Shown here one piece after another: positions 1-64,000 of a stretch of DNA of 64,000 nt. Below the pieces are notes generated by a model. It made no database searches. It saw only the letters and a program-made list of their open reading frames with translations, and had not been told where the DNA came from. A program made the position numbers and the translations under genes. The DNA comes from Ferrovibrio sp. (GTDB lineage: Bacteria > Pseudomonadota > Alphaproteobacteria > Ferrovibrionales > Ferrovibrionaceae). The stretch is from positions 1-64,000 of the forward strand of contig NZ_JAHBYG010000015.1 in assembly GCF_019636075.1 (NCBI RefSeq), given 5' to 3'. Within the stretch, counting starts at the first letter, position 1. Each line of letters begins with the position of its first letter.

Positions 1-84
1 AAGCCTGGCGTCAGTCACCGACCAGATCGGGCATTCGCCCAGGCTGGCCTTGGCATCCAGAACGCACCGCACGCTATCGCTCAT
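1..84 (-). CDS. SMP-30/gluconolactonase-like protein, N-terminus only
   Basis: Only the first 28 codons lie in the window; the gene runs off the left edge. The reading LGECPIW near residues 15-21 matches the start of the SMP-30/regucalcin/gluconolactonase beta-propeller family, where a Glu in this motif binds the metal. The ATG at 84 has a GGAG about 9 nt upstream. It starts 17 bp after the stop of the flavoprotein gene at 102-1229 on the same strand, so the two are probably one operon. Family assignment rests on a short stretch, hence the modest confidence. Confidence 0.55.
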   Translation of the reverse strand, partial: MSDSVRCVLDAKASLGECPIWSVTDARL

Positions 85-101
85 CACACTGTCTCCAACG
101 C

Positions 102-1229
102 TCACACAGTTTCCAACAGCTGGGCCACATGCTCGCCGATCGCCAGCGAAGCGGTGAGGCCCGGGCTTTCAATACCGAACAGATTGACCAAGCCGAGCGC
201 ATTATGTTGATCCGCGCCCTGGATCACGAAATCTTCCGCCTTGCCGCCGGCACGACTGAGTTTGGGGCGAATGCCGGAATAGCCGGGCTGGATGGCGCCA
301 TCGGGCAAGCCGGGCCAATAGCGCCGCACGGCGGCATAGAATTTTTCGCCGCGCGTCGAGTCCACCGCATAGGCGAAGCTGCCATCGGCATTGCGTTCGA
401 TCCATTCCACATCGGGGCCGAAGCGCATCTGCCCGCCGAGATCGATGGTGACATGGGTGCCCAATCCGCCCGGCTCGGGTACCGGGTAGATCAGCCGCGA
501 AAACGGCGGCTTGATGCCGGATAGCACGAAGTAATTGCCCTTGGCATAGAAGCTGGGCGGCACGCTGCCTGCGCGCAATCCCTCGATACGGGCAGCCACA
601 TCCTGGGCAAGCAGGCCGGCGGCATTCACCAGCAGCTTGCAGCGCAGTTGCATCGGCGCCTCGCCGCCGGTCTCGATCTCGAAGCCGCCGCCTTGCAGCG
701 CGCGCCCGCGCAGGATCGGGCTGTTCAGCGCCAGCATGGCGCCATGCGCTTCCGCCTCGCCCAGATAGGCCAGCATCAGGCCATGGCTGTCGATAATACC
801 GGTGGAGGGCGAAAGCAGCGCGCCCGTGCAATGCAAGTGCGGCTCCAGCGCGATGGCCTCATCCGCGCTCAGCCAGCGCAGATCCAGCACGCCATTGGCT
901 TCCGCCTTGGCCTTCAGCGCCTGCAACTCGGCGATCTGGCTGTCATCGGTGGCCACGATCAGCTTGCCGCAGCGCCGCGCCTCCACGCCGCGTTGCTGGC
1001 AATAGGCATACAAAGCCTCGCGCCCGGCCACGCAAAACCGCGCCTTCAGGCTGTCCTTGGCATAATAGATGCCGGCATGGATCACTTCGGAATTGCGCGA
1101 CGAGGTTTCGGTGCCGAAGGCGTCGGCGGCTTCCAGGATCACCACCTCGCGGCCCTGCCGGGCCAGGCTGCGCGCCACCGCCAGCCCCACCACGCCGGCC
1201 CCGATCACCAGGCATTCCACGCTATCCAT
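102..1229 (-). CDS. lhgO: FAD-dependent oxidoreductase, L-2-hydroxyglutarate dehydrogenase-like
   Basis: 375-residue DAO-family flavoprotein. The N-terminus carries the dinucleotide-binding motif [14 protein letters not shown] (about residues 10-23), then [14 protein letters not shown] (about 43-56), typical of L-2-hydroxyglutarate oxidases/dehydrogenases (LhgO/L2HGDH), which oxidise L-2-hydroxyglutarate to 2-oxoglutarate and pass electrons to the respiratory chain. The C-terminal [14 protein letters not shown] is the usual FAD-contact end. An upstream in-frame start exists (1400) but overlaps the tRNA promoter region; the ATG at 1229 has GAGGAA 5 nt before it, so I use that. The SMP-30 gene follows 17 bp downstream. 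Related DAO enzymes of unknown substrate look very similar, so substrate is inferred. Confidence 0.8.
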
Positions 1230-1371
1230 TGCATTCCTCGGAGATACTGCAAGGCCGCAGTTTGCGGGCTGTGGCCCGTGGCTGCAACCCGCCAAAAGCG
1301 GGACAGCCGGAGGCCTCGCCGGGCGGGGCCACGAATCTTTTGCTTTCCTGCCGGCCGGCCCTGACTGGGGC

Positions 1372-1400
1372 TTGACTTGGGGGGCGGCTTTCCGTATCAC
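1372..1400 (+). promoter_or_regulatory. Sigma-70 promoter for tRNA-Leu
   Basis: TTGACT (1372-1377), 17-bp spacer, TATCAC (1395-1400). The predicted start near 1407 leaves a leader of about 25 nt before the mature tRNA 5' end at 1433. The leader holds the inverted repeat at 1412-1428. Confidence 0.6.
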
Positions 1401-1411
1401 ACCGCCCTCGA

Positions 1412-1428
1412 CCGGCCCTATAGGCCGG
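1412..1428 (+). repeat. Inverted repeat in the tRNA-Leu leader
   Basis: CCGGCC, 5-nt loop CTATA, GGCCGG. It ends 4 nt before the tRNA and lies between its predicted start site and mature 5' end; it could be a 5' leader hairpin removed by RNase P. Confidence 0.4.
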
Positions 1429-1432
1429 CCAT

Positions 1433-1519
1433 GCCCAGGTGGCGGAATTGGTAGACGCGCTAGCTTCAGGTGCTAGTGACCGAAAGGTCGTGTAAGTTCG
1501 AGTCTTATCCTGGGCACCA
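1433..1519 (+). tRNA. tRNA-Leu (anticodon CAG)
   Basis: Complete tRNA of 87 nt with encoded CCA. The acceptor stem GCCCAGG pairs with CCTGGGC. The anticodon stem CTAGC/GCTAG encloses the loop TTCAGGT, giving anticodon CAG at 1467-1469, which reads CTG. The long variable arm (class II tRNA) and the T-loop TTCGAGT fit leucine. The CTG codon is very common in the genes of this window. Confidence 0.95.
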
Positions 1520-1564
1520 TTTCCGAAGACGATAGATTTTCCTTTCAGCCTGGCGGCTTTCCCC

Positions 1565-2179
1565 ATGGCCATTCATCTGCATCAGGGCGATCTGCCCGAC
1601 GGTCTCGATCTTGGCGCCTCGGTGGCGGTGGATACCGAGACCATGGGTTTGCGCACGGCGCGCGACCGGCTTTGCCTGGTGCAGCTTTCCAATGGCGATG
1701 GTTCGGCCCATCTGGTGCGCTTCGGTGCCGGCTTGGGGTATGCCGCGCCGAATTTGAAGCGCCTGCTGGCCGATCCCAAAGTGCTGAAGCTGTTCCATTT
1801 CGCGCGCTTCGATCTGGCCGCCATCAAGCATTATCTCGGTGTGGATTGCCGGCCGGTTTATTGCACTCGCACCGCCTCGCGCCTGGTGCGCACCTTCACC
1901 GACCGCCATGGCCTGAAAGATCTCTGCCGCGACCTGATCGGGGTGGAAATCTCCAAGCAGGAGCAAAGCTCGGATTGGGGCGCGCCGCTGCTCAGCGAGG
2001 CGCAGCAGCGCTATGCGGCCTCCGATGTGCTGCATCTGCATCGCCTGAAAGAGGTGCTGGACGGCATGCTGGCCCGCGAGGGCCGGACCGAGCTGGCCCA
2101 GGCCTGTTTCGATTTCCTGCCCGCCCGGGCGGCGCTGGACCTGGCCGGCTGGCCGGACGAGGATATTTTCGCCCATTGA
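1565..2179 (+). CDS. rnd: Ribonuclease D, short 3'-5' exonuclease-domain form
   Basis: 204-residue DEDDy exonuclease. DTETMGL (about residues 21-27) is ExoI with the two metal-binding acids; HFARFDLAAIKHYL is ExoII; YAASDVLHLHRL is ExoIII with the catalytic Tyr and Asp. It lacks the C-terminal HRDC domains of E. coli RNase D (about 375 aa), as is common for alphaproteobacterial copies. RNase D trims 3' ends of tRNA precursors and other small RNAs. It begins 45 bp after the tRNA-Leu CCA with no clear terminator between, so the tRNA and its processing enzyme may share a transcript. kdsD follows on the same strand, as in many alphaproteobacteria. Confidence 0.9.
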   Translation: MAIHLHQGDLPDGLDLGASVAVDTETMGLRTARDRLCLVQLSNGDGSAHLVRFGAGLGYAAPNLKRLLADPKVLKLFHFARFDLAAIKHYLGVDCRPVYCTRTASRLVRTFTDRHGLKDLCRDLIGVEISKQEQSSDWGAPLLSEAQQRYAASDVLHLHRLKEVLDGMLAREGRTELAQACFDFLPARAALDLAGWPDEDIFAH

Positions 2180-2310
2180 GGCGAAATCCCCAAAAATCCA
2201 AAGACTTGGCCCCGGCTGCCGGGCGCTGTGGAAAATCGCCGCAAACGGTGTCGCAACCCGGTCTGGCGGTTTGCAATTTCGGCCCGGCTTGACCATACTC
2301 CGGCCATAAG

Positions 2311-2327
2311 TTGGCACGAATCTTGTT
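2311..2327 (+). promoter_or_regulatory. Near-consensus sigma-54 (-24/-12) element upstream of kdsD
   Basis: TTGGCACGAATCTTGTT matches the sigma-54 consensus YTGGCACGRNNNTTGCW at every defined position except the C of the -12 GC, which is T here. The start would fall near 2338, about 12 nt before the kdsD ATG at 2350. rpoN itself lies four genes downstream in the same transcription unit. The mismatch is at a critical base, so activity is uncertain. Confidence 0.4.
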
Positions 2328-2349
2328 AGGGAACCGCACCCGCGTGGGT

Positions 2350-3423
2350 ATGTCCAAGCGTAAAACCGTCTCAGTGGCTGGCGCAAAGCCGGCCGGAAAG
2401 CGCCGTACATCCGCTAAAACCGCGCCGCCTGCGAAGGCAGCGGTGAATGACGATGTGCGCGTGGCACGCCGTGTGCTGCTTACCGAGGCCAACGGCCTGG
2501 CGGCGTTGGCGGCTGCGCTGGATGGCGGTTTCACCCGGGCGGTGGATGTGCTGGCGCGGGTGGGCGGCGAGGGCGCCTATGCCCGCGTGATCGTTTCCGG
2601 CATGGGCAAGTCCGGCCATGTGGCGCGCAAGATCGCCGCCACCATGGCCTCCACCGGCACGCCATCCATGTTCGTGCATCCGGGCGAGGCCAGCCATGGC
2701 GATCTGGGCATGGTGATGCCCGGCGATACGCTGATCTGCCTGTCCAATTCCGGCGAAACCAAAGAGCTGGCCGACCTGATCGCCCATGCCAAGCGTTTCG
2801 CCATTCCGCTGATCGGTATCACCGCAGGCGCGCGCTCGGCGCTGGGCCAGGCCAGCGATGTGCTGCTGCTGCTGCCGCCGGTGCAGGAGGCCTGCTCGAT
2901 CGGCATGGCGCCCACCACATCCACCACGATGATGCTGGCTTTGGGCGATGCGCTGGCGGTGGCGTTGCTGGAACGCAAGGGCTTCACGCGCGAGGATTTC
3001 CACGGCTTCCATCCCGGCGGCAAGCTGGGCAGCCAGTTGGTGAAGGTGAAGGATCTGATGCATACCGGCGCCGCCATGCCGCTGGTGCCGCTGGGCACCG
3101 GCATGCGCGAGGCCCTGGTGCAGATGACCGGCCGCAGCTTCGGCTGCATCGGCATCGTGGGCAGGCAGGGGCGCGACAAGGGCCGGCTGCTGGGCATCGT
3201 CACCGATGGCGATCTGCGCCGCCATATCCAGGGCGATCTGCTGTCGCGCAAGGTGGAAGACGTGATGACGCGTTCGCCCGCCACCATCACGCCCAATCAG
3301 CTTGGCGTGGAAGCTTTGCGCGAGATGAACAAGCGCCGCATCATGGCCTTCTTCGCGGTGGAGAATGGCCGGCCGGTGGGCATCCTGCATATGCACGATT
3401 GCGTGCGGGCGGGAATCACATGA
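2350..3423 (+). CDS. kdsD: D-arabinose 5-phosphate isomerase (KpsF/GutQ family)
   Basis: 357-residue protein with a basic, Ala-rich N-terminal tail, a SIS sugar-isomerase domain (SGMGKSGHVARKIAATMAST about residues 85-104; LSNSGETKEL) and two C-terminal CBS domains. It interconverts ribulose 5-phosphate and arabinose 5-phosphate, the first committed precursor step for Kdo. The ATG at 2350 is chosen over the in-frame TTG at 2311 because the latter lies inside the sigma-54-like element; a GTG at 2344 is also possible. Its stop overlaps the lptC start as ATGA, so kdsD opens the kdsD-lptC-lptA-lptB-rpoN operon, the typical alphaproteobacterial order. Confidence 0.93.
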   Translation: MSKRKTVSVAGAKPAGKRRTSAKTAPPAKAAVNDDVRVARRVLLTEANGLAALAAALDGGFTRAVDVLARVGGEGAYARVIVSGMGKSGHVARKIAATMASTGTPSMFVHPGEASHGDLGMVMPGDTLICLSNSGETKELADLIAHAKRFAIPLIGITAGARSALGQASDVLLLLPPVQEACSIGMAPTTSTTMMLALGDALAVALLERKGFTREDFHGFHPGGKLGSQLVKVKDLMHTGAAMPLVPLGTGMREALVQMTGRSFGCIGIVGRQGRDKGRLLGIVTDGDLRRHIQGDLLSRKVEDVMTRSPATITPNQLGVEALREMNKRRIMAFFAVENGRPVGILHMHDCVRAGIT

Positions 3424-4115
3424 CGGCGGAGCCTGGCAACACCATTCCGGCGGCGGCCTCGGGAGAGGACGGCGCTGGCGTGCGTGCACGCCTGGCGCAG
3501 AATTTCGGCCAAAGCATCAAACAGCCCAAGCAGCGCCGCGGTTTCGTGCGCTTCATGAAATTCGTGCTGCCGCTTTGCGCCGTGGCGCTGGTGGGCGTGA
3601 TGGCTGCCTGGCCGCAGCTAACCCGCCGCGAGGGCGGTTTCCGGCTGTCGTATTCCAGCATCGAAACCCAGGAACTGGCGCTGGTGATGAACAATCCGCG
3701 CTTTCGCGGCATCGACGGCAAGGGCCAGCCCTATGTGGTGACCGCCGATCGCGCGGTGCAGGATGCCGACGATGCCAAGCAGGTGACCATGGATAACGTG
3801 GCCGCCGATATCGCACTCACCGATGGCGGCTGGCTCTCGCTCACGGCCAAGACCGGCCTGTACCACGATGTTTCCAAGCTGCTGACGCTGCATGGCGATA
3901 TCAACGTGTTCGGCGATCGCGGCTATGAATTCCACGGCCTGGTGGCCGAGGTGGATCTCAATGCCGGCACGGTGGCCAGCGACGACAAGGTGTGGGGCCA
4001 TACCGGCCTGGGGGCGATCCGCGCCAATGGCATCCGGGTTTACGACAAAGGCAAAACCATCGTCTTCATCAATGGCGTGAAAACCACGCTCCATCCGCGC
4101 GGCCAATCGGGATGA
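3420..4115 (+). CDS. lptC: LPS export ABC transporter periplasmic protein LptC
   Basis: 231 residues. A cytoplasmic N-terminal stretch of about 45 residues is followed by a single TM anchor (FVLPLCAVALVGVMAAW) and a periplasmic beta-jellyroll region with the pattern expected of LptC (YVVTADRAVQ..., LSLTAKTGLYHD..., a GYEFHGLVAEVDL strand). LptC connects the LptB2FG transporter to the LptA bridge. The start overlaps the kdsD stop (ATGA) and its stop overlaps the lptA start (ATGA), so translation is probably coupled across the operon. Confidence 0.88.
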   Translation: MTAEPGNTIPAAASGEDGAGVRARLAQNFGQSIKQPKQRRGFVRFMKFVLPLCAVALVGVMAAWPQLTRREGGFRLSYSSIETQELALVMNNPRFRGIDGKGQPYVVTADRAVQDADDAKQVTMDNVAADIALTDGGWLSLTAKTGLYHDVSKLLTLHGDINVFGDRGYEFHGLVAEVDLNAGTVASDDKVWGHTGLGAIRANGIRVYDKGKTIVFINGVKTTLHPRGQSG

Positions 4116-4768
4116 ACGCAATGCCCCATCTATTCCGCTGCCTCGTTGCTGCTGCCTCGCTCACCGCCTTCGGCGCGGTGTCTGCATCGGCACAGATGAA
4201 TCTCGGCAACCGGCAGAATAACAACCAGCCGATCGAAATTGCTTCCGACACCCTGGAAGTGTTCCAGGATCGCCAGCTTGCCATCTTCAAAGGCAATGTG
4301 GATGTGGTGCAGGGCGATATGCGGCTGCGCTCGGACGAGCTTTACGTACATTACCGCGACAACAACCAGGGCAATGCGCAGGCCAGCCAGCAGCGCGGGC
4401 AGCAGGCCGGGCAGCAGGCCGGGCAGCAGCGCGCCAATGCCCCCGCGCAACAGCGGCCCGCGCAGCAGCAGGCTGGCGGCGGCGGTTCTGGTGCTGGGGC
4501 TGGCGGGCCCGATATGGGCGCCATCACCCGGATCGAGGCCAAGGGCAAGGTGTTCATCTCCTCGCCCACCGAACAGGCCCAGGGCACCTATGCCGATTAC
4601 GACGTGCAGAAGAAACTGGTGGTGATGCGCGGCGATGTGCTGCTGACGCAGAAAGGCAGCGTATTGCGCTGTGATGTGGTGACCATGCAGCAGGATACCG
4701 GCAAGAGCACCTGCACCGCGCCGGCCGGTGGCCGCGTGCGCGGCGTTTTCCAATCGGGTGCGCAATGA
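4112..4768 (+). CDS. lptA: LPS transport periplasmic bridge protein LptA with a Gln-rich insertion
   Basis: 218 residues. Signal peptide of about 28 residues ending ASA-Q, then an OstA/LptA jellyroll ([20 protein letters not shown], a [12 protein letters not shown] strand). Between the strand holding LYVHYRD and the one holding [12 protein letters not shown] there is a low-complexity insertion of about 45 residues rich in Gln, Ala and Gly, containing a 12-bp tandem repeat (unit at 4397, 4409 and partly 4421). LptA normally has no such loop there. Start chosen at 4112 because it overlaps the lptC stop (ATGA) and gives a clean signal peptide. Its stop overlaps lptB. Confidence 0.88.
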
Positions 4769-5592
4769 TCGCGCCCATCGGTGGTGGCAATACGGGCGGG
4801 TCCAATTCAGGTGGGCCCAGTTCAGGTGGGCCCAGTTCAGGTGGGCCACGCCTGGTGGCTGAAAATCCCAATGTGGGCCTGGCCGCCCATCGCCTGGGCA
4901 AAAGCTTCAAGAAGCGCCCGGTGCTGCGCGATGTGTCGCTGAGCGTGCAGCGCGGCGAGGCGGTGGGCCTGCTGGGGCCCAACGGCGCCGGCAAGACCAC
5001 CTGCTTCTATATCATCACCGGGCTGATCACCGCCGATCACGGCTCGATCACCCTGGATGGCGCCGATATCACCGGGCTGCCGATGTATCGCCGCGCGCGG
5101 CTTGGCATGGGCTATCTGCCGCAGGAAGCCTCGATCTTTCGCGGTCTCACCGTGGAACAGAATATCCGTGCCGTGCTGGAACTGGTGGAATCCGAGCCGG
5201 ACAAGCGCGATGCCGCGCTGGAAGATCTGCTGGCGGAATTTTCCATCAGCCACCTGCGCCGCACGCCGGCGCTGGCGCTTTCGGGCGGCGAGCGGCGGCG
5301 TTGCGAAATCGCCCGTGCACTGGCCACGCGCCCCGGCTTCATGCTGATGGACGAACCGCTGGCCGGCATCGACCCGATTGCGGTGGGCGAAATCCGCGAA
5401 TTGGTGTCGCATCTCAAGGATCGCGGCATCGGCGTGCTGATCACCGATCACAATGTGCGCGAAACCCTCGATCTGATCGACCGGGCCTATATCCTGCATG
5501 ATGGCAAGGTGCTGATGGAGGGCTCGCCCAACGAGATCGTGGCCGATGAAAACGTGCGCCGGGTGTATCTCGGCGAACGCTTTAGCTGGTAG
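4765..5592 (+). CDS. lptB: LPS export ABC transporter ATP-binding protein LptB
   Basis: 275 residues. All ABC motifs are present: Walker [10 protein letters not shown] (residues 71-79), Q-loop near YLPQEASIF, signature LSGGERRR, Walker B LMDEP, and H-loop ITDHNVRE. LptB powers extraction of LPS from the inner membrane with LptF/LptG. The family is normally about 240 residues; here a Gly/Ser/Pro-rich tail of about 30 residues precedes the ATPase fold and is made by a 15-bp tandem repeat (4806-4847) giving SGGPS units. The start overlaps the lptA stop (ATGA). rpoN follows after 13 bp. Confidence 0.93.
4806..4847 (+). repeat. 15-bp in-frame tandem repeat in lptB, 2.8 copies
   Basis: Unit TTCAGGTGGGCCCAG at 4806-4820 and 4821-4835, then 12 bp of a third copy to 4847. 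It encodes repeated SGGPS in the N-terminal tail, before the ATPase fold. Confidence 0.9.
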
Positions 5593-5605
5593 GGGGTAGC
5601 GGCGG

Positions 5606-7177
5606 ATGGCTATCGGCCCCCGCCTGGAATTACGCCAGGGCCAAGCCCTGGTGATGACGCCGCAATTGCAGCAGGCGATAAAGCTGCTGCAATTATCCAA
5701 TCTCGAACTCACCACCTATGTGGAACAGGAACTCGAGCGCAATCCGCTGCTGGAGCGGCTGGATGGCGAGGGCGGCGGCGAGGATGGGCGCGACCCCTTC
5801 GAGGTGACCGAGGGCGAACCCGATGCCGCGCGCCTGGATCTTGGCAGCGATGCCAGCGTGGGCGCCGCCAATGAGGCCATCGACGCCGATCACGACAACA
5901 CCTTCACCAACGATAGCGCGATGGATGCGGTGGTGGATGGCTATGTCGGCAGCGGCGACAGCCCGATGCAGGGGCGCGGCGGCGACATGCGTTTCGAGGA
6001 TGGCGAATCCTCGCTGGAGCAGACCCTCTCCGAACAGCTTTCGTTGCGCGACCATGCGCAGGAGCAATGGCGCCTGATCCCGGTTTCGGCCACCGACCGG
6101 CTGATCGGCCAGGCGCTGATCGACAGCCTGGACGAGGCCGGCTATCTCACCGAGCCGTTGGCCGAACTGGCCGAGCGCCTGGGCGCGCCGGAAGCGGCGG
6201 TGGAAGCGGTGCTTGCGAAATTGCAGACCATCGAGCCGGTGGGTGTGTTCGCCCGCAGCCTGAAGGAATGCCTGGCGCTGCAATTGCGCGACCGCGACCG
6301 GCTCGATCCCGCCATGCAGGCCTTGCTGGATCACCTGGAATTGCTGGCCAAGCGCGATATTCCCGGCCTGTTGAAAATCTGCGGCGTCGATCAGGAAGAC
6401 CTGACCGACATGATCAAGGAAATCCGCGCGCTGAACCCCAAGCCCGGCCTGATGTTCGGCGGCGAGCCGGTGCAGACCTTGATCCCCGATGTATTCGTGC
6501 GGCGCGGGCCGGATGGCGCCTGGCTGGTGGAATTGAACAACGACACCCTGCCGCGCGTGCTGGTGAATACCCGCTATTACGCCAAGGTGGCGCGTTCGGC
6601 CAAGCAGGGCGGCAACGGCGCGGGCAATGGCAGCACTGACAAGGAACGCGAGAAGGCCACCAAGACCTATCTTTCCGATTGCCTGAATTCGGCCAACTGG
6701 CTGGTGAAGTCGCTGGATCAGCGCGCGCAGACGATTCTGAAGGTGGCCAGCGAGATCGTGCGCCAGCAGGAAGCCTTTCTGCGCCTGGGCGTGGACCATC
6801 TGAAACCGCTGAATCTGAAATCGGTGGCGGAAGCCATCGAGATGCATGAAAGCACGGTCAGCCGCGTTACGTCGAACAAGACTATCGCCACGCCGCGCGG
6901 CATTTTTGAAATGAAGTATTTCTTTACCGCTTCCATTGGCGCCACGGATGGTGGAGATAGTTTCTCCGCCGAGGCCATCCGCCATCGCATCAAGGATCTG
7001 ATCGATAGCGAGAGTGCCGAGGATGTGTTGTCGGATGACAAGATCGTGGAAATCCTTGCCGGCAAGGGCGTGGATATCGCCCGCCGCACGGTTGCGAAAT
7101 ACCGCGAGGCGATGAATATCTCCTCGTCGGTGGAGCGCCGCCGGCTGAAGAAGGCAGGATTGCTTCCGGTCGGCTGA
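5606..7177 (+). CDS. rpoN: RNA polymerase sigma-54 factor
   Basis: 523 residues with the three regions of sigma-54: region I, Gln/Leu-rich (LVMTPQLQQAIKLLQLSNLE, about residues 14-33), which blocks open-complex formation until an AAA+ activator acts; an acidic region II (about 50-130); and region III with the core-binding part, a helix-turn-helix, and the RpoN box ARRTVAKYRE at 492-501 that contacts the -24 element. Sigma-54 directs nitrogen, flagellar and other activator-dependent genes. It lies directly after lptB as in most alphaproteobacteria. Downstream, a carbonic anhydrase gene sits between it and hpf, where hpf usually follows directly. Confidence 0.96.
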   Translation: MAIGPRLELRQGQALVMTPQLQQAIKLLQLSNLELTTYVEQELERNPLLERLDGEGGGEDGRDPFEVTEGEPDAARLDLGSDASVGAANEAIDADHDNTFTNDSAMDAVVDGYVGSGDSPMQGRGGDMRFEDGESSLEQTLSEQLSLRDHAQEQWRLIPVSATDRLIGQALIDSLDEAGYLTEPLAELAERLGAPEAAVEAVLAKLQTIEPVGVFARSLKECLALQLRDRDRLDPAMQALLDHLELLAKRDIPGLLKICGVDQEDLTDMIKEIRALNPKPGLMFGGEPVQTLIPDVFVRRGPDGAWLVELNNDTLPRVLVNTRYYAKVARSAKQGGNGAGNGSTDKEREKATKTYLSDCLNSANWLVKSLDQRAQTILKVASEIVRQQEAFLRLGVDHLKPLNLKSVAEAIEMHESTVSRVTSNKTIATPRGIFEMKYFFTASIGATDGGDSFSAEAIRHRIKDLIDSESAEDVLSDDKIVEILAGKGVDIARRTVAKYREAMNISSSVERRRLKKAGLLPVG

Positions 7178-7201
7178 AACCGTGGCATTCGAGGGGTTGG
7201 C

Positions 7202-7843
7202 ATGTCGGATATGGAACGGCTGTTTGAGAATAACCGGGCCTGGGCGATCGGCAAGCTGAAGGCCGATCCGGGTTTTTTCGATCGTCTTACCGCGCAGCAG
7301 AATCCGGATTTCCTGTGGATCGGCTGTGCCGATAGCCGGGTGCCGGCCAATGAAATCTGCGGCCTCGATCCGGGCGAGCTGTTCGTGCATCGCAATGTCG
7401 CCAACCTGGTGCACCCTGCGGACATGAACTGTCTGGCAGTGCTGCAATATGCGGTCGAGTTCCTCAAGGTGAAGCATATCATCGTGACCGGCCATTATGG
7501 CTGCGGCGGCGTGCGCGCGGCGATGCGGCCCGAGCAGCTTGGTCTGATCGATCATTGGTTGCGGCCGATCCGCGATATCTACGAGAAAAACCGCGACGAC
7601 CTGGATGCCATCATTGATGAATACAAGCGCCTCAACCTGATGTGCGAACTCAATGTGCGCGAGCAGGTGATCAATGTGGCAAAGACCACCATCGTGCAGA
7701 ATGCCTGGAGCCGTGGCCAGCCGCTGAAGGTGCATGGCTGGGTTTACGGCATCTCCAATGGCCTGGTGCGCGACATGGAGTGCACGGTGGATGGCCCCGA
7801 ACGCCTCGAGGCGATTCACCGCACCTTGCCCAGCAAACCTTAA
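7202..7843 (+). CDS. can: Beta-class carbonic anhydrase
   Basis: 213 residues. Zinc ligands are visible as Cys42 and Asp44-Arg46 (CADSR), His98 and Cys101 (HYGCGG), the standard C-D-R / H-x2-C arrangement of beta-carbonic anhydrases, which interconvert CO2 and bicarbonate. Length is typical of the E. coli Can clade. It starts 24 bp after the rpoN stop on the same strand, so it may be read from the rpoN operon; hpf downstream has its own promoter. Its position inside the conserved rpoN-hpf-ptsN block suggests a later insertion. Confidence 0.93.
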   Translation: MSDMERLFENNRAWAIGKLKADPGFFDRLTAQQNPDFLWIGCADSRVPANEICGLDPGELFVHRNVANLVHPADMNCLAVLQYAVEFLKVKHIIVTGHYGCGGVRAAMRPEQLGLIDHWLRPIRDIYEKNRDDLDAIIDEYKRLNLMCELNVREQVINVAKTTIVQNAWSRGQPLKVHGWVYGISNGLVRDMECTVDGPERLEAIHRTLPSKP

Positions 7844-7895
7844 CGTCTGCCGCGCGCTCAATATTAACCACGCCAGTTCAATGCTTTAGCCTGCG

Positions 7896-7924
7896 TTGAC
7901 AGGGGGCGGCAGCTTCTCTATGGT
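7896..7924 (+). promoter_or_regulatory. Sigma-70 promoter for hpf-ptsN
   Basis: TTGACA (7896-7901), 17-bp spacer, TATGGT (7919-7924). The expected start near 7931 gives a leader of about 140 nt before hpf. The leader also holds a short palindrome ACAATATTGT (7982-7991). Confidence 0.65.
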
Positions 7925-8072
7925 CCGCCCCCGCCGCATCCTTCCGGCGTGCAAACGATCTTGCAGATAGGGCTTGGCGTTACAATATTGTTTCCAGGCA
8001 ACATCGGTGTAGGATCGTGCCCAGTGGGATTATTGAACCGCACCGAACGTATAAATCGGATAACGGCTGATC

Positions 8073-8399
8073 ATGAAAATCCTTATCTCGGGTAAGCAGG
8101 TGGATCTTGGCGATGCGTTGCGCAGCCATGTCACCGAAAAACTAAACGCCGCGATCACCAAGTATATGGAAAATGCCGTAGAGGCAGGCGTTGTATTCAG
8201 CCGGGAAGGCAGCATGTACCGCTGCCATTGCTCGGTGCATGTCGGCACCAATATCGACATGCAGGCCGATGCCGAGGACGCGGAAATCTATGCCAGTTTC
8301 GATCTGGCGCTGGAGAAACTCGCCAAGCAGGTTCGGCGCGACAAGCGCAAGCGCCGCAATCATCACGCCGGCAAACCCGGACTCGTCGAGCAGGATTGA
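8073..8399 (+). CDS. hpf: Ribosome hibernation promoting factor, short form
   Basis: 108 residues with the HPF/YfiA fold signature: N-terminal ISGKQVDLGDALRSHVTEKL, a central strand-rich part, and the basic C-terminal helix KLAKQVRRDKRKRRNHH that sits in the mRNA/tRNA channel of the 30S subunit. It silences ribosomes in stationary phase. It lacks the C-terminal dimerisation domain of the long HPF found in many alphaproteobacteria (about 190 aa). It has its own promoter at 7896 and is followed by ptsN, the classical sigma-54 neighbourhood. Confidence 0.88.
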   Translation: MKILISGKQVDLGDALRSHVTEKLNAAITKYMENAVEAGVVFSREGSMYRCHCSVHVGTNIDMQADAEDAEIYASFDLALEKLAKQVRRDKRKRRNHHAGKPGLVEQD

Positions 8400-8439
8400 A
8401 AAATCCTGCCTGTCCGTCAGCCGCGGAGGCTACCCATCC

Positions 8440-8904
8440 ATGGAAATTCACGATCTGCTGAGTGCCGATGGCGTCATCGCCAATCTCAAGGCCAACAGCA
8501 AGAAGCAGGCCTTGCAGGAACTGGCGGCGCGCGCGGCGCGCATCACCGGCCTGCATGAGCGGCAGATTTTCGATACCCTGCTGGAGCGCGAGCGGCTGGG
8601 CACCACCGGCGTGGGCAATGGCATTGCCATTCCGCATGGCCGGCTGGGCGGCCTGAACAAGCTGCATGGCCTGTTCGCCCGCGTGGAGCGCCCGATCGAT
8701 TTCGATTCCATCGACGAAATGCCGGTGGATCTGATGTTCCTGCTGCTGGCGCCGGAATCCGCCGGCGCGGATCATCTGAAGGCACTGGCCCGGGTTTCGC
8801 GTCTGCTGCGCGACAAGACCATGTGCGAGAAGCTGCGCGGCGCCGATGGCGCCGATGCGATCTTCGCCCTGCTCACCGACACCCCGGCCAGCCACGCGGC
8901 TTGA
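8440..8904 (+). CDS. ptsN: PTS IIA-like nitrogen regulatory protein PtsN
   Basis: 154 residues, EIIA-Ntr of the nitrogen PTS. The phospho-acceptor His66 lies in IAIPHGRL. The N-terminal LLSADGVIANLKANSKKQAL is the standard start of the family. It takes phosphate from NPr and regulates potassium and other processes. The ATG at 8440 has GGAGG at 8425-8429. It lies 40 bp after hpf on the same transcript. Three copies of a 14-bp palindrome follow immediately after the stop. Confidence 0.93.
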   Translation: MEIHDLLSADGVIANLKANSKKQALQELAARAARITGLHERQIFDTLLERERLGTTGVGNGIAIPHGRLGGLNKLHGLFARVERPIDFDSIDEMPVDLMFLLLAPESAGADHLKALARVSRLLRDKTMCEKLRGADGADAIFALLTDTPASHAA

Positions 8905-8962
8905 GCCGCGCCCTGACCCATAGCACGCGGCTCAAGCCGCATGGCGGGGCGGCTCAAGCCGC
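8896..8962. repeat. Three copies of a 14-bp palindrome after ptsN
   Basis: GCGGCTTGAGCCGC at 8896-8909 (overlapping the ptsN stop) and GCGGCTCAAGCCGC at 8927-8940 and 8949-8962. Each can form a hairpin with a 6-bp stem. They lie between the convergent ptsN and DUF1150 genes and probably stop or stabilise both transcripts; no T-tract is present. Confidence 0.6.
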
Positions 8963-8984
8963 ATGACGGGGCGGCAGGATCACC

Positions 8985-9209
8985 TCACTGAATGCTGACC
9001 GGCTGCAATTCGTGCTGGAGTGCTGCGGCGAAGGCAAGCTCGCGTTCCGGCGCCACGCCGAGCGGCTGGCCGCTGGCGGAGAAGATGCCGAAGGCGGCGC
9101 CTTCCGGGGTTTCGATCGGCCGCACATAAGCCAGCACCGGAGCGCCGAGATTGGCGAAATCCTCCGGCGAGAGCTGGATGGCGGAATTCTTGAAAACATG
9201 GTCGGGCAT
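8985..9209 (-). CDS. DUF1150 family protein
   Basis: 74 residues, no TM segment. The sequence LSPEDFANLGAPVLAYVRPI and the following AFGIFSASGQPLGVAPER match the DUF1150 family, small alphaproteobacterial proteins found next to Hsp20 genes. Function is unknown; the linkage suggests a role in the heat-shock response. It follows the Hsp20 gene by 59 bp on the same strand and probably shares its transcript. Confidence 0.8.
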   Translation of the reverse strand: MPDHVFKNSAIQLSPEDFANLGAPVLAYVRPIETPEGAAFGIFSASGQPLGVAPERELAFAAALQHELQPVSIQ

Positions 9210-9268
9210 GACTGCCTCCTTTACGCGACACAGGTACGTTTACTGGGCCCTGATTGCTCAGCGGCCAT

Positions 9269-9721
9269 TCACCCGCGACCGGTATTGACACCGAGCGGCC
9301 CGTCTTCGGCGCCGCCATCGCGAATCTTGATCTGACGAATCTGTTGCTGCGGTTTCGGCCGGATCAGGTCGATATGCAGCAGGCCATTGGCCAGGCTGGC
9401 GCCCGTTACCTCGATCCCCTCGGCCAGTACGAATACGCGCTGGAATTGCCGGGCCGCGATGCCGCGATGCACATACACGCGGTCCTTGTCGTCGGCCTGC
9501 TTGCCGCGCAGGATCAACTGGTTGTCTTCAACCAAAACGCTCAGGTCGTTCATGGTGAAGCCGGCCACGGCCAGGGTGATGCGCAGGCCGTCTTCGCCGG
9601 TCTGCTCGATGTTATAGGGGGGATAACCATCGCTGCCGGCTTTGCCGGCACGTTCGATCATGCGTTCCATGTGATCGAAGCCCAACAGCAGCGGGCTGGA
9701 AAACAGCGACAGGCGCGACAT
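9269..9721 (-). CDS. Hsp20/alpha-crystallin small heat-shock protein
   Basis: 150 residues. The alpha-crystallin domain runs from about residue 35 (PPYNIEQTGEDGLRITLAVA) to about 130, with the GLLHIDLIRP strand near its end, the usual conserved (A/G)-x-L-x-(I/V)-x-(L/V) region. These proteins hold unfolding proteins in a refoldable state. The start at 9721 has AAGGGG about 8 nt upstream; a longer frame to 9910 is rejected because it would cross the promoter. A sigma-32-type promoter lies at 9791-9817, and DUF1150 follows. Confidence 0.9.
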   Translation of the reverse strand: MSRLSLFSSPLLLGFDHMERMIERAGKAGSDGYPPYNIEQTGEDGLRITLAVAGFTMNDLSVLVEDNQLILRGKQADDKDRVYVHRGIAARQFQRVFVLAEGIEVTGASLANGLLHIDLIRPKPQQQIRQIKIRDGGAEDGPLGVNTGRG

Positions 9722-9790
9722 GGATAAACCCCTTGTGAAAGCGAGTTCCGATTGCCGGGGCCCAAAAGGCACCCCGCCATGCATAATGAC

Positions 9791-9817
9791 ATGGGGTGTC
9801 CGCCCTTGCGGTTCAAG
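9791..9817 (-). promoter_or_regulatory. Heat-shock (sigma-32) promoter for hsp20-DUF1150
   Basis: Read on the minus strand: CTTGAA (9817-9812), 15-bp spacer, CCCCAT (9796-9791), matching the RpoH consensus CTTGAA-N13-17-CCCCAT exactly in both hexamers. The start near 9784 leaves a leader of about 60 nt. The leader is GC-rich with a partial hairpin around 9750-9775, which could be temperature-sensitive but does not show a clear ROSE or FourU pattern. Confidence 0.7.
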
Positions 9818-9888
9818 CCCCATCCCGGCAGGATACGGGCACGAAGATTCAACGCTTTGCTTCAAAGGTTTGCAGGGAGGAATTGGCA

Positions 9889-11397
9889 GTGGGCGGACAG
9901 GGTGCGGCAATCGATACCGTGGCAGTCATCGGCGCCGGCGCCATGGGGCGTGGCATTGCCCAGGTGAGCATCCAGGGTGGCATGAATGTGCTGCTGTTCG
10001 ATGCCATGAATGGTGCCGCCGCCAAGGCAGCCGAGGCGATCAAGGCGCAGCTCGATAGCCTGGTGGCCAAGGGCCGCTTGCCTGCCGCCGATGCCGATGC
10101 CGCCAAGGCCCGGCTGGCGGTGGCCGACAGCCTGGAAGCATTGGCGCCCGCCGATTTGGCGGTGGAAGCCATTATCGAAAATCTCGCCGTGAAGCAGGAA
10201 TTGTTCGGCAAGCTGGAAGCCATCCTGCGCCCCGATGCGCTGCTGGCCACCAACACCTCGTCGCTGCGCATCGCCTCGATCGCGCGCAGCTGCAAGCATC
10301 GCGAACGCATTGCCGGGCTGCATTTCTTCAACCCGGTGCCGCTGATGAAGCTGGTGGAAGTGATCCGCGCGCCCGCCACATCGGATGCCACCATCGCCGC
10401 GCTGGTGAAGGTGGGCGAACGCATGGGGCGCGTCCCCGTGGTGGTGCAGGATAGCCCGGGCTTCCTGGTCAATCTGGGCGGCAGGGCCTATACCCAGGAA
10501 GCCTTGCGCATCGTATCGGAAGGCGTGGCCACGCCGGCCCAGGTGGATGCGGTGATGCGCGATGTGTGGGGCTTCCGGATGGGGCCGTTCGAGTTGATGG
10601 ATCTCACCGGCATGGATGTGAATTTCCCGGTCAGCCAGATCATCCATGAAGGCTATTTCTACGATCGCCGCCTGGCCACATCGCCGCTGCATCAATCCAT
10701 GGCGGAGAGCGGCCAGTTCGGCCGCAAGAGCGGGCAGGGCTTTTTCCGCTATGGCGAGGGCGGCAAGGGCGAGGTTCCCAGTGCCGACGCGGTATCCGAA
10801 TCCGCGCCCATCACCAAGGTGGCGCTGGCCGAGGATGACGATGCGCTGGCCGAATTGCTGCGCGGCCTGGGTTTCGAGGTATCGGGCTTCGACGATGGCC
10901 AGAGCCCCATTCTCTGCGCGCCGTTGGGCGAGGATATCTCGTCCTACGCGGCGCGGCGCGGCTTCGATCACCGCCGGCTGTTCGGCCTCGATCTGACCGG
11001 CCGCACCGATCAGCGCCTCACCCTGATGCAGGCGCCGGGCGCGGTGCGTGCCTTGCGCGATGGCCTGGTGGCGCAATTCATCGCTGCCGGACGCAAGGTC
11101 TGCACGATTTTAGATTCGCCGGGTTTCATCGCCCAGCGCATCGCCGCCATGGTGGCCAATCTGGGCTGCGAAATGGCGCAGATCCGCGTGGCCTCGCCCG
11201 CCGATATCGACAAGGGCATGATGCTGGGCCTGAATTATCCGCTGGGCCCGCTGGCGCTTACCGATCGGATCGGCCCTGGCGCGGTGCTGGAGATTCTCAG
11301 CCAGCTGCAAAGCATCACCGGCGATGATCGCTATCGGCCCAGCCTGTGGCTGCGCCGTCGCGCCCAGCTCGGCTTGTCGGCGCTGACGGAGGATTGA
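9889..11397 (+). CDS. 3-hydroxyacyl-CoA dehydrogenase, PaaH-type two-domain form
   Basis: 502 residues. NAD-binding motif VIGAGAMGRGIAQ near the N-terminus; HFFNPVPLMKLVEVI holds the catalytic His; and the 3HCDH C-terminal domain begins at DSPGFLVN. A second C-terminal 3HCDH-like segment follows (DSPGFIAQRIAAMVANLGCE), the arrangement of PaaH/PaaC enzymes of about 500 residues that oxidise 3-hydroxyadipyl-CoA, and of some 3-hydroxybutyryl-CoA dehydrogenases. I choose GTG 9889, which has GGGAGG 8 nt upstream (9875-9880), over an upstream frame that crosses the heat-shock promoter. No other phenylacetate genes are nearby, so the substrate is open. Confidence 0.85.
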   Translation: MGGQGAAIDTVAVIGAGAMGRGIAQVSIQGGMNVLLFDAMNGAAAKAAEAIKAQLDSLVAKGRLPAADADAAKARLAVADSLEALAPADLAVEAIIENLAVKQELFGKLEAILRPDALLATNTSSLRIASIARSCKHRERIAGLHFFNPVPLMKLVEVIRAPATSDATIAALVKVGERMGRVPVVVQDSPGFLVNLGGRAYTQEALRIVSEGVATPAQVDAVMRDVWGFRMGPFELMDLTGMDVNFPVSQIIHEGYFYDRRLATSPLHQSMAESGQFGRKSGQGFFRYGEGGKGEVPSADAVSESAPITKVALAEDDDALAELLRGLGFEVSGFDDGQSPILCAPLGEDISSYAARRGFDHRRLFGLDLTGRTDQRLTLMQAPGAVRALRDGLVAQFIAAGRKVCTILDSPGFIAQRIAAMVANLGCEMAQIRVASPADIDKGMMLGLNYPLGPLALTDRIGPGAVLEILSQLQSITGDDRYRPSLWLRRRAQLGLSALTED

Positions 11398-11399
11398 GC

Positions 11400-13274
11400 C
11401 TAGCCCGCGCGCAGGCGCAGGAACGGCACCGGCTGATCGAAGCCTTTCAATTCGGCGCTTTCGGCCCGGGCGTTGCGGTCCTTCAACAGCGGCTGCACGG
11501 CAGGGTCTTGCGCCAGGGCTTCGGATAGCACGATCTCGCCGCCGCGGCTCTTGCCTTGCAGGCGGGCGGCAAGGTTCACCGTGGAGCCGAAATAATCCAG
11601 GCGGTTGTTCAAATTCACCGCGATGCAGCGGCCGGCATGCAGGCCCATTTTCAGGATCACCGCCTCGGTCACCGGCTTGCCTTCGCGTGCGGTCTTGATG
11701 TGGTATTTGCGGTTCAGCTTGTCGATACCGCCCTGCACCGCCAGTGCGGCACGCACCGCCTGGGCCGGATCGGCAAAGGCTGCCATCACCGCATCGCCGA
11801 TGGTTTTCACCAGTGCGCCATCGTAATCGCGCACCACTTCGGCCAGATAGGCGAAATGCCGGCGCACCATGCGATAGGCGGCGCCATCGCCCATGCGCTC
11901 ATACAGCGCGGTCGAGCCTTCCAGATCGGTGAACATCAAAGTCACATGATCGATGCCCACATCCTCGCCGGGATGCAGCACCTGCTCGGGCAGCAGATCG
12001 CGGAAGGCCTGCAGGGTGGTCACTTCATGGGCGGTCAGTGCATCGCGGCGCCATTCGCGGCTTTCGATCACCAGCGACAGCATGCGGCGGCTTTCATTCA
12101 CCATGCGCACCTGGCCATCGGGGGCCGGCGCCCCGGGCGTGACGCCGAAGCTTTCGCCATCATCGGCGGCCATGATGGCCGGAAATGCGCCGCCCAGGTG
12201 ATGGATGATGCTCTCGCCGCCCGGCTGCAGCGCGCGGATACGGTATTCACCCGCCGGCAGGTCGGCTTCCACCAGCCGGGTTTCGCCCGGCGCCAGATGC
12301 TGCTGCACGCAGATATGGCGCGACACATGCGGACCGCCCATGCAGAATTCGCCCAGGCTCAGCGGCCGCAGACTGGCTGCCGGCTGGAACGAGATTTCCA
12401 CATTGCGGGTGAAGTCGCGTTCGTAATCGATGTTGCAGGATGGGCAATGGGCGCCGCGCGGCAGCTTGTCCAGCGTTGCCAGCTGGGTCTTGGCCCCGCC
12501 GCAGCGTGGGCAGAGCAGGTTCCAGCTCATGGTGAGCAGGCCGCGCCGCGTGGCATCCAGGCAGAGTTCCACGACATTGCGCAACGGCGCATGCCAGGCT
12601 TCCGCCAGCCGGCGCGGGCGCAGCCGGATGAGATCCACTTCCTGCGCGGTGGAAATCGTTTCGGCCAGCCTGCCGGCCAGGCCATGGGCATAATCCCCGG
12701 CGGCCAGTTCGTTGCTCAAGGCTTGCAGGCGTTCGGTCGCGCCGGGCGGCGGCGCGGGCGGTTGATAATCGAACACCAGCGGACGCAGGCCGCGTGCGTG
12801 ATCGGCGGCCTGTCGTACCATCGTCTCGATGGCGGCGCCGGATTTGCGCAGCAGGCCGGTGAGAATCAGAAAGCGCCCGAGCAAGCCGCGCGGCGCCACA
12901 TGGATCGTGTAGGTCAGCTTGCTGGCCGCATCGCCATCCGGTTCGATCAGCAGGTCGATGCCGAAATAGGCCAGCGGCCCACGCTCGAATAGCCGCATGT
13001 TGCGGAAGCTGCGCCCGGCCACCCATTCATAGGGCCGGTCGTCCCATTCCACCTTCACGCCCTTGTAATCGGCGCGGGCATGGCGGCGCACCGAACCATC
13101 GGGTTGGGCGATTTCTTCCACGTTATAACGCGGCGTGCCGAGCGCCTCGTTCATCCGCGCTGTATCGGAAAGCAACGGCCAGAGTTCATCCGGCGGCACC
13201 GGCAGATGCCAGGTCCAGGTTTGCTCGCGATGGCCAGTGCCTTTGATGGGGGCTTTTCCGGAGACGTTTTCCAT
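11400..13274 (-). CDS. Class III adenylate/guanylate cyclase with SRPBCC-like and zinc-ribbon regions
   Basis: 624 residues, predicted soluble. The N-terminal 150 residues look like a START/SRPBCC ligand-binding fold (WTWHLPVPPDELWPLLSDTA). A middle region holds a zinc ribbon (CPRCGG...CPSCNID). The C-terminus is a class III cyclase domain: FTDLEGST (first metal Asp), GDAVMAAF (second), and LDYFGSTVNLAARL with the Asn/Arg pair needed for catalysis; the expected catalytic residues are present. It makes cyclic AMP or GMP. The start at 13274 is preferred to 13295 as the more usual Met. It converges on the 3-hydroxyacyl-CoA dehydrogenase with a 2-bp gap between stops. Confidence 0.85.
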   Translation of the reverse strand: MENVSGKAPIKGTGHREQTWTWHLPVPPDELWPLLSDTARMNEALGTPRYNVEEIAQPDGSVRRHARADYKGVKVEWDDRPYEWVAGRSFRNMRLFERGPLAYFGIDLLIEPDGDAASKLTYTIHVAPRGLLGRFLILTGLLRKSGAAIETMVRQAADHARGLRPLVFDYQPPAPPPGATERLQALSNELAAGDYAHGLAGRLAETISTAQEVDLIRLRPRRLAEAWHAPLRNVVELCLDATRRGLLTMSWNLLCPRCGGAKTQLATLDKLPRGAHCPSCNIDYERDFTRNVEISFQPAASLRPLSLGEFCMGGPHVSRHICVQQHLAPGETRLVEADLPAGEYRIRALQPGGESIIHHLGGAFPAIMAADDGESFGVTPGAPAPDGQVRMVNESRRMLSLVIESREWRRDALTAHEVTTLQAFRDLLPEQVLHPGEDVGIDHVTLMFTDLEGSTALYERMGDGAAYRMVRRHFAYLAEVVRDYDGALVKTIGDAVMAAFADPAQAVRAALAVQGGIDKLNRKYHIKTAREGKPVTEAVILKMGLHAGRCIAVNLNNRLDYFGSTVNLAARLQGKSRGGEIVLSEALAQDPAVQPLLKDRNARAESAELKGFDQPVPFLRLRAG

Positions 13275-13325
13275 GCCGTGACTATAGCACGGCATTTGCC
13301 CGCATGCGTGTGAGCGGCGTCACGC

Positions 13326-13778
13326 TTACTGCTGCGATTGCGCCGCCTGTGGCTGCTGTTGCTGCTGTATCGGAGACGGATTGGCTTCCAGCCGGTCGAT
13401 CACCTTGTCCAGCCGGTTTTCCGGCGGACGCATCGGCATCGGCGGGTCGGCCAGGGTGCGCGGCGCCGCGGGCAGCGAGCGGCCGGCCAGCAGATAGGGA
13501 TCGCGGTCGGCATAACAATCCACGCCGCCCAGGCTCTTGAAGCAATGCACTTCGTCGCGGTCGGTGGGTTTGAAGCGCGACACGCAATATTCGCCGGCTT
13601 CGAGGATATTGAAGATGCTGCATTCGACATCGTAGCGCTTTTCCACGCGATTGACCGCAACGCCTGCGCCCAGGCCGAGCGCGGCATTGGTGCCGGCATC
13701 CGGCAACGGCGACGAACAGGCGCCGAGCAGGGGCAGCAGCATCAGGCAGAACAGGGCGGAGAGGCGATGGCGGGTCAT
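13326..13778 (-). CDS. Putative lipoprotein of unknown function
   Basis: 150 residues. Residues 1-21 form a lipoprotein signal with lipobox LLGAC (lipidated Cys near 21). A glycine-rich segment GLGAGVAVNR follows, then a middle part with four Cys (ECSIF, YCVSR, HCFKS, DCYAD) that could pair in the periplasm. The C-terminus is Pro/Gln-rich with a run of five Gln. I do not recognise the family. It is transcribed away from the cyclase start by about 50 bp on the same strand and may be upstream of it in one operon. Confidence 0.7.
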   Translation of the reverse strand: MTRHRLSALFCLMLLPLLGACSSPLPDAGTNAALGLGAGVAVNRVEKRYDVECSIFNILEAGEYCVSRFKPTDRDEVHCFKSLGGVDCYADRDPYLLAGRSLPAAPRTLADPPMPMRPPENRLDKVIDRLEANPSPIQQQQQPQAAQSQQ

Positions 13779-13891
13779 GGCGGTTCTCGCAATGGCGGAT
13801 AAGCCGTTTCTGGCTTTGCCTTTATAGAGCCATGAATCTGAAATGGCGGTTAAGGAACAGGGTTAAAAAACCCTTAATCCCTCTGCGCCGA

Positions 13892-15367
13892 TCAATTCTT
13901 GTCGGGTTGCGCCAGCAGAATGCGGAACGTGGTGCCCAGCGGGCCGGTGCGGGCCAGTTCCAGCTCGCCGCCATGGCCGCGGATCAGTTCGCGCGCGATG
14001 GCTAGGCCCAGGCCGGTGCCGCCTTCGCGCGCGCCGCCACGGAAGGGTTCGAACAGATGCAGGCGCGCCGCCTCGCTCAGGCCGGTGCCGGTATCGGCGA
14101 TTTCGATGGCCACCTGGTTTTCCAACTCGGCGGCATTGATGCGGATTTCGCCGCCCGTGGATGCCGTGGGCGGCATGGCCTGCACGGCATTGCGCAGCAG
14201 GTTCATCATCACGCGGTAAAGCTGATCCGGATCGGCATGCACCAGCAGGCCTGGCGGCACGCGGTTTTTCCAGGCGATGTCGTTGCGGTCATGCAGCGCC
14301 ATGGCGGCGGCCACATCCTCGATCAGGCGGTAAAGCGCCACCGGCTCGGGCTGGGGCGGGCGTTCCTCGGCCTTGCCGTAGCGCAGGGTCTGGGCGCAAA
14401 GCGCGATGGCGCGATCCAGGCTGTCCACCAGGCGCGGCACGGTCTGGCGCACGGTGGGGTCGTCGGAAGCCGCCAGGCGGTCGGATACCAATTGCGCCGA
14501 GGCCAGCATGTTGCGCAGATCGTGGCTGATCTTGCTCACCGCCACGCCAAGCTGGGCCAGGCGGCCGCGCTGGGTCAGTGCCTGGCGCAGATCGTGCTGC
14601 ATGCTGCGCAATTCGCGCTCGGCCAGGCCGAGTTCGTCGCTGCGGCCGCTCACCGTGATGATCTGGCGCACATCCTCGGGTGCGGCACGAAAGCCCACGA
14701 TGGAACGGGTCAGCCGCTGCATCGGCCGCACCAGCAGCCAGCGCAGGCTGAGATAGACCAGCGAAGCCGTGAAGCCCGAGATCACCAGCGACAGCCAGAA
14801 GATGCGCACCGAAAAGGCGCGCGCCTCCTGCACCAGCGGCGCGGTGGGCAGCACCACTTCGATCACATTATCCGGATTGTTGGGGGGCGAGCCGATAACG
14901 CGGATGAAGGGCTGTACATTGCCGCTCACGGTGGCGACGGCATCCATGATGGCGGTCCACCAATGCCAGTCGTTGAGGTTGAAACTGTCCATCGCCGCCG
15001 ATAGCGGCTGGCGGTCGGTAAGGATCAGGGCGCGGCTATCGGCATGGCGTTGCGCCACCACACGGGCGCCCACGCCGCGCAGCAGGTCGTCTTCCAGTTC
15101 CTCGCTCACCATGGCATCGGGGGCGGCCACCAGCGCCAGGATGGCCAGATTGGCCAGTTCGATACGGGCCTGGAAATATTCCATGCGGAAGCGCGATACC
15201 GATGGCAGGTAGATCATCACTTCCGCCAGCATCACGAAGATCACGGTGAGCAGCAGCAGCCGGCGCGACAGGCTGCCGCCCGGCGCGGCCACATGGGCAG
15301 GGGGTGCCGCTGCGGTCGTGGCCGGCTGGGTGGAAAGCGTGCTGGGCGGTAGCGTCGTATCGTCCAT
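13892..15367 (-). CDS. Membrane-bound sensor histidine kinase (orphan)
   Basis: 491 residues. Two TM segments (LLLLTVIFVMLAEVMIYLP about 37-55; IFWLSLVISGFTASLVYLSL about 190-210) bracket a periplasmic sensor region of about 130 residues. A HAMP-like linker follows, then an H-box with the phospho-acceptor His in SKISHDLRNMLASAQ, an N-box NLLRNAVQAM, and G-boxes ADTGTGL and GGTGLGLAIA. The catalytic parts look intact. No response regulator gene adjoins it, so the partner must be elsewhere. It is divergent from the MscS channel gene, with a strong hairpin between them. Confidence 0.88.
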   Translation of the reverse strand: MDDTTLPPSTLSTQPATTAAAPPAHVAAPGGSLSRRLLLLTVIFVMLAEVMIYLPSVSRFRMEYFQARIELANLAILALVAAPDAMVSEELEDDLLRGVGARVVAQRHADSRALILTDRQPLSAAMDSFNLNDWHWWTAIMDAVATVSGNVQPFIRVIGSPPNNPDNVIEVVLPTAPLVQEARAFSVRIFWLSLVISGFTASLVYLSLRWLLVRPMQRLTRSIVGFRAAPEDVRQIITVSGRSDELGLAERELRSMQHDLRQALTQRGRLAQLGVAVSKISHDLRNMLASAQLVSDRLAASDDPTVRQTVPRLVDSLDRAIALCAQTLRYGKAEERPPQPEPVALYRLIEDVAAAMALHDRNDIAWKNRVPPGLLVHADPDQLYRVMMNLLRNAVQAMPPTASTGGEIRINAAELENQVAIEIADTGTGLSEAARLHLFEPFRGGAREGGTGLGLAIARELIRGHGGELELARTGPLGTTFRILLAQPDKN

Positions 15368-15494
15368 CTGGCTGTAAAATAAACTGAAAAATCCGGTCTC
15401 GGAAGATGCGGGGGGCGTCTCGATTTTGCCGCATTTTACTCTAAACTGCCGCCGTTATGGCCAGTCCAGGCAAGCCAGCCCAGGCAAGCATGCC

Positions 15495-15526
15495 CAGGCC
15501 AGCATGCCTGAGCGAATGCTGGCCTG
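15495..15526. repeat. Perfect 11-bp inverted repeat between divergent kinase and MscS genes
   Basis: CAGGCCAGCAT, 10-nt loop, ATGCTGGCCTG. It lies 37 bp before the MscS start and about 128 bp before the kinase start. It may be an operator or a leader hairpin. Just upstream (15465-15494) are degenerate copies of CCAGGCAAGC. Confidence 0.5.
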
Positions 15527-15562
15527 TGGTATTTCGGTACGTGCCGGTACGGGCGGATTTTA

Positions 15563-18010
15563 ATGGCGGGAATGCGCATGCCTTCATTGTTTCTGGTGTT
15601 GTTCGCGGCCCTGCTGGCCCATGCTTCGCCGCATGGCATGTCTGCCGCTTCGGCCCAGGTTGCGGCCTCCAGCCCGGCGTCGCAGGCCGCCGCCAAGCCC
15701 CTGGCCACGGCTTCGTCGATCAGCGCCGATCTCGATCGCATCGAACGCCGGCTGGCCGATCCGCGCCTCACCGATGCCGATTTCAACGCGTTGCGCCTTA
15801 TGGGCGAGCGCTTGCGCGAAGCAGCCACCCAGACCCGCACCGCCCAGCGCGCCGAGGCGCAGGAAGCGCAAACCCTGCTGGATGCCCTGGGCCCGCCGCC
15901 GGCCGCCGGCACGCGCGAAAGCCCGAGCGTGACCGAAACCCGCCGGCAGTTGAACGCCCGCACCCAGCGCGCCACCGATGGCTTGAAAGAGATAGACCTG
16001 GCGATGGCCCGCCTGCTGGCGTTGCAAGACCGCGTGGCCTCGGAAGGCCGGCAGCAATTCACCCGGCAACTGGTCTATCGCGGACCGGCCTTGCTGGGCG
16101 CCACATTCTGGGGCCAGGCCTCCGCCGATATTCCGGCCACCTGGGATGAATCGCTGCAGGGCCTGATGCAGCCGGAAAACCTGCCCGGCCTGCCATCGCT
16201 GTTGCAGGCCTTGCTGGCGGCCGGCACCGTGCTGCTGTTGTGGATTCCGCTCAACCTGCTGCGTCGCCGCCATGGCGTGGATTTCGCTTTGCCCGGCCCG
16301 TTGCTCACCCATCGCAGCGTGGCGGCCCTGTTGCAATGGCTGCATATGGCCGCTGTGCCGGCGGCTGCGCTATGGGCGGCCTATGGCGTGCTGAATGCCA
16401 ATGGCTGGCTGGAGCGCGAGATATTCGGCGCCGTTGTGGCGCATCTGGGCTTCGGCATCAGCCTGGCTTTGCTTAGCCTGGGCGTGGCGCGCGCGGCATT
16501 GGCGCCGCAGGCGCCGGGCTGGGCATTGATCAAGTTGGGCGCTGCCGAACGCGGCATGCTGTTTCGTCGGCTTTATGGCTTTGCCCTGCTGGCCGTGCTG
16601 GGCGCGCCGCCGGTTGTGATGTTGACTGGGCCGAATGCCGCATCCGGCGCCCGCGATGCCATCTTTGTATTGCTCACGCTATATTTCTGCGGCTTCGCCC
16701 TGGCGGTGTCGCAGCGCCGCATCTGGGCTGAAACCGCCGGAGATCGGCGGCGGCTCGGCATTGCCTGGGGTCTGGCCCTGGCGGCTTCGGCGCTGGCCAC
16801 CCTGGCGGCGTTGCTGGGTTTCCACAGCTTCGCGCGGTTTCTCGCCAGCGGGCTGTTGTTGACCTTGCTGACGATTGCCACCTACTTGCTGGTGCGCCAG
16901 GGTCTGCGCGAGGCTTTGCGCGACCCTGAAAGCGCAGCCGACGACGAATCCGAGGAGGTGGAGCAATCCACCACGTCCAAGCATGTGGGCTCCACCGCGC
17001 GGTTCGTCTGCGGTTTGATGGTGGATCTGGTCTTGCTGCTGATCTTCGTCACCGTGCTGGCGCTGATCTGGGGCCTCAGCCCGGCCACGCTGGGCAGCGT
17101 GGCGCTGGATCTGATCTATGGCGTGAAGGTCGGCTCGGTAACGATTTCGCTGCTGGATATCGTGGCCGCCATTCTGCTGCTGGGGGTGGGCGTGGCGCTT
17201 ACCCGCTTCATCAGCAACGGCCTGAATATACGCCTGGAGCGCCAGACCCAGATCGATCCCGGCGTGCGCAATTCGGTGGTCACCGGCGTGGCCTATATCG
17301 GCTATGTGATATCCGGCATCCTGGGCGTGGCGGTGCTGGGGCTGGATCTGTCCAACCTGGCCATCATCGCCGGCGCGCTGTCGGTGGGTATCGGTTTCGG
17401 CTTGCAGAATATCGTCAACAATTTCGTGTCTGGCCTGATCCTGCTGATCGAGCGGCCGGTGAAAGTCGGCGACTGGGTGGTGGTTGGCAACCGCGAAGGT
17501 TATGTGCGGCGCATCAACGTGCGCTCCACCGAGCTGGAAACCTTTCCGCGCGCCTCGGTGATCATCCCGAATTCCGAACTGATTTCCAGCTCGGTGATGA
17601 ACTGGACGCATCGCGACCGCTTCGGCCGCATCGATATCGATATCGGCCTGTCTTATGGTATCGATATCGACAAGGCCGAGGCGATGCTGCTGGATTGCGT
17701 GAAAAACCATCCGGAAATCCTGGCTTATCCGCCGCCGGGCGTGACCTTCCGCAGTTTCGGCGACAATGCACTGCAATTCGCCGTGCGTGGGCATATCGCC
17801 AATGTGGAGCGCCGCGCCATCGTGGAGAGTGCGGTGCGTAAGGAAATCTACAAGACCTGCCAGCGCGAGAATATCGGCATCCCCTATGCCCAGAGCGACG
17901 TGCATCTGGTGGATCTCGACCGCATCGAACAGATGCTGAAGCAATTGCTGCCCGGCGGAAGCGGCAAACCCGGCGACGGCAAGGCCCGGGACGACAGCAG
18001 CGACGCTTGA
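15563..18010 (+). CDS. Large MscS-family mechanosensitive channel with DUF3772-type N-terminus
   Basis: 815 residues. Signal peptide (about 1-31), a helical periplasmic DUF3772-like domain (about 50-215), many TM segments through the middle (about 215-560), and the MscS pore and beta domain at the C-terminus: LSVGIGFGLQNIVNNFVSG is the pore-lining helix, followed by ERPVKVGDWVVVG, the start of the beta domain. Such channels release solutes on hypo-osmotic shock. The ATG at 15563 has GGGCGGA 6 nt upstream; Met4 and Met6 are also possible. It ends 57 bp before the 5-oxoprolinase start. Confidence 0.9.
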   Translation: MAGMRMPSLFLVLFAALLAHASPHGMSAASAQVAASSPASQAAAKPLATASSISADLDRIERRLADPRLTDADFNALRLMGERLREAATQTRTAQRAEAQEAQTLLDALGPPPAAGTRESPSVTETRRQLNARTQRATDGLKEIDLAMARLLALQDRVASEGRQQFTRQLVYRGPALLGATFWGQASADIPATWDESLQGLMQPENLPGLPSLLQALLAAGTVLLLWIPLNLLRRRHGVDFALPGPLLTHRSVAALLQWLHMAAVPAAALWAAYGVLNANGWLEREIFGAVVAHLGFGISLALLSLGVARAALAPQAPGWALIKLGAAERGMLFRRLYGFALLAVLGAPPVVMLTGPNAASGARDAIFVLLTLYFCGFALAVSQRRIWAETAGDRRRLGIAWGLALAASALATLAALLGFHSFARFLASGLLLTLLTIATYLLVRQGLREALRDPESAADDESEEVEQSTTSKHVGSTARFVCGLMVDLVLLLIFVTVLALIWGLSPATLGSVALDLIYGVKVGSVTISLLDIVAAILLLGVGVALTRFISNGLNIRLERQTQIDPGVRNSVVTGVAYIGYVISGILGVAVLGLDLSNLAIIAGALSVGIGFGLQNIVNNFVSGLILLIERPVKVGDWVVVGNREGYVRRINVRSTELETFPRASVIIPNSELISSSVMNWTHRDRFGRIDIDIGLSYGIDIDKAEAMLLDCVKNHPEILAYPPPGVTFRSFGDNALQFAVRGHIANVERRAIVESAVRKEIYKTCQRENIGIPYAQSDVHLVDLDRIEQMLKQLLPGGSGKPGDGKARDDSSDA

Positions 18011-18067
18011 CGCGCGCCTGGATCATTCGACAGTATACAAATGAGTTCGCTTGCAGGGGATTTTACG

Positions 18068-21678
<3,611 letters not shown>

Positions 21679-21682
<4 letters not shown>

Positions 21683-23007
21683 TTGCCGCCATGGCGCGCT
21701 GGCCGCTTTGGGGCATTGGCGGATTGGCTTTCATTCAGGCCGTAAGTTTCATGGCGTTGGCAGTCGGCGAAGTATTGCCGTTGCCGGTTCACGATCTCAT
21801 GGGCATGTTGTTGAGCTATGACGCGCTTGGCTTGAGCATGGCCTGGCTGCTGCCGCTGCATAACAGCCACGCTATTCTTTTGCCCAGATTGGTGCTGGCG
21901 CTGGATGTATGGCTGTTCGATGGCGCAACGATAGGCCTTGCGAGCTTTGCATTGCTGGCGCGCGGCGCCGTATTCTTTATGCTTGCCTGGGCGGTATGGC
22001 GGGTTCGCGATATTGCGCCGTCTTTGCGCGGCATGGCGATTGCCGCCTTGGCGCTGCTGTTGTTTCAAGGCTTCCTGCTTGAAACCATAGCGATCCCCAA
22101 TGGCTATAATTACGAGATGATGGCCGTTTTTTCCGTCGCCTCCCTGATCTGTGCGAGCCACGGACGATCCTTCATTCTTGCCAGCTTGTTTGCTTTGGCG
22201 GCCAGCCTATGCCTGGCCAATGGCATCCTGTTGTTTTTAGTGCTGGCATCGGTGGCCTGGATGCAGGCGGAGGAATGGAAGCAGCGCTTTGCCTGGATGC
22301 TGCCGATAGCCCTGTCCGGTGCGGCGGCGGCGGGATTTTATCTTGCCGGTTCTTCCGCGGGAGACGGGCTGCATGATTTCAATGCATGGACCGTGGCGCA
22401 TTTCATGCTGCGCATGGCCGGCGCGCCTTTGACGATATGGCTGCCGGTACTTGGCCATGGCATCGGCCTGCTGCTGCTCCTGGCCAGCCTCGCCGGCATC
22501 GTCTGGGCGATACGCAATCGCTTCCGGCTGGATTCGCTTGGCCGCCTGGCATTCTGTTTGCTGCTTTTCGGCTTCGGCTCGCTGTTCATGGTTGCGGTCG
22601 GACGCGTCGGTGCGGGGTTCGGCGCGGAGATTGCCACGGCAGGACGCTACGGATTGTTGACGGCCTTTCTCTATGCAGGACTGGTCCTGCTGCTGCTGCG
22701 CATGCCCTGGATCACCCGGCCGGCAATTCTGCGCGGGTTTCAGGGCGGGCTTTTGGCAATCGCGCTTTGCCTCGTCTGTTTGCAGTTCGGCTTCGGTCGT
22801 TCATATGTGAGGCTGCGTGATTTGGTGGCCCATAACGCAGTGGCTTTACGGGCCGGGGCGCGCGATGTCGCTTTGCTGGCCCATATGCAGCCCGACGCTG
22901 TTGTGGCCTGGCGGTTCTTTGACCTGCTGCAGCAGCGGCAACTCTACGGCTTCGGCAAGCCTGAGGATGCCAAGCGGGCGGCAGAGTACAAGCAGACGGC
23001 AGAGTAG
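21679..23007 (+). CDS. Polytopic membrane protein of unknown function (glycosyltransferase-like)
   Basis: 442 residues with roughly ten hydrophobic TM segments and no cytosolic domain. An early loop contains [19 protein letters not shown], reminiscent of GT-C type membrane glycosyltransferase-like proteins with an acidic/His motif after TM1, but I cannot place the family. The GTG at 21679 overlaps the 5-oxoprolinase stop (GTGA); ATG 21691 is the alternative. Codon use is less GC-biased than in neighbouring genes, and the AT-rich accessory island starts right after it. Translational coupling to an enzyme gene hints at a transporter or cell-envelope role, but that is only inference. Confidence 0.75.
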
Positions 23008-23130
23008 CTGTTGCCGGTTCTTGGCAGGCCAGCAAGCGGCGGCACTCATTGGAAAATTTCCGTCATTCGTCGTATTTTCGCCGCAAAGGCGCGCAATAAG
23101 TGTATTTCTGATTGATTTGATCTTTATATG

Positions 23131-23168
23131 TATGATATATGTTCCTATATTGATAAGAATGCCAAGGA
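23131..23168 (+). promoter_or_regulatory. AT-rich leader of the toxin-immunity island
   Basis: About 60 bp of AT-rich DNA in an otherwise GC-rich region, with several -10-like hexamers (TATGAT 23131-23136, TATATT 23146-23151) and an upstream TTGATT (23112-23117). No single well-spaced pair stands out. The Shine-Dalgarno AAGGA (23164-23168) is 6 nt before the toxin ATG. Confidence 0.4.
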
Positions 23169-23174
23169 TAAGCC

Positions 23175-24137
23175 ATGTCCAGCCTCCCTCAGCCAGAATC
23201 CCGATCGCTGCCGAAAACCGGGCGGCGCGATAGCCTCCCGGCTGTTTCCGATTTTCCCAAGGGTTTAACGCCCATCACGCCGGTCCTTCTCGAAAATCTG
23301 ATGAAGGACAAACGCTATTGGCATCCGACCAAGCGCGACCCGGCTTTTCAGCGTCAGATCGAACGCGGCTTCCAGGCGCTCTATCCCGATCTTGGCCGCG
23401 ATGCCACGGGCCGGCAGCGGCGCGGCGAACCGCGCAACGATCTGGCCTTTGATGGCAAGGGCAATGTGGTGCCGTTCCAGAATGTCTCCGCTGACAGCGC
23501 TTCCCTCAACAGCGCTTCAGGCGACGGCGAAGTGCGGGTGCGGGCCTATACGCAAAGCCGCGATGGCGAAACCGTGCAGGTGGCCCAGCATACCCGCTCG
23601 GCACCGGGTAATGGGCCGGGTGATGGGGCAGATTCCACCGGCACACGGAAAAGCGATCCGCATGCTAATCTGCCAGAGCCCTATCGCAAGCTGATGGCAG
23701 CGGCTGGAATCGATATCGATGCCAATGCCGATAAGGCGGAAAAAATGTCGTTGCGGGAATTTTTGGAAGCGATCCCCACCAGGGGCCCCTGGGATTACAA
23801 GAATGTGCAAAAGGTAAAAGATGCAGCCGAGGCCAATGGTGTTTCCCGTGATGACTTACAGCGTTTCGGCAATTTTCATTTCGGCTATATGGCGAATGCC
23901 TTCGGTTTCGGCTTGGGGCGGACTCTATCCGGTGCCGGGCTTTATCAGGCCTTCGATCAGGGAGGCGGCAGCAAATCGGAAGCCATAGCCGGGGCTGGCT
24001 ATGGCCTCTCCAAGACGCAATCCGCCCAGTTCTTCACTGATAACGGGTTCACCTGGGGCGACAATCCTGGCGATTCCAAGGATATCATGGAGGGCTGGCT
24101 GCATTACGAAAACACCCGGCGGAAGGCCACGCAATAG
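23175..24137 (+). CDS. Candidate polymorphic toxin with toxin-44-like C-terminal domain
   Basis: 320 residues, no signal peptide or TM. An N-terminal segment (about 40-70) reads KDKRYWHPTKRDPAFQRQIE then GFQALYPD. A second segment near 115-140 reads VRVRAYTQSRDGETVQVAQH. I recall similar motifs in phage-tail-like and secreted proteins, but do not rely on that. After a variable Gly/Ser/Asp linker, the C-terminus (about 205-320) has FGNFHFGYMANAFGFGLG and WGDNPGDSKDIMEGWLHYEN, the shape I associate with polymorphic toxin domain 44 (predicted RNase). The stop is 2 nt before a membrane-anchored gene, the classical toxin-immunity spacing. Its final 81 bp recur twice downstream. Toxin activity is inferred. 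Confidence 0.6.
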   Translation: MSSLPQPESRSLPKTGRRDSLPAVSDFPKGLTPITPVLLENLMKDKRYWHPTKRDPAFQRQIERGFQALYPDLGRDATGRQRRGEPRNDLAFDGKGNVVPFQNVSADSASLNSASGDGEVRVRAYTQSRDGETVQVAQHTRSAPGNGPGDGADSTGTRKSDPHANLPEPYRKLMAAAGIDIDANADKAEKMSLREFLEAIPTRGPWDYKNVQKVKDAAEANGVSRDDLQRFGNFHFGYMANAFGFGLGRTLSGAGLYQAFDQGGGSKSEAIAGAGYGLSKTQSAQFFTDNGFTWGDNPGDSKDIMEGWLHYENTRRKATQ

Positions 24138-24139
24138 CC

Positions 24140-24652
24140 ATGGAGCTTGCCTTAAAAATCCTGCGCTATCTTTGGTATGGCTTTTTGGGTCTGGTGGCGC
24201 TTTGTGTGCTCGGCGTGTTTTTGCTGTTGAAGAGTTGCGAAAAACAAGGGGTTGCCGATCCGGAAGGTTTTTTCCACGCGCAGCGGGCTGAACTAGAGCA
24301 GGCGGTGCAAGAGCTTTCCAGCAGCGGCATATCCGAGGTGCGGGTTTCGACGCCTTATCGCGACGCAGACAAGGATTATGTATTGGAATCAGATGACGCC
24401 CTTTACCAGCAATTGCAGGGTTTTCTCGATAAGCATGACATGCTGACCATTGGGGTGTTGCGTGAAAAGTCTTTGTCTTTGCAACTTCGCGAAGTTTCTT
24501 TCACGGTTCTGATCGATCGGACCAGCGGCCGGGCAATTATCTACGACATCAACTACACACCACCCGGCCGGGACTATTCCGCGCTGTTCGAGGACGAAAC
24601 CTGCCGCATCCTGGAAGCACCATCCTGGCGGCTCTGCTGGCGGCCTGCATGA
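24140..24652 (+). CDS. Putative immunity protein 1, TM-anchored
   Basis: 170 residues. A short N-terminal cytoplasmic stretch and one TM segment (YGFLGLVALCVLGVFLLL, about 13-30) are followed by a domain of about 135 residues, predicted periplasmic, rich in acidic residues. It ends CRILEAPSWRLCWRPA, with two Cys spaced to form a disulfide. The family is not one I recognise. It starts 2 nt after the toxin stop (TAG CC ATG); the only Shine-Dalgarno-like run, GGAAGG (24121-24126), lies inside the toxin gene, so translation is probably coupled. Position, spacing, duplication and membrane anchoring argue for an immunity role. Confidence 0.6.
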   Translation: MELALKILRYLWYGFLGLVALCVLGVFLLLKSCEKQGVADPEGFFHAQRAELEQAVQELSSSGISEVRVSTPYRDADKDYVLESDDALYQQLQGFLDKHDMLTIGVLREKSLSLQLREVSFTVLIDRTSGRAIIYDINYTPPGRDYSALFEDETCRILEAPSWRLCWRPA

Positions 24653-24672
24653 CGTTGAAGCGAGGCATTCGA

Positions 24673-24753
24673 GGCGACAATCCTGGCGATTCCAAGGATA
24701 TCATGGAGGGCTGGCTGCATTACGAAAACACCCGGCGGAAGGCAGCGCAATAG
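24673..24753 (+). pseudogene. Orphan 3' end of the toxin gene, copy 2
   Basis: 81 bp nearly identical to the toxin 3' end (24057-24137), encoding GDNPGDSKDIMEGW and the rest of the toxin C-terminus to its stop at 24751-24753. No start or toxin body precedes it; the sequence to its left is the spacer after immunity gene 1. It keeps GGAAGG, the likely ribosome-binding site of the next immunity gene. Confidence 0.85.
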
Positions 24754-24755
24754 CC

Positions 24756-25268
24756 ATGGAGCTTGCCTTAAAAATCCTGCGCTATCTCTGGTATGGTTTT
24801 TTGGGTCTGGTGGCGCTTTGTGTGCTCGGCGTGTTTTTGCTGTTGAAGAGTTGCGAAAAACAAGGCGTTGCTGATCCGGAGGGTTTTTTCCACGCGCAGC
24901 GGCAGGCATTGGAGCAGGTGGTGCAAGACCTCTCCAATAGCGGCATATCGGGGGTGTGGGTATCGACACCCTACCAGCGCGCGGACAAGCACTATGTGTT
25001 GGAGACGGATGAGGCGCTTTACAAGAAACTGCAGGGCTTTCTGGATAAGCATGATGTGCTGTCGATTGCCGCCCTGCGTGAGAAGCCCGCTCGGTTGCAG
25101 CTGCGCAAGGTGATTTTCACGGTTCTGATTGACCGGACTAGCGGGCGTGAAATCCTCTACGCTATCAGCTACACGCCGCCGGACCTGGAATATTCCACGC
25201 CTTTCGAGAACGAAAGCTGCCGCATCCTGGAAGCACCATCCTGGCGGCTTTGCTGGCGGCCTGCATGA
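24756..25268 (+). CDS. Putative immunity protein 2, paralogue of protein 1
   Basis: 170 residues, aligning to immunity protein 1 without gaps. By hand I count about 34 differences, all between residues 50 and 154; the first 49 residues (TM anchor and Lys-Ser-Cys border) and the last 17 (CRILEAPSWRLCWRPA end) are identical. So the ends are held the same while the middle of the domain varies, as expected where the middle contacts a changing toxin and the ends are homogenised by recombination. It starts 2 nt after the second toxin-tail fragment. Confidence 0.6.
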   Translation: MELALKILRYLWYGFLGLVALCVLGVFLLLKSCEKQGVADPEGFFHAQRQALEQVVQDLSNSGISGVWVSTPYQRADKHYVLETDEALYKKLQGFLDKHDVLSIAALREKPARLQLRKVIFTVLIDRTSGREILYAISYTPPDLEYSTPFENESCRILEAPSWRLCWRPA

Positions 25269-25288
25269 CGTTGAAGCGAGGCATTCGA

Positions 25289-25369
25289 GGCGACAATCCT
25301 GGCGATTCCAAGGACATCATGGCCGGCTGGCAGCATTACGAAAACACCCGGCGGAAGGCCGCGCAATAG
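25289..25369 (+). pseudogene. Orphan 3' end of the toxin gene, copy 3
   Basis: 81 bp, again the toxin 3' end, with a few changes (Met-Glu-Gly-Trp-Leu-His becomes Met-Ala-Gly-Trp-Gln-His) and the stop at 25367-25369. Left flank is the same spacer as at copy 2. It also retains GGAAGG ahead of the third immunity gene. Confidence 0.85.
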
Positions 25370-25371
25370 CC

Positions 25372-25881
25372 ATGGAACTGACTTTACGAATCTTCCGTTA
25401 TCTCTGGTACGGCTTTCTGTCGTTTTTGGCATTTATTGCGCTATGCATCGGCTGGCTCTATGCCATCGGTGTGCAGCGAGGCGTCGATGATCCGGAGGCT
25501 TTCTTTACGGCGCATCGCACGGAATTGCAGGCCTTGGTGGAAAAAATACGAGCCGGTGATGTGTATGAATTCTGGAACGGATCAGATTATCTTCGTGCAC
25601 TAAAGAGACGGGCAACGCCGGAAGGAGAAAGCCTCTTCCTGGAAATGCAGTCTTATATGAAGGACACAGAAATTTTAGCGATATTGACGATCGGTATGAG
25701 CCGGGGCGCTTTGGAAGCAGTGGTTTTCCAATTGCAATACAGTCTCTCCGGTTATCGCGGTGAGCATATCGTCAAGCTTTATTACATCGAGCCCGGAGCC
25801 GATACGTCGGACTATATCGACCCTTCGCAATGCAAGGTTCTGGAAGCGCCGTATTGGCTGCTCTGCCGCATCAAGACGTGA
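25372..25881 (+). CDS. Putative immunity protein 3, divergent paralogue
   Basis: 169 residues with the same plan: MELTLRIFRYLWYGFL start, TM segment (about 13-32), shared DDPEAFFTAHRTELQ after it, and a C-terminus CKVLEAPYWLLC with the same Cys spacing. The middle is far more diverged than between copies 1 and 2. ATG 25372 is exactly 616 bp after copy 2 and 2 nt after the third toxin tail; an upstream frame to 25129 is an overlap artefact. It may be immunity against a different toxin variant. Confidence 0.6.
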   Translation: MELTLRIFRYLWYGFLSFLAFIALCIGWLYAIGVQRGVDDPEAFFTAHRTELQALVEKIRAGDVYEFWNGSDYLRALKRRATPEGESLFLEMQSYMKDTEILAILTIGMSRGALEAVVFQLQYSLSGYRGEHIVKLYYIEPGADTSDYIDPSQCKVLEAPYWLLCRIKT

Positions 25882-25893
25882 AGCCGCTGAACC

Positions 25894-25998
25894 ATGGAAC
25901 TGACCTTAAGAATCCTGCGTTATCTCTGGTATGGGTTTCTGGCGTGCCGGCGCTTTACGCCAGCGCGTCGCGCTTGGGCTCGAAATAGCGCAGCATGA
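25894..25998 (+). pseudogene. Truncated fourth immunity gene start
   Basis: MELTLRILRYLWYGFL, the conserved first 16 residues of the family, then an abrupt change to unrelated sequence (from 25942) and a stop at 25996-25998. It starts 12 nt after the stop of copy 3 and lacks a toxin tail. The break coincides with the 3' end of the convergent DUF2794 gene (stop at 25955), marking the right edge of the island. Confidence 0.8.
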
Positions 25999-26428
25999 TT
26001 TTCAGATCGCGGCCGCGGCGCAGGATGCGGCCGCCCTGGCCTAGGATGGCGAATGCGCCCTGCTTGCGGGCCAGCTTGGGCGTTTTCACGATGCGAAACA
26101 GCGCGCCGTCGGCGGTGCGGCGAAACACCGCGAAGCTGCAGCTTTCGCGGTCATGCCCGATGGCGTAATCGCGCCATTCGCCGCGCCCCACCATGCGGGA
26201 ATACAGATTGAGGATGACCGCGAATTCATAGCGGTCGAAAAATACCTGCTTGTCTGGGTTGGATTGCGGGTTGTTGCTATGCGCAATAATGGTATGCGCT
26301 GCAATAACGGTATGAGCAACCACGGCTGCCTGCGCCTGGCCCTGCTTGCCAGCCGGACCGGAGCGGGCCGGATCAGCATGAGCGGAACCAGGCCTGCGGT
26401 ATTCGTCGATGGCGACAACCTCGCTCAT
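25955..26428 (-). CDS. DUF2794 family protein
   Basis: 157 residues. The C-terminal 100 residues (VFFDRYEFAVILNLYSRMV, GEWRDYAIGHD, VFRRTADGALFRIVKTPKLARK, LKIMLRYF) match DUF2794, a conserved alphaproteobacterial family of unknown function. The N-terminal 55 residues are low-complexity with a repeated AHT(V/I)I motif. Start chosen at ATG 26428; a GTG at 26440 is possible. Its 3' end borders the truncated fourth immunity gene, so the island has inserted or expanded up to this gene. It follows the receiver protein gene on the same strand. Confidence 0.8.
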   Translation of the reverse strand: MSEVVAIDEYRRPGSAHADPARSGPAGKQGQAQAAVVAHTVIAAHTIIAHSNNPQSNPDKQVFFDRYEFAVILNLYSRMVGRGEWRDYAIGHDRESCSFAVFRRTADGALFRIVKTPKLARKQGAFAILGQGGRILRRGRDLKIMLRYFEPKRDALA

Positions 26429-26519
26429 ACCCGGCGACACACCTCGCTTGCCCTAATTATGACAAGCTTGGTCCCGCCGGGCGGCTTAGTCAAGCCGCAA
26501 GCGGCCGTAGCGCAGTGTC

Positions 26520-27071
26520 TCAGAGTTCCTTGAGCAGGGCTTCCACCGAGCTGTCGTCCATCACCTGCTCGCCCTTGGCCAGCATGTCCTTGCGGCGCTC
26601 TGTGCCGGTGTAGTTGAAGGCTCTGTGCCGGCGGCGGTCGGGGCCGAAGAATTCTTCGGTGCGCACGAAGGTGCGTGGATTTTCGATCACCGTAGTGATG
26701 CGCCGCGCCATGGTGGTGGCAGAGAACGGCTTGACCAGGAATTCGGTGACGCCGGCATCGCGCGACTTGATCACCTTCCACTCTTCCGATTGCGCCGTCG
26801 CCATGATGATCGGCACGAACACATTCTTGGAGGCGGGATTCTTGCGCACCCATTCCACGAAGGCGATGCCGTCCATGTCGCCATCCATGTGCCATTCGGT
26901 GAACAATATGTCGATCACATTGTTTTCCAGAAAGGCCAATGCATCCTTGGCATTCTGCGCTTCGGAAACCTTGTTGACGCCGAGCGGGCGCAGCACTTCC
27001 TTAATCAACTGCATGTGGTTTTGGTTGCTATCGAGCACCAGACAGGCAACGTTATTGAGCTTATAGGCCAT
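26520..27071 (-). CDS. CheY-like receiver protein with Glu in place of the phospho-Asp
   Basis: 183 residues: a receiver domain (about 5-128) and a basic C-terminal tail with DRRRHRAFNYTGTERR. Compared with the canonical CheY at 37378 (ISDWNMDG), this protein reads FTEWHMDG, so the acceptor Asp is Glu59. The acidic pocket keeps only Asp14, while Thr92 and Lys114 (VKPF) are retained. There is also a two-residue insertion after the acceptor loop. It cannot be phosphorylated in the usual way and may be locked in an active-like state. It lies 11 bp after cheD on the same strand, so it belongs to the chemotaxis region. Confidence 0.85.
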   Translation of the reverse strand: MAYKLNNVACLVLDSNQNHMQLIKEVLRPLGVNKVSEAQNAKDALAFLENNVIDILFTEWHMDGDMDGIAFVEWVRKNPASKNVFVPIIMATAQSEEWKVIKSRDAGVTEFLVKPFSATTMARRITTVIENPRTFVRTEEFFGPDRRRHRAFNYTGTERRKDMLAKGEQVMDDSSVEALLKEL

Positions 27072-27082
27072 GATGCGATTGC

Positions 27083-27739
27083 CTAATCGAACAGCTCGAC
27101 GCTGCCGGCCTGAGTCTGCACGGCAGTGATCTTCTTCGTCGCTTCGCGCTGGAATACGGTCTTGGCGCTGGCATCCTCGATCTGTTTGACGCGCGCCACC
27201 CCGCTTTCGGGAAAGAACTGCACCTTACGCGGCAGGTTGCCACGCAGATCCGAAGCCAATACGCGGATACCCTCCGCCTTCAGGTAGCGTTCGATGAAAT
27301 CGGCATTCTGATGCCCGATGCCGCGCAGGCCAGACAATACGTTGGCGCCGCCGAAAATCTTCACTTCGAGCCGCTCGCGCCGGGCGCCCACCGAGAGCAG
27401 GCCGTTGATCAGCTGTTCCATCGAATAGCTGCCATAGCGCAGCGAGGCGGAGAATGGCAGGTCTGGGTTGTTGTCGCCGCCCTTGTCGGGCAGCAGGAAG
27501 TGGTTCATTCCGCCGCGTCCTGCCACCGGATCGCGCAGACAGGCCGCCACGCAGGAACCCAGCACAGTGGCCAGCATTTCGCCGGGCTGGGTGGAGACGT
27601 AGAAATCGCCCTGGAAGACCTGCACAACGTGCACCTTCAATACCGGGTCGTAATAGCGGCGGCGTTCGCTCATCGGCGCCACGCCAAAACCGCCTTCACC
27701 GGCATTTGTCCGTTGCATTGTGGCACCAGGGTTGTTCAT
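27083..27739 (-). CDS. cheD: Chemoreceptor glutamine deamidase CheD
   Basis: 218 residues. TVLGSCVAACLRD holds the catalytic Cys, GGMNHFLLP the catalytic His, and KIFGGANV the third conserved part of the CheD papain-like fold. CheD deamidates glutamines on chemoreceptors and in some bacteria binds CheC. The start is uncertain: ATG 27739 (Met-Asn-Asn-Pro) is used; ATG 27718 and an upstream ATG at 27841 inside the pentapeptide gene are alternatives. The C-terminus is SVELFD, close to the end of the protein at 29312-29929 (EVELF). The receiver gene follows 11 bp downstream. Confidence 0.9.
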   Translation of the reverse strand: MNNPGATMQRTNAGEGGFGVAPMSERRRYYDPVLKVHVVQVFQGDFYVSTQPGEMLATVLGSCVAACLRDPVAGRGGMNHFLLPDKGGDNNPDLPFSASLRYGSYSMEQLINGLLSVGARRERLEVKIFGGANVLSGLRGIGHQNADFIERYLKAEGIRVLASDLRGNLPRKVQFFPESGVARVKQIEDASAKTVFQREATKKITAVQTQAGSVELFD

Positions 27740-27788
27740 CCTTGCATCATGTACGTGGGCGGGGCTGGGTTCAAGGCCGGCTTGCGGA

Positions 27789-28976
27789 TCAGGGGTCGAG
27801 GCCGGTTGCATCCTGCAACCCGGCATCGCCCCAATCGACATGTTCTAGATGTGCACCGCCAAACCGTGCCCCACTTAAATCACACGCCAAACGTCTGCCT
27901 GTTCTCTCTCCGCGTGCAGTTAACACTTCTGCGCTGCCGAAGGCTGCCTGGCTGAGGTCGGCAAAGCGGAAATCGATACCCGTCATGGTGCAACCGAGGA
28001 ATTTGGCGCCTTGCGCGCGGCAATCCCTGGCATCCACACCAGACAAATCGGCATATCGAAAGACGGCATTCTCCAAGCGGCAATCACGCAGATTTGCACC
28101 GCGCAAGCGGATGCCCGACAAATCCTGGTCGCGAAAATCCATGCCTGAAAGATCGGCTCCGCGCAGGTTGGCGGGCACGCCCTGGCCGTTGCGCACCCAT
28201 TGCCGATGCGCTTGCAAGGCGTTCTCAATTTCCTCGGCGGTCAGCGGTTTGGGCGGCGGTTCGGCTTCGGCGGCCAGGTTGGCCATGGCGAGATTGGCGC
28301 CGAAAATCTCTACATCATTCAGATCAACGCCATGCAGATGGGCGTCGGTCAGATTGGCGCCTTGTAAAGTGGCGCCGGCTAGCTTGGCGCCGGAAAGCTC
28401 CGCGCCCATCAGATTGGCGCCCACCAAAGTTGCGCCGCTGAGATCGGCGCCGCTGAGATCGGCTCCGGCCAATTGGCAATCGCTCAAGGCGGAGTTTTCC
28501 AGATTGGCGCCGGCGAGATTGCTGCCGGTAAAATCCGCACCCAGAGCATCTATGCCGCTCATATCGGCCTTGGTGAAATTGCTGCCGGTGATGTTCTGGC
28601 GCAGCAGAGCAATTTTGTCGGTGGGTTGGGCGCCGATTTCCAGGCCGCGGCGAAAATTCACGCCGGCCAGCACAGCGCCGGAAAAGTCAGTGTTTTCAAG
28701 GGTTGCGCCGCGCATATCGGCACGCGTGAGATCTGCATTATTCAGGCTGGCGCCTGCCAGATCGGCCTTGAAGAAACTGCTTTGCATAAGCTGCGCGCCG
28801 TCCAGCCGGCAATTGCGCAAGCTGGCATTGCGAAAGCTGGCGCGCCGCAGATCGGCCTTCGAAAGATCGGCGCCGCTGAGATCCTTGCCGGCAAAATCCG
28901 CAGCCTTCCCACCCGGCAGGCCTTTCAGCCAAAGGTGGTGTTGATGCAGCATTTCCTTGATGTCGATGAGATCCAT
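27789..28976 (-). CDS. Pentapeptide-repeat protein, two-block
   Basis: 395 residues made almost wholly of A(D/N)LXX pentapeptides, which fold as a right-handed beta-helix. Two blocks are separated near residue 255 by a Pro/Glu-rich linker, and each block begins with a related motif: HHLWLKGLPGGKAADFAGKD at about 17-36 and HRQWVRNGQGVPANLRGADL in the second block. ATG 28976 is used; another Met four codons upstream is possible. It lies 50 bp upstream of cheD in the same direction and probably heads that operon. Function is not known; such helices often bind other proteins. Confidence 0.85.
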   Translation of the reverse strand: MDLIDIKEMLHQHHLWLKGLPGGKAADFAGKDLSGADLSKADLRRASFRNASLRNCRLDGAQLMQSSFFKADLAGASLNNADLTRADMRGATLENTDFSGAVLAGVNFRRGLEIGAQPTDKIALLRQNITGSNFTKADMSGIDALGADFTGSNLAGANLENSALSDCQLAGADLSGADLSGATLVGANLMGAELSGAKLAGATLQGANLTDAHLHGVDLNDVEIFGANLAMANLAAEAEPPPKPLTAEEIENALQAHRQWVRNGQGVPANLRGADLSGMDFRDQDLSGIRLRGANLRDCRLENAVFRYADLSGVDARDCRAQGAKFLGCTMTGIDFRFADLSQAAFGSAEVLTARGERTGRRLACDLSGARFGGAHLEHVDWGDAGLQDATGLDP

Positions 28977-29311
28977 GCCGGGGCGCAATCCTTAACAGCC
29001 GGAGCGTGAGGAAAGCTGGCCCAGCTGGCAAGCTTGGCGTGAAGCCGAAGCATGAAACGCTGGCGAAACCGACTTTCTGACGTCCCGTCAAAGATGGGTA
29101 TAAGGGCTGTTTTGCGCGCGGCATAGTCATTCTTTGGTAATATCGGCGTGGGTGTGACGGCGTTAACACCTGTGGCAAGAAGCGCGACAGATGCAATTTC
29201 CAACGATTTATGTCTAAATATGACGGGCCGTGATGCATCCTGTTTCAGCGGCCAGCTTCCGGCAGACATGATCCGGGAGATGCTTCAGAGAGATTTTATC
29301 AGGGGAATGGC
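28977..29311. other. 335-bp divergent intergenic region, no gene
   Basis: Separates the pentapeptide/cheD operon from the plus-strand chemotaxis genes. It is more AT-rich than its flanks, with TATAAG at 29099-29104 and TAATAT at 29138-29143, but I find no convincing paired -35. It presumably holds divergent promoters. Confidence 0.4.
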
Positions 29312-29929
29312 GTGGCACGTAAACCGGACCCGGTTGGTGTAGCCAAGGATAGCGGTGCGGTTTCCGCAGCTGCTGCACGCAAAGCCGGCAAGGCTGCTGC
29401 GGCTCCCGTTGTTGCGGCTCATGGCGCTGCAGATATGCAGCGCAGCCGCGAATTGCTCGACTTCATTGCCCTGGTGATGCTGGCCATCAAGGAAGAGATC
29501 GAAGACCTGCGCCAGGTGCAGTCGCGCAATGCCCAAGCGGTGACGCATAAGCTGATGGAACTTGGCAGCGCGTTATCGGCTTCCCCATCGGATTCCCCTT
29601 CGGCTTCCCCATCGACTTCCTTGCCCCAGACATCGGCTGCCATGGCCGGTATCATCGGCCTGCTGCAAGGCGACGATCTGGCCAATCAGCGCCAGCAGCA
29701 TGTGGTGAATGCACTGCGTTATGTGGACGACCTGATCCGCGAACATGCCGGGCGCGGCTGGGAGCCCCGGCTGAGCGAGCGGGCGATCGGCTGGGGCGAG
29801 GGGCTACTGGCTGGCCAGACCTTGGAACAGGTGCGTGCGCATTTTCATCATTACCTGCTGGACCGCGGCCAAAGCAGGACTAGTATAGCAGCCGTTGACC
29901 GCAAGCATGATGAAGTCGAGTTGTTCTAG
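29312..29929 (+). CDS. Helical protein with CheZ-like D-x3-Q motif
   Basis: 205 residues. Alanine-rich start, a long helix (SRELLDFIALVMLAIKEEIE, about 45-64), a Ser/Pro linker with a 24-bp imperfect repeat, then LLQGDDLANQRQQHVVNAL (about 118-136). This last segment aligns with the CheZ catalytic helix around DLTGQ: Asp122 and Gln126 match the acid and glutamine needed for CheY-P dephosphorylation. The C-terminus is acidic-hydrophobic (HDEVELF), like the CheY-binding tail of CheZ. GTG 29312 has AGGGG at 29301-29305. Its position at the head of the chemotaxis genes supports the idea, but overall similarity to CheZ is low. Confidence 0.7.
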   Translation: MARKPDPVGVAKDSGAVSAAAARKAGKAAAAPVVAAHGAADMQRSRELLDFIALVMLAIKEEIEDLRQVQSRNAQAVTHKLMELGSALSASPSDSPSASPSTSLPQTSAAMAGIIGLLQGDDLANQRQQHVVNALRYVDDLIREHAGRGWEPRLSERAIGWGEGLLAGQTLEQVRAHFHHYLLDRGQSRTSIAAVDRKHDEVELF

Positions 29930-30007
29930 CTTGCCCTCACTGGGTATTGTGTTACCTCGGGGCGTGCATTAGGGTTCAACCTTACATTGATGGAAAGCTT
30001 GGTAGTC

Positions 30008-30532
30008 ATGTCCGACGGCAAAGACCGCGAGAACCCGTCCGGTCCTCAGTTTATCAATCCGCCCAACTTCCTGAAGATGAAGGTGGGCGACGGCGGCTTT
30101 GACAAGCAGACCATCAAGGAAGCCGAGGCGGCGATCCAGACGCTCGGCGCCAAGATGTATGAGCAATGGGCCGACAAGGATCTGGGCCGTTTGCGCGGCG
30201 CCTATGAGGAATTGCGCAGCACCAATCTGGATTCCGATGAGAATGTGCAGCGCATGCTGCGGATTTGCTGGGACATGAAGGGCCTGGGCGGCAGCTTCGG
30301 CTTTCCGCTGATCACCGAGATCACCCATTACCTCAGCAATTACCTGGAATATTGCATCAACACCGAGAATGTGAAGGTTAGCCCGGCAGTGGTGAGCCCG
30401 CATATCGATGCATTGTTCGTGGTGTTGAGCCAGAAGATTTCCGGCGATGGCGGCGCCATCGGGCGCGAATTGGTGCGCGGCCTGGAAACCCTGGTGCTGA
30501 AAACCGGCGCCCGCATCGGCGGTCGGGAATAA
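30008..30532 (+). CDS. HPt-like protein lacking the phospho-histidine
   Basis: 174 residues. The segment CWDMKGLGGSFGFPLITEI matches the active-site helix of alphaproteobacterial HPt proteins (H-D-x-K-G-x-G-G-S-F-G-x-P-L), but the His three residues before the Lys is Trp. The Lys-Gly and the following helix are retained, so the fold is kept while phosphotransfer is not expected. It probably binds a receiver without transferring phosphate. The start may instead be ATG 29990 or TTG 29987. It lies 78 bp after the CheZ-like gene. Confidence 0.75.
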   Translation: MSDGKDRENPSGPQFINPPNFLKMKVGDGGFDKQTIKEAEAAIQTLGAKMYEQWADKDLGRLRGAYEELRSTNLDSDENVQRMLRICWDMKGLGGSFGFPLITEITHYLSNYLEYCINTENVKVSPAVVSPHIDALFVVLSQKISGDGGAIGRELVRGLETLVLKTGARIGGRE

Positions 30533-30608
30533 CGCGCTTCATTCTTTACCGAAACTCTAAATTTAGTGGTGGCCGATCCGGCCAGCCACAGCATGCAGCG
30601 GTTCTACC

Positions 30609-30637
30609 TTGACCCTGCGACTCGGCACCCGTAATCT
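30609..30637 (+). promoter_or_regulatory. Sigma-70 promoter before the unknown/STAS/che operon
   Basis: TTGACC (30609-30614), 17-bp spacer, TAATCT (30632-30637). The start near 30644 falls inside the inverted repeat at 30643-30666, so the repeat sits where a repressor could block transcription or where the nascent RNA begins with a hairpin. Confidence 0.5.
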
Positions 30638-30642
30638 GCTCG

Positions 30643-30666
30643 CGAATCGGGATTCGGCCCGATTCG
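30643..30666. repeat. Perfect 9-bp inverted repeat at a predicted start site
   Basis: CGAATCGGG, 6-nt loop, CCCGATTCG. No T-tract follows, so a terminator is less likely than an operator or 5' hairpin. It lies 76 bp before the GTG of the next gene. Confidence 0.55.
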
Positions 30667-30741
30667 TTGGTGAAAATCGGCGTTATCGGGCGGGTTTGAT
30701 ACCCAAATGGTGCGTTCTCGGCATTGCCGCAGGGAAGCAGC

Positions 30742-31308
30742 GTGGCGGATATCCGGATCATCGAGGCCAGCGAAACCGCCAAGGGCTTGGGCGGGGGCTT
30801 TCGTGCTGGTCGCGCCGGACAAGCTGGCGATGCTGCGGGGGATGCAGGCCGCGCCGATGATATCGTGATCGATGTCGAGGCCGAGGAAATCGGTCCCGAT
30901 ACGGATCGTCGTCCCGGCTTTTCCACCGGCCGCAAACCGGCCCTGGCCGCCTGCTTCAACACCGAAACCGATTTCCATGGCCAGAGCCTGGGGCAACTTG
31001 CGGTCCGCTCACTGTCGATTGTCGATTATGTGCGCGGCCTGGGCCAGACCGAAATGGCCGATGGCGATCTGGACAGCCTGGTGCGCTGCGCCGACGATCT
31101 GGAAAGCGCGATCATCCTGATGTTCCAACTGGCCGGCGGCACCCGCATGGAACTGCGCCAGCGTTACGAGGCCATGCAGATGGCGATTTTCGCCCAGGCC
31201 ACGGGCCAATCTGCAGGCCCCATGAACCGCGATGTGGGCCAGGATGTGCACCGGGGCGTGGCTGCTGGAACCGCCCGGGACGACATGGATATTCCGCCCC
31301 GCCGTTAA
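30742..31308 (+). CDS. Unknown protein of the chemotaxis region
   Basis: 188 residues, predicted soluble. Glycine-rich, flexible first 45 residues; acidic middle (DIVIDVEAEEIGPDTD); a predicted helical core from about residue 75 to 160 (LGQLAVRSLSIVDYVRGLG, DDLESAIILMFQLAGG, RQRYEAMQMAIFAQA); and a disordered tail. I do not recognise the family. GTG 30742 has AGGGA about 8 nt upstream and is preferred to the TTG at 30724. It lies between the HPt-like and STAS genes on the same strand with its own predicted promoter. Confidence 0.7.
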   Translation: MADIRIIEASETAKGLGGGFRAGRAGQAGDAAGDAGRADDIVIDVEAEEIGPDTDRRPGFSTGRKPALAACFNTETDFHGQSLGQLAVRSLSIVDYVRGLGQTEMADGDLDSLVRCADDLESAIILMFQLAGGTRMELRQRYEAMQMAIFAQATGQSAGPMNRDVGQDVHRGVAAGTARDDMDIPPRR

Positions 31309-31561
31309 CCTGTCGCGCCGGTAAACCCTGCCTCGTCCGTAACGCTGCCCGATTGCCATTGCGACTTTGTTGCATGGCGGATTATCGCAAAATCACGTGT
31401 ATGCCCCTTTGCCGGGCGCGCGGCCTCGGTTAGGCTACCGCAAGAACTTGGATGCCCGCAGGGATAGTCCGGCGTGGCAAAGCTGGGAGTCAGGCGCGCA
31501 TATCGTCGATGGCTTTGTCCACGAGAGCGCGCAAGGCAGAAAGCATTGTAGAGGCGGCTGC

Positions 31562-31879
31562 ATGGAGCCATTCGGCATCGCCAAGGTGGAAGACGGCACC
31601 CAGCTCAAGCTGGCGGCCACGATGGATATCCGTGCCGCGGAGCCGTTGCTGAACAGCGTGCAGGAAGCGCTGTCGGCGGGCGGCGGCAAGATCGTGATCG
31701 AGGCCTCGTCGGTGGATCGCCTGTCCACGCCCTGTGTGCAGGTGCTGATCGGCGCGTTGCAGCATATGGAGCAGAACGGCATTCCCTTCGTGCTGAAATC
31801 GCCGAGCGATGCTTTCGTGACGGCATTCGACGACCTGGGCTTGTTTTCATATCTCATGAAATGGCCGGTGCAGACATGA
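31562..31879 (+). CDS. STAS-domain protein of the chemotaxis operon
   Basis: 105 residues, a single STAS fold as in anti-anti-sigma factors. The conserved loop is SSVDRLSTPCVQVLIGAL, where the Ser of LSTPC is in the place phosphorylated in SpoIIAA. It may act as a binding switch toward CheA, CheY or another kinase; STAS proteins are found beside cheY-cheA in several alphaproteobacteria. ATG 31562 has GAGGCGG just upstream. Its stop overlaps the cheY start as ATGA, so the two are translationally coupled. Confidence 0.85.
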   Translation: MEPFGIAKVEDGTQLKLAATMDIRAAEPLLNSVQEALSAGGGKIVIEASSVDRLSTPCVQVLIGALQHMEQNGIPFVLKSPSDAFVTAFDDLGLFSYLMKWPVQT

Positions 31880-32241
31880 CCAAGCGGGTTCTCACCGTAG
31901 ACGATTCCAAAACCATGCTGCAGATGCTGCAATTCGCATTGAAGCAGGGCGGCTACGAAGTGATTCAGGGTGAGAATGGCCAGGAAGGCCTTGATCTGCT
32001 CGACAAGCATGATGTGGATGTCATCATTTCCGACATCAACATGCCGGTGATGGATGGCATCACCTTCATCAAGGAACTGCGCAAGCAGCCGAAGAACAAG
32101 GCCATACCGGTCTTGATCCTGACCACTGAAAGCAGCCAGGCCAAAAAGGCCGAAGGCCGAGCCGCCGGCGCCACCGGCTGGATCGTGAAGCCGTTCGACC
32201 CCGCCAAACTGTTGGAAGTGATCCGCAAGGTCAGCCCCTAA
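31876..32241 (+). CDS. cheY: Chemotaxis response regulator CheY (first copy)
   Basis: 121 residues, single receiver domain. Acid pair Asp9-Asp10, phospho-acceptor Asp53 (IISDINMP), Thr83 and Lys105 (VKPF) are all present, so it is expected to be a working CheY. ATG 31876 overlaps the STAS stop; ATG 31861 in the same frame is an alternative five codons longer. cheA follows 43 bp downstream. Being directly coupled to STAS and cheA, it is a direct CheA target. Confidence 0.93.
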   Translation: MTKRVLTVDDSKTMLQMLQFALKQGGYEVIQGENGQEGLDLLDKHDVDVIISDINMPVMDGITFIKELRKQPKNKAIPVLILTTESSQAKKAEGRAAGATGWIVKPFDPAKLLEVIRKVSP

Positions 32242-32284
32242 ACCGCAATCCGGGCGGGGCCGCCCAAAGCCGAGGATACGCGCC

Positions 32285-34546
32285 ATGGATGATCTTCAGC
32301 AGTTCAAGCAGACCTTCTTCCAGGAATGCGAGGAGTTGCTTGGCGATCTGGAAGGCCATCTGATGGCTTTGCAGCATGGCGAGGGCGACAGCAACACGCT
32401 CAACGCCGTGTTCCGCGCCATCCACTCGATCAAGGGCGGTGCCGGCGCTTTCGGTTTCGACCGCCTGGTGGCGTTTGCGCATATCTTCGAAACCGTGCTG
32501 GACCTGATGCGCGATGGCCGTTTGCAGCCCGAGCCGGATTCGGTGGCGCTGGTGCTGCATTGCGCCGATATCCTGTCCGATCTGGTGCGCGCGGCTCAAA
32601 GCGATAGCGAATTGCCGTTGCAGCATGAGGAAGAGGGCCGCAAGGCGCTGATTGCGCTGGCTGCCACCATCGGCGTGAATGCCGATCCCCATGCCGCCGA
32701 TGATGAACTGGCCGCCCTGGATGCCGAGCTTGCCGCCCAGGCCGCCAGCGTGGCGCCGCCGGAGCCGGCGGCAGAACCCGAAGCGCCCAAGGCGGCGTTG
32801 CTGAAATATCTGGTGAAATTCGCGCCGCGCGATGCGTTGTATCAGCGCGCCAACGAACCGCTGATCCTGATCCGCGAATTGCGCCAGCTCGGCGGCTTTC
32901 TGGCCAAGGCCGATGCCTCCACGATTCCGCCGCTGGATCAACTCAAACCCGAAGCGGCCTATATCCGCTGGGAATTCGAGATCGAAACCGATCGTGGCGA
33001 ACAGGCGATCTGGGATGTGTTCGAATTCGTTACCGACGATTGCGATCTGGAGGTGACCTGTCTCAATCCGCCGGCTCAGGCTGCTGCGGCTCCGGCGGCT
33101 GTGACCCCCGCTGCTGCCCCCGCTGCTACTCCGGCGATTGAAACGCCCAAGCCGGCAGCCGCCGCCAATCCGGCGCCGAAATCTCCACCCGTTGCCGCGC
33201 CCATGCAGCAGCAGGCAGCCCCCCAGCAGGCTGTACCGCAAGCTGCCGGTGCTGCTGGTGCCGGTCCTGCTGGTGCCGGTGCTGCTGGCGGCGAGGCGGC
33301 CAAGGCGGTGCGTTCGATCCGTGTCGATCTCGACCGCGTCGACAAGCTGGTGAACATGGTCGGCGAGTTGGTGATCACCCATGCGATGATCGCCCAGCAG
33401 ACCGAGCATCTGCATGCCGACCAGCATCCCGAATTGGCCAACGGCCTTGCCGAATTGTCGCATCACATCCGCGATCTGCAGGAAAGCGTGATGGCGATGC
33501 GCGCCCAGCCGGTGAAGAGCGTGTTTGCCCGGCTGCCGCGCCTGGTGCGCGAATTGGCCACGCTGACCAACAAGAAAATCCGCCTGGAGATGAGCGGCGA
33601 GAATACCGAGATCGACAAGACGGTGATCGAACAGCTTGGCGATCCGCTCACCCATATGATCCGCAATTCCGCCGATCATGGCATCGAAAGCCCGGAAGAC
33701 CGCATGGCGGCGGGCAAGCCGGCGGAAGGCCTGATCCATGTTTCCGCCGATCAGCGCGGCGGCCGCATCGTGATCGAGATTTCCGACGATGGCCGTGGCA
33801 TCAACCGCGAAAAGGTGATGAAAAAGGCGATCGAGAAAAAGCTGGTGTCGGCCGATGCCGTTCTCAGCAACGAGGAAATCGACAACCTGATCTTCCTGCC
33901 CGGCTTTTCCACCGCCGATCAGGTGTCCAACATTTCCGGCCGCGGCGTGGGCATGGATGTCGTGCGGCAGAATATCCAGGCGCTGGGCGGCCGCGTGCAC
34001 ATCCAGTCGCGCCCCGGCCATGGCTCGTCGTTCATCCTCACCCTGCCGCTCACGCTGGCCGTGCTGGATGGCATGGTGCTGAAGGTGGGCGTGCAGAGCT
34101 ATATCCTGCCGCTGGCCAATATCGTGGAAAGCCTGCGGCCCGAGGGCGATCAGATCAACGTGGTGGCCAATGCCAGCCAGTTGCTGCGCATTCGCGGCGA
34201 ATATGTGCCGCTGGTCTATCTGCACCGCATCTTCAAGGTGCCCGGCGGCATCGACGATCCCACCAAGGCGCTGGTCATCATCGTGGAGATGGAAGACGGC
34301 AGCAAGATGGGCCTGGTGGTGGACGAGATCATCGGCCAGCAGCAGGTGGTTATCAAAAGCCTGGAAGAGAATTTCGATCCCATTCGCGGCGTCGGCGCCG
34401 CCACCATCCTGGGCAATGGCCGCGTGTCTTTGATCCTGGATGTCGCCGGCATCAAATATATCGCCGAACACGAAACCCACCGCCCCGCAGCCATTGCCTT
34501 GCAGGGCGGCAAGGCCCAACCCGGCATTGCCTTGGCGGCTTCGTGA
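32285..34546 (+). CDS. cheA: Chemotaxis histidine kinase CheA
   Basis: 753 residues with the full P1-P5 plan: P1 HPt with phospho-His47 (AIHSIKGGAGAFGF); a P2-like region at about 175-260; a long Ala/Pro linker with a 15-bp in-frame repeat (33248-33292); P3 dimerisation (VDKLVNMVGELVI); P4 ATPase with HMIRNSADHGIE, DDGRGIN and GRGVGMDVV; and the P5 CheW-like domain to about residue 740. It phosphorylates CheY and CheB in response to receptors. Members of this clade are 650-800 residues. cheW follows 18 bp downstream. Confidence 0.96.
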   Translation: MDDLQQFKQTFFQECEELLGDLEGHLMALQHGEGDSNTLNAVFRAIHSIKGGAGAFGFDRLVAFAHIFETVLDLMRDGRLQPEPDSVALVLHCADILSDLVRAAQSDSELPLQHEEEGRKALIALAATIGVNADPHAADDELAALDAELAAQAASVAPPEPAAEPEAPKAALLKYLVKFAPRDALYQRANEPLILIRELRQLGGFLAKADASTIPPLDQLKPEAAYIRWEFEIETDRGEQAIWDVFEFVTDDCDLEVTCLNPPAQAAAAPAAVTPAAAPAATPAIETPKPAAAANPAPKSPPVAAPMQQQAAPQQAVPQAAGAAGAGPAGAGAAGGEAAKAVRSIRVDLDRVDKLVNMVGELVITHAMIAQQTEHLHADQHPELANGLAELSHHIRDLQESVMAMRAQPVKSVFARLPRLVRELATLTNKKIRLEMSGENTEIDKTVIEQLGDPLTHMIRNSADHGIESPEDRMAAGKPAEGLIHVSADQRGGRIVIEISDDGRGINREKVMKKAIEKKLVSADAVLSNEEIDNLIFLPGFSTADQVSNISGRGVGMDVVRQNIQALGGRVHIQSRPGHGSSFILTLPLTLAVLDGMVLKVGVQSYILPLANIVESLRPEGDQINVVANASQLLRIRGEYVPLVYLHRIFKVPGGIDDPTKALVIIVEMEDGSKMGLVVDEIIGQQQVVIKSLEENFDPIRGVGAATILGNGRVSLILDVAGIKYIAEHETHRPAAIALQGGKAQPGIALAAS

Positions 34547-34564
34547 CGGTAAAGGAGATACTGC

Positions 34565-35140
34565 ATGGCAAGCTATAGCGAAGCCCAGAACCAGGCCGGC
34601 AACCAGGCCGGCAACCAGGCCGCCAATCAAGCTGGGCGGGGCAGCCGCACCATCCAGTTGATCTCCTTCACGGTCGGCAACGAAGAATACGGCGTGGATA
34701 TCATGGCGGTGCGCGAAATCCGTGCCTGGTCTGAAACCACGCCTTTGCCCAACACGCCCGAAGTGGTGCGCGGCGTGATCAACATGCGCGGCGCCATCGT
34801 GCCGATTTTCGATCTGCGTGCGCGTTTCGGGATGCCGCGTACCGAGCCGACCAAATACAATGTGGTGATCATCGTTTCGGTGGCTTCCCGCATCGTCGGC
34901 ATCCTGGTGGATGCGGTGTCCGACATCATCACCATCAACGAAGATGAAGTGCGCCCGATGCCCGAGATGGAACAGGTTTCCGGCATCGGCTTCATGGAAG
35001 GGCTGATCACGGTGGGCGAGCGCATGGTGGGGCTGATCGGCCTGGACCGGATGTTCTCGGGCCGCATGCTTGAAGCCGCCGAAATGGGCCAGCGCCCGCT
35101 GCTGGCCGGCCCATCGGCCGAGAGCGCCGGCGCTGCCTGA
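34565..35140 (+). CDS. cheW: Chemotaxis coupling protein CheW
   Basis: 191 residues, a CheW fold (ISFTVGNEEYGVDIMAVREI, then GVINMRGAIVPIFDLRARFG) that links receptors to CheA. The first 25 residues are a low-complexity tail NQAGNQAGNQAANQAG from a 12-bp tandem repeat at 34589-34636, not found in ordinary CheW of about 160 residues. The tail may lie outside the array contact surfaces. It sits between cheA and cheR; ATG 34565 has AAAGGAGA close upstream. Confidence 0.95.
   Translation: MASYSEAQNQAGNQAGNQAANQAGRGSRTIQLISFTVGNEEYGVDIMAVREIRAWSETTPLPNTPEVVRGVINMRGAIVPIFDLRARFGMPRTEPTKYNVVIIVSVASRIVGILVDAVSDIITINEDEVRPMPEMEQVSGIGFMEGLITVGERMVGLIGLDRMFSGRMLEAAEMGQRPLLAGPSAESAGAA
34589..34636 (+). 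repeat. 12-bp in-frame tandem repeat in cheW
   Basis: AACCAGGCCGGC at 34589 and 34601, a one-base variant at 34613 and a degenerate copy at 34625. It encodes NQAG repeats. Confidence 0.85.
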
Positions 35141-35150
35141 GGCAGGCGAC

Positions 35151-36032
35151 ATGTCCGTGCAAGCCGGTAGCCGCGACGACGACGACCTGCAAGGCGACAG
35201 GGAGTTTGCCTTTTCCAGCTCTGACTATGCCTTTTTGGCAAAGCTGCTGAAGGAAAAGACCGGCATCGACCTGGGGCCGAGTAAGCAGAACATGGTTTAT
35301 GCCCGGCTGGCCAAGCGGCTGCGCAAGCTGCATCTGCCCAGCTTCCGCGCCTATTGCGATTTCATCGCCGGCCCGGATGGCATCGACGAACTGGGTGCCA
35401 CGCTGAATGCGCTGACCACCAATCTCACGAAATTCTTCCGCGAGAATCATCATTTCGAGCATCTGGGCGATCAGGCCCTGACCGAGATTCGCGCCCGCGC
35501 CGCCACGCGCGGCAAACGCCTGCGGATCTGGTCGGCTGGCTGTTCCTCGGGCGAAGAGCCGTATTCCATCGCCATCACGCTGAAGCGCAGCATGCCCGAT
35601 ATCGCGCAATGGGATGCCAGGATACTGGCCACCGATATCGATACCGAGATGGTGCGGCGCGGCGGCGAGGGCATCTACAACCCGGAATCGCTGGAAGGCA
35701 TGGCGCCTGACCTCAAAGCCAAATATTTCGAGACCAGCGGTCCCGGTATTCCTCCCGGCAAGGTGCGGGTGCGCGAGGATGTGCGCCAGCTCATCGCCTT
35801 CAAGCATCTCAACCTGATGGATGCTTGGCCGATGAAGGGGCCGTTCGACGCCATCTTCTGCCGCAATGTGGTGATCTATTTCGATAAGGATACCCAGCGG
35901 GTGCTGTTCGATCGCTATGCTAATCTGCTCGTGCCCGGCGGTTTCCTGTATATCGGCCATTCCGAAAATCTGTTCGGCATCACCGAGCGCTTCAAACTGC
36001 TCGGCCGCAACATTCATCGTAAGATCGCCTGA
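35151..36032 (+). CDS. cheR: Chemotaxis protein methyltransferase CheR
   Basis: 293 residues. N-terminal helical domain (residues about 20-95; LAKLLKEKTGIDLGPSKQNM), then a SAM-dependent Rossmann fold with IWSAGCSSGEEPYSIAI as the SAM motif, DIDTEMV, and FCRNVVIYFD near the C-terminus. It methylates glutamates on receptors, opposed by CheB. ATG 35151 is 10 bp after the cheW stop; an upstream frame start is rejected. The stop codon begins a 22-bp tandem repeat. Confidence 0.95.
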   Translation: MSVQAGSRDDDDLQGDREFAFSSSDYAFLAKLLKEKTGIDLGPSKQNMVYARLAKRLRKLHLPSFRAYCDFIAGPDGIDELGATLNALTTNLTKFFRENHHFEHLGDQALTEIRARAATRGKRLRIWSAGCSSGEEPYSIAITLKRSMPDIAQWDARILATDIDTEMVRRGGEGIYNPESLEGMAPDLKAKYFETSGPGIPPGKVRVREDVRQLIAFKHLNLMDAWPMKGPFDAIFCRNVVIYFDKDTQRVLFDRYANLLVPGGFLYIGHSENLFGITERFKLLGRNIHRKIA

Positions 36033-36142
36033 CGGCTGGGGTAAAATCGCCTGACGGCTAGGGTAAAATCGCCTGACGGCTAGGGTAAAATCGCCTGACG
36101 GCTGGGGTAAAATCGCCTGACGGCTAGAGTAAAATCGCCTGA
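36025..36142 (+). repeat. 22-bp tandem repeat between cheR and cheB, 5 copies plus a partial
   Basis: Copies begin at 36025, 36047, 36069, 36091 and 36113, with a partial at 36135. Each starts TCGCCTGACGGCT, then R-G-R-G, then TAAAA. The first copy overlaps the last codons and stop of cheR, so the array arose from the cheR 3' end. Each unit holds a TGA and a TAA. No spacers differ, so it is not CRISPR. Confidence 0.95.
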
Positions 36143-36176
36143 AGAGACTAGGGAAAGCGTAAAGGGATTTTTCAAA

Positions 36177-37226
36177 GTGGCCAGGAAGATCAAGGTTCTC
36201 GTCGTCGATGACTCGGCGCTGATCCGTCAGCTGCTCACGGCAGCGCTCGGCAGCGATCCCGAGATCGAGGTGGTGGGCGCGGCACCCGATCCGCTGGTGG
36301 CGCGCAGCATGATCAAGGAATTGAATCCCGATGTGCTGACGCTGGATGTGGAGATGCCCAACATGGATGGCATCTCCTTCCTCGACAAGATCATGCGGCT
36401 GCGGCCGATGCCGGTGGTGATGGTATCCACCCTCACCCAGAAGGGCGCCGGTATCACCATGCAGGCGCTGGAAATGGGCGCGGTGGATTTCGTGCCCAAA
36501 CCCACGCTCGACATCAAGCATGCGTTGGAAGAGATCAAGACCGAGTTGGTGGCCAAGGTGAAGCTGGCCGCCACGGCTCGGGTGGTGGCGCGTTCGCGGC
36601 CGCCAGAGGGCGCCGAGGTCAAGCGCTTGGTCACCGGCCCGGGCTTCACCTCCACCGATCAGATCGTGGCCATCGGTTCGTCCACCGGCGGTGTCGAGGC
36701 GCTGAAGGAAGTGATCACCATCCTGCCGGCCGATAGTCCGCCGATCCTGATCACCCAGCATATGCCGCCGCGTTTCACCGCCAGTTTCGCCGCGCGGCTG
36801 GATACCCTGTCGGCGGTATCGGTGACGGAAGCCAAGGATGGCGTGCGCATTTTCCCTGGCCATGTCTATATCGCGCCGGGCGATTTCCATCTGCTGCTGC
36901 ATCGCTCGGGCGGGCATTACTATACCAAGCTGAGCCATGATCCGCCGGTATCGGGCCACAGGCCGTCCGTGGACGTGCTATTTAATTCCGTGGCCGAACA
37001 TGCCGGCCATAATGCCATCGGCGTGATCCTGACCGGCATGGGCAAGGATGGCGCTGCCGGGTTGAAGAAAATGTTGGAAGCCGGCGCGCAGACGATCGGG
37101 CAGGATGAAGCCTCCAGCCTGGTCTATGGTATGCCGAAAGCCGCCAAGCTGATGGGAGCGGTGCAGGCGGAAATTCCGATCGGCCAGGTGGCGCAGGAAA
37201 TTCTGGCGCGTTGCAAACAGCGCTAG
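36177..37226 (+). CDS. cheB: Chemotaxis methylesterase/deamidase CheB
   Basis: 349 residues: receiver domain with Asp57 (LTLDVEMP) and methylesterase domain with catalytic Ser168 (GSSTGG), His195 (QHMP) and the Asp of GMGKDGA. It removes methyl groups from receptors and is activated by CheA. GTG 36177 has AGGGA about 10 nt upstream. The gap to cheR is the tandem-repeat array, which could affect the CheR:CheB ratio. Confidence 0.95.
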   Translation: MARKIKVLVVDDSALIRQLLTAALGSDPEIEVVGAAPDPLVARSMIKELNPDVLTLDVEMPNMDGISFLDKIMRLRPMPVVMVSTLTQKGAGITMQALEMGAVDFVPKPTLDIKHALEEIKTELVAKVKLAATARVVARSRPPEGAEVKRLVTGPGFTSTDQIVAIGSSTGGVEALKEVITILPADSPPILITQHMPPRFTASFAARLDTLSAVSVTEAKDGVRIFPGHVYIAPGDFHLLLHRSGGHYYTKLSHDPPVSGHRPSVDVLFNSVAEHAGHNAIGVILTGMGKDGAAGLKKMLEAGAQTIGQDEASSLVYGMPKAAKLMGAVQAEIPIGQVAQEILARCKQR

Positions 37227-37377
37227 CATGATCTTCGAGTAAGCCGTGTGCAGGTTTCTACGGCATTGAGATAACGGTCTTTTTAGGGTATTCGATAGGG
37301 TCAGTCGGATATCGAATGTGGATTGCCGGGTGAGGGGTGCACTGACGGCGCAGACAAGTTGAGGAGCGAGAACCGGA

Positions 37378-37770
37378 ATGCCTTCGGCCAGCCAACTTCG
37401 CGTTTTGATCGTGGACGATCAGATGAGCATGCGTGGCATTGCGCGCTACTGCCTGCAGGAAATCGGCATCAAGAATGTCGTGGAGGCCAAAAGCGGCAGC
37501 GATGCGCTCACTGCGATGAACTCCAATAAATTCGACCTGATCATTTCCGATTGGAATATGGACGGGATGGATGGCCTCACCTTGCTCAAGACCATCCGTT
37601 CCAATCCACTCACCAAGCGTCTGCCCTTCATCATGGCCACCGGTCAGCGCGATACCGAATTGGTGAAGACCGCCATCCAGGCCGGCGTGAACAACTACAT
37701 GGTCAAGCCCTTCAATGCCGCCACCATGAAGCAGAAGATCGAGGCGGTGCTTGGCAAGCTCAGCAGCTGA
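37378..37770 (+). CDS. cheY: Chemotaxis response regulator CheY (second copy)
   Basis: 130 residues, one receiver domain with Asp13-Asp14, phospho-acceptor Asp58 (IISDWNMDG), and VKPF for the Lys. The WNMDGMDG loop is the type found in flagellar-motor CheY of proteobacteria and closely resembles the Glu59 receiver at 26520, which seems to be its altered paralogue. ATG 37378 has GAGGAG about 12 nt upstream. It is 151 bp from cheB, with no clear promoter seen in the gap. Confidence 0.94.
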   Translation: MPSASQLRVLIVDDQMSMRGIARYCLQEIGIKNVVEAKSGSDALTAMNSNKFDLIISDWNMDGMDGLTLLKTIRSNPLTKRLPFIMATGQRDTELVKTAIQAGVNNYMVKPFNAATMKQKIEAVLGKLSS

Positions 37771-37816
37771 CGCAACCGGGTTGTCCTCGGAATTGTCGCC
37801 GGGATCACCTGGGGCA

Positions 37817-38347
37817 ATGTCTGGCCCCGCTTCCGATGGCGGCGCCGTGGCGCCGCTGGTGCTGGATGATTACCTGCCCTATCTGATCAACCGGGCCGGT
37901 GTGTCGCTGGTGCAGCGTTTCGGCGCGGTGCTGCGCGAGGAGGGCCTCGGCATCCAGGATTGGCGCGCATTGGCCGCGCTCTACGAGATCGCCAATGGCA
38001 CAGCAATCGATGGTTCTGGTGGTGTTGGGGGCTCTGGTGGCGTCAGGGATTCTGGCGGAGTCAGGCTGTCGGATCTTTCCGAACGCACCGCCATCGAGAT
38101 TTCCACGCTTTCGCGGGTGGTGGCGGGCATGGAACGCAACGGCATGCTGCTGCGCGAGCGCGATGCCAGCGATGCCCGCGCCGTGGCGATCCGCCTTACG
38201 CCACGCGGGCTTTGCCTTGCCGCCAAGTTGATCCCCGCCGGCATTGCGCTTGAGCAGGTCGCGCTTGCCGGCCTGGATGCAGCGGAAGCCGCACAATTGA
38301 AGGCGCTGCTGCGGCGGATTTACACCAATCTCAAGGCTGCGGAATAA
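37817..38347 (+). CDS. MarR-family regulator with Gly-rich insertion
   Basis: 176 residues. The winged HTH reads LSDLSERTAIEISTLSRVVAGM then ERNGMLLRERDASDARAVAI for the wing, the usual MarR pattern. Between the first helices and the HTH there is a Gly/Ser/Val-rich loop of about 18 residues made by an 18-bp repeat (38012-38065). ATG 37817 is used because an upstream start would overlap the cheY stop. It ends on the 3' end of the convergent lipase gene (17-bp overlap of coding regions). Ligand unknown; location suggests regulation of the neighbouring lipase or chemotaxis, but that is a guess. Confidence 0.85.
   Translation: MSGPASDGGAVAPLVLDDYLPYLINRAGVSLVQRFGAVLREEGLGIQDWRALAALYEIANGTAIDGSGGVGGSGGVRDSGGVRLSDLSERTAIEISTLSRVVAGMERNGMLLRERDASDARAVAIRLTPRGLCLAAKLIPAGIALEQVALAGLDAAEAAQLKALLRRIYTNLKAAE
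38012..38065 (+). repeat. 18-bp in-frame tandem repeat in the MarR gene, 3 copies
   Basis: Imperfect copies at 38012-38029, 38030-38047 and 38048-38065, encoding GSGGVG, GSGGVR and DSGGVR. Confidence 0.85.
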
Positions 38348-39314
38348 GGCAGCGATCCAGGAAGCCGATGATATCGGCGGTCACCTGATCGCGGTTGTTC
38401 TCGTTGAGCAACTCATGCCGCGCATCGTCATAGAAAATATGCTCCACCCGGTTCAGGCCGGCGGTCGCATAGGCTTGCAGCAATTGCAGCAGGCCACGCG
38501 TGCCGGCGGAAACCGGATCGTGCTTGCCGCCGATCACCAGCAGCGGCAGGGCTTTCGGGATACGCGCCTGTTCGGCTGGCTGGCTCATATCGTCCAGGCC
38601 GTCCAGGAAGTCGATCCAGAATTGCGTATCCAGCGAAAAGCCGCAAAACGGATCGGCGATGTATTTATCCACCTCGGCCGTGTCGCGCGAGAGCCAGTCA
38701 TACTCGGTGCGGTTGGGGGCAAATTTCTTGTTGAAGGCGCCAAAGCCCATGGCGTCGATCACCTTGCTGGTGCCGCGCGCGCCGCAGCGCAGCCGTTCCA
38801 GCCGCGCGATCAGCTTGCCCAGCACGGCAATGGCCGGCGGCTTGCCGTTGGAAGCGCATAGCACGCAGCCTTGCAGCAGGCCGCCCTGCAATTCGATGAA
38901 ACGCTGGGCCATAAACGAGCCCATGGAATGACCGAACAGCAGCAGCGGCTTGCCGGGATGTTCGGCGCGCGCAAAGCCTGCCGCCTGGATCAGGTCGGCC
39001 ACCATGCGGTTCCAGCCATCGCGCGGTGCGGCATGGCCCAGTTCGGCATTGCCGGCCGTCAGACCATGCCCGCCCTCGGCCGTCAGGCCATGCCCGCCCT
39101 CGGCCGTCAGGCCATGCCCTCTGTGGTCGAAGGCATAGACCGCATAGCCCGCCGCATTCAGCGCGGCGGCGAAGCGGGCATAGCGGCCGGCATGCTCGGC
39201 CATGCCATGCGCCAGCAGCAAGATGGCTTTCGGTTGGGTTTCCGGCAGCCAGCGATACCCTTGCAGCAGCAGGCCGTCGGCATTGGATTTGAGCGTTATC
39301 TGAGTTCCCGGCAT
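38331..39314 (-). CDS. Alpha/beta hydrolase, monoacylglycerol-lipase-like
   Basis: 327 residues. Oxyanion/early motif LLLAHGMAEHAGRY, nucleophile elbow GHSMGS, acid in IGGKHDPVS and His in DDARHELLNE complete a Ser-Asp-His triad. The pattern is that of lysophospholipase/monoacylglycerol lipases (PldB/Hydrolase_4). Just after the DHRGHG motif a 24-bp tandem repeat inserts HGLTAEGG twice (39064-39119); the family normally has one copy of H-G-x-S/T. No signal peptide. It converges on the MarR gene, and overlaps it by 17 bp. Confidence 0.88.
   Translation of the reverse strand: MPGTQITLKSNADGLLLQGYRWLPETQPKAILLLAHGMAEHAGRYARFAAALNAAGYAVYAFDHRGHGLTAEGGHGLTAEGGHGLTAGNAELGHAAPRDGWNRMVADLIQAAGFARAEHPGKPLLLFGHSMGSFMAQRFIELQGGLLQGCVLCASNGKPPAIAVLGKLIARLERLRCGARGTSKVIDAMGFGAFNKKFAPNRTEYDWLSRDTAEVDKYIADPFCGFSLDTQFWIDFLDGLDDMSQPAEQARIPKALPLLVIGGKHDPVSAGTRGLLQLLQAYATAGLNRVEHIFYDDARHELLNENNRDQVTADIIGFLDRCLIPQP
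39064..39119 (-). repeat. 24-bp in-frame tandem repeat in the hydrolase gene
   Basis: Full copies begin at 39064 and 39088 and a partial at 39112. It encodes HGLTAEGG repeats just behind the conserved DHRGHG motif. Confidence 0.9.
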
Positions 39315-39423
39315 GGCATCACTTTATCGAAGGGATTGTAGCCCGGCAATTGCGCTCTTGCGGCGGGCGGCGGTTGGGTTTCTACTGCCGCCGCGTCGAA
39401 TCTTCCAACTTTCCGGACCAGCC

Positions 39424-40806
39424 ATGAACCAGATTCCCAATTCGCTTGCCGCCCGCGATATCGCCCATGTTTTGCATCCCTATACCAATCTGGTGCGCCA
39501 TGAGCAGGCCGGTCCGCTGGTGATCACCCATGGCAAGGGCATCCATGTATACGACGACCAGGGGCGTGCCTATATCGAGGGGATGGCGGGGCTGTGGTGC
39601 GCCGGCCTGGGCTTCGATGAGCCGGAACTGGTGGAGGCCGCCATCAAGCAGATGCGCAAGCTGCCTTTCTACCACACCTTCGGCCATAAGAGCGCCGAGC
39701 CGGTGATCGAACTGGCCGAGAAGCTGAAAAGCCTGGCGCCGGTGCCGATCTCGAAGGTGTTCTTCGTCAATTCCGGCTCGGAAGCCAACGACACGCAGAT
39801 CAAGTTCATCCGCTATTACAACAATGCGCTCGGCCGCACCAAGAAGAAGACCATCCTGTCGCGCCAGCGCGCCTATCATGGCGTAACCATCGCCGCCGCC
39901 AGCCTCACCGGCCTGCCGGCCAATCATCGCGCCTTCGATCTGCCGATTGCCGGCATCGAGCATGTGGATTGCCCGCATTACTATCGCAATGCCCTGCCCG
40001 GTGAGAGCGAGGCGGAATTCACTGCGCGTCTGGCGGCCAATCTGGATGCCTTCATCGAACGCGCGGGGCCAGACAGCGTGGCGGCCTTCTTCGCCGAGCC
40101 GGTGATGGGCGCGGGCGGCGTGATCGTGCCGCCGGAAGGCTATTTCCCTGCCATCCAGGCGGTGTTGCGCAAGCATGATGTGCTGGCCATCGCCGATGAA
40201 GTGATCTGCGGTTTCGGCCGCACCGGTTCGGTCTGGGGCAGCCAGACCCTGGATTTCAAGCCCGATGCGATTTCCTGCGCCAAGCAGCTTTCCTCGGCCT
40301 ATCTGCCGATTGCCGCCTGCCTGATCTCGGAGCCGATCTACGAAGCGATCCGCGACCAGTCCGGCACCATCGGCACCTTCGGCCATGGCTTCACCTATGG
40401 CGGCCATCCGGTGCCTGCTGCCGTGGCCTTGCGCACCTTGCAGATTTACGAAGAGCGCGACATCTACGGCCATGTCGCCCGGGTGGCGCCGCATTTCCAG
40501 CGCCGCTTGCGCAAGCTCGGCGATCATCCGCTGGTGGGCGAGGCGCGGGGCGTGGGCCTGGTGGGCGCCGTGGAACTGGTGGCCGACAAGGCCAGCCGGA
40601 AGAGCTTCGATCCGGCCCTCGGCGTGGCCAATATGTGCGCCGGCTTTTCGCAGGAAGAGGGGCTGATCCATCGGGCGCTGGCCGGCGATGCCCTGGCCTT
40701 CTGCCCGCCGATGATCATAACCGAGGCCGAGATCGACGAGATGTTCGACCGCTTCGAGCGCGCCCTGGCCCGCACCCAGGATTGGCTGGTGAAATCGGCG
40801 GCATGA
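39424..40806 (+). CDS. Class III omega-aminotransferase
   Basis: 460 residues. SGSEAN (117-122) and YHG (151-153) contact PLP, Asp258 (IADEV) binds its ring nitrogen, and Lys287 (CAKQLSS) forms the Schiff base. The sequence type (FYHTFGHKS near residue 83, GHGFTYGGHPV) fits the omega-transaminase group that uses diamines, beta-alanine or other amines with pyruvate. The exact amine is not readable here. ATG 39424 replaces a longer frame. The next gene starts 117 bp downstream. Confidence 0.88.
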   Translation: MNQIPNSLAARDIAHVLHPYTNLVRHEQAGPLVITHGKGIHVYDDQGRAYIEGMAGLWCAGLGFDEPELVEAAIKQMRKLPFYHTFGHKSAEPVIELAEKLKSLAPVPISKVFFVNSGSEANDTQIKFIRYYNNALGRTKKKTILSRQRAYHGVTIAAASLTGLPANHRAFDLPIAGIEHVDCPHYYRNALPGESEAEFTARLAANLDAFIERAGPDSVAAFFAEPVMGAGGVIVPPEGYFPAIQAVLRKHDVLAIADEVICGFGRTGSVWGSQTLDFKPDAISCAKQLSSAYLPIAACLISEPIYEAIRDQSGTIGTFGHGFTYGGHPVPAAVALRTLQIYEERDIYGHVARVAPHFQRRLRKLGDHPLVGEARGVGLVGAVELVADKASRKSFDPALGVANMCAGFSQEEGLIHRALAGDALAFCPPMIITEAEIDEMFDRFERALARTQDWLVKSAA

Positions 40807-40923
40807 GGATAATTTTGGCAAATAATGACTTTGCCTGGGGATAACTCCGCCGCACCCGCTTGGGTAGGGAAGGCCGGGCATGCTAACGTCCGGCCACGAA
40901 CTTGGCGGTAAATTTAAAATAAA

Positions 40924-41763
40924 ATGACCGATTCCCATACGCAGGAAGGCAACGAACTGGTTTCGCGCATCGAAGCGCGGGCCATGACGATCTTCCAATT
41001 CACCCAAAATGCTGCTGAAAAGCGGGATAATGTGGCGGGATTCCGGCGTTTTAGCACCTTGGTGGATGATTTTCACCAGGCCGCCGAGCTGGCCGAGGGC
41101 CGGCTCACCGTGCTCAAGACCGGCCGCCGCGACGAACTGCGCCGCTATGTGACGCAAATCCGCGGAAAGATACTGAAGATCGAAATCGACATCACCGGCA
41201 GCTATCTGGAAGGCCTCATCGAGGCCCAGGCGCCGCTGCCCTTCGGCTCGCGGGAATTCTTCAGTTCGCGCCTGAAGCGGCTGGGCGAATTGGCCAAGCT
41301 GCTCAGCGACGGCCCCGAGGCCGATGGCTCCACCGGCCAGATTGTCAGCCATATGCGCGAGATGCTGCAGATTCTGCTGAACCGCGCGCCGGAATTCGAA
41401 GTATTCGAACGCGACAGCAATTACCGCCCGCTGGCCCGCAGTGCCCCGGGACCGAAAACCCGCGGCGGCATGCGCGGCGGCAGCGGCCCGGCCGTGGCCC
41501 GCACGGTGCCGGTGCAGGCAAACGATCTGCCGCCGGTCATCCGGCTCGAACACCGGGATGATTGGGGCCGGGTGTTTCTGTCGAAAGGTTCGTTCGAGCT
41601 GGTCACCAAGGTCTGCCGGGTGAAGAATATCTCGCTGGATCAGATTGCCGGCAAGCTTGGCATCACCCGGGTGTCGCTCACCCTGATCCTCAACGGCCAG
41701 GATCCCATCGCGCGCAATACACTGGATGTGTTGCACCGCGCGCTGAATGGCGTGCAGGAGTAA
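40924..41763 (+). CDS. Helical protein with C-terminal helix-turn-helix
   Basis: 279 residues. The first 190 residues are mainly helical with alternating charge and no TM (RRDELRRYVTQIRGKILKIE, FFSSRLKRLGELAKLLSDG). A Gly/Arg-rich hinge is at about 178-195. The C-terminus contains a Cro/C1-type HTH: NISLDQIAGKLGITRVSLTLIL-N-G-Q, spaced as in XRE regulators. I do not recognise the N-terminal part. The final codons and stop are duplicated in a 29-bp tandem repeat (41740-41797), so the gene may have been extended or shortened by slippage. A MITE-like palindrome follows. Confidence 0.75.
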   Translation: MTDSHTQEGNELVSRIEARAMTIFQFTQNAAEKRDNVAGFRRFSTLVDDFHQAAELAEGRLTVLKTGRRDELRRYVTQIRGKILKIEIDITGSYLEGLIEAQAPLPFGSREFFSSRLKRLGELAKLLSDGPEADGSTGQIVSHMREMLQILLNRAPEFEVFERDSNYRPLARSAPGPKTRGGMRGGSGPAVARTVPVQANDLPPVIRLEHRDDWGRVFLSKGSFELVTKVCRVKNISLDQIAGKLGITRVSLTLILNGQDPIARNTLDVLHRALNGVQE

Positions 41764-41797
41764 GCTGGGCGCTGAATGGCGTGCAGGAGTAAGCTGG
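41740..41797 (+). repeat. 29-bp tandem duplication at a gene end
   Basis: Copies at 41740-41768 and 41769-41797 include the last codons and stop of the preceding gene (GGAGTAAGCTGG). The second copy is outside the reading frame. Confidence 0.9.
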
Positions 41798-41811
41798 GCG
41801 CTTCCCTTAAA

Positions 41812-41901
41812 CCGTCACCACCGGACTTGTTCCGGTGGTCCATGATTCAGCGGCTTTGCTGTGGCAGCCATGGACCCCCGGAATAAATCCGGGGGTGACG
41901 G
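41812..41901. repeat. 90-bp nested palindromic element
   Basis: The first and last 33 bp are inverted repeats with about 4 mismatches, beginning CCGTCACC and ending GGTGACGG. Each half also forms its own hairpin (CCACCGGA...TCCGGTGG at 41818-41838; CCCCCGGA...TCCGGGGG on the right). This looks like the dispersed extragenic palindromes common in alphaproteobacteria. It lies between convergent genes and may act as a bidirectional terminator. Confidence 0.75.
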
Positions 41902-41978
41902 CCTGGATGATGTGGCCTGGAAGCAGGCAGCTGGACGCAGAGGTATTGCGCATGCCGGCCACCAGCGGGCGGCAATGT

Positions 41979-43085
41979 TCACCGCGCCGGCTCCAGGCGG
42001 ATGATGCGGCCTTCGGGGTTGTCGGTGGCGATGTAGAGATAGCCATCGGGGCCGGCGCGCACGTCGCGGATATTCTCGCCAAGCGGCTTCAGCATCGCTT
42101 CCTCGTATTTCGGCTTGCCATTCTCGAACACCACGCGGTGCAGGGTGCGGAATTTCAGCGAGCCGACGAACAGATTGCCGCGCCAGGCAGGAAATTTGTC
42201 GCCGAAATAAAATGCCATGCCGGCCGGCGCGATAGAAGGCGTCCAATGCAGCAGCGGCTGTTCCATGCCGGCTTTGGCAGTGCCTTCGCCGATCCTGGCG
42301 CCGGAATAATCCACGCCATGGGTTATTACCGGCCAGCCGTAATTCAGCCCGGCTTGCGGCAGGTTGATTTCATCGCCGCCCTGGGCGCCATGTTCATGCA
42401 GCCATAACGCGCCGGTTTCGGGATGCAGGGTCATGCCCTGGATGTTGCGATGGCCGTAGGAATAGATTTCCGGGAGCGCGCCGGTGCGGCCGACAAACGG
42501 ATTATCCGGCGGCAGGCTGCCATCGGGCTTGATGCGGATCAACTTGCCGAGATGGCTGCCGAGAATCTGCGCTTCGTCGCGCCGGTAGCGTTCGCCCAGG
42601 CCGATGAACAGCAGGCCGTTGCGATCGAAGGCCAGCCGCGCGCCGAAATGCAGGCCGCCGGAGACTTTCGGTTGCTGGCGGAAAATCACCTGCACATCCT
42701 GCAGGCCGCTATCGGATAGCTTGCCGCGCGCCACCGCCGTGCCGGCGCCGCCATCTCCCGGTTCGGCATAAGACAGATAGACCAGGCGATTGCTGGCGAA
42801 ATTCGGATCCAGCACCACATCAAGCAAACCGCCCTGGCCGCTGGCGAAAACCTTCGGCACACCGGCCAACGGCGCCGACAAGCCGCCATCGCGCGCCACC
42901 ATACGCAACCGGCCGGGGCGTTCGGTCACCAGCATGCGGCCATCGGGCAGGAAGGCCATGCTCCATGGCACTTCCAGCCCGCGCGTAACGGTGACGGCGC
43001 GGATCGGGCCGGTTTCGGAGGGGATGGTTTGCGCAAGTGCAAAGCCGGGCAACAGCAGAAGCAGCAGGGCAAGCAGAGGATGCAT
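41979..43085 (-). CDS. yliI: PQQ-dependent aldose sugar dehydrogenase, soluble type
   Basis: 368 residues. Signal peptide of 18 residues (MHPLLALLLLLLPGFALA). Six-bladed propeller repeats with GGLLDVVLDPNFASNRLVYL, GLHFGARLAFDRNG (catalytic His), GHRNIQGMTLHPETGALW and AGPDGYLYIATDN, the pattern of the Asd/YliI family. It oxidises aldose sugars in the periplasm with PQQ, passing electrons to a quinone. It is 16 bp after the dgt stop on the same strand. Confidence 0.92.
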   Translation of the reverse strand: MHPLLALLLLLLPGFALAQTIPSETGPIRAVTVTRGLEVPWSMAFLPDGRMLVTERPGRLRMVARDGGLSAPLAGVPKVFASGQGGLLDVVLDPNFASNRLVYLSYAEPGDGGAGTAVARGKLSDSGLQDVQVIFRQQPKVSGGLHFGARLAFDRNGLLFIGLGERYRRDEAQILGSHLGKLIRIKPDGSLPPDNPFVGRTGALPEIYSYGHRNIQGMTLHPETGALWLHEHGAQGGDEINLPQAGLNYGWPVITHGVDYSGARIGEGTAKAGMEQPLLHWTPSIAPAGMAFYFGDKFPAWRGNLFVGSLKFRTLHRVVFENGKPKYEEAMLKPLGENIRDVRAGPDGYLYIATDNPEGRIIRLEPAR

Positions 43086-43101
43086 GGAACGCTCCAGTCT
43101 G

Positions 43102-44409
43102 TCAGACCGTCACGTCGCGCAAACGCTCCCATGTTTCCACGGCGAACCGGTCGGTCATCCCGGAAATATAGTCGGTGATGGCCAGAAGGCGAAGATAGCG
43201 CGGTGCGTCTTCCTTCGGCATATGCGGGATAAGCACCAATAATCGCTGCGCGGTCACGTTCTTTTTACTGGCATTCAGCGCGGCCACGAACTGGCGCAGC
43301 ATATGCTGAATGGCATTGATGCCTTTGAATTCCTCGCCGACCGTGCGTTCCCATTGATACACCCGCTGCAAGGCCAGATCTTTCAGGGCTTTTGCCGGCG
43401 CCTGCAGCGGCGTGGCGCTGAGCAGATCTCTGCCGGCGGCACCATCGAGGAAGCCGTTGGCAGGATCGATGAAGGCATCGCAGCAGGCATCCAGCAATCC
43501 GCCGATGGCGCGCGAACGCAGGGTGGAGAGTTTTTCATCCACGCTGCGGCGGTAGTAGTTTTCGCTCTGCTTGCCGGCAATCAATTGCCCCAGCAGGCTT
43601 TCCGCCTCGCTGAAGCCGATGCGGCCGAGCTTCACGCCATCTTCCACATCGATCACGCGATAGCAGATGTCGTCGGCGGCCTCCACCAGATAGGCCAGCG
43701 GATGGCGCTGCCAGGCTTGCGGCACGCCGGCGAGCGGCTTCAGTTTCAGCCGTCCGGCCATGGCGGCGAAGATCTCCGCCTCGGCGGCATCGAAGCCATG
43801 CTTCTTGCGGCCGATATAGTCGCCGCTTTTCTGCGCCAGGCTGCCGGATGGATATTTGGTGAAGGCGCCCAGCGTGGCATCCATCAGCCGCATGCCGCCA
43901 TCGTCGCGGTCCATCTGCAAACGGGTGAGGATGCGATAGCCTTGCGCATTGCCTTCGAAGCGCAGCAGATCGGTCTGTTCGGTTTCGTTCAAGGCATCCT
44001 TGAAGGCGTCGTCGCGGTTCTCGTCGAACCAATGCTGGATGGCCTGTTCGCCGGTATGGCCGAAAGGCGGGTTGCCGATATCATGCGCCAGGCAGGCGGC
44101 GGCCACGATATCGCCCAGATCGGCGGCCAGATGCGGGCGGATCGCTGCAAGGCTTTTATCGTCTGCCAGCAGGCGGCGCGCCACCTGATTGCCCAGCGAG
44201 CGGCCGACGGACGCCACTTCCATGGAATGGGTGAGGCGCGTGCGCACATAATCGGTATGCGGCAGCGGATGCACCTGGGTTTTGTTTTGCAGCCGGCGGA
44301 AGGCCGAGGAAAACACGATGCGGTCGGCATCCTGCTGAAACGGGCTGCGGCCCTCTGGCGGCAGGCGGCGGCCGGGCGGGCAGGAATCAAGGGTGTCGAT
44401 CCAATCCAT
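43102..44409 (-). CDS. dgt: Deoxyguanosinetriphosphate triphosphohydrolase-like protein
   Basis: 435 residues, HD-superfamily. Early RRLQNKTQV, THSMEV (first metal His), then LAHDIGNPPFGHTGE (HD pair and second region) and later RVIDVEDG (distal Asp). These are the Dgt-type metal ligands; enzymes of this group cleave dGTP or other dNTPs to the nucleoside plus triphosphate. Length is normal for alphaproteobacterial copies. It precedes the yliI gene by 16 bp. Confidence 0.9.
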   Translation of the reverse strand: MDWIDTLDSCPPGRRLPPEGRSPFQQDADRIVFSSAFRRLQNKTQVHPLPHTDYVRTRLTHSMEVASVGRSLGNQVARRLLADDKSLAAIRPHLAADLGDIVAAACLAHDIGNPPFGHTGEQAIQHWFDENRDDAFKDALNETEQTDLLRFEGNAQGYRILTRLQMDRDDGGMRLMDATLGAFTKYPSGSLAQKSGDYIGRKKHGFDAAEAEIFAAMAGRLKLKPLAGVPQAWQRHPLAYLVEAADDICYRVIDVEDGVKLGRIGFSEAESLLGQLIAGKQSENYYRRSVDEKLSTLRSRAIGGLLDACCDAFIDPANGFLDGAAGRDLLSATPLQAPAKALKDLALQRVYQWERTVGEEFKGINAIQHMLRQFVAALNASKKNVTAQRLLVLIPHMPKEDAPRYLRLLAITDYISGMTDRFAVETWERLRDVTV

Positions 44410-44455
44410 GGCAGCTTACTACCATGGCCGATGGTTCCGCTCTAGACGCAGCCGC

Positions 44456-45058
44456 CTAGCTGCGCGCGCCGACCTGCAGCCGCATGCGCTGCTTGCCGCC
44501 ATCCTCGGGGCCCACCGGGTGGAAACCGGCCTTCTCGAACATCGGGATCGTGCCGGTCCAGGCATCGGAGGCTGCGATCCGCCGGCCGGGCTGAGCGGCG
44601 CGGCGCGGATAGCCCTCGATGATGCCGGCGCCCTGGCGACGCAATTGCGCAACGGCAAAGCCGAGCAGCGCGCTGGCCACGCCGCGCCTGCGCCAGCCGG
44701 CCTTGATGAAGAAACACGGAACGCTCCACACATGTTCGGCATCCTGGCAGGCCAGGCTGCGGGCGCGGCCCAGCTTGGGGTAATCCATGCGCGGGCCGTA
44801 ATCCACCCAGCCTACCGGCAGGCTGGCGCCTTCGGCATCGTGTCCATAGGCCAGCGCGCCGTGCAGCGTACCGTCGGCCAGCAAGGCTTTCAGCGCGCGT
44901 TTGTTGGCAGCGCCCTTGGCAGCCACCCAATCGCTGCGGCTGGCATGGCGCCAATACATGCACCAGCAGCCGTCGCAGGCGCCGTTGCGACCGAACAGGG
45001 CAGCCAGGTCATCCCAACGGGCAGGCGTAAAGGCGTGGCAGCGGATGGCATCAGACAT
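44456..45058 (-). CDS. GNAT-family acetyltransferase, Cys-rich N-terminus
   Basis: 200 residues. The N-terminus has CDGCWCMYWR, a motif of a known GNAT subgroup, and the acetyl-CoA pyrophosphate loop is GWRRRGVASALLGFAV. Substrate unknown. Its start at 45058 is 9 bp from the 20-bp palindrome 45067-45086, and on the minus strand a TATAAT lies inside that palindrome (45078-45073), which would place the -10 within an operator. Confidence 0.85.
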   Translation of the reverse strand: MSDAIRCHAFTPARWDDLAALFGRNGACDGCWCMYWRHASRSDWVAAKGAANKRALKALLADGTLHGALAYGHDAEGASLPVGWVDYGPRMDYPKLGRARSLACQDAEHVWSVPCFFIKAGWRRRGVASALLGFAVAQLRRQGAGIIEGYPRRAAQPGRRIAASDAWTGTIPMFEKAGFHPVGPEDGGKQRMRLQVGARS

Positions 45059-45066
45059 GGCTTTAT

Positions 45067-45086
45067 ATAACCATTATAACGGTTAT
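45067..45086. promoter_or_regulatory. 20-bp palindromic operator between divergent GNAT genes
   Basis: ATAACCATTATAACGGTTAT, a palindrome with one mismatched pair, containing TATAAT on the minus strand and TATAAC on the plus strand. Its AT-richness stands out against the flanks. It is well placed for a repressor controlling the minus-strand gene and perhaps both. The protein that binds it is unknown. Confidence 0.55.
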
Positions 45087-45170
45087 GCCGCAATGGATTT
45101 GACCGCAGCCCCGCTGAAATGGCAAAGCAGTCGCCTATGGCGAAGCAAAAGCCGCAACCTGGAACCGACG

Positions 45171-45719
45171 ATGACCCAGACCATTCTTGCCCGCCTATCC
45201 CCAATGGGTCCGGACCCTGGCGAAGTTGAAAATGCCCTGCCCGGGTTGGCGGCTCTGCTGGCCGATTGCGTGGAGGGCGGTGCGGCGGTGAATTTCGTCT
45301 GGCCGTTCGATGCCGAACAGGCGCTGGCCTATTGGCGGCGGCAGATGCCCGGTCTGTTGGCCGGCAAAGCCCGGCTGTTCGTGGCGCGAGACACGGATGG
45401 GAGTATCCTCGGCTGCGTGATGCTGGATACCGATACGCCGCCCAACCAGCCGCACCGTGCCGAGATCAAGAAGCTGCTGGTGCTGCGCCGTGCCCGCCGG
45501 CTCGGCCTGGCCCGCGCGCTGATGCTGGCCGCCGAGGACGAGGCCCGCCGGCTCGGCAGAACTCTGCTGATCCTCGATACCCGCGATGGCGATAACGGCC
45601 AGAAGCTGTACGAAGCCATCGGCTATGTGCTGTTCGGCCGGGTGCCGGGCTATTCGCTGCCGGTCCATGGCGGCGAAGCCGAGACCTGCGCCTTCTATTA
45701 CAAGCAGCTCGCGCCTTGA
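45171..45719 (+). CDS. GNAT-family acetyltransferase
   Basis: 182 residues. LLVLRRARRLGLARALMLAA is the acetyl-CoA binding loop region (R-x2-G-L-A variant), followed by LLILDTRDGDNGQKLYEAIGY, the normal C-terminal half. No clue to substrate. ATG 45171 replaces a longer frame that would overlap the divergent GNAT. A TTGA overlap links its stop to the next gene. Confidence 0.85.
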   Translation: MTQTILARLSPMGPDPGEVENALPGLAALLADCVEGGAAVNFVWPFDAEQALAYWRRQMPGLLAGKARLFVARDTDGSILGCVMLDTDTPPNQPHRAEIKKLLVLRRARRLGLARALMLAAEDEARRLGRTLLILDTRDGDNGQKLYEAIGYVLFGRVPGYSLPVHGGEAETCAFYYKQLAP

Positions 45720-46657
45720 TCTGGCGTTGTATGCTGCTGGTGCCGATAGCGGCTGCCGCCCTGCTGGTGGCCTTGGCGCCCTATCATTGGCTGGCCGATC
45801 TTGCCGCCAGCTTCCGCCATTGCATGGCGGCAGGTGCGCTGATCGTGTTGGCGCTGATCTGGCGCGGCGGCCGGCATCTGCGCTGGATCGGTCTGGTGCT
45901 GGCCGGCTATCTGATCTGGCCCTTGCTGGCCTATCTGCAATGGCCAGCAACAGCGCAGGCGACAAGTGCACCGGCCTGGCGTGTGCTCAGTATCAATCTG
46001 GCGCAGCAGAGCGATCATGCCGCGCTGTTCGCCCGGCTTGCGGCCGATCCGCCAGACCTGCTGCTCTTCACCGAACTGCCAAATGGCGGCGCAAATCTGC
46101 CGCCCGATCTTGCCGCGCGGCTGCCGCATCGTTCGATGGAAATGCCGTTGGGGCGCAGCATCTATGATGTGCAGCTATACAGCCGATGGCCCTTGCGCGA
46201 CCTGACCGGTATCGAGGGCGTGGCGGCACAGCAAGTGCTGACGGCGCGGATTTGCCGCGATATGCCGGATGATTGTCTCACCCTGATCGGTATGCATGCG
46301 CAGATGCCGCTGGCGCCGCCTGGCCCTGCCGGCGCCAAACGCGACAGGCAATTGCTGGCGGTGGGGGAATTGGCGCGGCAGGCGCCGAATGGTCGCGTGC
46401 TGCTGATCGGCGATCTGAATGCCACGCCCTGGTCGCCCGGCTTCCGCGCCATGCTCGAGGCCGGCGGCCTGCGCGATACCGCGCCGATGCTTGGCCTGGC
46501 CGGCCTGGCGCCCACATGGCCAAGCTGGCTGCCGGGCTGGCTGGGGCTGAATATCGACCATGCCTTGATCGGCCGGGGGCTGACGCTGCGGCAGCGCGGC
46601 CTGGTCGACGATCCGGCCTCCGATCATCGCGCGCTGTGGGTGGAAGTAGCGCCGTGA
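45716..46657 (+). CDS. Membrane-anchored endonuclease/exonuclease/phosphatase-family protein
   Basis: 313 residues. Three N-terminal hydrophobic segments within about 75 residues, then an EEP domain: VLSINLAQQ, LLLFTELPN (metal Glu), VLLIGDLNATPWSP (Asp/Asn pair) and SDHRALWVEV (catalytic His). The active domain should lie on the periplasmic side or face of the membrane. The TTG at 45716 overlaps the GNAT stop; ATG 45731 is possible. kdsC follows 37 bp downstream. Confidence 0.85.
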   Translation: MIWRCMLLVPIAAAALLVALAPYHWLADLAASFRHCMAAGALIVLALIWRGGRHLRWIGLVLAGYLIWPLLAYLQWPATAQATSAPAWRVLSINLAQQSDHAALFARLAADPPDLLLFTELPNGGANLPPDLAARLPHRSMEMPLGRSIYDVQLYSRWPLRDLTGIEGVAAQQVLTARICRDMPDDCLTLIGMHAQMPLAPPGPAGAKRDRQLLAVGELARQAPNGRVLLIGDLNATPWSPGFRAMLEAGGLRDTAPMLGLAGLAPTWPSWLPGWLGLNIDHALIGRGLTLRQRGLVDDPASDHRALWVEVAP

Positions 46658-46694
46658 ATCGCCTTATGCTGCCGGCCATCATTCCGGAGGATGC

Positions 46695-47225
46695 ATGCTG
46701 GACGCCGCATTGATCGAGAAATTCCGCAAGATAAAGCTGCTATCGCTGGATCTGGATGGCACGCTTACCGATGGCGGCTTGTATTATGCCGAGGATGGCT
46801 CGGAGCTGCGCAAATACCATGTGCAGGATGGCCTGGGCATCGTGATGTGCATGAAGGAAGGCATCGAGGTCTGCCTGCTCACGCTGTCCAACACCGGGGC
46901 GATTGCCAAGCGTGCCGAACGGCTGCGCATCAAGCGCTACGAGATGGGCATCCTCGACAAGCTGACCCGTATCCGCGCCTTCTGCACCGAGATGGGCATC
47001 GGCCTGGATGAGGTGGCCCATGTGGCCGACGATGTGAACGACCTGCCGCTGCTGCGCAGCATCGGCCTGCCGATCGCCGTGGCCAATGCGCGCCCCGAAG
47101 TGAAGGCGGTATCCGCCTATGTAACGCAGGCGCGCGGCGGCGATGGCGCGGTGCGCGAGGTTTGCGACCTGTTGCTGCATCATTCCAAACATGTGAAGCG
47201 CAATCCGCTGGTGGAGGGTTTGTAA
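46695..47225 (+). CDS. kdsC: 3-deoxy-D-manno-octulosonate 8-phosphate phosphatase
   Basis: 176 residues, HAD superfamily class C0. Motif I LDLDGTLTDG (Asp19, Asp21), KYHVQDGLGI, and the last motif ADDVNDLPLL, followed by GGDGAVREVCDLLL, the typical KdsC C-terminus. Motif II reads LTLSNTG where most KdsC have ITGR-x-S, a mild departure. It releases phosphate from Kdo-8-P to give Kdo for lipid A assembly. The stop overlaps the SDR start by one base (TAATG). Confidence 0.85.
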   Translation: MLDAALIEKFRKIKLLSLDLDGTLTDGGLYYAEDGSELRKYHVQDGLGIVMCMKEGIEVCLLTLSNTGAIAKRAERLRIKRYEMGILDKLTRIRAFCTEMGIGLDEVAHVADDVNDLPLLRSIGLPIAVANARPEVKAVSAYVTQARGGDGAVREVCDLLLHHSKHVKRNPLVEGL

Positions 47226-48148
47226 TGAGCGCCCAGGATTCACGGATGCTGGCTTTTTCAGGCCGCGTGGCCATCGTCACCGGCGCGGGTTCCGGCCTGG
47301 GCCGCAGCCATGCCCTGCTATTGGCTTCGCGCGGCGCCAAGCTGGTGATCAACGATCTGGGCGGCGCGGTGGATGGCCGCGGCGGCTCGGCCACGGCCGC
47401 CGATGCGGTGGTGGCCGAGATCAAGGCGGCTGGCGGCGAGGCCGTGGCGAACCATGACAGCGTGTCCGACCCGGCCGGTGCCGCGCGCATCGTGCAGGCC
47501 GCATTGGATGCCTGGGGCCGGGTGGATATCCTGGTCAACAATGCCGGCATCCTGCGCGACAAAAGCTTTGCCAAGATGCCGCTGGAGGATTTCGATGCGG
47601 TGCTGGCAGTGCATCTGCTGGGTTCGGCTTATGTAACCCATGCCGCCTGGCCGCATATGCAGGCCGCCAATTACGGCCGCGTGGTGATGACCACATCGGC
47701 GGCCGGCCTGTATGGCAATTTCGGCCAGACGAATTATGGCGCCGCCAAGCTGGGCCTGGTCGGGCTGATGAATGCGCTGAAGCAGGAAGGCGGCAAGAAC
47801 GGCATCCTGATCAACACCATCGCGCCGGTGGCCGCCACCCGCATGACCGAGCCGCTGTTTCCGCCCAAGCTGCTGCCGCATCTGCAGCCGGCTTATATTT
47901 CCGCCGTGGTGGCCTATCTCTGTTCGGAAAGCTGCAACGCCACCGGCGATATCATCTCGGTGGGGGCCGGCTATTACGCCAAGGCGCAGATCGTGGAATC
48001 CGAAGGCGTGTTCTACGGCGCGGGCGCCGAGGTGACGCCGGAGATGATCGCCGCCGATTGGGGCCGCATCACCGATATGGGCAAGGCCCGCGCCTATGGC
48101 GCCGCGATGGAAGAAGTGGCGAAGATTTTCGGCTATTTCGTGAAGTGA
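47225..48148 (+). CDS. Short-chain dehydrogenase of the MFE-2/3-hydroxyacyl-CoA type
   Basis: 307 residues. TGAGSGLGRSHALLLASRGA binds the cofactor; NNAG, a Ser near TTSAAGLYG and Y-x3-K in QTNYGAAK give the catalytic tetrad. The sequence INDLGGAVDGRGGSATAADA is characteristic of the dehydrogenase part of multifunctional beta-oxidation enzymes, so it probably acts on 3-hydroxyacyl-CoA. ATG 47225 overlaps the kdsC stop, which couples them despite unrelated roles. Confidence 0.88.
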   Translation: MSAQDSRMLAFSGRVAIVTGAGSGLGRSHALLLASRGAKLVINDLGGAVDGRGGSATAADAVVAEIKAAGGEAVANHDSVSDPAGAARIVQAALDAWGRVDILVNNAGILRDKSFAKMPLEDFDAVLAVHLLGSAYVTHAAWPHMQAANYGRVVMTTSAAGLYGNFGQTNYGAAKLGLVGLMNALKQEGGKNGILINTIAPVAATRMTEPLFPPKLLPHLQPAYISAVVAYLCSESCNATGDIISVGAGYYAKAQIVESEGVFYGAGAEVTPEMIAADWGRITDMGKARAYGAAMEEVAKIFGYFVK

Positions 48149-48152
48149 CGCG

Positions 48153-48635
48153 CTACAGCCGATGCCGCCTGGCATCGGCCTGATTGCGGAATTTCGCATC
48201 CTGGCGCAGCAGGGATTTTTCCAGCGCGGCCAAGGGCGTGCCGATGCCCAGCAGGGCGCTGGCCTGATAGCACCATTCGTCATAGGCCATGATCAGGCCA
48301 TGCGGCTCCATGCGGAAACGGCTGGCACCCACCATCAGCACGCGCTTGCCTTCAAGGCCGGGCTTGTGGGAGGTGAAGCTGAAATCCCAATGGGCATAGC
48401 CGATGCCATGGGCGCAGACCGGCTCATGCATCTCCCATTCGAAATCGCTGCCGTCGCGCAGGAATTTCTCCAGCATGGCGGCAATCGCCGCGCGCCCCTG
48501 GTGGCGACCGTAGAATACGTCGTCGTAATAGGCATCGGGCGTGAACAACAGCGCGAAGCCTTCCGCGTCGCGCGCCGCCACGCGTTCGGAAAAGCGTTGC
48601 AGCAGATGAATGAAGGCGGCGGTTTCATCGCTCAT
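48153..48635 (-). CDS. SnoaL-like (NTF2-fold) protein
   Basis: 160 residues. FSERVAARDAEGFALLFTPDAYYDDVFYG is split here as a typical SnoaL/NTF2-like start, followed by a GRAAIAAMLEKFL helix and strand-rich end. Such proteins are small enzymes or ligand binders in catabolic and secondary routes. It lies 15 bp after waaA on the same strand and ends 4 bp from the convergent SDR stop. The link with waaA may be accidental. Confidence 0.75.
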   Translation of the reverse strand: MSDETAAFIHLLQRFSERVAARDAEGFALLFTPDAYYDDVFYGRHQGRAAIAAMLEKFLRDGSDFEWEMHEPVCAHGIGYAHWDFSFTSHKPGLEGKRVLMVGASRFRMEPHGLIMAYDEWCYQASALLGIGTPLAALEKSLLRQDAKFRNQADARRHRL

Positions 48636-48650
48636 TGTTTTCCCTCCCGG

Positions 48651-49910
48651 TCAGATTTGCTCCAGCACGGCCTTGGTGAGGCGGGTCAGTACCGCGCCTT
48701 GTTCGTTGGCATAGATGTGTCCCTGTTCGCCCATATGCGCCAGGCGGGCGGGATCGGCCAGCAGGGCGGCAATGGTTTCGGCCAGCGCAATGCCATCCTG
48801 CACCTGCAAAGCCGCGTTCCGCGCCAGCAGATCGGCGCTGGCCTCGCTGAAATTGAACATATGCGGGCCGAACAGAACGGCGGCCCCAAGCCGCGCCGGT
48901 TCCAGCGGGTTCTGCCCGCCATGGGGGATCAGCGAACCGCCCATCAGCGCCAGCGGGCAGAGCCGATACCACAGGCCCATCTCGCCTAACGTATCGGCAA
49001 CATAAATCTCGGCTTCGGGCGCCTGATCTACCGACCGCAAAGCCACGCACGCGCCGCTTTTGCGCAAATCCTCGGCGATTGCCTGGCCGCGTTCGGGATG
49101 GCGCGGCGCGATGATGGTCAGCAGATCGGGGAAACGCAGACGCAGCGTGCGATCGGCCTGCAAGGCGATGGCCTCGTCGCCGGGATGGCTGGAGGCCAGC
49201 AGCCAGCGCGGCCGGCCGTCGATTGCATCGCGCAGGCGCGCAAGCTCGGCATCGTCGCAGCCCAAGGGCGGTGCGGCCTGTTTGAGATTGCCGTATTCCT
49301 GCACATGGCGCGCGCCGAGGCTGCGGAAGCGTTCGGCATCGGCTGCCGTTTGCGCATAAACCGCATCGAAACAGCCGAGCAGCCAGCGCGCGGTGCCAGG
49401 CAGCAACTGCCAGCGGCTGGCCGAACGCGCCGACATGCGGCCCTGCAACAACAGCAGTTTCACGCCGCGCCGATGCAGGCCGGCAAGCAGCCCGGGCCAG
49501 AGTTCGCTTTCGCTCCATAGCGCCAGATCGGGCCGCCAATGATCCAGGAAGCCATCCACGGCGGATGGAATATCCACCGGCACGAATTGGTGCAGCAGGC
49601 CGGCAAAGCTTTGCCGCGCCACCAGGGCCGCCGAAGTAACGGTGCCGGTGGTGAGCAGCAGGGTTATATCCGGCCGCGCTTCGCGCACGGCACGCAACAG
49701 TGGCAACAACGCCACGGCTTCGCCCACGCTGGCGGCATGGGCCCAGATCAGCTTGTCGGCGGGACGCGGCAGAACCGGCCTGCCGAAACGTTCATGCAGG
49801 CGCGTGGCATCTTCCTTGCCGCGTTGTATGCGGCGGTGCAGCCAATGCCGCACCAGCGGCGTGATCGCAGCGCCGATCCCGCGCCAGAGGCTTTCGCGCC
49901 ACGGCCTCAC
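48651..49910 (-). CDS. waaA: 3-deoxy-D-manno-octulosonic acid (Kdo) transferase
   Basis: 419 residues, GT30. N-terminal anchor-like stretch, then IWAHAASVGEAVALLPLLRA (catalytic Glu of the family), PVDIPSAVDGFLDHWRPDLA, SESELWPG, ASSHPGDEA, and GGSLIPHGGQNPLEPARLG near the C-terminus, all conserved in WaaA/KdtA. It attaches Kdo to lipid A. The GTG at 49910 overlaps the asnB stop (GTGA); the longer in-frame region upstream is out of phase with asnB and is not real. Together with kdsD and kdsC it completes the Kdo route. Confidence 0.92.
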   Translation of the reverse strand: MRPWRESLWRGIGAAITPLVRHWLHRRIQRGKEDATRLHERFGRPVLPRPADKLIWAHAASVGEAVALLPLLRAVREARPDITLLLTTGTVTSAALVARQSFAGLLHQFVPVDIPSAVDGFLDHWRPDLALWSESELWPGLLAGLHRRGVKLLLLQGRMSARSASRWQLLPGTARWLLGCFDAVYAQTAADAERFRSLGARHVQEYGNLKQAAPPLGCDDAELARLRDAIDGRPRWLLASSHPGDEAIALQADRTLRLRFPDLLTIIAPRHPERGQAIAEDLRKSGACVALRSVDQAPEAEIYVADTLGEMGLWYRLCPLALMGGSLIPHGGQNPLEPARLGAAVLFGPHMFNFSEASADLLARNAALQVQDGIALAETIAALLADPARLAHMGEQGHIYANEQGAVLTRLTKAVLEQI

Positions 49911-51811
49911 GGCTGCCGCCAATGCCGCTGCCAGGCTTGCAGCATCAGCACGCCCCAGAGGCCGTATTGCCGGTTGGCACGGCCGCTGAGATGGTCTGCC
50001 CAGGCAGCGCGGACCGGTTCGGGCCGCAGCAGGTCGGTTTCTTCCAGCGCCTGCGGCGAGAGCAGATCCTCGGCCCAATCGCGCAGCGGGCCGCGCAGCC
50101 AGCTTGAAATCGGCACCGCGAAGCCGCTTTTCGGGCGGTTGGTCAAAGCCACCGGCACATGGCGGGCCAGCAGGCGGCGCAACGGCCATTTGCCATTGGC
50201 CGGCAGTTTCAGATGGCGCGGCAGGGCCAGCCCGAAACTCAGCACACGATGATCCAGCAGCGGCACGCGGGCTTCGAGCGCCACCGCCATGCTGGCCCGA
50301 TCCACCTTGGTCAGCACATCGTCGTGCAGATAGGCGCGGGCATCCAGCCGTTGCAGATAAGCCACCAGATCTTCGCCTTCGGCCTGCTGCGGCAATGGCA
50401 GCGGCGGATATGGTTGCGCCAGCACCTGCGCCGCATCGGGCCATTGTTCGATCAGCGGGCGGTAATAGCTTTCGACATCCTTGGCGCGCAACACACCGCC
50501 CAGCTTGGCCAGCTTCTCGCCCAGTTGCGGCGGGCGGATGCCGGCGGGCAGCAGGCTGCCCAGCGCATCCCATTGGCCGGGCCGCAACATGGTGCAGAAT
50601 CCGGCCAGCAGGCCACGCAAAGGCGCCGGCCAGCCTTGCATCTTCTGCCAGCGCGCCGCCATCACATGGCGGTTATAGCCGGCAAAGCCTTCATCGCCGC
50701 CATCGCCGGAAAGCGCCACCGTCACATGCTGGCGAGTGAGGCGCGATACCAGATAGGTGGCGATCTGCGAGGCATCGGCGAAAGGCTCGTCGTAAATCTC
50801 CGCCATGCGCGGAATGCAGGCCAGGGCATCCGCAGGCGTAACGCGCAGCGTTGTATGCTGGGTGCCGAGATGGCGTGCCACGGCTTCGGCGGCTGAAGAT
50901 TCGTCATAGCCGCTTTCGCCATAGCCGATGGTGAAGCTGCGCACCGGCTGGCTGCTCTGCGCCTGCATCAATGCCGTCACCAGGCTGCTGTCGATACCGC
51001 CGGACAGGAACGCGCCCACCGGCACGTCGCTCAGCATATGGCCGCGTATGGCGTCGTTCAGCAGCGCGTGCAACTGCGTCTCGGCTTCGTCGATCTGCGT
51101 GATGCGCGGTTCGGCGGCAATCGCGTCTTCCAGGCTCCACCAGGGGCGCGGCGTTTGCAGGCCATCGGAGCCGCAGCGCAGCAGATGGCCGGGTTCCAGC
51201 TTATGCAGGCCCTGCCAGATGCAAAGCGGCGCCGGCACATAATTGGTGCGCAGGAAATGCGATACGGCCTCGGGGTTCAGCGCCGGGCGCGGTTCGCCCA
51301 CCAGCAGCGCACGCGGTTCGGAGGCGAAGGCAATGCCGCCATTCAGGGGACGCCAATAAAGCGGCTTGATGCCCACGCGGTCGCGCACCAGGGTGAGGCT
51401 GCGTTCCTGCGCATCCCACAGGCCGATGGCGAACATGCCTTGCAGCTTGTGCAAGGTCGGCTCCAGGCCCCAGGCCTCGATGCCGGCCAGCATCACTTCG
51501 GTGTCGGAATGGCCACGGAACATGGCGCCGAGCGCTTCCAGTTCGCGGCGCAGGGCGGGGAAATTGTAGATCTCGCCGTTATAGGTGATGCAATAGCGCC
51601 CGCTGGCTGAAAGCATCGGCTGGCGGCCCAGCGGCGAAAGGTCGATGATGCTCAGCCGTCGCTGGCCGAGCGCGATGCCATGCTCGGCGCGGATCCAGGT
51701 GTCGCTGTCGTCGGGGCCGCGATGGCGCAGTGCGGCGGTCATCGCCTCCACGCGCTCGCGCAAGGCGGCTTCGCCTGCCTGAGCGGCGAGCAGGCCGGCT
51801 ATGCCGCACAT
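49907..51811 (-). CDS. asnB: Asparagine synthase (glutamine-hydrolysing) family protein
   Basis: 634 residues. The N-terminal Cys2 nucleophile is at MCGIAGLL, followed by the class II glutamine amidotransferase domain (RHRGPDD, ITYNGEIYN), and the synthetase domain with the PP-loop SGGIDSS. Members clustered with polysaccharide genes amidate sugar acids or other carboxylates rather than aspartate. Its start overlaps the NusG-like stop (TGATG) and its stop overlaps waaA, so an LPS-linked role is plausible. Asparagine synthesis is the alternative. Confidence 0.88.
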   Translation of the reverse strand: MCGIAGLLAAQAGEAALRERVEAMTAALRHRGPDDSDTWIRAEHGIALGQRRLSIIDLSPLGRQPMLSASGRYCITYNGEIYNFPALRRELEALGAMFRGHSDTEVMLAGIEAWGLEPTLHKLQGMFAIGLWDAQERSLTLVRDRVGIKPLYWRPLNGGIAFASEPRALLVGEPRPALNPEAVSHFLRTNYVPAPLCIWQGLHKLEPGHLLRCGSDGLQTPRPWWSLEDAIAAEPRITQIDEAETQLHALLNDAIRGHMLSDVPVGAFLSGGIDSSLVTALMQAQSSQPVRSFTIGYGESGYDESSAAEAVARHLGTQHTTLRVTPADALACIPRMAEIYDEPFADASQIATYLVSRLTRQHVTVALSGDGGDEGFAGYNRHVMAARWQKMQGWPAPLRGLLAGFCTMLRPGQWDALGSLLPAGIRPPQLGEKLAKLGGVLRAKDVESYYRPLIEQWPDAAQVLAQPYPPLPLPQQAEGEDLVAYLQRLDARAYLHDDVLTKVDRASMAVALEARVPLLDHRVLSFGLALPRHLKLPANGKWPLRRLLARHVPVALTNRPKSGFAVPISSWLRGPLRDWAEDLLSPQALEETDLLRPEPVRAAWADHLSGRANRQYGLWGVLMLQAWQRHWRQP

Positions 51812-52329
51812 CAGGCGGCGGCGACGGAATGGGCCGGCAAGGTCACCCGTGTCGGCCGGCCGAGCAGATCGAGCAGCAGGATCACTCGCATGGCATCGTC
51901 GCGGGTCTGGAACAGGCCGACCAGATCGGCGAACGGTCCCTGCGTCACCCGCAGCGGCGCGCCTTGCGGCAGTTTGTCCAGCGGGTCTTCCATATGGATG
52001 AAGCCCTCGGCATCCTGGCGGCCGCGCAAGGCTTCCAGCACCCGCATGGGCAGCGGCAACGGCTGGTCGCCGAAGGCCACCAGGCGGCGGCAGCCCACGG
52101 TGCCGTTCACCGAACGCCAGCGCGATTGCGCCGGATCGAGGCCGACGAAGACATAGCCGGGAAACAACGGGCGGCTGACCATTTCGGTGCGCCGGGCATG
52201 GCGGCGCAGGCAGCGGAATTGCGGCAGGAAGGTTTCAAAACCCTGGCGGCGCAGATGCGCTTCCGCCACGCGTTCCTGGCGCGATTGGGTCTCGGCTACA
52301 AACCAGGCATTCGCACCGGCATCGGTCAT
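51811..52329 (-). CDS. RfaH/NusG-like transcription antiterminator
   Basis: 172 residues. NusG N-terminal domain: WFVAETQSRQERVAEAHLRR, HARRTEMVSRPLFPGYVFVG; the C-terminal KOW-type part has RVTQGPFADLVGLFQ. Being a second NusG paralogue inside an LPS-type operon, it is most likely an operon-specific RfaH-like factor that lets polymerase read through long surface-polysaccharide operons. I see no ops-like element in the leader. It starts with ATGA overlap on the preceding regulator gene. Confidence 0.87.
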   Translation of the reverse strand: MTDAGANAWFVAETQSRQERVAEAHLRRQGFETFLPQFRCLRRHARRTEMVSRPLFPGYVFVGLDPAQSRWRSVNGTVGCRRLVAFGDQPLPLPMRVLEALRGRQDAEGFIHMEDPLDKLPQGAPLRVTQGPFADLVGLFQTRDDAMRVILLLDLLGRPTRVTLPAHSVAAA

Positions 52330-53066
52330 GCCGCGGCCTCCGCATCGGCTTCTTCTTCGCCCGCCTCGGCATCGGTATCGCTTTCCTGCCGGCGCGGCAC
52401 CACATGCAGCAGCGGCATCACCAGCAGCCGGTCGGGCGACAGCGCGGCTTGCAGGCGGTCGAAACAGGCCTGGGGGTCGTCGATATCGGTGATCAGCACC
52501 GCGTCGGCGGTCAGGCCGGCCTGTTGCAAGGCAGATAGATCGTGAAACACCGGAATGGCGGCAAAGCTTTCCACGTTGCGCCGGGCATCCAGGATGCCAA
52601 GGATTTCGATGCCCAGTTCCTGTGCCGAAAGGCTGACGATCTCGGCCAACTCGCCGCAGCCGGCCAGCACGATGCGCTTATGGCCGCGCTTGCGGGCATC
52701 CAGCAGCAGATCGGTGGATTGCTGCCGGGCGCGGCGGAAAAACCGCAGCGAGTCGGACAAGTAATCGCGGGTGAGGGCGGCCTTTTCGGCAAAGCCTTCG
52801 GGGGTGAGATAATACAAAAAGCGCCGGGCCGGGGCCTGACGCATCTTGATCCAGCCCTTGCCGACGGCGCGCTTGAGATAGGCATTGGCCAGGCCGAGCG
52901 CCACGCCCATGCGGCCGGCCAGGCCGCGCTGAGAAACCTTCGGCGCCTCGGCCACACCCACCAGCAGGCTGAGGGTGGGGGCCATGTCGCTGACCGGCTC
53001 GTGCGGGCCAGATGCGTTTCGGCTCGTCTCCGAGGATAGGTGGGCTGAATCCCGCTTTGCGTTCAT
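52326..53066 (-). CDS. Winged-helix regulator with Rossmann-like C-terminal domain
   Basis: 246 residues. The first part (about 25-105) is a winged HTH (SQRGLAGRMGVALGLANAYLK, then wing region ARRFLYYLTPEGFAEKAAL). The second half has RIVLAGCGELAEIVSLSA, a nucleotide-binding-like loop, and DARRNVESFAAIPVF, resembling a CoA/NAD-binding Rossmann fold such as in sugar-linked regulators. The C-terminal tail is strongly acidic (EAGEEEADAEAAA). It probably heads the operon with the RfaH-like, asnB and waaA genes. ATG 53066 is used; the alternative TTG start is at 53102. Confidence 0.75.
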   Translation of the reverse strand: MNAKRDSAHLSSETSRNASGPHEPVSDMAPTLSLLVGVAEAPKVSQRGLAGRMGVALGLANAYLKRAVGKGWIKMRQAPARRFLYYLTPEGFAEKAALTRDYLSDSLRFFRRARQQSTDLLLDARKRGHKRIVLAGCGELAEIVSLSAQELGIEILGILDARRNVESFAAIPVFHDLSALQQAGLTADAVLITDIDDPQACFDRLQAALSPDRLLVMPLLHVVPRRQESDTDAEAGEEEADAEAAA

Positions 53067-53111
53067 ACCATGAACATTAGCGGGTTCGGACGGCTGGCGC
53101 AAGGCCGGAAT

Positions 53112-54218
53112 TTAAGTGGATTTGGCGGTTTTGCGCTGTTGTCCGGGATTATCGGTCAGGCGTGGCAGCCGCTCGATAGCGGTGTCGGAATTGCTGATGC
53201 TGCCTGGCCGCACACTGATGGCGGTGGGGCTGGGTGGGCGACCGGATGTTTCTGCGGGCCAAACCTGGGCGACCAGCACCTGTTGCGGCTGGCTGCCGCC
53301 ATCCAAAGTGAGCGGCAGCATGAGGCGCCGGGTGCGGCTGGTGCCGCCGTCATTCCATTTGAACTGGCTTTCCGAATAGACCGGGGCGGCGGTCTCGTAG
53401 GTTTTGAGGAACAGGCTTTTGATATAGGCGGCATAATCGCCGGTCATGAATTCGTCGATGGTGAGGCCGGTATAATCGCGGCCATAGCGGGCCACCATCT
53501 CGGTACCCACCAGGCGGAAGCGTACCTGAAACGGATCATGCAGCAATTCGCCCACGATCAGATGCGGCAGCAACTGACGCGGCATATCCACCGGCGAGAT
53601 ATCGCTACGGCGCGGCATGGCGCGCTTGCCGCGCTTGGCCGACCAGTAAAGCGCGGCTTCCATCAGCAGCGGTTCGTCGGTGAAAGGCAGGCTGGCGGCG
53701 AAGCGGGCGCGCTGGGCGGGCGTGCCGGTTTGATAGCGCAGGGTACGGCCGATCAGGCCAGCCAGTTCGTAAAGCGCTACAACATCGCTTTCCGACCATA
53801 TGCGTTCGGGTCCGCATTGCTCGCAGCACAGGATCGCCGCCGGCCTGTCTTCATGATCCACGATCAGGAAATCCAGCAGGCTGCTCACCCCGTTGGGGCG
53901 CAGATATTCCTCTGCCATGGCGGCGGTGGCGGGATGCGTGGCGATATCGGTCACCGCCACGATGCGGTCGCGCAGCAGCACTTCGGTATAAGGCATGGCG
54001 GCCATACGATCGATGCTCTGGCCGGAGGCGAAGCTGTTGCTGCGGCTATCGAGCTGGCGCTGGCAGGTGAGGCTGCCATCGGGTTCGAAATACCACAGGC
54101 TGGTGCGGCTGGCGCCGGTGGCCTCGGCGGCATCGCTGCATACCGCCTCGAACAGCCGCAGCAGGCCATCGCGCGTTTGCGCGGCCAGGAAGGCGGCTTG
54201 GCTGCGTTGCATGACCAT
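53112..54218 (-). CDS. GAF- and PAS_5-type sensor protein
   Basis: 368 residues. An N-terminal GAF-like domain (about 10-160) with ATGASRTSLWYFEPDGSL, and a C-terminal PAS_5-like domain with YWSAKRGKRAMPRRSDISPV and DMPRQLLPHLIVGEL, as in many Rhodospirillales proteins (PF07310). No kinase, cyclase or EAL/GGDEF output domain is attached, so it may bind a partner. It is 45 bp downstream of nothing else on this strand and ends just before the operon regulator at 52326-53066. Confidence 0.78.
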   Translation of the reverse strand: MVMQRSQAAFLAAQTRDGLLRLFEAVCSDAAEATGASRTSLWYFEPDGSLTCQRQLDSRSNSFASGQSIDRMAAMPYTEVLLRDRIVAVTDIATHPATAAMAEEYLRPNGVSSLLDFLIVDHEDRPAAILCCEQCGPERIWSESDVVALYELAGLIGRTLRYQTGTPAQRARFAASLPFTDEPLLMEAALYWSAKRGKRAMPRRSDISPVDMPRQLLPHLIVGELLHDPFQVRFRLVGTEMVARYGRDYTGLTIDEFMTGDYAAYIKSLFLKTYETAAPVYSESQFKWNDGGTSRTRRLMLPLTLDGGSQPQQVLVAQVWPAETSGRPPSPTAISVRPGSISNSDTAIERLPRLTDNPGQQRKTAKST

Positions 54219-54284
54219 GGGATTTGCCCGGCAGTAGCTCCGGCAACAATTCGGTCATGAAATGAGCGTTCTGGGAAGTGGTTT

Positions 54285-55040
54285 TTACCACATTTGCGTG
54301 TATTCGCCGGCCAGCAGCCGGCTGGCATAGAGCGGCACGACCTCGCTGGCCGGGCCTTCATGGGCCTCGCGGAACAGCGAGCGGCCTTCCGAGGGTTCGA
54401 GATTCAGCTCCACCGTATGGGCCTTGCCCCGCCGCGCCTCGGCCACGAAACCGGCGGCCGGATACACATTGCCCGAGGTGCCGATGGAGATGAACAGGTC
54501 GCAGGCTTCCAGTGCCTGCTGGATGCGGTCCATGTAGAACGGCATCTCGCCGAACCAGACCACATGCGGCCGCAGATAGCCGGGCAATTCGCAGGCCGGG
54601 CAGACGCTGGCGATGTCGATATCGGTGCGGCATTCGCGGATCGAGCCGCAATTCTCGCAGCGGATTTTCAGCAATTCGCCATGCATGTGCAGCAGCCGTT
54701 CTGAACCGGCGCGTTCATGCAGGTCGTCCACATTCTGCGTCACCAGCAGGAAATCGTGATCTGCTCCGGTTATCTTGCGGCCGCGCGCCATCCAGGCCTG
54801 TTCCAGTTCGGCCAGGGCGAAATGCGCGGCATTGGGTTCGGCATCCAGCAGATTGCGGCGGCGGGCATTGTAGAAGTCGTGCACCAGAGTGGGATTGCGG
54901 GCGAAGCCTTCCGGCGTGGCCACGTCGCGCAGATCATATTTGGTCCACAGCCCATCCTTGTCGCGGAAAGTGCCCAGGCCGGATTCCGCGGAAATGCCCG
55001 CGCCGGTAAGGATGACGATACGCCGGTAATCAGGCTGCAT
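54285..55040 (-). CDS. cobB: Sirtuin-type NAD-dependent protein deacylase
   Basis: 251 residues. [15 protein letters not shown] binds [15 protein letters not shown] follows, His120 in HMHGEL is the catalytic base, and Cys128, Cys131, Cys147 and Cys150 bind zinc. Tyr57 and Arg60 in FYNARRRNL are the residues of class III sirtuins that bind succinyl and malonyl groups, so desuccinylation is likely. It follows thpR by 5 bp. Confidence 0.94.
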
Positions 55041-55045
55041 GCGCT

Positions 55046-55738
55046 CTATTCGGCGGGGCCGCCGCCAGCATTGCCATAGGCCGGCATGCTACGTTCGGCG
55101 CCGAAATAGTTTTCAGCTTCCTTCTCCCAATCGGCGCCGTCTTCCCAGCCTTCCTCCTGCCAGTTCTCGGCCTCCTGGTCCATCCAGCTGAAATCCTGGC
55201 TGCCATCCAGGCGATAGATACGCTCGGGCGTATAGATCGCGCCGTTGGAAGACAGGAAGCTGGAAAACAGCGTGAAGCCTTCGCAGGTGAAGCTGGGCGG
55301 CGTGGCCAGGCCATGATGGGCCAGATAGGCGCAAAGCCGTTCCGATGGCGCGTTGTTCAACCGTGCAAGCGTAACATGCGGGGTGAATTTACGCCGGTCC
55401 GGCGGCAGGCCGATGCGTGCCATTGCGCCGTCTATCTTGTCGTGTAGGCGGGTGAGCATGCCGCTTGGCCGCACGCCCGCCCAAAGGCTGTGCGCCTTGC
55501 GTTTGTCGCCGAAAGTGCCCACGCCATGCAGCTCCACGGGAAAGCTGGGCATGGTGATCTGGCCCAGTTCCTCCATTGCCGCCCGGGCGGTGCGGCCATC
55601 CACCTCGCCGATGAAGCGCAGGGTGATGTGGAATTGTTCGGGGTTGACCCAGCGTGCGCCGGGTACGCCGGCGCAAAGGCCGCGCAGGCTATCGCCAGAG
55701 GCATCGGGAATCTGCAGTGCGACGAACAGGCGGATCAT
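55046..55738 (-). CDS. thpR: RNA 2',3'-cyclic phosphodiesterase
   Basis: 230 residues. The two H-x-T-x motifs, HITL (His37) and HVTL (His121), form the active site of 2H phosphoesterases that open 2',3'-cyclic ends of RNA. The ThpR family is about 180 residues; here an acidic/aromatic tail of about 45 residues ([20 protein letters not shown]) follows the fold. It is upstream of the sirtuin gene in one operon. Confidence 0.88.
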
Positions 55739-55811
55739 GACACGCTACTCCTCTTGCTGAGAGGACAACGAAATCGCCCTGCCGCCAGTGACGACGGATC
55801 AGGCGCCGGGC

Positions 55812-56879
55812 TTAGGCACAGGGATTCGGCTGGTCGCGGTGTATGGCTTCTATCGCCGCCAGCAATTCGGCCGGGAGCGTGAGGTCAGCCGCGTCGATAT
55901 TGCTCTTCAGTTGCTCCATGCTGGTTGCGCCGATGATATTGGCCGTCACGAACGGCCGCGAATACACGAAGGCCAGCGCCATCTGCGCCGGATCGAGCCC
56001 ATGCTGGCGGGCCAGCGCCACATAGCGTGCGGCGGCGCGTTCGGCCTGCGGGTTGGAATAGCGGGTGAAGCGGCTGAACAGCGTAAGCCGCGCCCCTTCC
56101 GGCTTGGCGCCGTTGAGGTATTTGCCGCTCAGCACGCCCATCGCCAGCGGCGAATAGGCCAGCAGGCCCACATCTTCGCGATGCGCCGGCTCGGCCAGGC
56201 CGAGTTCGAAGCTGCGGTTCAGCAGGTTGTAGGGATTCTGGATGCTGACGATACGCGGCAGGCCCTTGGCCTCGGATTGATGCAGATGATGCATCACGCC
56301 CCAGGGCGTTTCGTTGGATACGCCGAAATGGCGGATTTTACCCTCGCGTGTCAGCGCCGCCATGGTGTCTAGAATCTCGGCGATGGCAACGATGCCGGTT
56401 TCTTCCACATGGGTGTAGTTGGCCTGGCCGAAAGTGTTGGTCTGGCGATCCGGCCAGTGGGTTTGATACAGGTCGATGTAATCGGTGTTCAGCCTTTTCA
56501 GGCTGTGTTCCACCGCATAGCGGATCTGCTTCGGGGTGAGATCGCTGGCCGGCACCGTGTTGTTGCGCAGCCAGGCGAAATCGCCGCGCCCGGGCCCGGG
56601 ATAGCCGCGGCCCGCAACCTTGCTGGCGAGGATGATCTTGTCGCGCTTGCCGCGCGCCTTCAGCCAGCTGCCGATATAGCTTTCGGTGCGGCCCTGGGTT
56701 TCGGCCTTGGGCGGCACCGGATACATCTCGGCAGTGTCGATGAAATTGATGCCGCGTTCGAGGGCGTAATCGAGCTGGGCATGCGCCTCGGCCTCGGTGG
56801 TTTGCTCGCCCCAGGTCATGCTGCCAAGGCAGGTCAGGCTTACCCGGATATCGGTACGGCCCAAACGACGGAACTGCAT
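55812..56879 (-). CDS. tas: Aldo/keto reductase, Tas-like
   Basis: 355 residues, TIM barrel. Asp48, Tyr53 (DTAEMYPVP) and Lys87 (LASKVAG) with His near 120 form the AKR catalytic tetrad; RRLGRTDIRVSLTCLG is the usual start. The length and the EMYPVPPK segment match E. coli Tas. ATG 56879 has GGGGTGATG upstream; the longer frame to 57224 is rejected. It is not in an obvious operon with its neighbours. Confidence 0.9.
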   Translation of the reverse strand: MQFRRLGRTDIRVSLTCLGSMTWGEQTTEAEAHAQLDYALERGINFIDTAEMYPVPPKAETQGRTESYIGSWLKARGKRDKIILASKVAGRGYPGPGRGDFAWLRNNTVPASDLTPKQIRYAVEHSLKRLNTDYIDLYQTHWPDRQTNTFGQANYTHVEETGIVAIAEILDTMAALTREGKIRHFGVSNETPWGVMHHLHQSEAKGLPRIVSIQNPYNLLNRSFELGLAEPAHREDVGLLAYSPLAMGVLSGKYLNGAKPEGARLTLFSRFTRYSNPQAERAAARYVALARQHGLDPAQMALAFVYSRPFVTANIIGATSMEQLKSNIDAADLTLPAELLAAIEAIHRDQPNPCA

Positions 56880-57009
56880 GGCATCACCCCAGACACAAAC
56901 GCTAATCTGGACGACATATTGTAGGTGTTTGCCCTGCAAAACAACAACTAATTGAGGTTTGGCGGCGGGTCTGGGGTATTTCCCTGGGGCTATTTCCCTG
57001 GGGGGTATT

Positions 57010-57813
57010 TCAGCGTGCAGCCAGCAGCAGCTCCGCCAGTTCCACGAAACCAGTGCCGCCTTCGCCCCGGGTGATATAGGCGGGCGGGGCGGCGATGCGG
57101 TCCAGGAAGGGCTGCACATTGGCCACCCCCACCGAGAGCGGAAAATAGCCGAACATCGGCGCGTCGTTGGGGCTGTCGCCGGAAAACGCCATATTGTCGC
57201 GGGCGGCATCCAGGTCCAGGCCATAGCAATCGCGGAAGAATTGCCGGGTCATGCTCAACTTGTCCCAATCGCCGAACCAGCCATTCACGTGGATCGAACT
57301 GACCTTGGCGGTGGCGCCATGGGCCTCGAACAGGGCCTGGATCCGCTCGATGCTGGCACGCGGCAGCGGCGGCACGTCTTCGCAGAAATCCACCGCCAGA
57401 TCGCATTCGCGGTATTGTTGGTCGGAGGCCAGCGCGCAGCCCGGCACTTCGCGCAGGATCACCTGGGCCAGATCGGCCAGCTTGCGGCGCGCTTCGCTAC
57501 GTTCGGCATCCGATAGCCAGAAGCGGCGATGCATCTTTTTCGCCGTGCGGTCGTAGCGCATATACAGCGCGCCATTCTCGCCCACGATGCCGGCCACCGG
57601 CCAGAAGCGGGCGATCATGTCGCACCAGCCGGCCGGGCGGCCGGTGATCGGCACCACCTGGATGCCGGCGGCGTCCAATCGCTCCAGCGCGCCATAGGCG
57701 GCGGCTTCCAGTCGGCCATGGCTGGTCAATGTGTCGTCGATATCGGTGAGCAGGAATTGCACGCCCCGGCGCGCCGGCAGCGGCATTTCGGAAAGCGGGC
57801 GAGGTGCGACCAT
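57010..57813 (-). CDS. HAD-IIB-like phosphatase
   Basis: 267 residues. FLLTDIDDTLTSHG is motif I (two Asp), VPITGRPAGW motif II, and FSGDSPNDAPMFGYFPLSVG the Asp-rich motif IV, giving a Cof/sucrose- or mannosyl-phosphoglycerate phosphatase type. Cap domain of subclass II is between. Substrate not readable. ATG 57813 is chosen; an upstream frame would overlap the divergent phaJ-like gene. Confidence 0.83.
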   Translation of the reverse strand: MVAPRPLSEMPLPARRGVQFLLTDIDDTLTSHGRLEAAAYGALERLDAAGIQVVPITGRPAGWCDMIARFWPVAGIVGENGALYMRYDRTAKKMHRRFWLSDAERSEARRKLADLAQVILREVPGCALASDQQYRECDLAVDFCEDVPPLPRASIERIQALFEAHGATAKVSSIHVNGWFGDWDKLSMTRQFFRDCYGLDLDAARDNMAFSGDSPNDAPMFGYFPLSVGVANVQPFLDRIAAPPAYITRGEGGTGFVELAELLLAAR

Positions 57814-57832
57814 AGATGTACAGGCCCAATGC

Positions 57833-57861
57833 TTGCCGGGGTTTTGGGGGGTCAGTATAGT
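57833..57861 (+). promoter_or_regulatory. Sigma-70 promoter for phaJ-like and ribF genes
   Basis: TTGCCG (57833-57838), 17-bp spacer, TATAGT (57856-57861). The start near 57868 leaves a leader of about 70 nt. Confidence 0.55.
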
Positions 57862-57938
57862 CCGGCCGCCCTTGGTGGTCGCATTCGCGGCCCGGCCTGT
57901 CAACCGCGCAAGCGCCTCGTATTCCAGGATTTCCAGCA

Positions 57939-58373
57939 ATGAATCAGCAGATTTTGCACGGGCTTTATATCGAGGATATTTCGGTGGGCATGTCGGCCGA
58001 ATACAGCAAGACCGTAACGGAGGCCGATATCCGGCTTTTCGCCGAGGTTTCGGGCGACACCAATCCGGTGCATATGAACCAGGATTTTGCCGCGCACACC
58101 ATCTTCAAGGGCCGCATCGCCCATGGCATGCTGGGTGCGGCGCTGATCTCCACCGTATTCGGCACCAAGCTGCCTGGCCCCGGCGCGATCTATCTCAGCC
58201 AGGATCTGCGCTTCAAGGCGCCGGTGCGGATCGGCGATACGGTGGTGGCCAAGGTGACGGCTGTGGATGTGAACACCGCGCGCCGCCGGGTGAAGTTCGC
58301 CTGCGAATGCCGGGTGGGCGATACCGTGGTGATCGATGGCGAAGCCACCTTGATGGTGGATAGCCGCATATAA
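57939..58373 (+). CDS. phaJ: MaoC-like (R)-specific enoyl-CoA hydratase
   Basis: 144 residues, single hot-dog domain. SGDTNPVHMN has the catalytic Asp and His, and FKGRIAHGML the following loop; these are the hydratase 2 motifs of PhaJ. It makes (R)-3-hydroxyacyl-CoA from trans-2-enoyl-CoA, feeding polyhydroxyalkanoate synthesis or beta-oxidation. No other pha gene is near. ribF follows after 9 bp. Confidence 0.88.
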   Translation: MNQQILHGLYIEDISVGMSAEYSKTVTEADIRLFAEVSGDTNPVHMNQDFAAHTIFKGRIAHGMLGAALISTVFGTKLPGPGAIYLSQDLRFKAPVRIGDTVVAKVTAVDVNTARRRVKFACECRVGDTVVIDGEATLMVDSRI

Positions 58374-58382
58374 GGTTTTGCG

Positions 58383-59339
58383 ATGAGCCCCAACGCAAAT
58401 CCGGCCTCCTATTATTCGATCGGTGCTGCCGCGCTGCTAGCCGCCGAGCGCGGCGGTGTGGCTGCGCTGGGCAATTTCGATGGCGTGCATAAGGGCCATC
58501 AGGCCTTGCTGGCCGAGGCGCGGCGCGTGGCAGGCAATGCGGCGCCGGTTCTGGCGATTACCTTCGATCCGCACCCGCGCCGCTATTTCATGCCGGATGC
58601 GCCGCCTTTCCAACTCGACAGCCTGGCCCACAAGGCGCAGTTGTTGAAGGCATTGGGCGCCAGCGCGGTGGTGGCTTTGCGCTTCGACCCGGCGCTGGCG
58701 GAATTGAGCCCGCAGGCTTTCGTGACCGATATTCTGGCCCGCGATCTCGGCCTCAGGCATGTGGTGGTGGGCTACGATTTCACCTTCGGCAAGGCGCGTG
58801 CCGGCAATACCGCGCTGTTGCAAAGCCTGGGTGCCGCGCATGGCATCGGCCTCAGCATCGTGCAATCCCAGGGCGATGGAAACGGCGCCTATTCCTCCAC
58901 CCGCATCCGCAGCCTGTTGCAGGCCGGCGCACCGGATCAGGCCGCCGAGTTGCTCGGCCGCTATTGGGAAGTGGAGGGTCTGGTGCAGCGGGGCGACCAG
59001 CGCGGCCGCACCATCGGCTTTCCCACCGCCAATGTGGATATGGGCGATTACCTGGTGCCGAAGTTGGGGGTTTATGCCATCCGGGTGCGCCTGTCCGATG
59101 GTTCCGAGCGGGAGGGCGTGGCCAATCTGGGCCTGCGCCCCACCTTCGGCAAGGACAAGGTAGCGCTGGAGGCGCATCTGTTCGATTTCCAGGGCGACCT
59201 CTATGGCCAGGCTTTGCGGGTGGCTTTCATCGGGTTCATCCGGCCGGAGCGCAAATTCGCCGGCCTGGACGAATTGAAGGCGCAGATCGCCGCCGATGCG
59301 CTCAAGGCAAGGGAAATCCTGGCGCTCAGCCCGCGCTAG
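58383..59339 (+). CDS. ribF: Bifunctional riboflavin kinase/FAD synthetase
   Basis: 318 residues. FAD synthetase domain with GNFDGVHKGHQALL and GYDFTFGKARAGN, YSSTRIRSLLQ closing it, then the riboflavin kinase domain from about 185 (GRTIGFPTANVDM). It makes FMN and FAD. Gene order phaJ-like, ribF, ileS, lspA is on one strand. Confidence 0.95.
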   Translation: MSPNANPASYYSIGAAALLAAERGGVAALGNFDGVHKGHQALLAEARRVAGNAAPVLAITFDPHPRRYFMPDAPPFQLDSLAHKAQLLKALGASAVVALRFDPALAELSPQAFVTDILARDLGLRHVVVGYDFTFGKARAGNTALLQSLGAAHGIGLSIVQSQGDGNGAYSSTRIRSLLQAGAPDQAAELLGRYWEVEGLVQRGDQRGRTIGFPTANVDMGDYLVPKLGVYAIRVRLSDGSEREGVANLGLRPTFGKDKVALEAHLFDFQGDLYGQALRVAFIGFIRPERKFAGLDELKAQIAADALKAREILALSPR

Positions 59340-59431
59340 GCTTGGCAGCGCCGGGAGGGGATGCTAAATCCTTGCCCCACCATGCCTAGGCAGCTTCCGA
59401 TACGCCTGATTTCCGGGTCGCGAATTATCCG

Positions 59432-59456
59432 CCCGGCCCGCCGCTGACGGGCCGGG
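59432..59456 (+). terminator. Strong hairpin in the ileS leader
   Basis: CCCGGCCCG, 7-nt loop, CGGGCCGGG, a 9-bp perfect stem. No T-run follows, so it may act as a Rho-independent-like pause, a protective 5' structure, or a stop for ribF transcription. No T-box features are visible. Confidence 0.4.
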
Positions 59457-59526
59457 ACCAGAGCCGTATTCGCCCTTCTCGCCATCCCGCCGGATGGCTC
59501 ATTTCCGAACATTGCAGGCCAAGACC

Positions 59527-62355
59527 ATGAGCAAGGATTACCGCGACACCGTTTTTCTGCCGGCCACCGATTTTCCGATGAAGGCCGGGTTGCCGGCCAA
59601 GGAACCGGAAATCCTGGCACGCTGGGAAAAGATCGGCCTCTACGAATTGCTGCGCAAGGATTCCCAGGGGCGCGAAAAATTCGTGCTGCACGATGGCCCT
59701 CCCTATGCCAACGGCAACCTGCATCTCGGCCATGCGCTGAACAAGATCCTCAAGGATACCATCAACCGCTCGCGGCAGATGATGGGCTATGACGCCAATT
59801 ACGTGCCGGGCTGGGATTGCCACGGCCTGCCGATCGAATGGAAGATCGAGGAGAAGTATCGCTTCGCGGGCAAGAACAAGGACGATGTGCCGATCGACGA
59901 ATTCCGCAAGGAATGCCGCGATTTCGCCGATCACTGGATCGGCGTGCAGCGCGAGGAATTCAAGCGGCTGGGCGTGATCGGCGACTGGAAGCGGCCCTAC
60001 ACCACGATGAGCTTCGATGCCGAAGCCCAGATCGTGCGCGAAATCCACAAATTCCTGATGAATGGCGGCCTGTTCAAGGGCTCCAAGCCGGTGATGTGGT
60101 CGATCGTCGAGCGCACCGCTTTGGCTGAGGCGGAAGTGGAATATCACGAACACACCTCCCATACCGTGTTCGTGAAATTCCCGGTGCTCAAGCCCAGCAA
60201 TCCGGCTTTGGCCGGCGCCAGCATCGTGATCTGGACCACCACGCCCTGGACCCTGCCGGGCAACCGCGCCATCGCGCTTTCCAAGGACGCAGACTATGTG
60301 CGGCTGCGCGTGGATGCGGTGGGCGAAAAGTCGCTGGCGAAAGCGGGCGATGAAATCTTGGTGGCAAAGGATTTGGCCGAGACGGTGGCCAAGGCCTGTA
60401 CGCTGGAAAGCGTGACGCAGCTTGGTGTGTTCAGCGGCGCCGATATCCTCGGCACGATCTGCGCGCATCCGCTGCATGCCCAGGGCTATACCTTCGACGT
60501 GCCGGTGCTGCATGGCGATTTCGTCACCATGGATGCCGGCACCGGCTTCGTGCATATCGCGCCGGGCCATGGCGCGGATGACTACAATCTCGGCAGCGCC
60601 AATGGCATCGAGGTGCCGCATACGGTGGATGCCGATGGGCGTTACTTCAAGCATGTGCCGGTTTTCGGCGGCGACAATCCGGCCCGCGTGTTGGACGATG
60701 CCGGCAAGGAAGCCGATGCGAATAGCCGCGTGATCGCGGTGATGACGGAAGCCGGCGCGCTGCTTGGCCGCGGCCGGCTGCGCCATCAATATCCGCATTC
60801 CTGGCGCTCCAAGGCACCGCTGATCTTCCGCAACACGCCGCAATGGTTCATCTCGATGACCACCAACGAGTTGCGCAAGAAGGCGCTGGCGGCCATCGAC
60901 GCCACGGCTTTCTATCCGCCGCAGGGCCGCAACCGGCTGTATGCGATGATCGAGCAGCGACCGGATTGGGTGATCAGCCGCCAGCGCGCTTGGGGCGTGC
61001 CGATCGCGGTGTTCGAGAACAAGGAAACCGGCGAATTGCTGCGCGACCCGGAGGTGAACGAGCGCATCGTGGCCGCCTGCATGCAGGCCGGCGCCGATGC
61101 CTGGTTCACCGCCCAGCCGGCGGATTTCCTCGGTGGCAAATACAAGGCCGATGAATGGCGTATGGTGACGGATATTCTCGATGTCTGGTTCGATTCCGGC
61201 TCCACGCATAGCTTCGTGCTGGAACAGCGCCCCGATCTGAAATGGCCGGCCTCGCTGTATCTGGAGGGCTCGGATCAGCATCGCGGCTGGTTCCATTCCT
61301 CGCTGCTGGAAAGCTGCGGCACGCGCGGCCGCGCGCCTTACGATGCGGTGCTCACCCATGGCTTTTTGCTGGACGAAAAGGGCCGCAAGATGTCCAAGTC
61401 GCTCGGCAATTCCGTCGAGCCGCAGGATGTGATCAAGCAATCCGGCGCCGATATCCTGCGGCTTTGGGTGGCGTCCGCCAATTACAACGACGATCTGAGC
61501 GTCGGCCCGAAGATCATCCAGGCCCAGGTGGATGCCTATCGCCGCCTGCGCAACACGATCCGCTATCTGCTGGGCAATCTGGCCGGTTTCCAGGAAGCCG
61601 AGCGGCTGCCCCATGCCGAGATGCCGGAACTGGAGCGTTGGGTGCTGCATCGCCTGGCCGAATTGGGCAAGACGGTGCGCGAAAGCTGCGAGGAATACGA
61701 TTTCCATCGCATGTATGTGGCGCTGTATAATTTCTGCGCGGTGGATTTGTCGGGCTTCTATTTCGATATCCGCAAGGATGCGCTGTATTGCGACGCGCCG
61801 GGCAGCATCCGCCGCCGGGCCGCCCGCACCGTGCTGGATCATCTGTTCAACTGCCTGGTGAAATGGCTTGCGCCGATCATCTGCTACACGGCGGAAGAAG
61901 CCTGGCTTGCCCGCTATCCCTCGGCGGAAGGCAGTGTGCACCGCGAGGAGTGGGAGGCATTGCCGGAGGCCTGGCTAGACCCGGCGCTGGGTGCGAAATG
62001 GGAGCGGGTGCGTCGGGTGCGCCGCGTCGTCACCGGCGCGCTGGAGATCGAACGCGCCGAGAAGCGCATCGGCGCCAGCCTGCAGGCCGCGCCCAAAGTG
62101 TTCATCACCGCCGAGGATCAGGCCGCTTTGCAGGGCATCGATTTCGCCGAGACCTGCATCACCTCGTCGATCACGGTGGAGGTGGGCGAGGGCCCGGCCG
62201 AGGCCTTCCGGCTGGAGGATGCCAAGGGCATCGCCGTGTTGCCGGCGCTGGCCGAGGGCCATAAATGCGAGCGCTGCTGGCAGGTGTTGCCAGAAGTGGG
62301 CAAGCGGGCCGGGCATGAGGATTTGTGCTTCCGCTGCGTCGAGGCCGTGGCTTGA
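59527..62355 (+). CDS. ileS: Isoleucine-tRNA ligase
   Basis: 942 residues, class Ia. HIGH signature region PPYANGNLHLGHALNK; editing domain (CP1) with WTTTPWTLPGN; KMSKSLGNSVEP; and a C-terminal zinc-binding part (CERCWQVLPE... CFRCVE). This zinc-finger-bearing type is the usual bacterial IleS1. Start chosen at 59527 (Met-Ser-Lys-Asp-Tyr) rather than an upstream frame. Its stop overlaps lspA by one base (TGATG). Confidence 0.97.
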   Translation: MSKDYRDTVFLPATDFPMKAGLPAKEPEILARWEKIGLYELLRKDSQGREKFVLHDGPPYANGNLHLGHALNKILKDTINRSRQMMGYDANYVPGWDCHGLPIEWKIEEKYRFAGKNKDDVPIDEFRKECRDFADHWIGVQREEFKRLGVIGDWKRPYTTMSFDAEAQIVREIHKFLMNGGLFKGSKPVMWSIVERTALAEAEVEYHEHTSHTVFVKFPVLKPSNPALAGASIVIWTTTPWTLPGNRAIALSKDADYVRLRVDAVGEKSLAKAGDEILVAKDLAETVAKACTLESVTQLGVFSGADILGTICAHPLHAQGYTFDVPVLHGDFVTMDAGTGFVHIAPGHGADDYNLGSANGIEVPHTVDADGRYFKHVPVFGGDNPARVLDDAGKEADANSRVIAVMTEAGALLGRGRLRHQYPHSWRSKAPLIFRNTPQWFISMTTNELRKKALAAIDATAFYPPQGRNRLYAMIEQRPDWVISRQRAWGVPIAVFENKETGELLRDPEVNERIVAACMQAGADAWFTAQPADFLGGKYKADEWRMVTDILDVWFDSGSTHSFVLEQRPDLKWPASLYLEGSDQHRGWFHSSLLESCGTRGRAPYDAVLTHGFLLDEKGRKMSKSLGNSVEPQDVIKQSGADILRLWVASANYNDDLSVGPKIIQAQVDAYRRLRNTIRYLLGNLAGFQEAERLPHAEMPELERWVLHRLAELGKTVRESCEEYDFHRMYVALYNFCAVDLSGFYFDIRKDALYCDAPGSIRRRAARTVLDHLFNCLVKWLAPIICYTAEEAWLARYPSAEGSVHREEWEALPEAWLDPALGAKWERVRRVRRVVTGALEIERAEKRIGASLQAAPKVFITAEDQAALQGIDFAETCITSSITVEVGEGPAEAFRLEDAKGIAVLPALAEGHKCERCWQVLPEVGKRAGHEDLCFRCVEAVA

Positions 62356-62915
62356 TGACCATGGAGCATAAGATCGGCGGTTTGCTGGCCCTGTTGGTGC
62401 TGGCCGCCGATCAGCTTACCAAGGATTGGCTGATCGGCCTGCTGGCGGCCAATCCTGGCGGCATCGAGCTGACCTCGTTTTTCAATCTGGTGATGGTGTG
62501 GAATCGCGGGGTCAGTTTCGGCTTGTTCAGCAGCGATGATCCTGGCCGGCGCTGGATTCTGATCCTGGTCACCGCTGCCATTGTGCTGTGGCTGATGATC
62601 TGGCTGTGGCGTGCCGAAGGGCGCGTGCTGGCGCTGGCGCTGGGTGGGGTTATCGGCGGCGCGTTAGGCAATATCGTGGATCGCATCCGGCTGGGTGCGG
62701 TGGCCGACTTTTTCGACTTTCACGTCGCCGGCTGGCATTGGCCGGCTTTCAACTTCGCCGATGGCGCCATCGTGGCCGGCGTATTCCTGTTGCTGATCGA
62801 TTCCTTTCGATCCGCTCCGGGCCAGTCCACTCCGGGCCAGTCCACTCCGGGCCAGTCCGCTCCGGGCCAGTCCGCTCCGGGCAAGCCTAACTCTGGCGAT
62901 TCTCAGCCCAACTGA
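62355..62915 (+). CDS. lspA: Lipoprotein signal peptidase with repeat tail
   Basis: 186 residues. Four TM segments; catalytic aspartates Asp118 (GAVADFFDF) and Asp136 (NFADGAI), and the conserved VWNRGVSFGL loop. It removes signal peptides from diacylglyceryl-modified prolipoproteins. The normal length is about 165; here a C-terminal tail of SAPGQ/STPGQ units is encoded by five copies of a 15-bp repeat (62811-62885). Overlaps ileS (TGATG), the usual order. Confidence 0.94.
   Translation: MTMEHKIGGLLALLVLAADQLTKDWLIGLLAANPGGIELTSFFNLVMVWNRGVSFGLFSSDDPGRRWILILVTAAIVLWLMIWLWRAEGRVLALALGGVIGGALGNIVDRIRLGAVADFFDFHVAGWHWPAFNFADGAIVAGVFLLLIDSFRSAPGQSTPGQSTPGQSAPGQSAPGKPNSGDSQPN
62811..62885 (+). 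repeat. 15-bp in-frame tandem repeat in lspA, 5 copies
   Basis: Units of TCCGCTCCGGGCCAG, with TCCACT at copies 2-3 and GCAAG ending copy 5, encode S-(A/T)-P-G-Q repeats at the C-terminus after the last TM. Confidence 0.95.
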
Positions 62916-63098
62916 AAGCCGAACTGTCGGTTTAGTTGCGGCGGGTGGCGATTGGTGGCAGAATTACAACTCTAAAGCACGGGGTGCGCGAGTTAGGCTG
63001 GGCGACCGGCCAGGCGGGGCCAGGAATGAGCCAAGCGGGGCCGGGAGTGAGGGGGGCGCTGTGTTGATGGCGGTGTCGCCACATGGCTGGGTGTTGCG

Positions 63099-64000
63099 AT
63101 GAAAATCGCCTGGCATCGCCGATTGTCCGTAAAGCAACTCAAGGTAACCGTACTTGCCGCATTGTTGCTCGGGCTGATTTCTTCGCTCTTTCAGGTGGTG
63201 CTGGATATCCGTGCCGAATTGCGCAACCGCGATGCCACGGTGGCGCAGGTGATGGATATGCTCTACGAGCCCGCCGCCCAGGCCGCCTATGCGCTGGATG
63301 AGCAACTGGCCGCCCGCGTGGTGCGCGGCCTGCTGCTTTACCGTCCGATCCAGCAGGCCGAGATTTACGATAATTACGGCCGCCGCATGGCCTTCGAGGA
63401 ACGCCCGATCGAACAGGCGGAAACCGGCTGGGTGCCGGATTGGCTGCGCCAGGCGGCCAAGGATATGGGCAATGGCAAAGGCGATATTCGCATGCGTCCG
63501 CTGCATGCCACGCGCGGCAACGAACTGGTGGGCGAAATCCGCGTGGCGGTGGACGACGACTTGCTGGCGCATAGCATCTGGGAGCGCATCTGGGTGGTGT
63601 TCGGCACCGGCCTGGTGCGCAATTTCGCCTTCGCGCTGCTGATGATGGTGCTGTTCTATTTCACGCTGACGCGGCCGCTGGTGGCGCTGGTACAGCAATT
63701 GGGCCAGGTGGATCCCGGCAAGCCGGGCGGGCGCAACATGCAGCCGCCGCCGGGCCATGCCGACGACGAATTCGGCCTGATGGTGGAGCGTGCCAACGGC
63801 ATCCTGGCGGCTTCTGCCGGCCATCTGGCGCAACGCGACCGCGAGCGCGTTTTGCTACGCACCGTGCTGGATAACCTGCCGGCGCGGATTACGTTGAAAG
63901 ACCGTTCGCTGCGGTATCTGCTGCTCAACCGCGCGGCGGCGAAGTTTTTCGGTCTGCCGGAAGGCGAGGAGCGTGGCCAGAGCATGCAGCAGGCGGAGCT
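63099..64000 (+). CDS. Membrane sensor with HAMP and PAS, C-terminus off the window
   Basis: 300 codons present, no stop. TM1 at about 15-37 (VTVLAALLLGLISSLFQVVL), a periplasmic stretch of about 130 residues, TM2 near 170-190 (FAFALLMMVLFYFTL), a HAMP-like segment with DDEFGLMVERANG, and a PAS domain beginning about residue 260 (LRTVLDNLPARITLKDRSLR). The output is outside the window; a histidine kinase or diguanylate cyclase is likely. Confidence 0.8.
   Translation, partial: MKIAWHRRLSVKQLKVTVLAALLLGLISSLFQVVLDIRAELRNRDATVAQVMDMLYEPAAQAAYALDEQLAARVVRGLLLYRPIQQAEIYDNYGRRMAFEERPIEQAETGWVPDWLRQAAKDMGNGKGDIRMRPLHATRGNELVGEIRVAVDDDLLAHSIWERIWVVFGTGLVRNFAFALLMMVLFYFTLTRPLVALVQQLGQVDPGKPGGRNMQPPPGHADDEFGLMVERANGILAASAGHLAQRDRERVLLRTVLDNLPARITLKDRSLRYLLLNRAAAKFFGLPEGEERGQSMQQAE

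Follow-up and report, generated by a model that had tools for sequence, protein, structure and literature searches.

The window analysed here is a 64,000-nucleotide stretch of a Ferrovibrio sp. contig (NZ_JAHBYG010000015.1), and it carries a chemotaxis (che) cluster. Adjoining the che operon, at the head of the region where the initial annotation had placed it, lies a short gene at 29312-29929. Its predicted product, the features within it and its che neighbours are as follows.

27083..27841, minus strand: CheD, whose sequence ends AGSVELFD (PF03975, E 9e-27)
29312..29929, plus strand: putative CheT/CheZ-like protein of 205 aa with a GTG start (open reading frame, orthologues, dN/dS)
29588..29638, plus strand: Ser/Pro-rich insert of 17 residues, aa 93-109, a gap in all eight orthologues
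29642..29740, plus strand: catalytic-type helix MAGIIGLLQGDDLANQRQQHVVNALRYVDDLIR, aa 111-143, which aligns with the DxxxQ helices of CheZ and CheT
29675..29689, plus strand: D122-L-A-N-Q126, the DxxxQ motif (translation of the open reading frame, orthologue alignment)
29909..29926, plus strand: tail DEVELF, of the CheD type (VELF invariant in orthologues; CheD tails)
29987..30532, plus strand: degenerate Hpt-like protein, CWDMKGLGGSFGF (Hpt E 0.002, below cut-off)
30865..31308, plus strand: small conserved che-cluster protein without a Pfam match, about 65% identical to its counterparts in the Ferrovibrio loci L012 and L013
31550..31879, plus strand: STAS-domain protein, CheS-like, conserved part (STAS_2 E 3.5e-12)
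31861..32241, plus strand: CheY1-like response regulator, a possible substrate (56% identical to S. meliloti CheY1)
32285..37226, plus strand: cheA, cheW, cheR and cheB (best matches of S. meliloti CheA, CheW, CheR and CheB)
37378..37770, plus strand: CheY2-like response regulator, a possible substrate (45% identical to S. meliloti CheY2)

Each gene of the che cluster has its counterpart in L012 and L013. The Hpt-like protein directly downstream of 29312-29929 is kept in both loci (at about 73%) and also in L118; its Hpt motif carries Trp in place of the expected phospho-accepting His, which is thus apparently missing. On the other side of the gene, a pentapeptide-repeat protein (27789-28988) that is conserved in the Ferrovibrio che cluster overlaps cheD, upstream of it. 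A response regulator beside cheD (26520-27071) has a conserved C-terminal extension ending DDSSVEALLKEL and is a third possible CheY of the cluster.

Orthologues of the 29312-29929 gene were found in eight other Ferrovibrio genomes, and its GTG start is backed by those that open with V-[AT]-R-K in the corresponding position. Genome profile searches found no convincing orthologue outside the genus, and a search of a plasmid collection with the protein gave no match. Across the core of the orthologues dN was 0.02-0.34 against a dS of 0.28-1.35. The main length change within that core is the 17-residue Ser/Pro insert, which is specific to this strain and overlaps the loop that AlphaFold predicts between two long helices. 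General searches gave little: nothing useful from PHROGs, and chance-level matches only when the PDB sequences were searched with the protein and with a profile of the nine orthologues. One candidate domain, SLATT_fungal (Pfam E 0.04 and NCBIfam 6e-4, both below cut-off), was rejected, an orthologue having no NCBIfam match.

The initial annotation had pointed to Asp122-x3-Gln126 followed by VV. Both are present, as DLANQ and as VV at 131-132; D122-LAN-Q126 is the sole D-x3-Q in the protein, and the C-terminus reads HDEVELF. By itself the motif proves nothing, because 55% of shuffled copies of the protein carry a D-x3-Q and 16% carry D[LIVM]xxQ. The motif, the VV and the acidic-Phe tail occurred together in 0.005% of shuffled copies, a figure for criteria picked post hoc. 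DxxxQ alone is not significant, and its conservation in orthologues is the stronger evidence. Asp122 and Gln126, on whose conservation the initial annotation had staked its reading, do not vary among nine distinct Ferrovibrio orthologues, and neither do D121, L123, R127, Q128, Q129, H130, the run N133-V138 and the tail V202-F205 (VELF). A third segment of the protein, GWGEGL..LExVRxHFxHYLL, is conserved to the same degree as DxxxQ in these nine sequences.

AlphaFold, given three sequences, predicted helices at residues 33-89 and 104-149 with DxxxQ within the second. The pLDDT was 59.5 overall and about 70-80 in parts of both long helices; a model of the core only was worse, at 49.3. A fold search with the full-length model returned generic helical bundles, CheZ not being among the 50 matches listed, and is uninformative at a pLDDT of 59.5. 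These predictions do not contradict the long antiparallel helix pair on which the initial annotation had made its reading depend, nor do they establish it. The segment around D122-x3-Q126 is strongly conserved and probably helical.

As a working hypothesis, the CheZ-like reading of the initial annotation stands in that the orthologue profile reaches alphaproteobacterial CheZ, but the HMM search it had proposed found no CheZ: Pfam CheZ (PF04344) gave no match up to E 10, either to the protein or to the rest of the genome. The protein is not a recognised member of the CheZ family. The nine-sequence Ferrovibrio profile was searched six-frame through 385 alphaproteobacterial genomes, and its five best matches outside the genus were all proteins that score above the curated cut-off of Pfam CheZ. 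These carry FQD[LI]TGQR and were aligned on DxxxQR..VVNALRYVE, as for example in ACNFQDITGQRITKVVNALRYIEERI against LMQGDDLRSQRQQHVINALRYVEDII. In hhalign the Ferrovibrio and CheZ profiles aligned at 71-82% along 25-33 columns around DxxxQ; the score was 37.6, and the best of 200 column shuffles reached 23.3. The claim that most Alphaproteobacteria lack CheZ holds numerically, yet the family is not uncommon among them: Pfam CheZ was found above cut-off in 145 of the 385 sampled genomes (38%), often several times per genome.

What the protein has in common with CheZ, that of Azorhizobium caulinodans included, is DxxxQR and then a VVNALRYxE-like helix, along with a likely helical hairpin, a linker and a conserved C-terminal tail. 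The match is confined to the catalytic helix and may have arisen by convergence. In CheZ the signature AxxFQ stands directly before DxxxQ (PMC7750401), whereas the Ferrovibrio orthologues lack it and read LLQGDDL or LMQGDDL. The SQxDIDALFD tail of alphaproteobacterial CheZ is absent too, the tail here being [DE]VELF, and the gene, unlike that of CheZ, shares its che cluster with CheS and CheD. The likeness to the CheZ tail that had been suggested needs correcting: the end is acidic and then Phe, but it is of the CheD type and not of the CheZ type.

A precedent is CheT of Sinorhizobium meliloti, a CheZ-like DxxxQ phosphatase published in 2024 (10.1111/mmi.15303, as reviewed in PMC12654446). According to that review, CheT enhances the dephosphorylation of one of two CheYs only (CheY1-P) and binds CheR. 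The CheT sequence was recovered beside cheD and is recognised by NCBIfam NF047973 at 225.5 bits; this model matched neither the 29312-29929 protein nor anything at this gene in the Ferrovibrio genomes. Each profile test against a curated family thus failed, and so the protein is filed under neither CheZ nor CheT.

The LQxxDxxxQ helix of CheT is present in Ferrovibrio (LQGDDLANQ against LQGIDLAVQ in S. meliloti). A CheT-like profile was built from two cheD-adjacent DxxxQ open reading frames of other Alphaproteobacteria (L108 and L111), which we infer to be CheT from their position, motif and profile linkage. Among 337 genomes its best non-self match was a Ferrovibrio orthologue (E 6.9e-4), and it matched the 29312-29929 gene itself at E 0.09. 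BLASTP of one of these two proteins against the Ferrovibrio orthologues gave E 4e-4 and 28% across 75 aa, the DxxxQ motifs falling opposite each other. Against a wider CheT set (A5), the Ferrovibrio profile scored 25.4 in hhalign, compared with a maximum of 18.9 in 200 shuffles; the hhalign values to CheT were 9-34%, with 34% to the intermediate set. The wider set itself coheres via intermediates, with 82.8% between the part that contains S. meliloti and the remainder. Compared directly with S. meliloti CheT alone, the Ferrovibrio profile gave no significant score, and the link runs through the intermediates. The CheT and CheZ profiles did not detect each other, their score falling within the shuffles. 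Matches of the CheT profile in the PDB sequence search look like coiled-coil noise and were set aside. Separately, a hypothetical protein that follows cheD on an Acetobacter pasteurianus plasmid (L134, 4583-4984) contains LQNLDSATQ, ends GSVEMF and is a possible divergent CheT.

Gene content adds to the comparison. In the S. meliloti operon CheS-Y1-A-W-R-B-Y2-D-T, every gene but CheT is matched one to one in the Ferrovibrio cluster, whose CheS-like STAS protein (35% identical to S. meliloti CheS, E 3e-11), CheY1, CheA, CheW, CheR, CheB, CheY2 and CheD are the best matches of their S. meliloti counterparts. CheT alone is without a clear partner, and the 29312-29929 gene is the natural candidate, despite its position at the head of the cluster rather than after cheD. 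Profiles for CheZ, CheC and CheX had no match in the genome, so this gene would fill the slot of the phosphatase. Like CheT, its product is a small protein whose gene has those of CheS, two CheYs and CheD as che-cluster neighbours, and it has an acidic-Phe C-terminus (DFEAF in CheT, VELF in Ferrovibrio), although it is 205 aa long where S. meliloti CheT is 124.

The tail was followed beyond this one protein. In the alphaproteobacterial CheD loci examined (L087-L115), the majority of CheD proteins terminate in G-[DSE]-[VI]-[ED]-L-F, either directly or after one further residue, and no description of this CheD tail, [DSE]-[VI]-[ED]-L-F, was found in the literature searched. Several CheT-like proteins end alike (DFEAF, DVNLF, VSLF, SVEMF); other CheT-like proteins lack such a tail. 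Within the window the tail is confined to CheD and the 29312-29929 protein, and among 8,452 open reading frames of at least 90 aa in a 1.6-Mb portion of G006, a related genome, it occurs, receptors aside, only on CheD and the orthologue of this protein. Apart from the tail, CheD consists of a receptor glutamine deamidase domain and bears no relation to the 29312-29929 protein. Since the tail is confined to these two, a shared binding partner is plausible. Two receptors in G006 end in DWQEF, the usual form of the CheR/CheB pentapeptide, in which positions 2 and 5 are mostly W and F (PMC7390727). That pentapeptide (NWETF; DWQEF in Ferrovibrio) is likewise acidic, ends in Phe and sits on a flexible linker, but position 2 of the VELF tail is Val and not Trp or another aromatic residue.

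On the best reading of these sequence comparisons, the 29312-29929 protein is probably a divergent CheT/CheZ-type phosphatase of CheY~P. In CheZ, a Gln orients the attacking water in the CheY active site and an Asp forms a salt bridge to CheY. The Ferrovibrio protein would fold as a helical hairpin, and Gln126 would enter the active site of CheY and orient the water in the same manner, while Asp122 would form the salt bridge. The variable linker and the VELF tail would tether the protein to a partner that CheD also binds. CheR is the first guess for this partner, by analogy with the CheR binding described for S. meliloti CheT and in view of the likeness of the tail to the DWQEF of Ferrovibrio receptors, and it stays a guess because of the Val at position 2; the receiver surface of CheY is the second.

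A non-catalytic role has to be weighed against this. The protein could be a helical adaptor whose VELF tail and conserved helix chiefly hold on to a partner such as CheR or CheY, DxxxQ then being used for binding and not for hydrolysis. The tail and the third segment are conserved as much as DxxxQ, the tail is in common with CheD, and S. meliloti CheT, as told in PMC12654446, has CheR as a binding partner and serves one of two CheYs only. We nevertheless consider the adaptor rather unlikely: the strict Asp/Gln spacing common to CheZ and CheT is most simply explained by catalysis, and the CheZ, CheC and CheX profiles found no other phosphatase family in the genome. Less likely again, and in our view improbable, is a true but very degraded CheZ that has drifted past Pfam detection and lies outside the CheT group. 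The hhalign values to CheZ (71-82%) do exceed those to CheT (9-34%), and CheZ is present in a second genus of the family (G013), but the match covers only 25-33 residues, the tail is unlike the SQxDIDALFD ends of alphaproteobacterial CheZ, and the composition of the cluster and the co-linear 75-residue match favour CheT.

Least likely of all is that the protein is an unrelated coiled-coil or helical accessory of chemotaxis whose motif and tail resemblances arose by chance. DxxxQ alone is common, helical proteins yield spurious profile matches and the fold search was unspecific. Against this, the scores exceeded all 200 of 200 shuffles for both CheZ and CheT, and the tail was seen only on CheD and this protein, receptors aside, in the 8,452 open reading frames from G006. 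The phosphatase reading keeps its place as the favoured one, but the novelty that the initial annotation had attached to a divergent form shrinks, because CheT is a precedent for a CheZ-like DxxxQ phosphatase in the class and CheZ occurs in 38% of the sampled genomes.

A broader proposal can be offered only tentatively, and we hold it to be possible but doubtful. With a catalytic helix like that of CheZ and a co-linear remainder and cluster like those of CheT, the Ferrovibrio protein may link the two, which would imply one phosphatase superfamily. CheT-like proteins and CheD would also dock alike, through a C-terminal [DSE]-[VIF]-x-[LMFA]-F motif by which the ending of the signal and the modification of receptors meet at one partner, possibly at the pentapeptide site of CheR.

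To our knowledge, it is understood only in part how Alphaproteobacteria that lack CheZ end the chemotaxis signal. If a divergent DxxxQ form exists beside CheT, the CheZ-like solution would reach further than profiles can show, and the tail common to CheD and CheT-type proteins raises the question of whether the phosphatase and the deamidase dock on the same partner.
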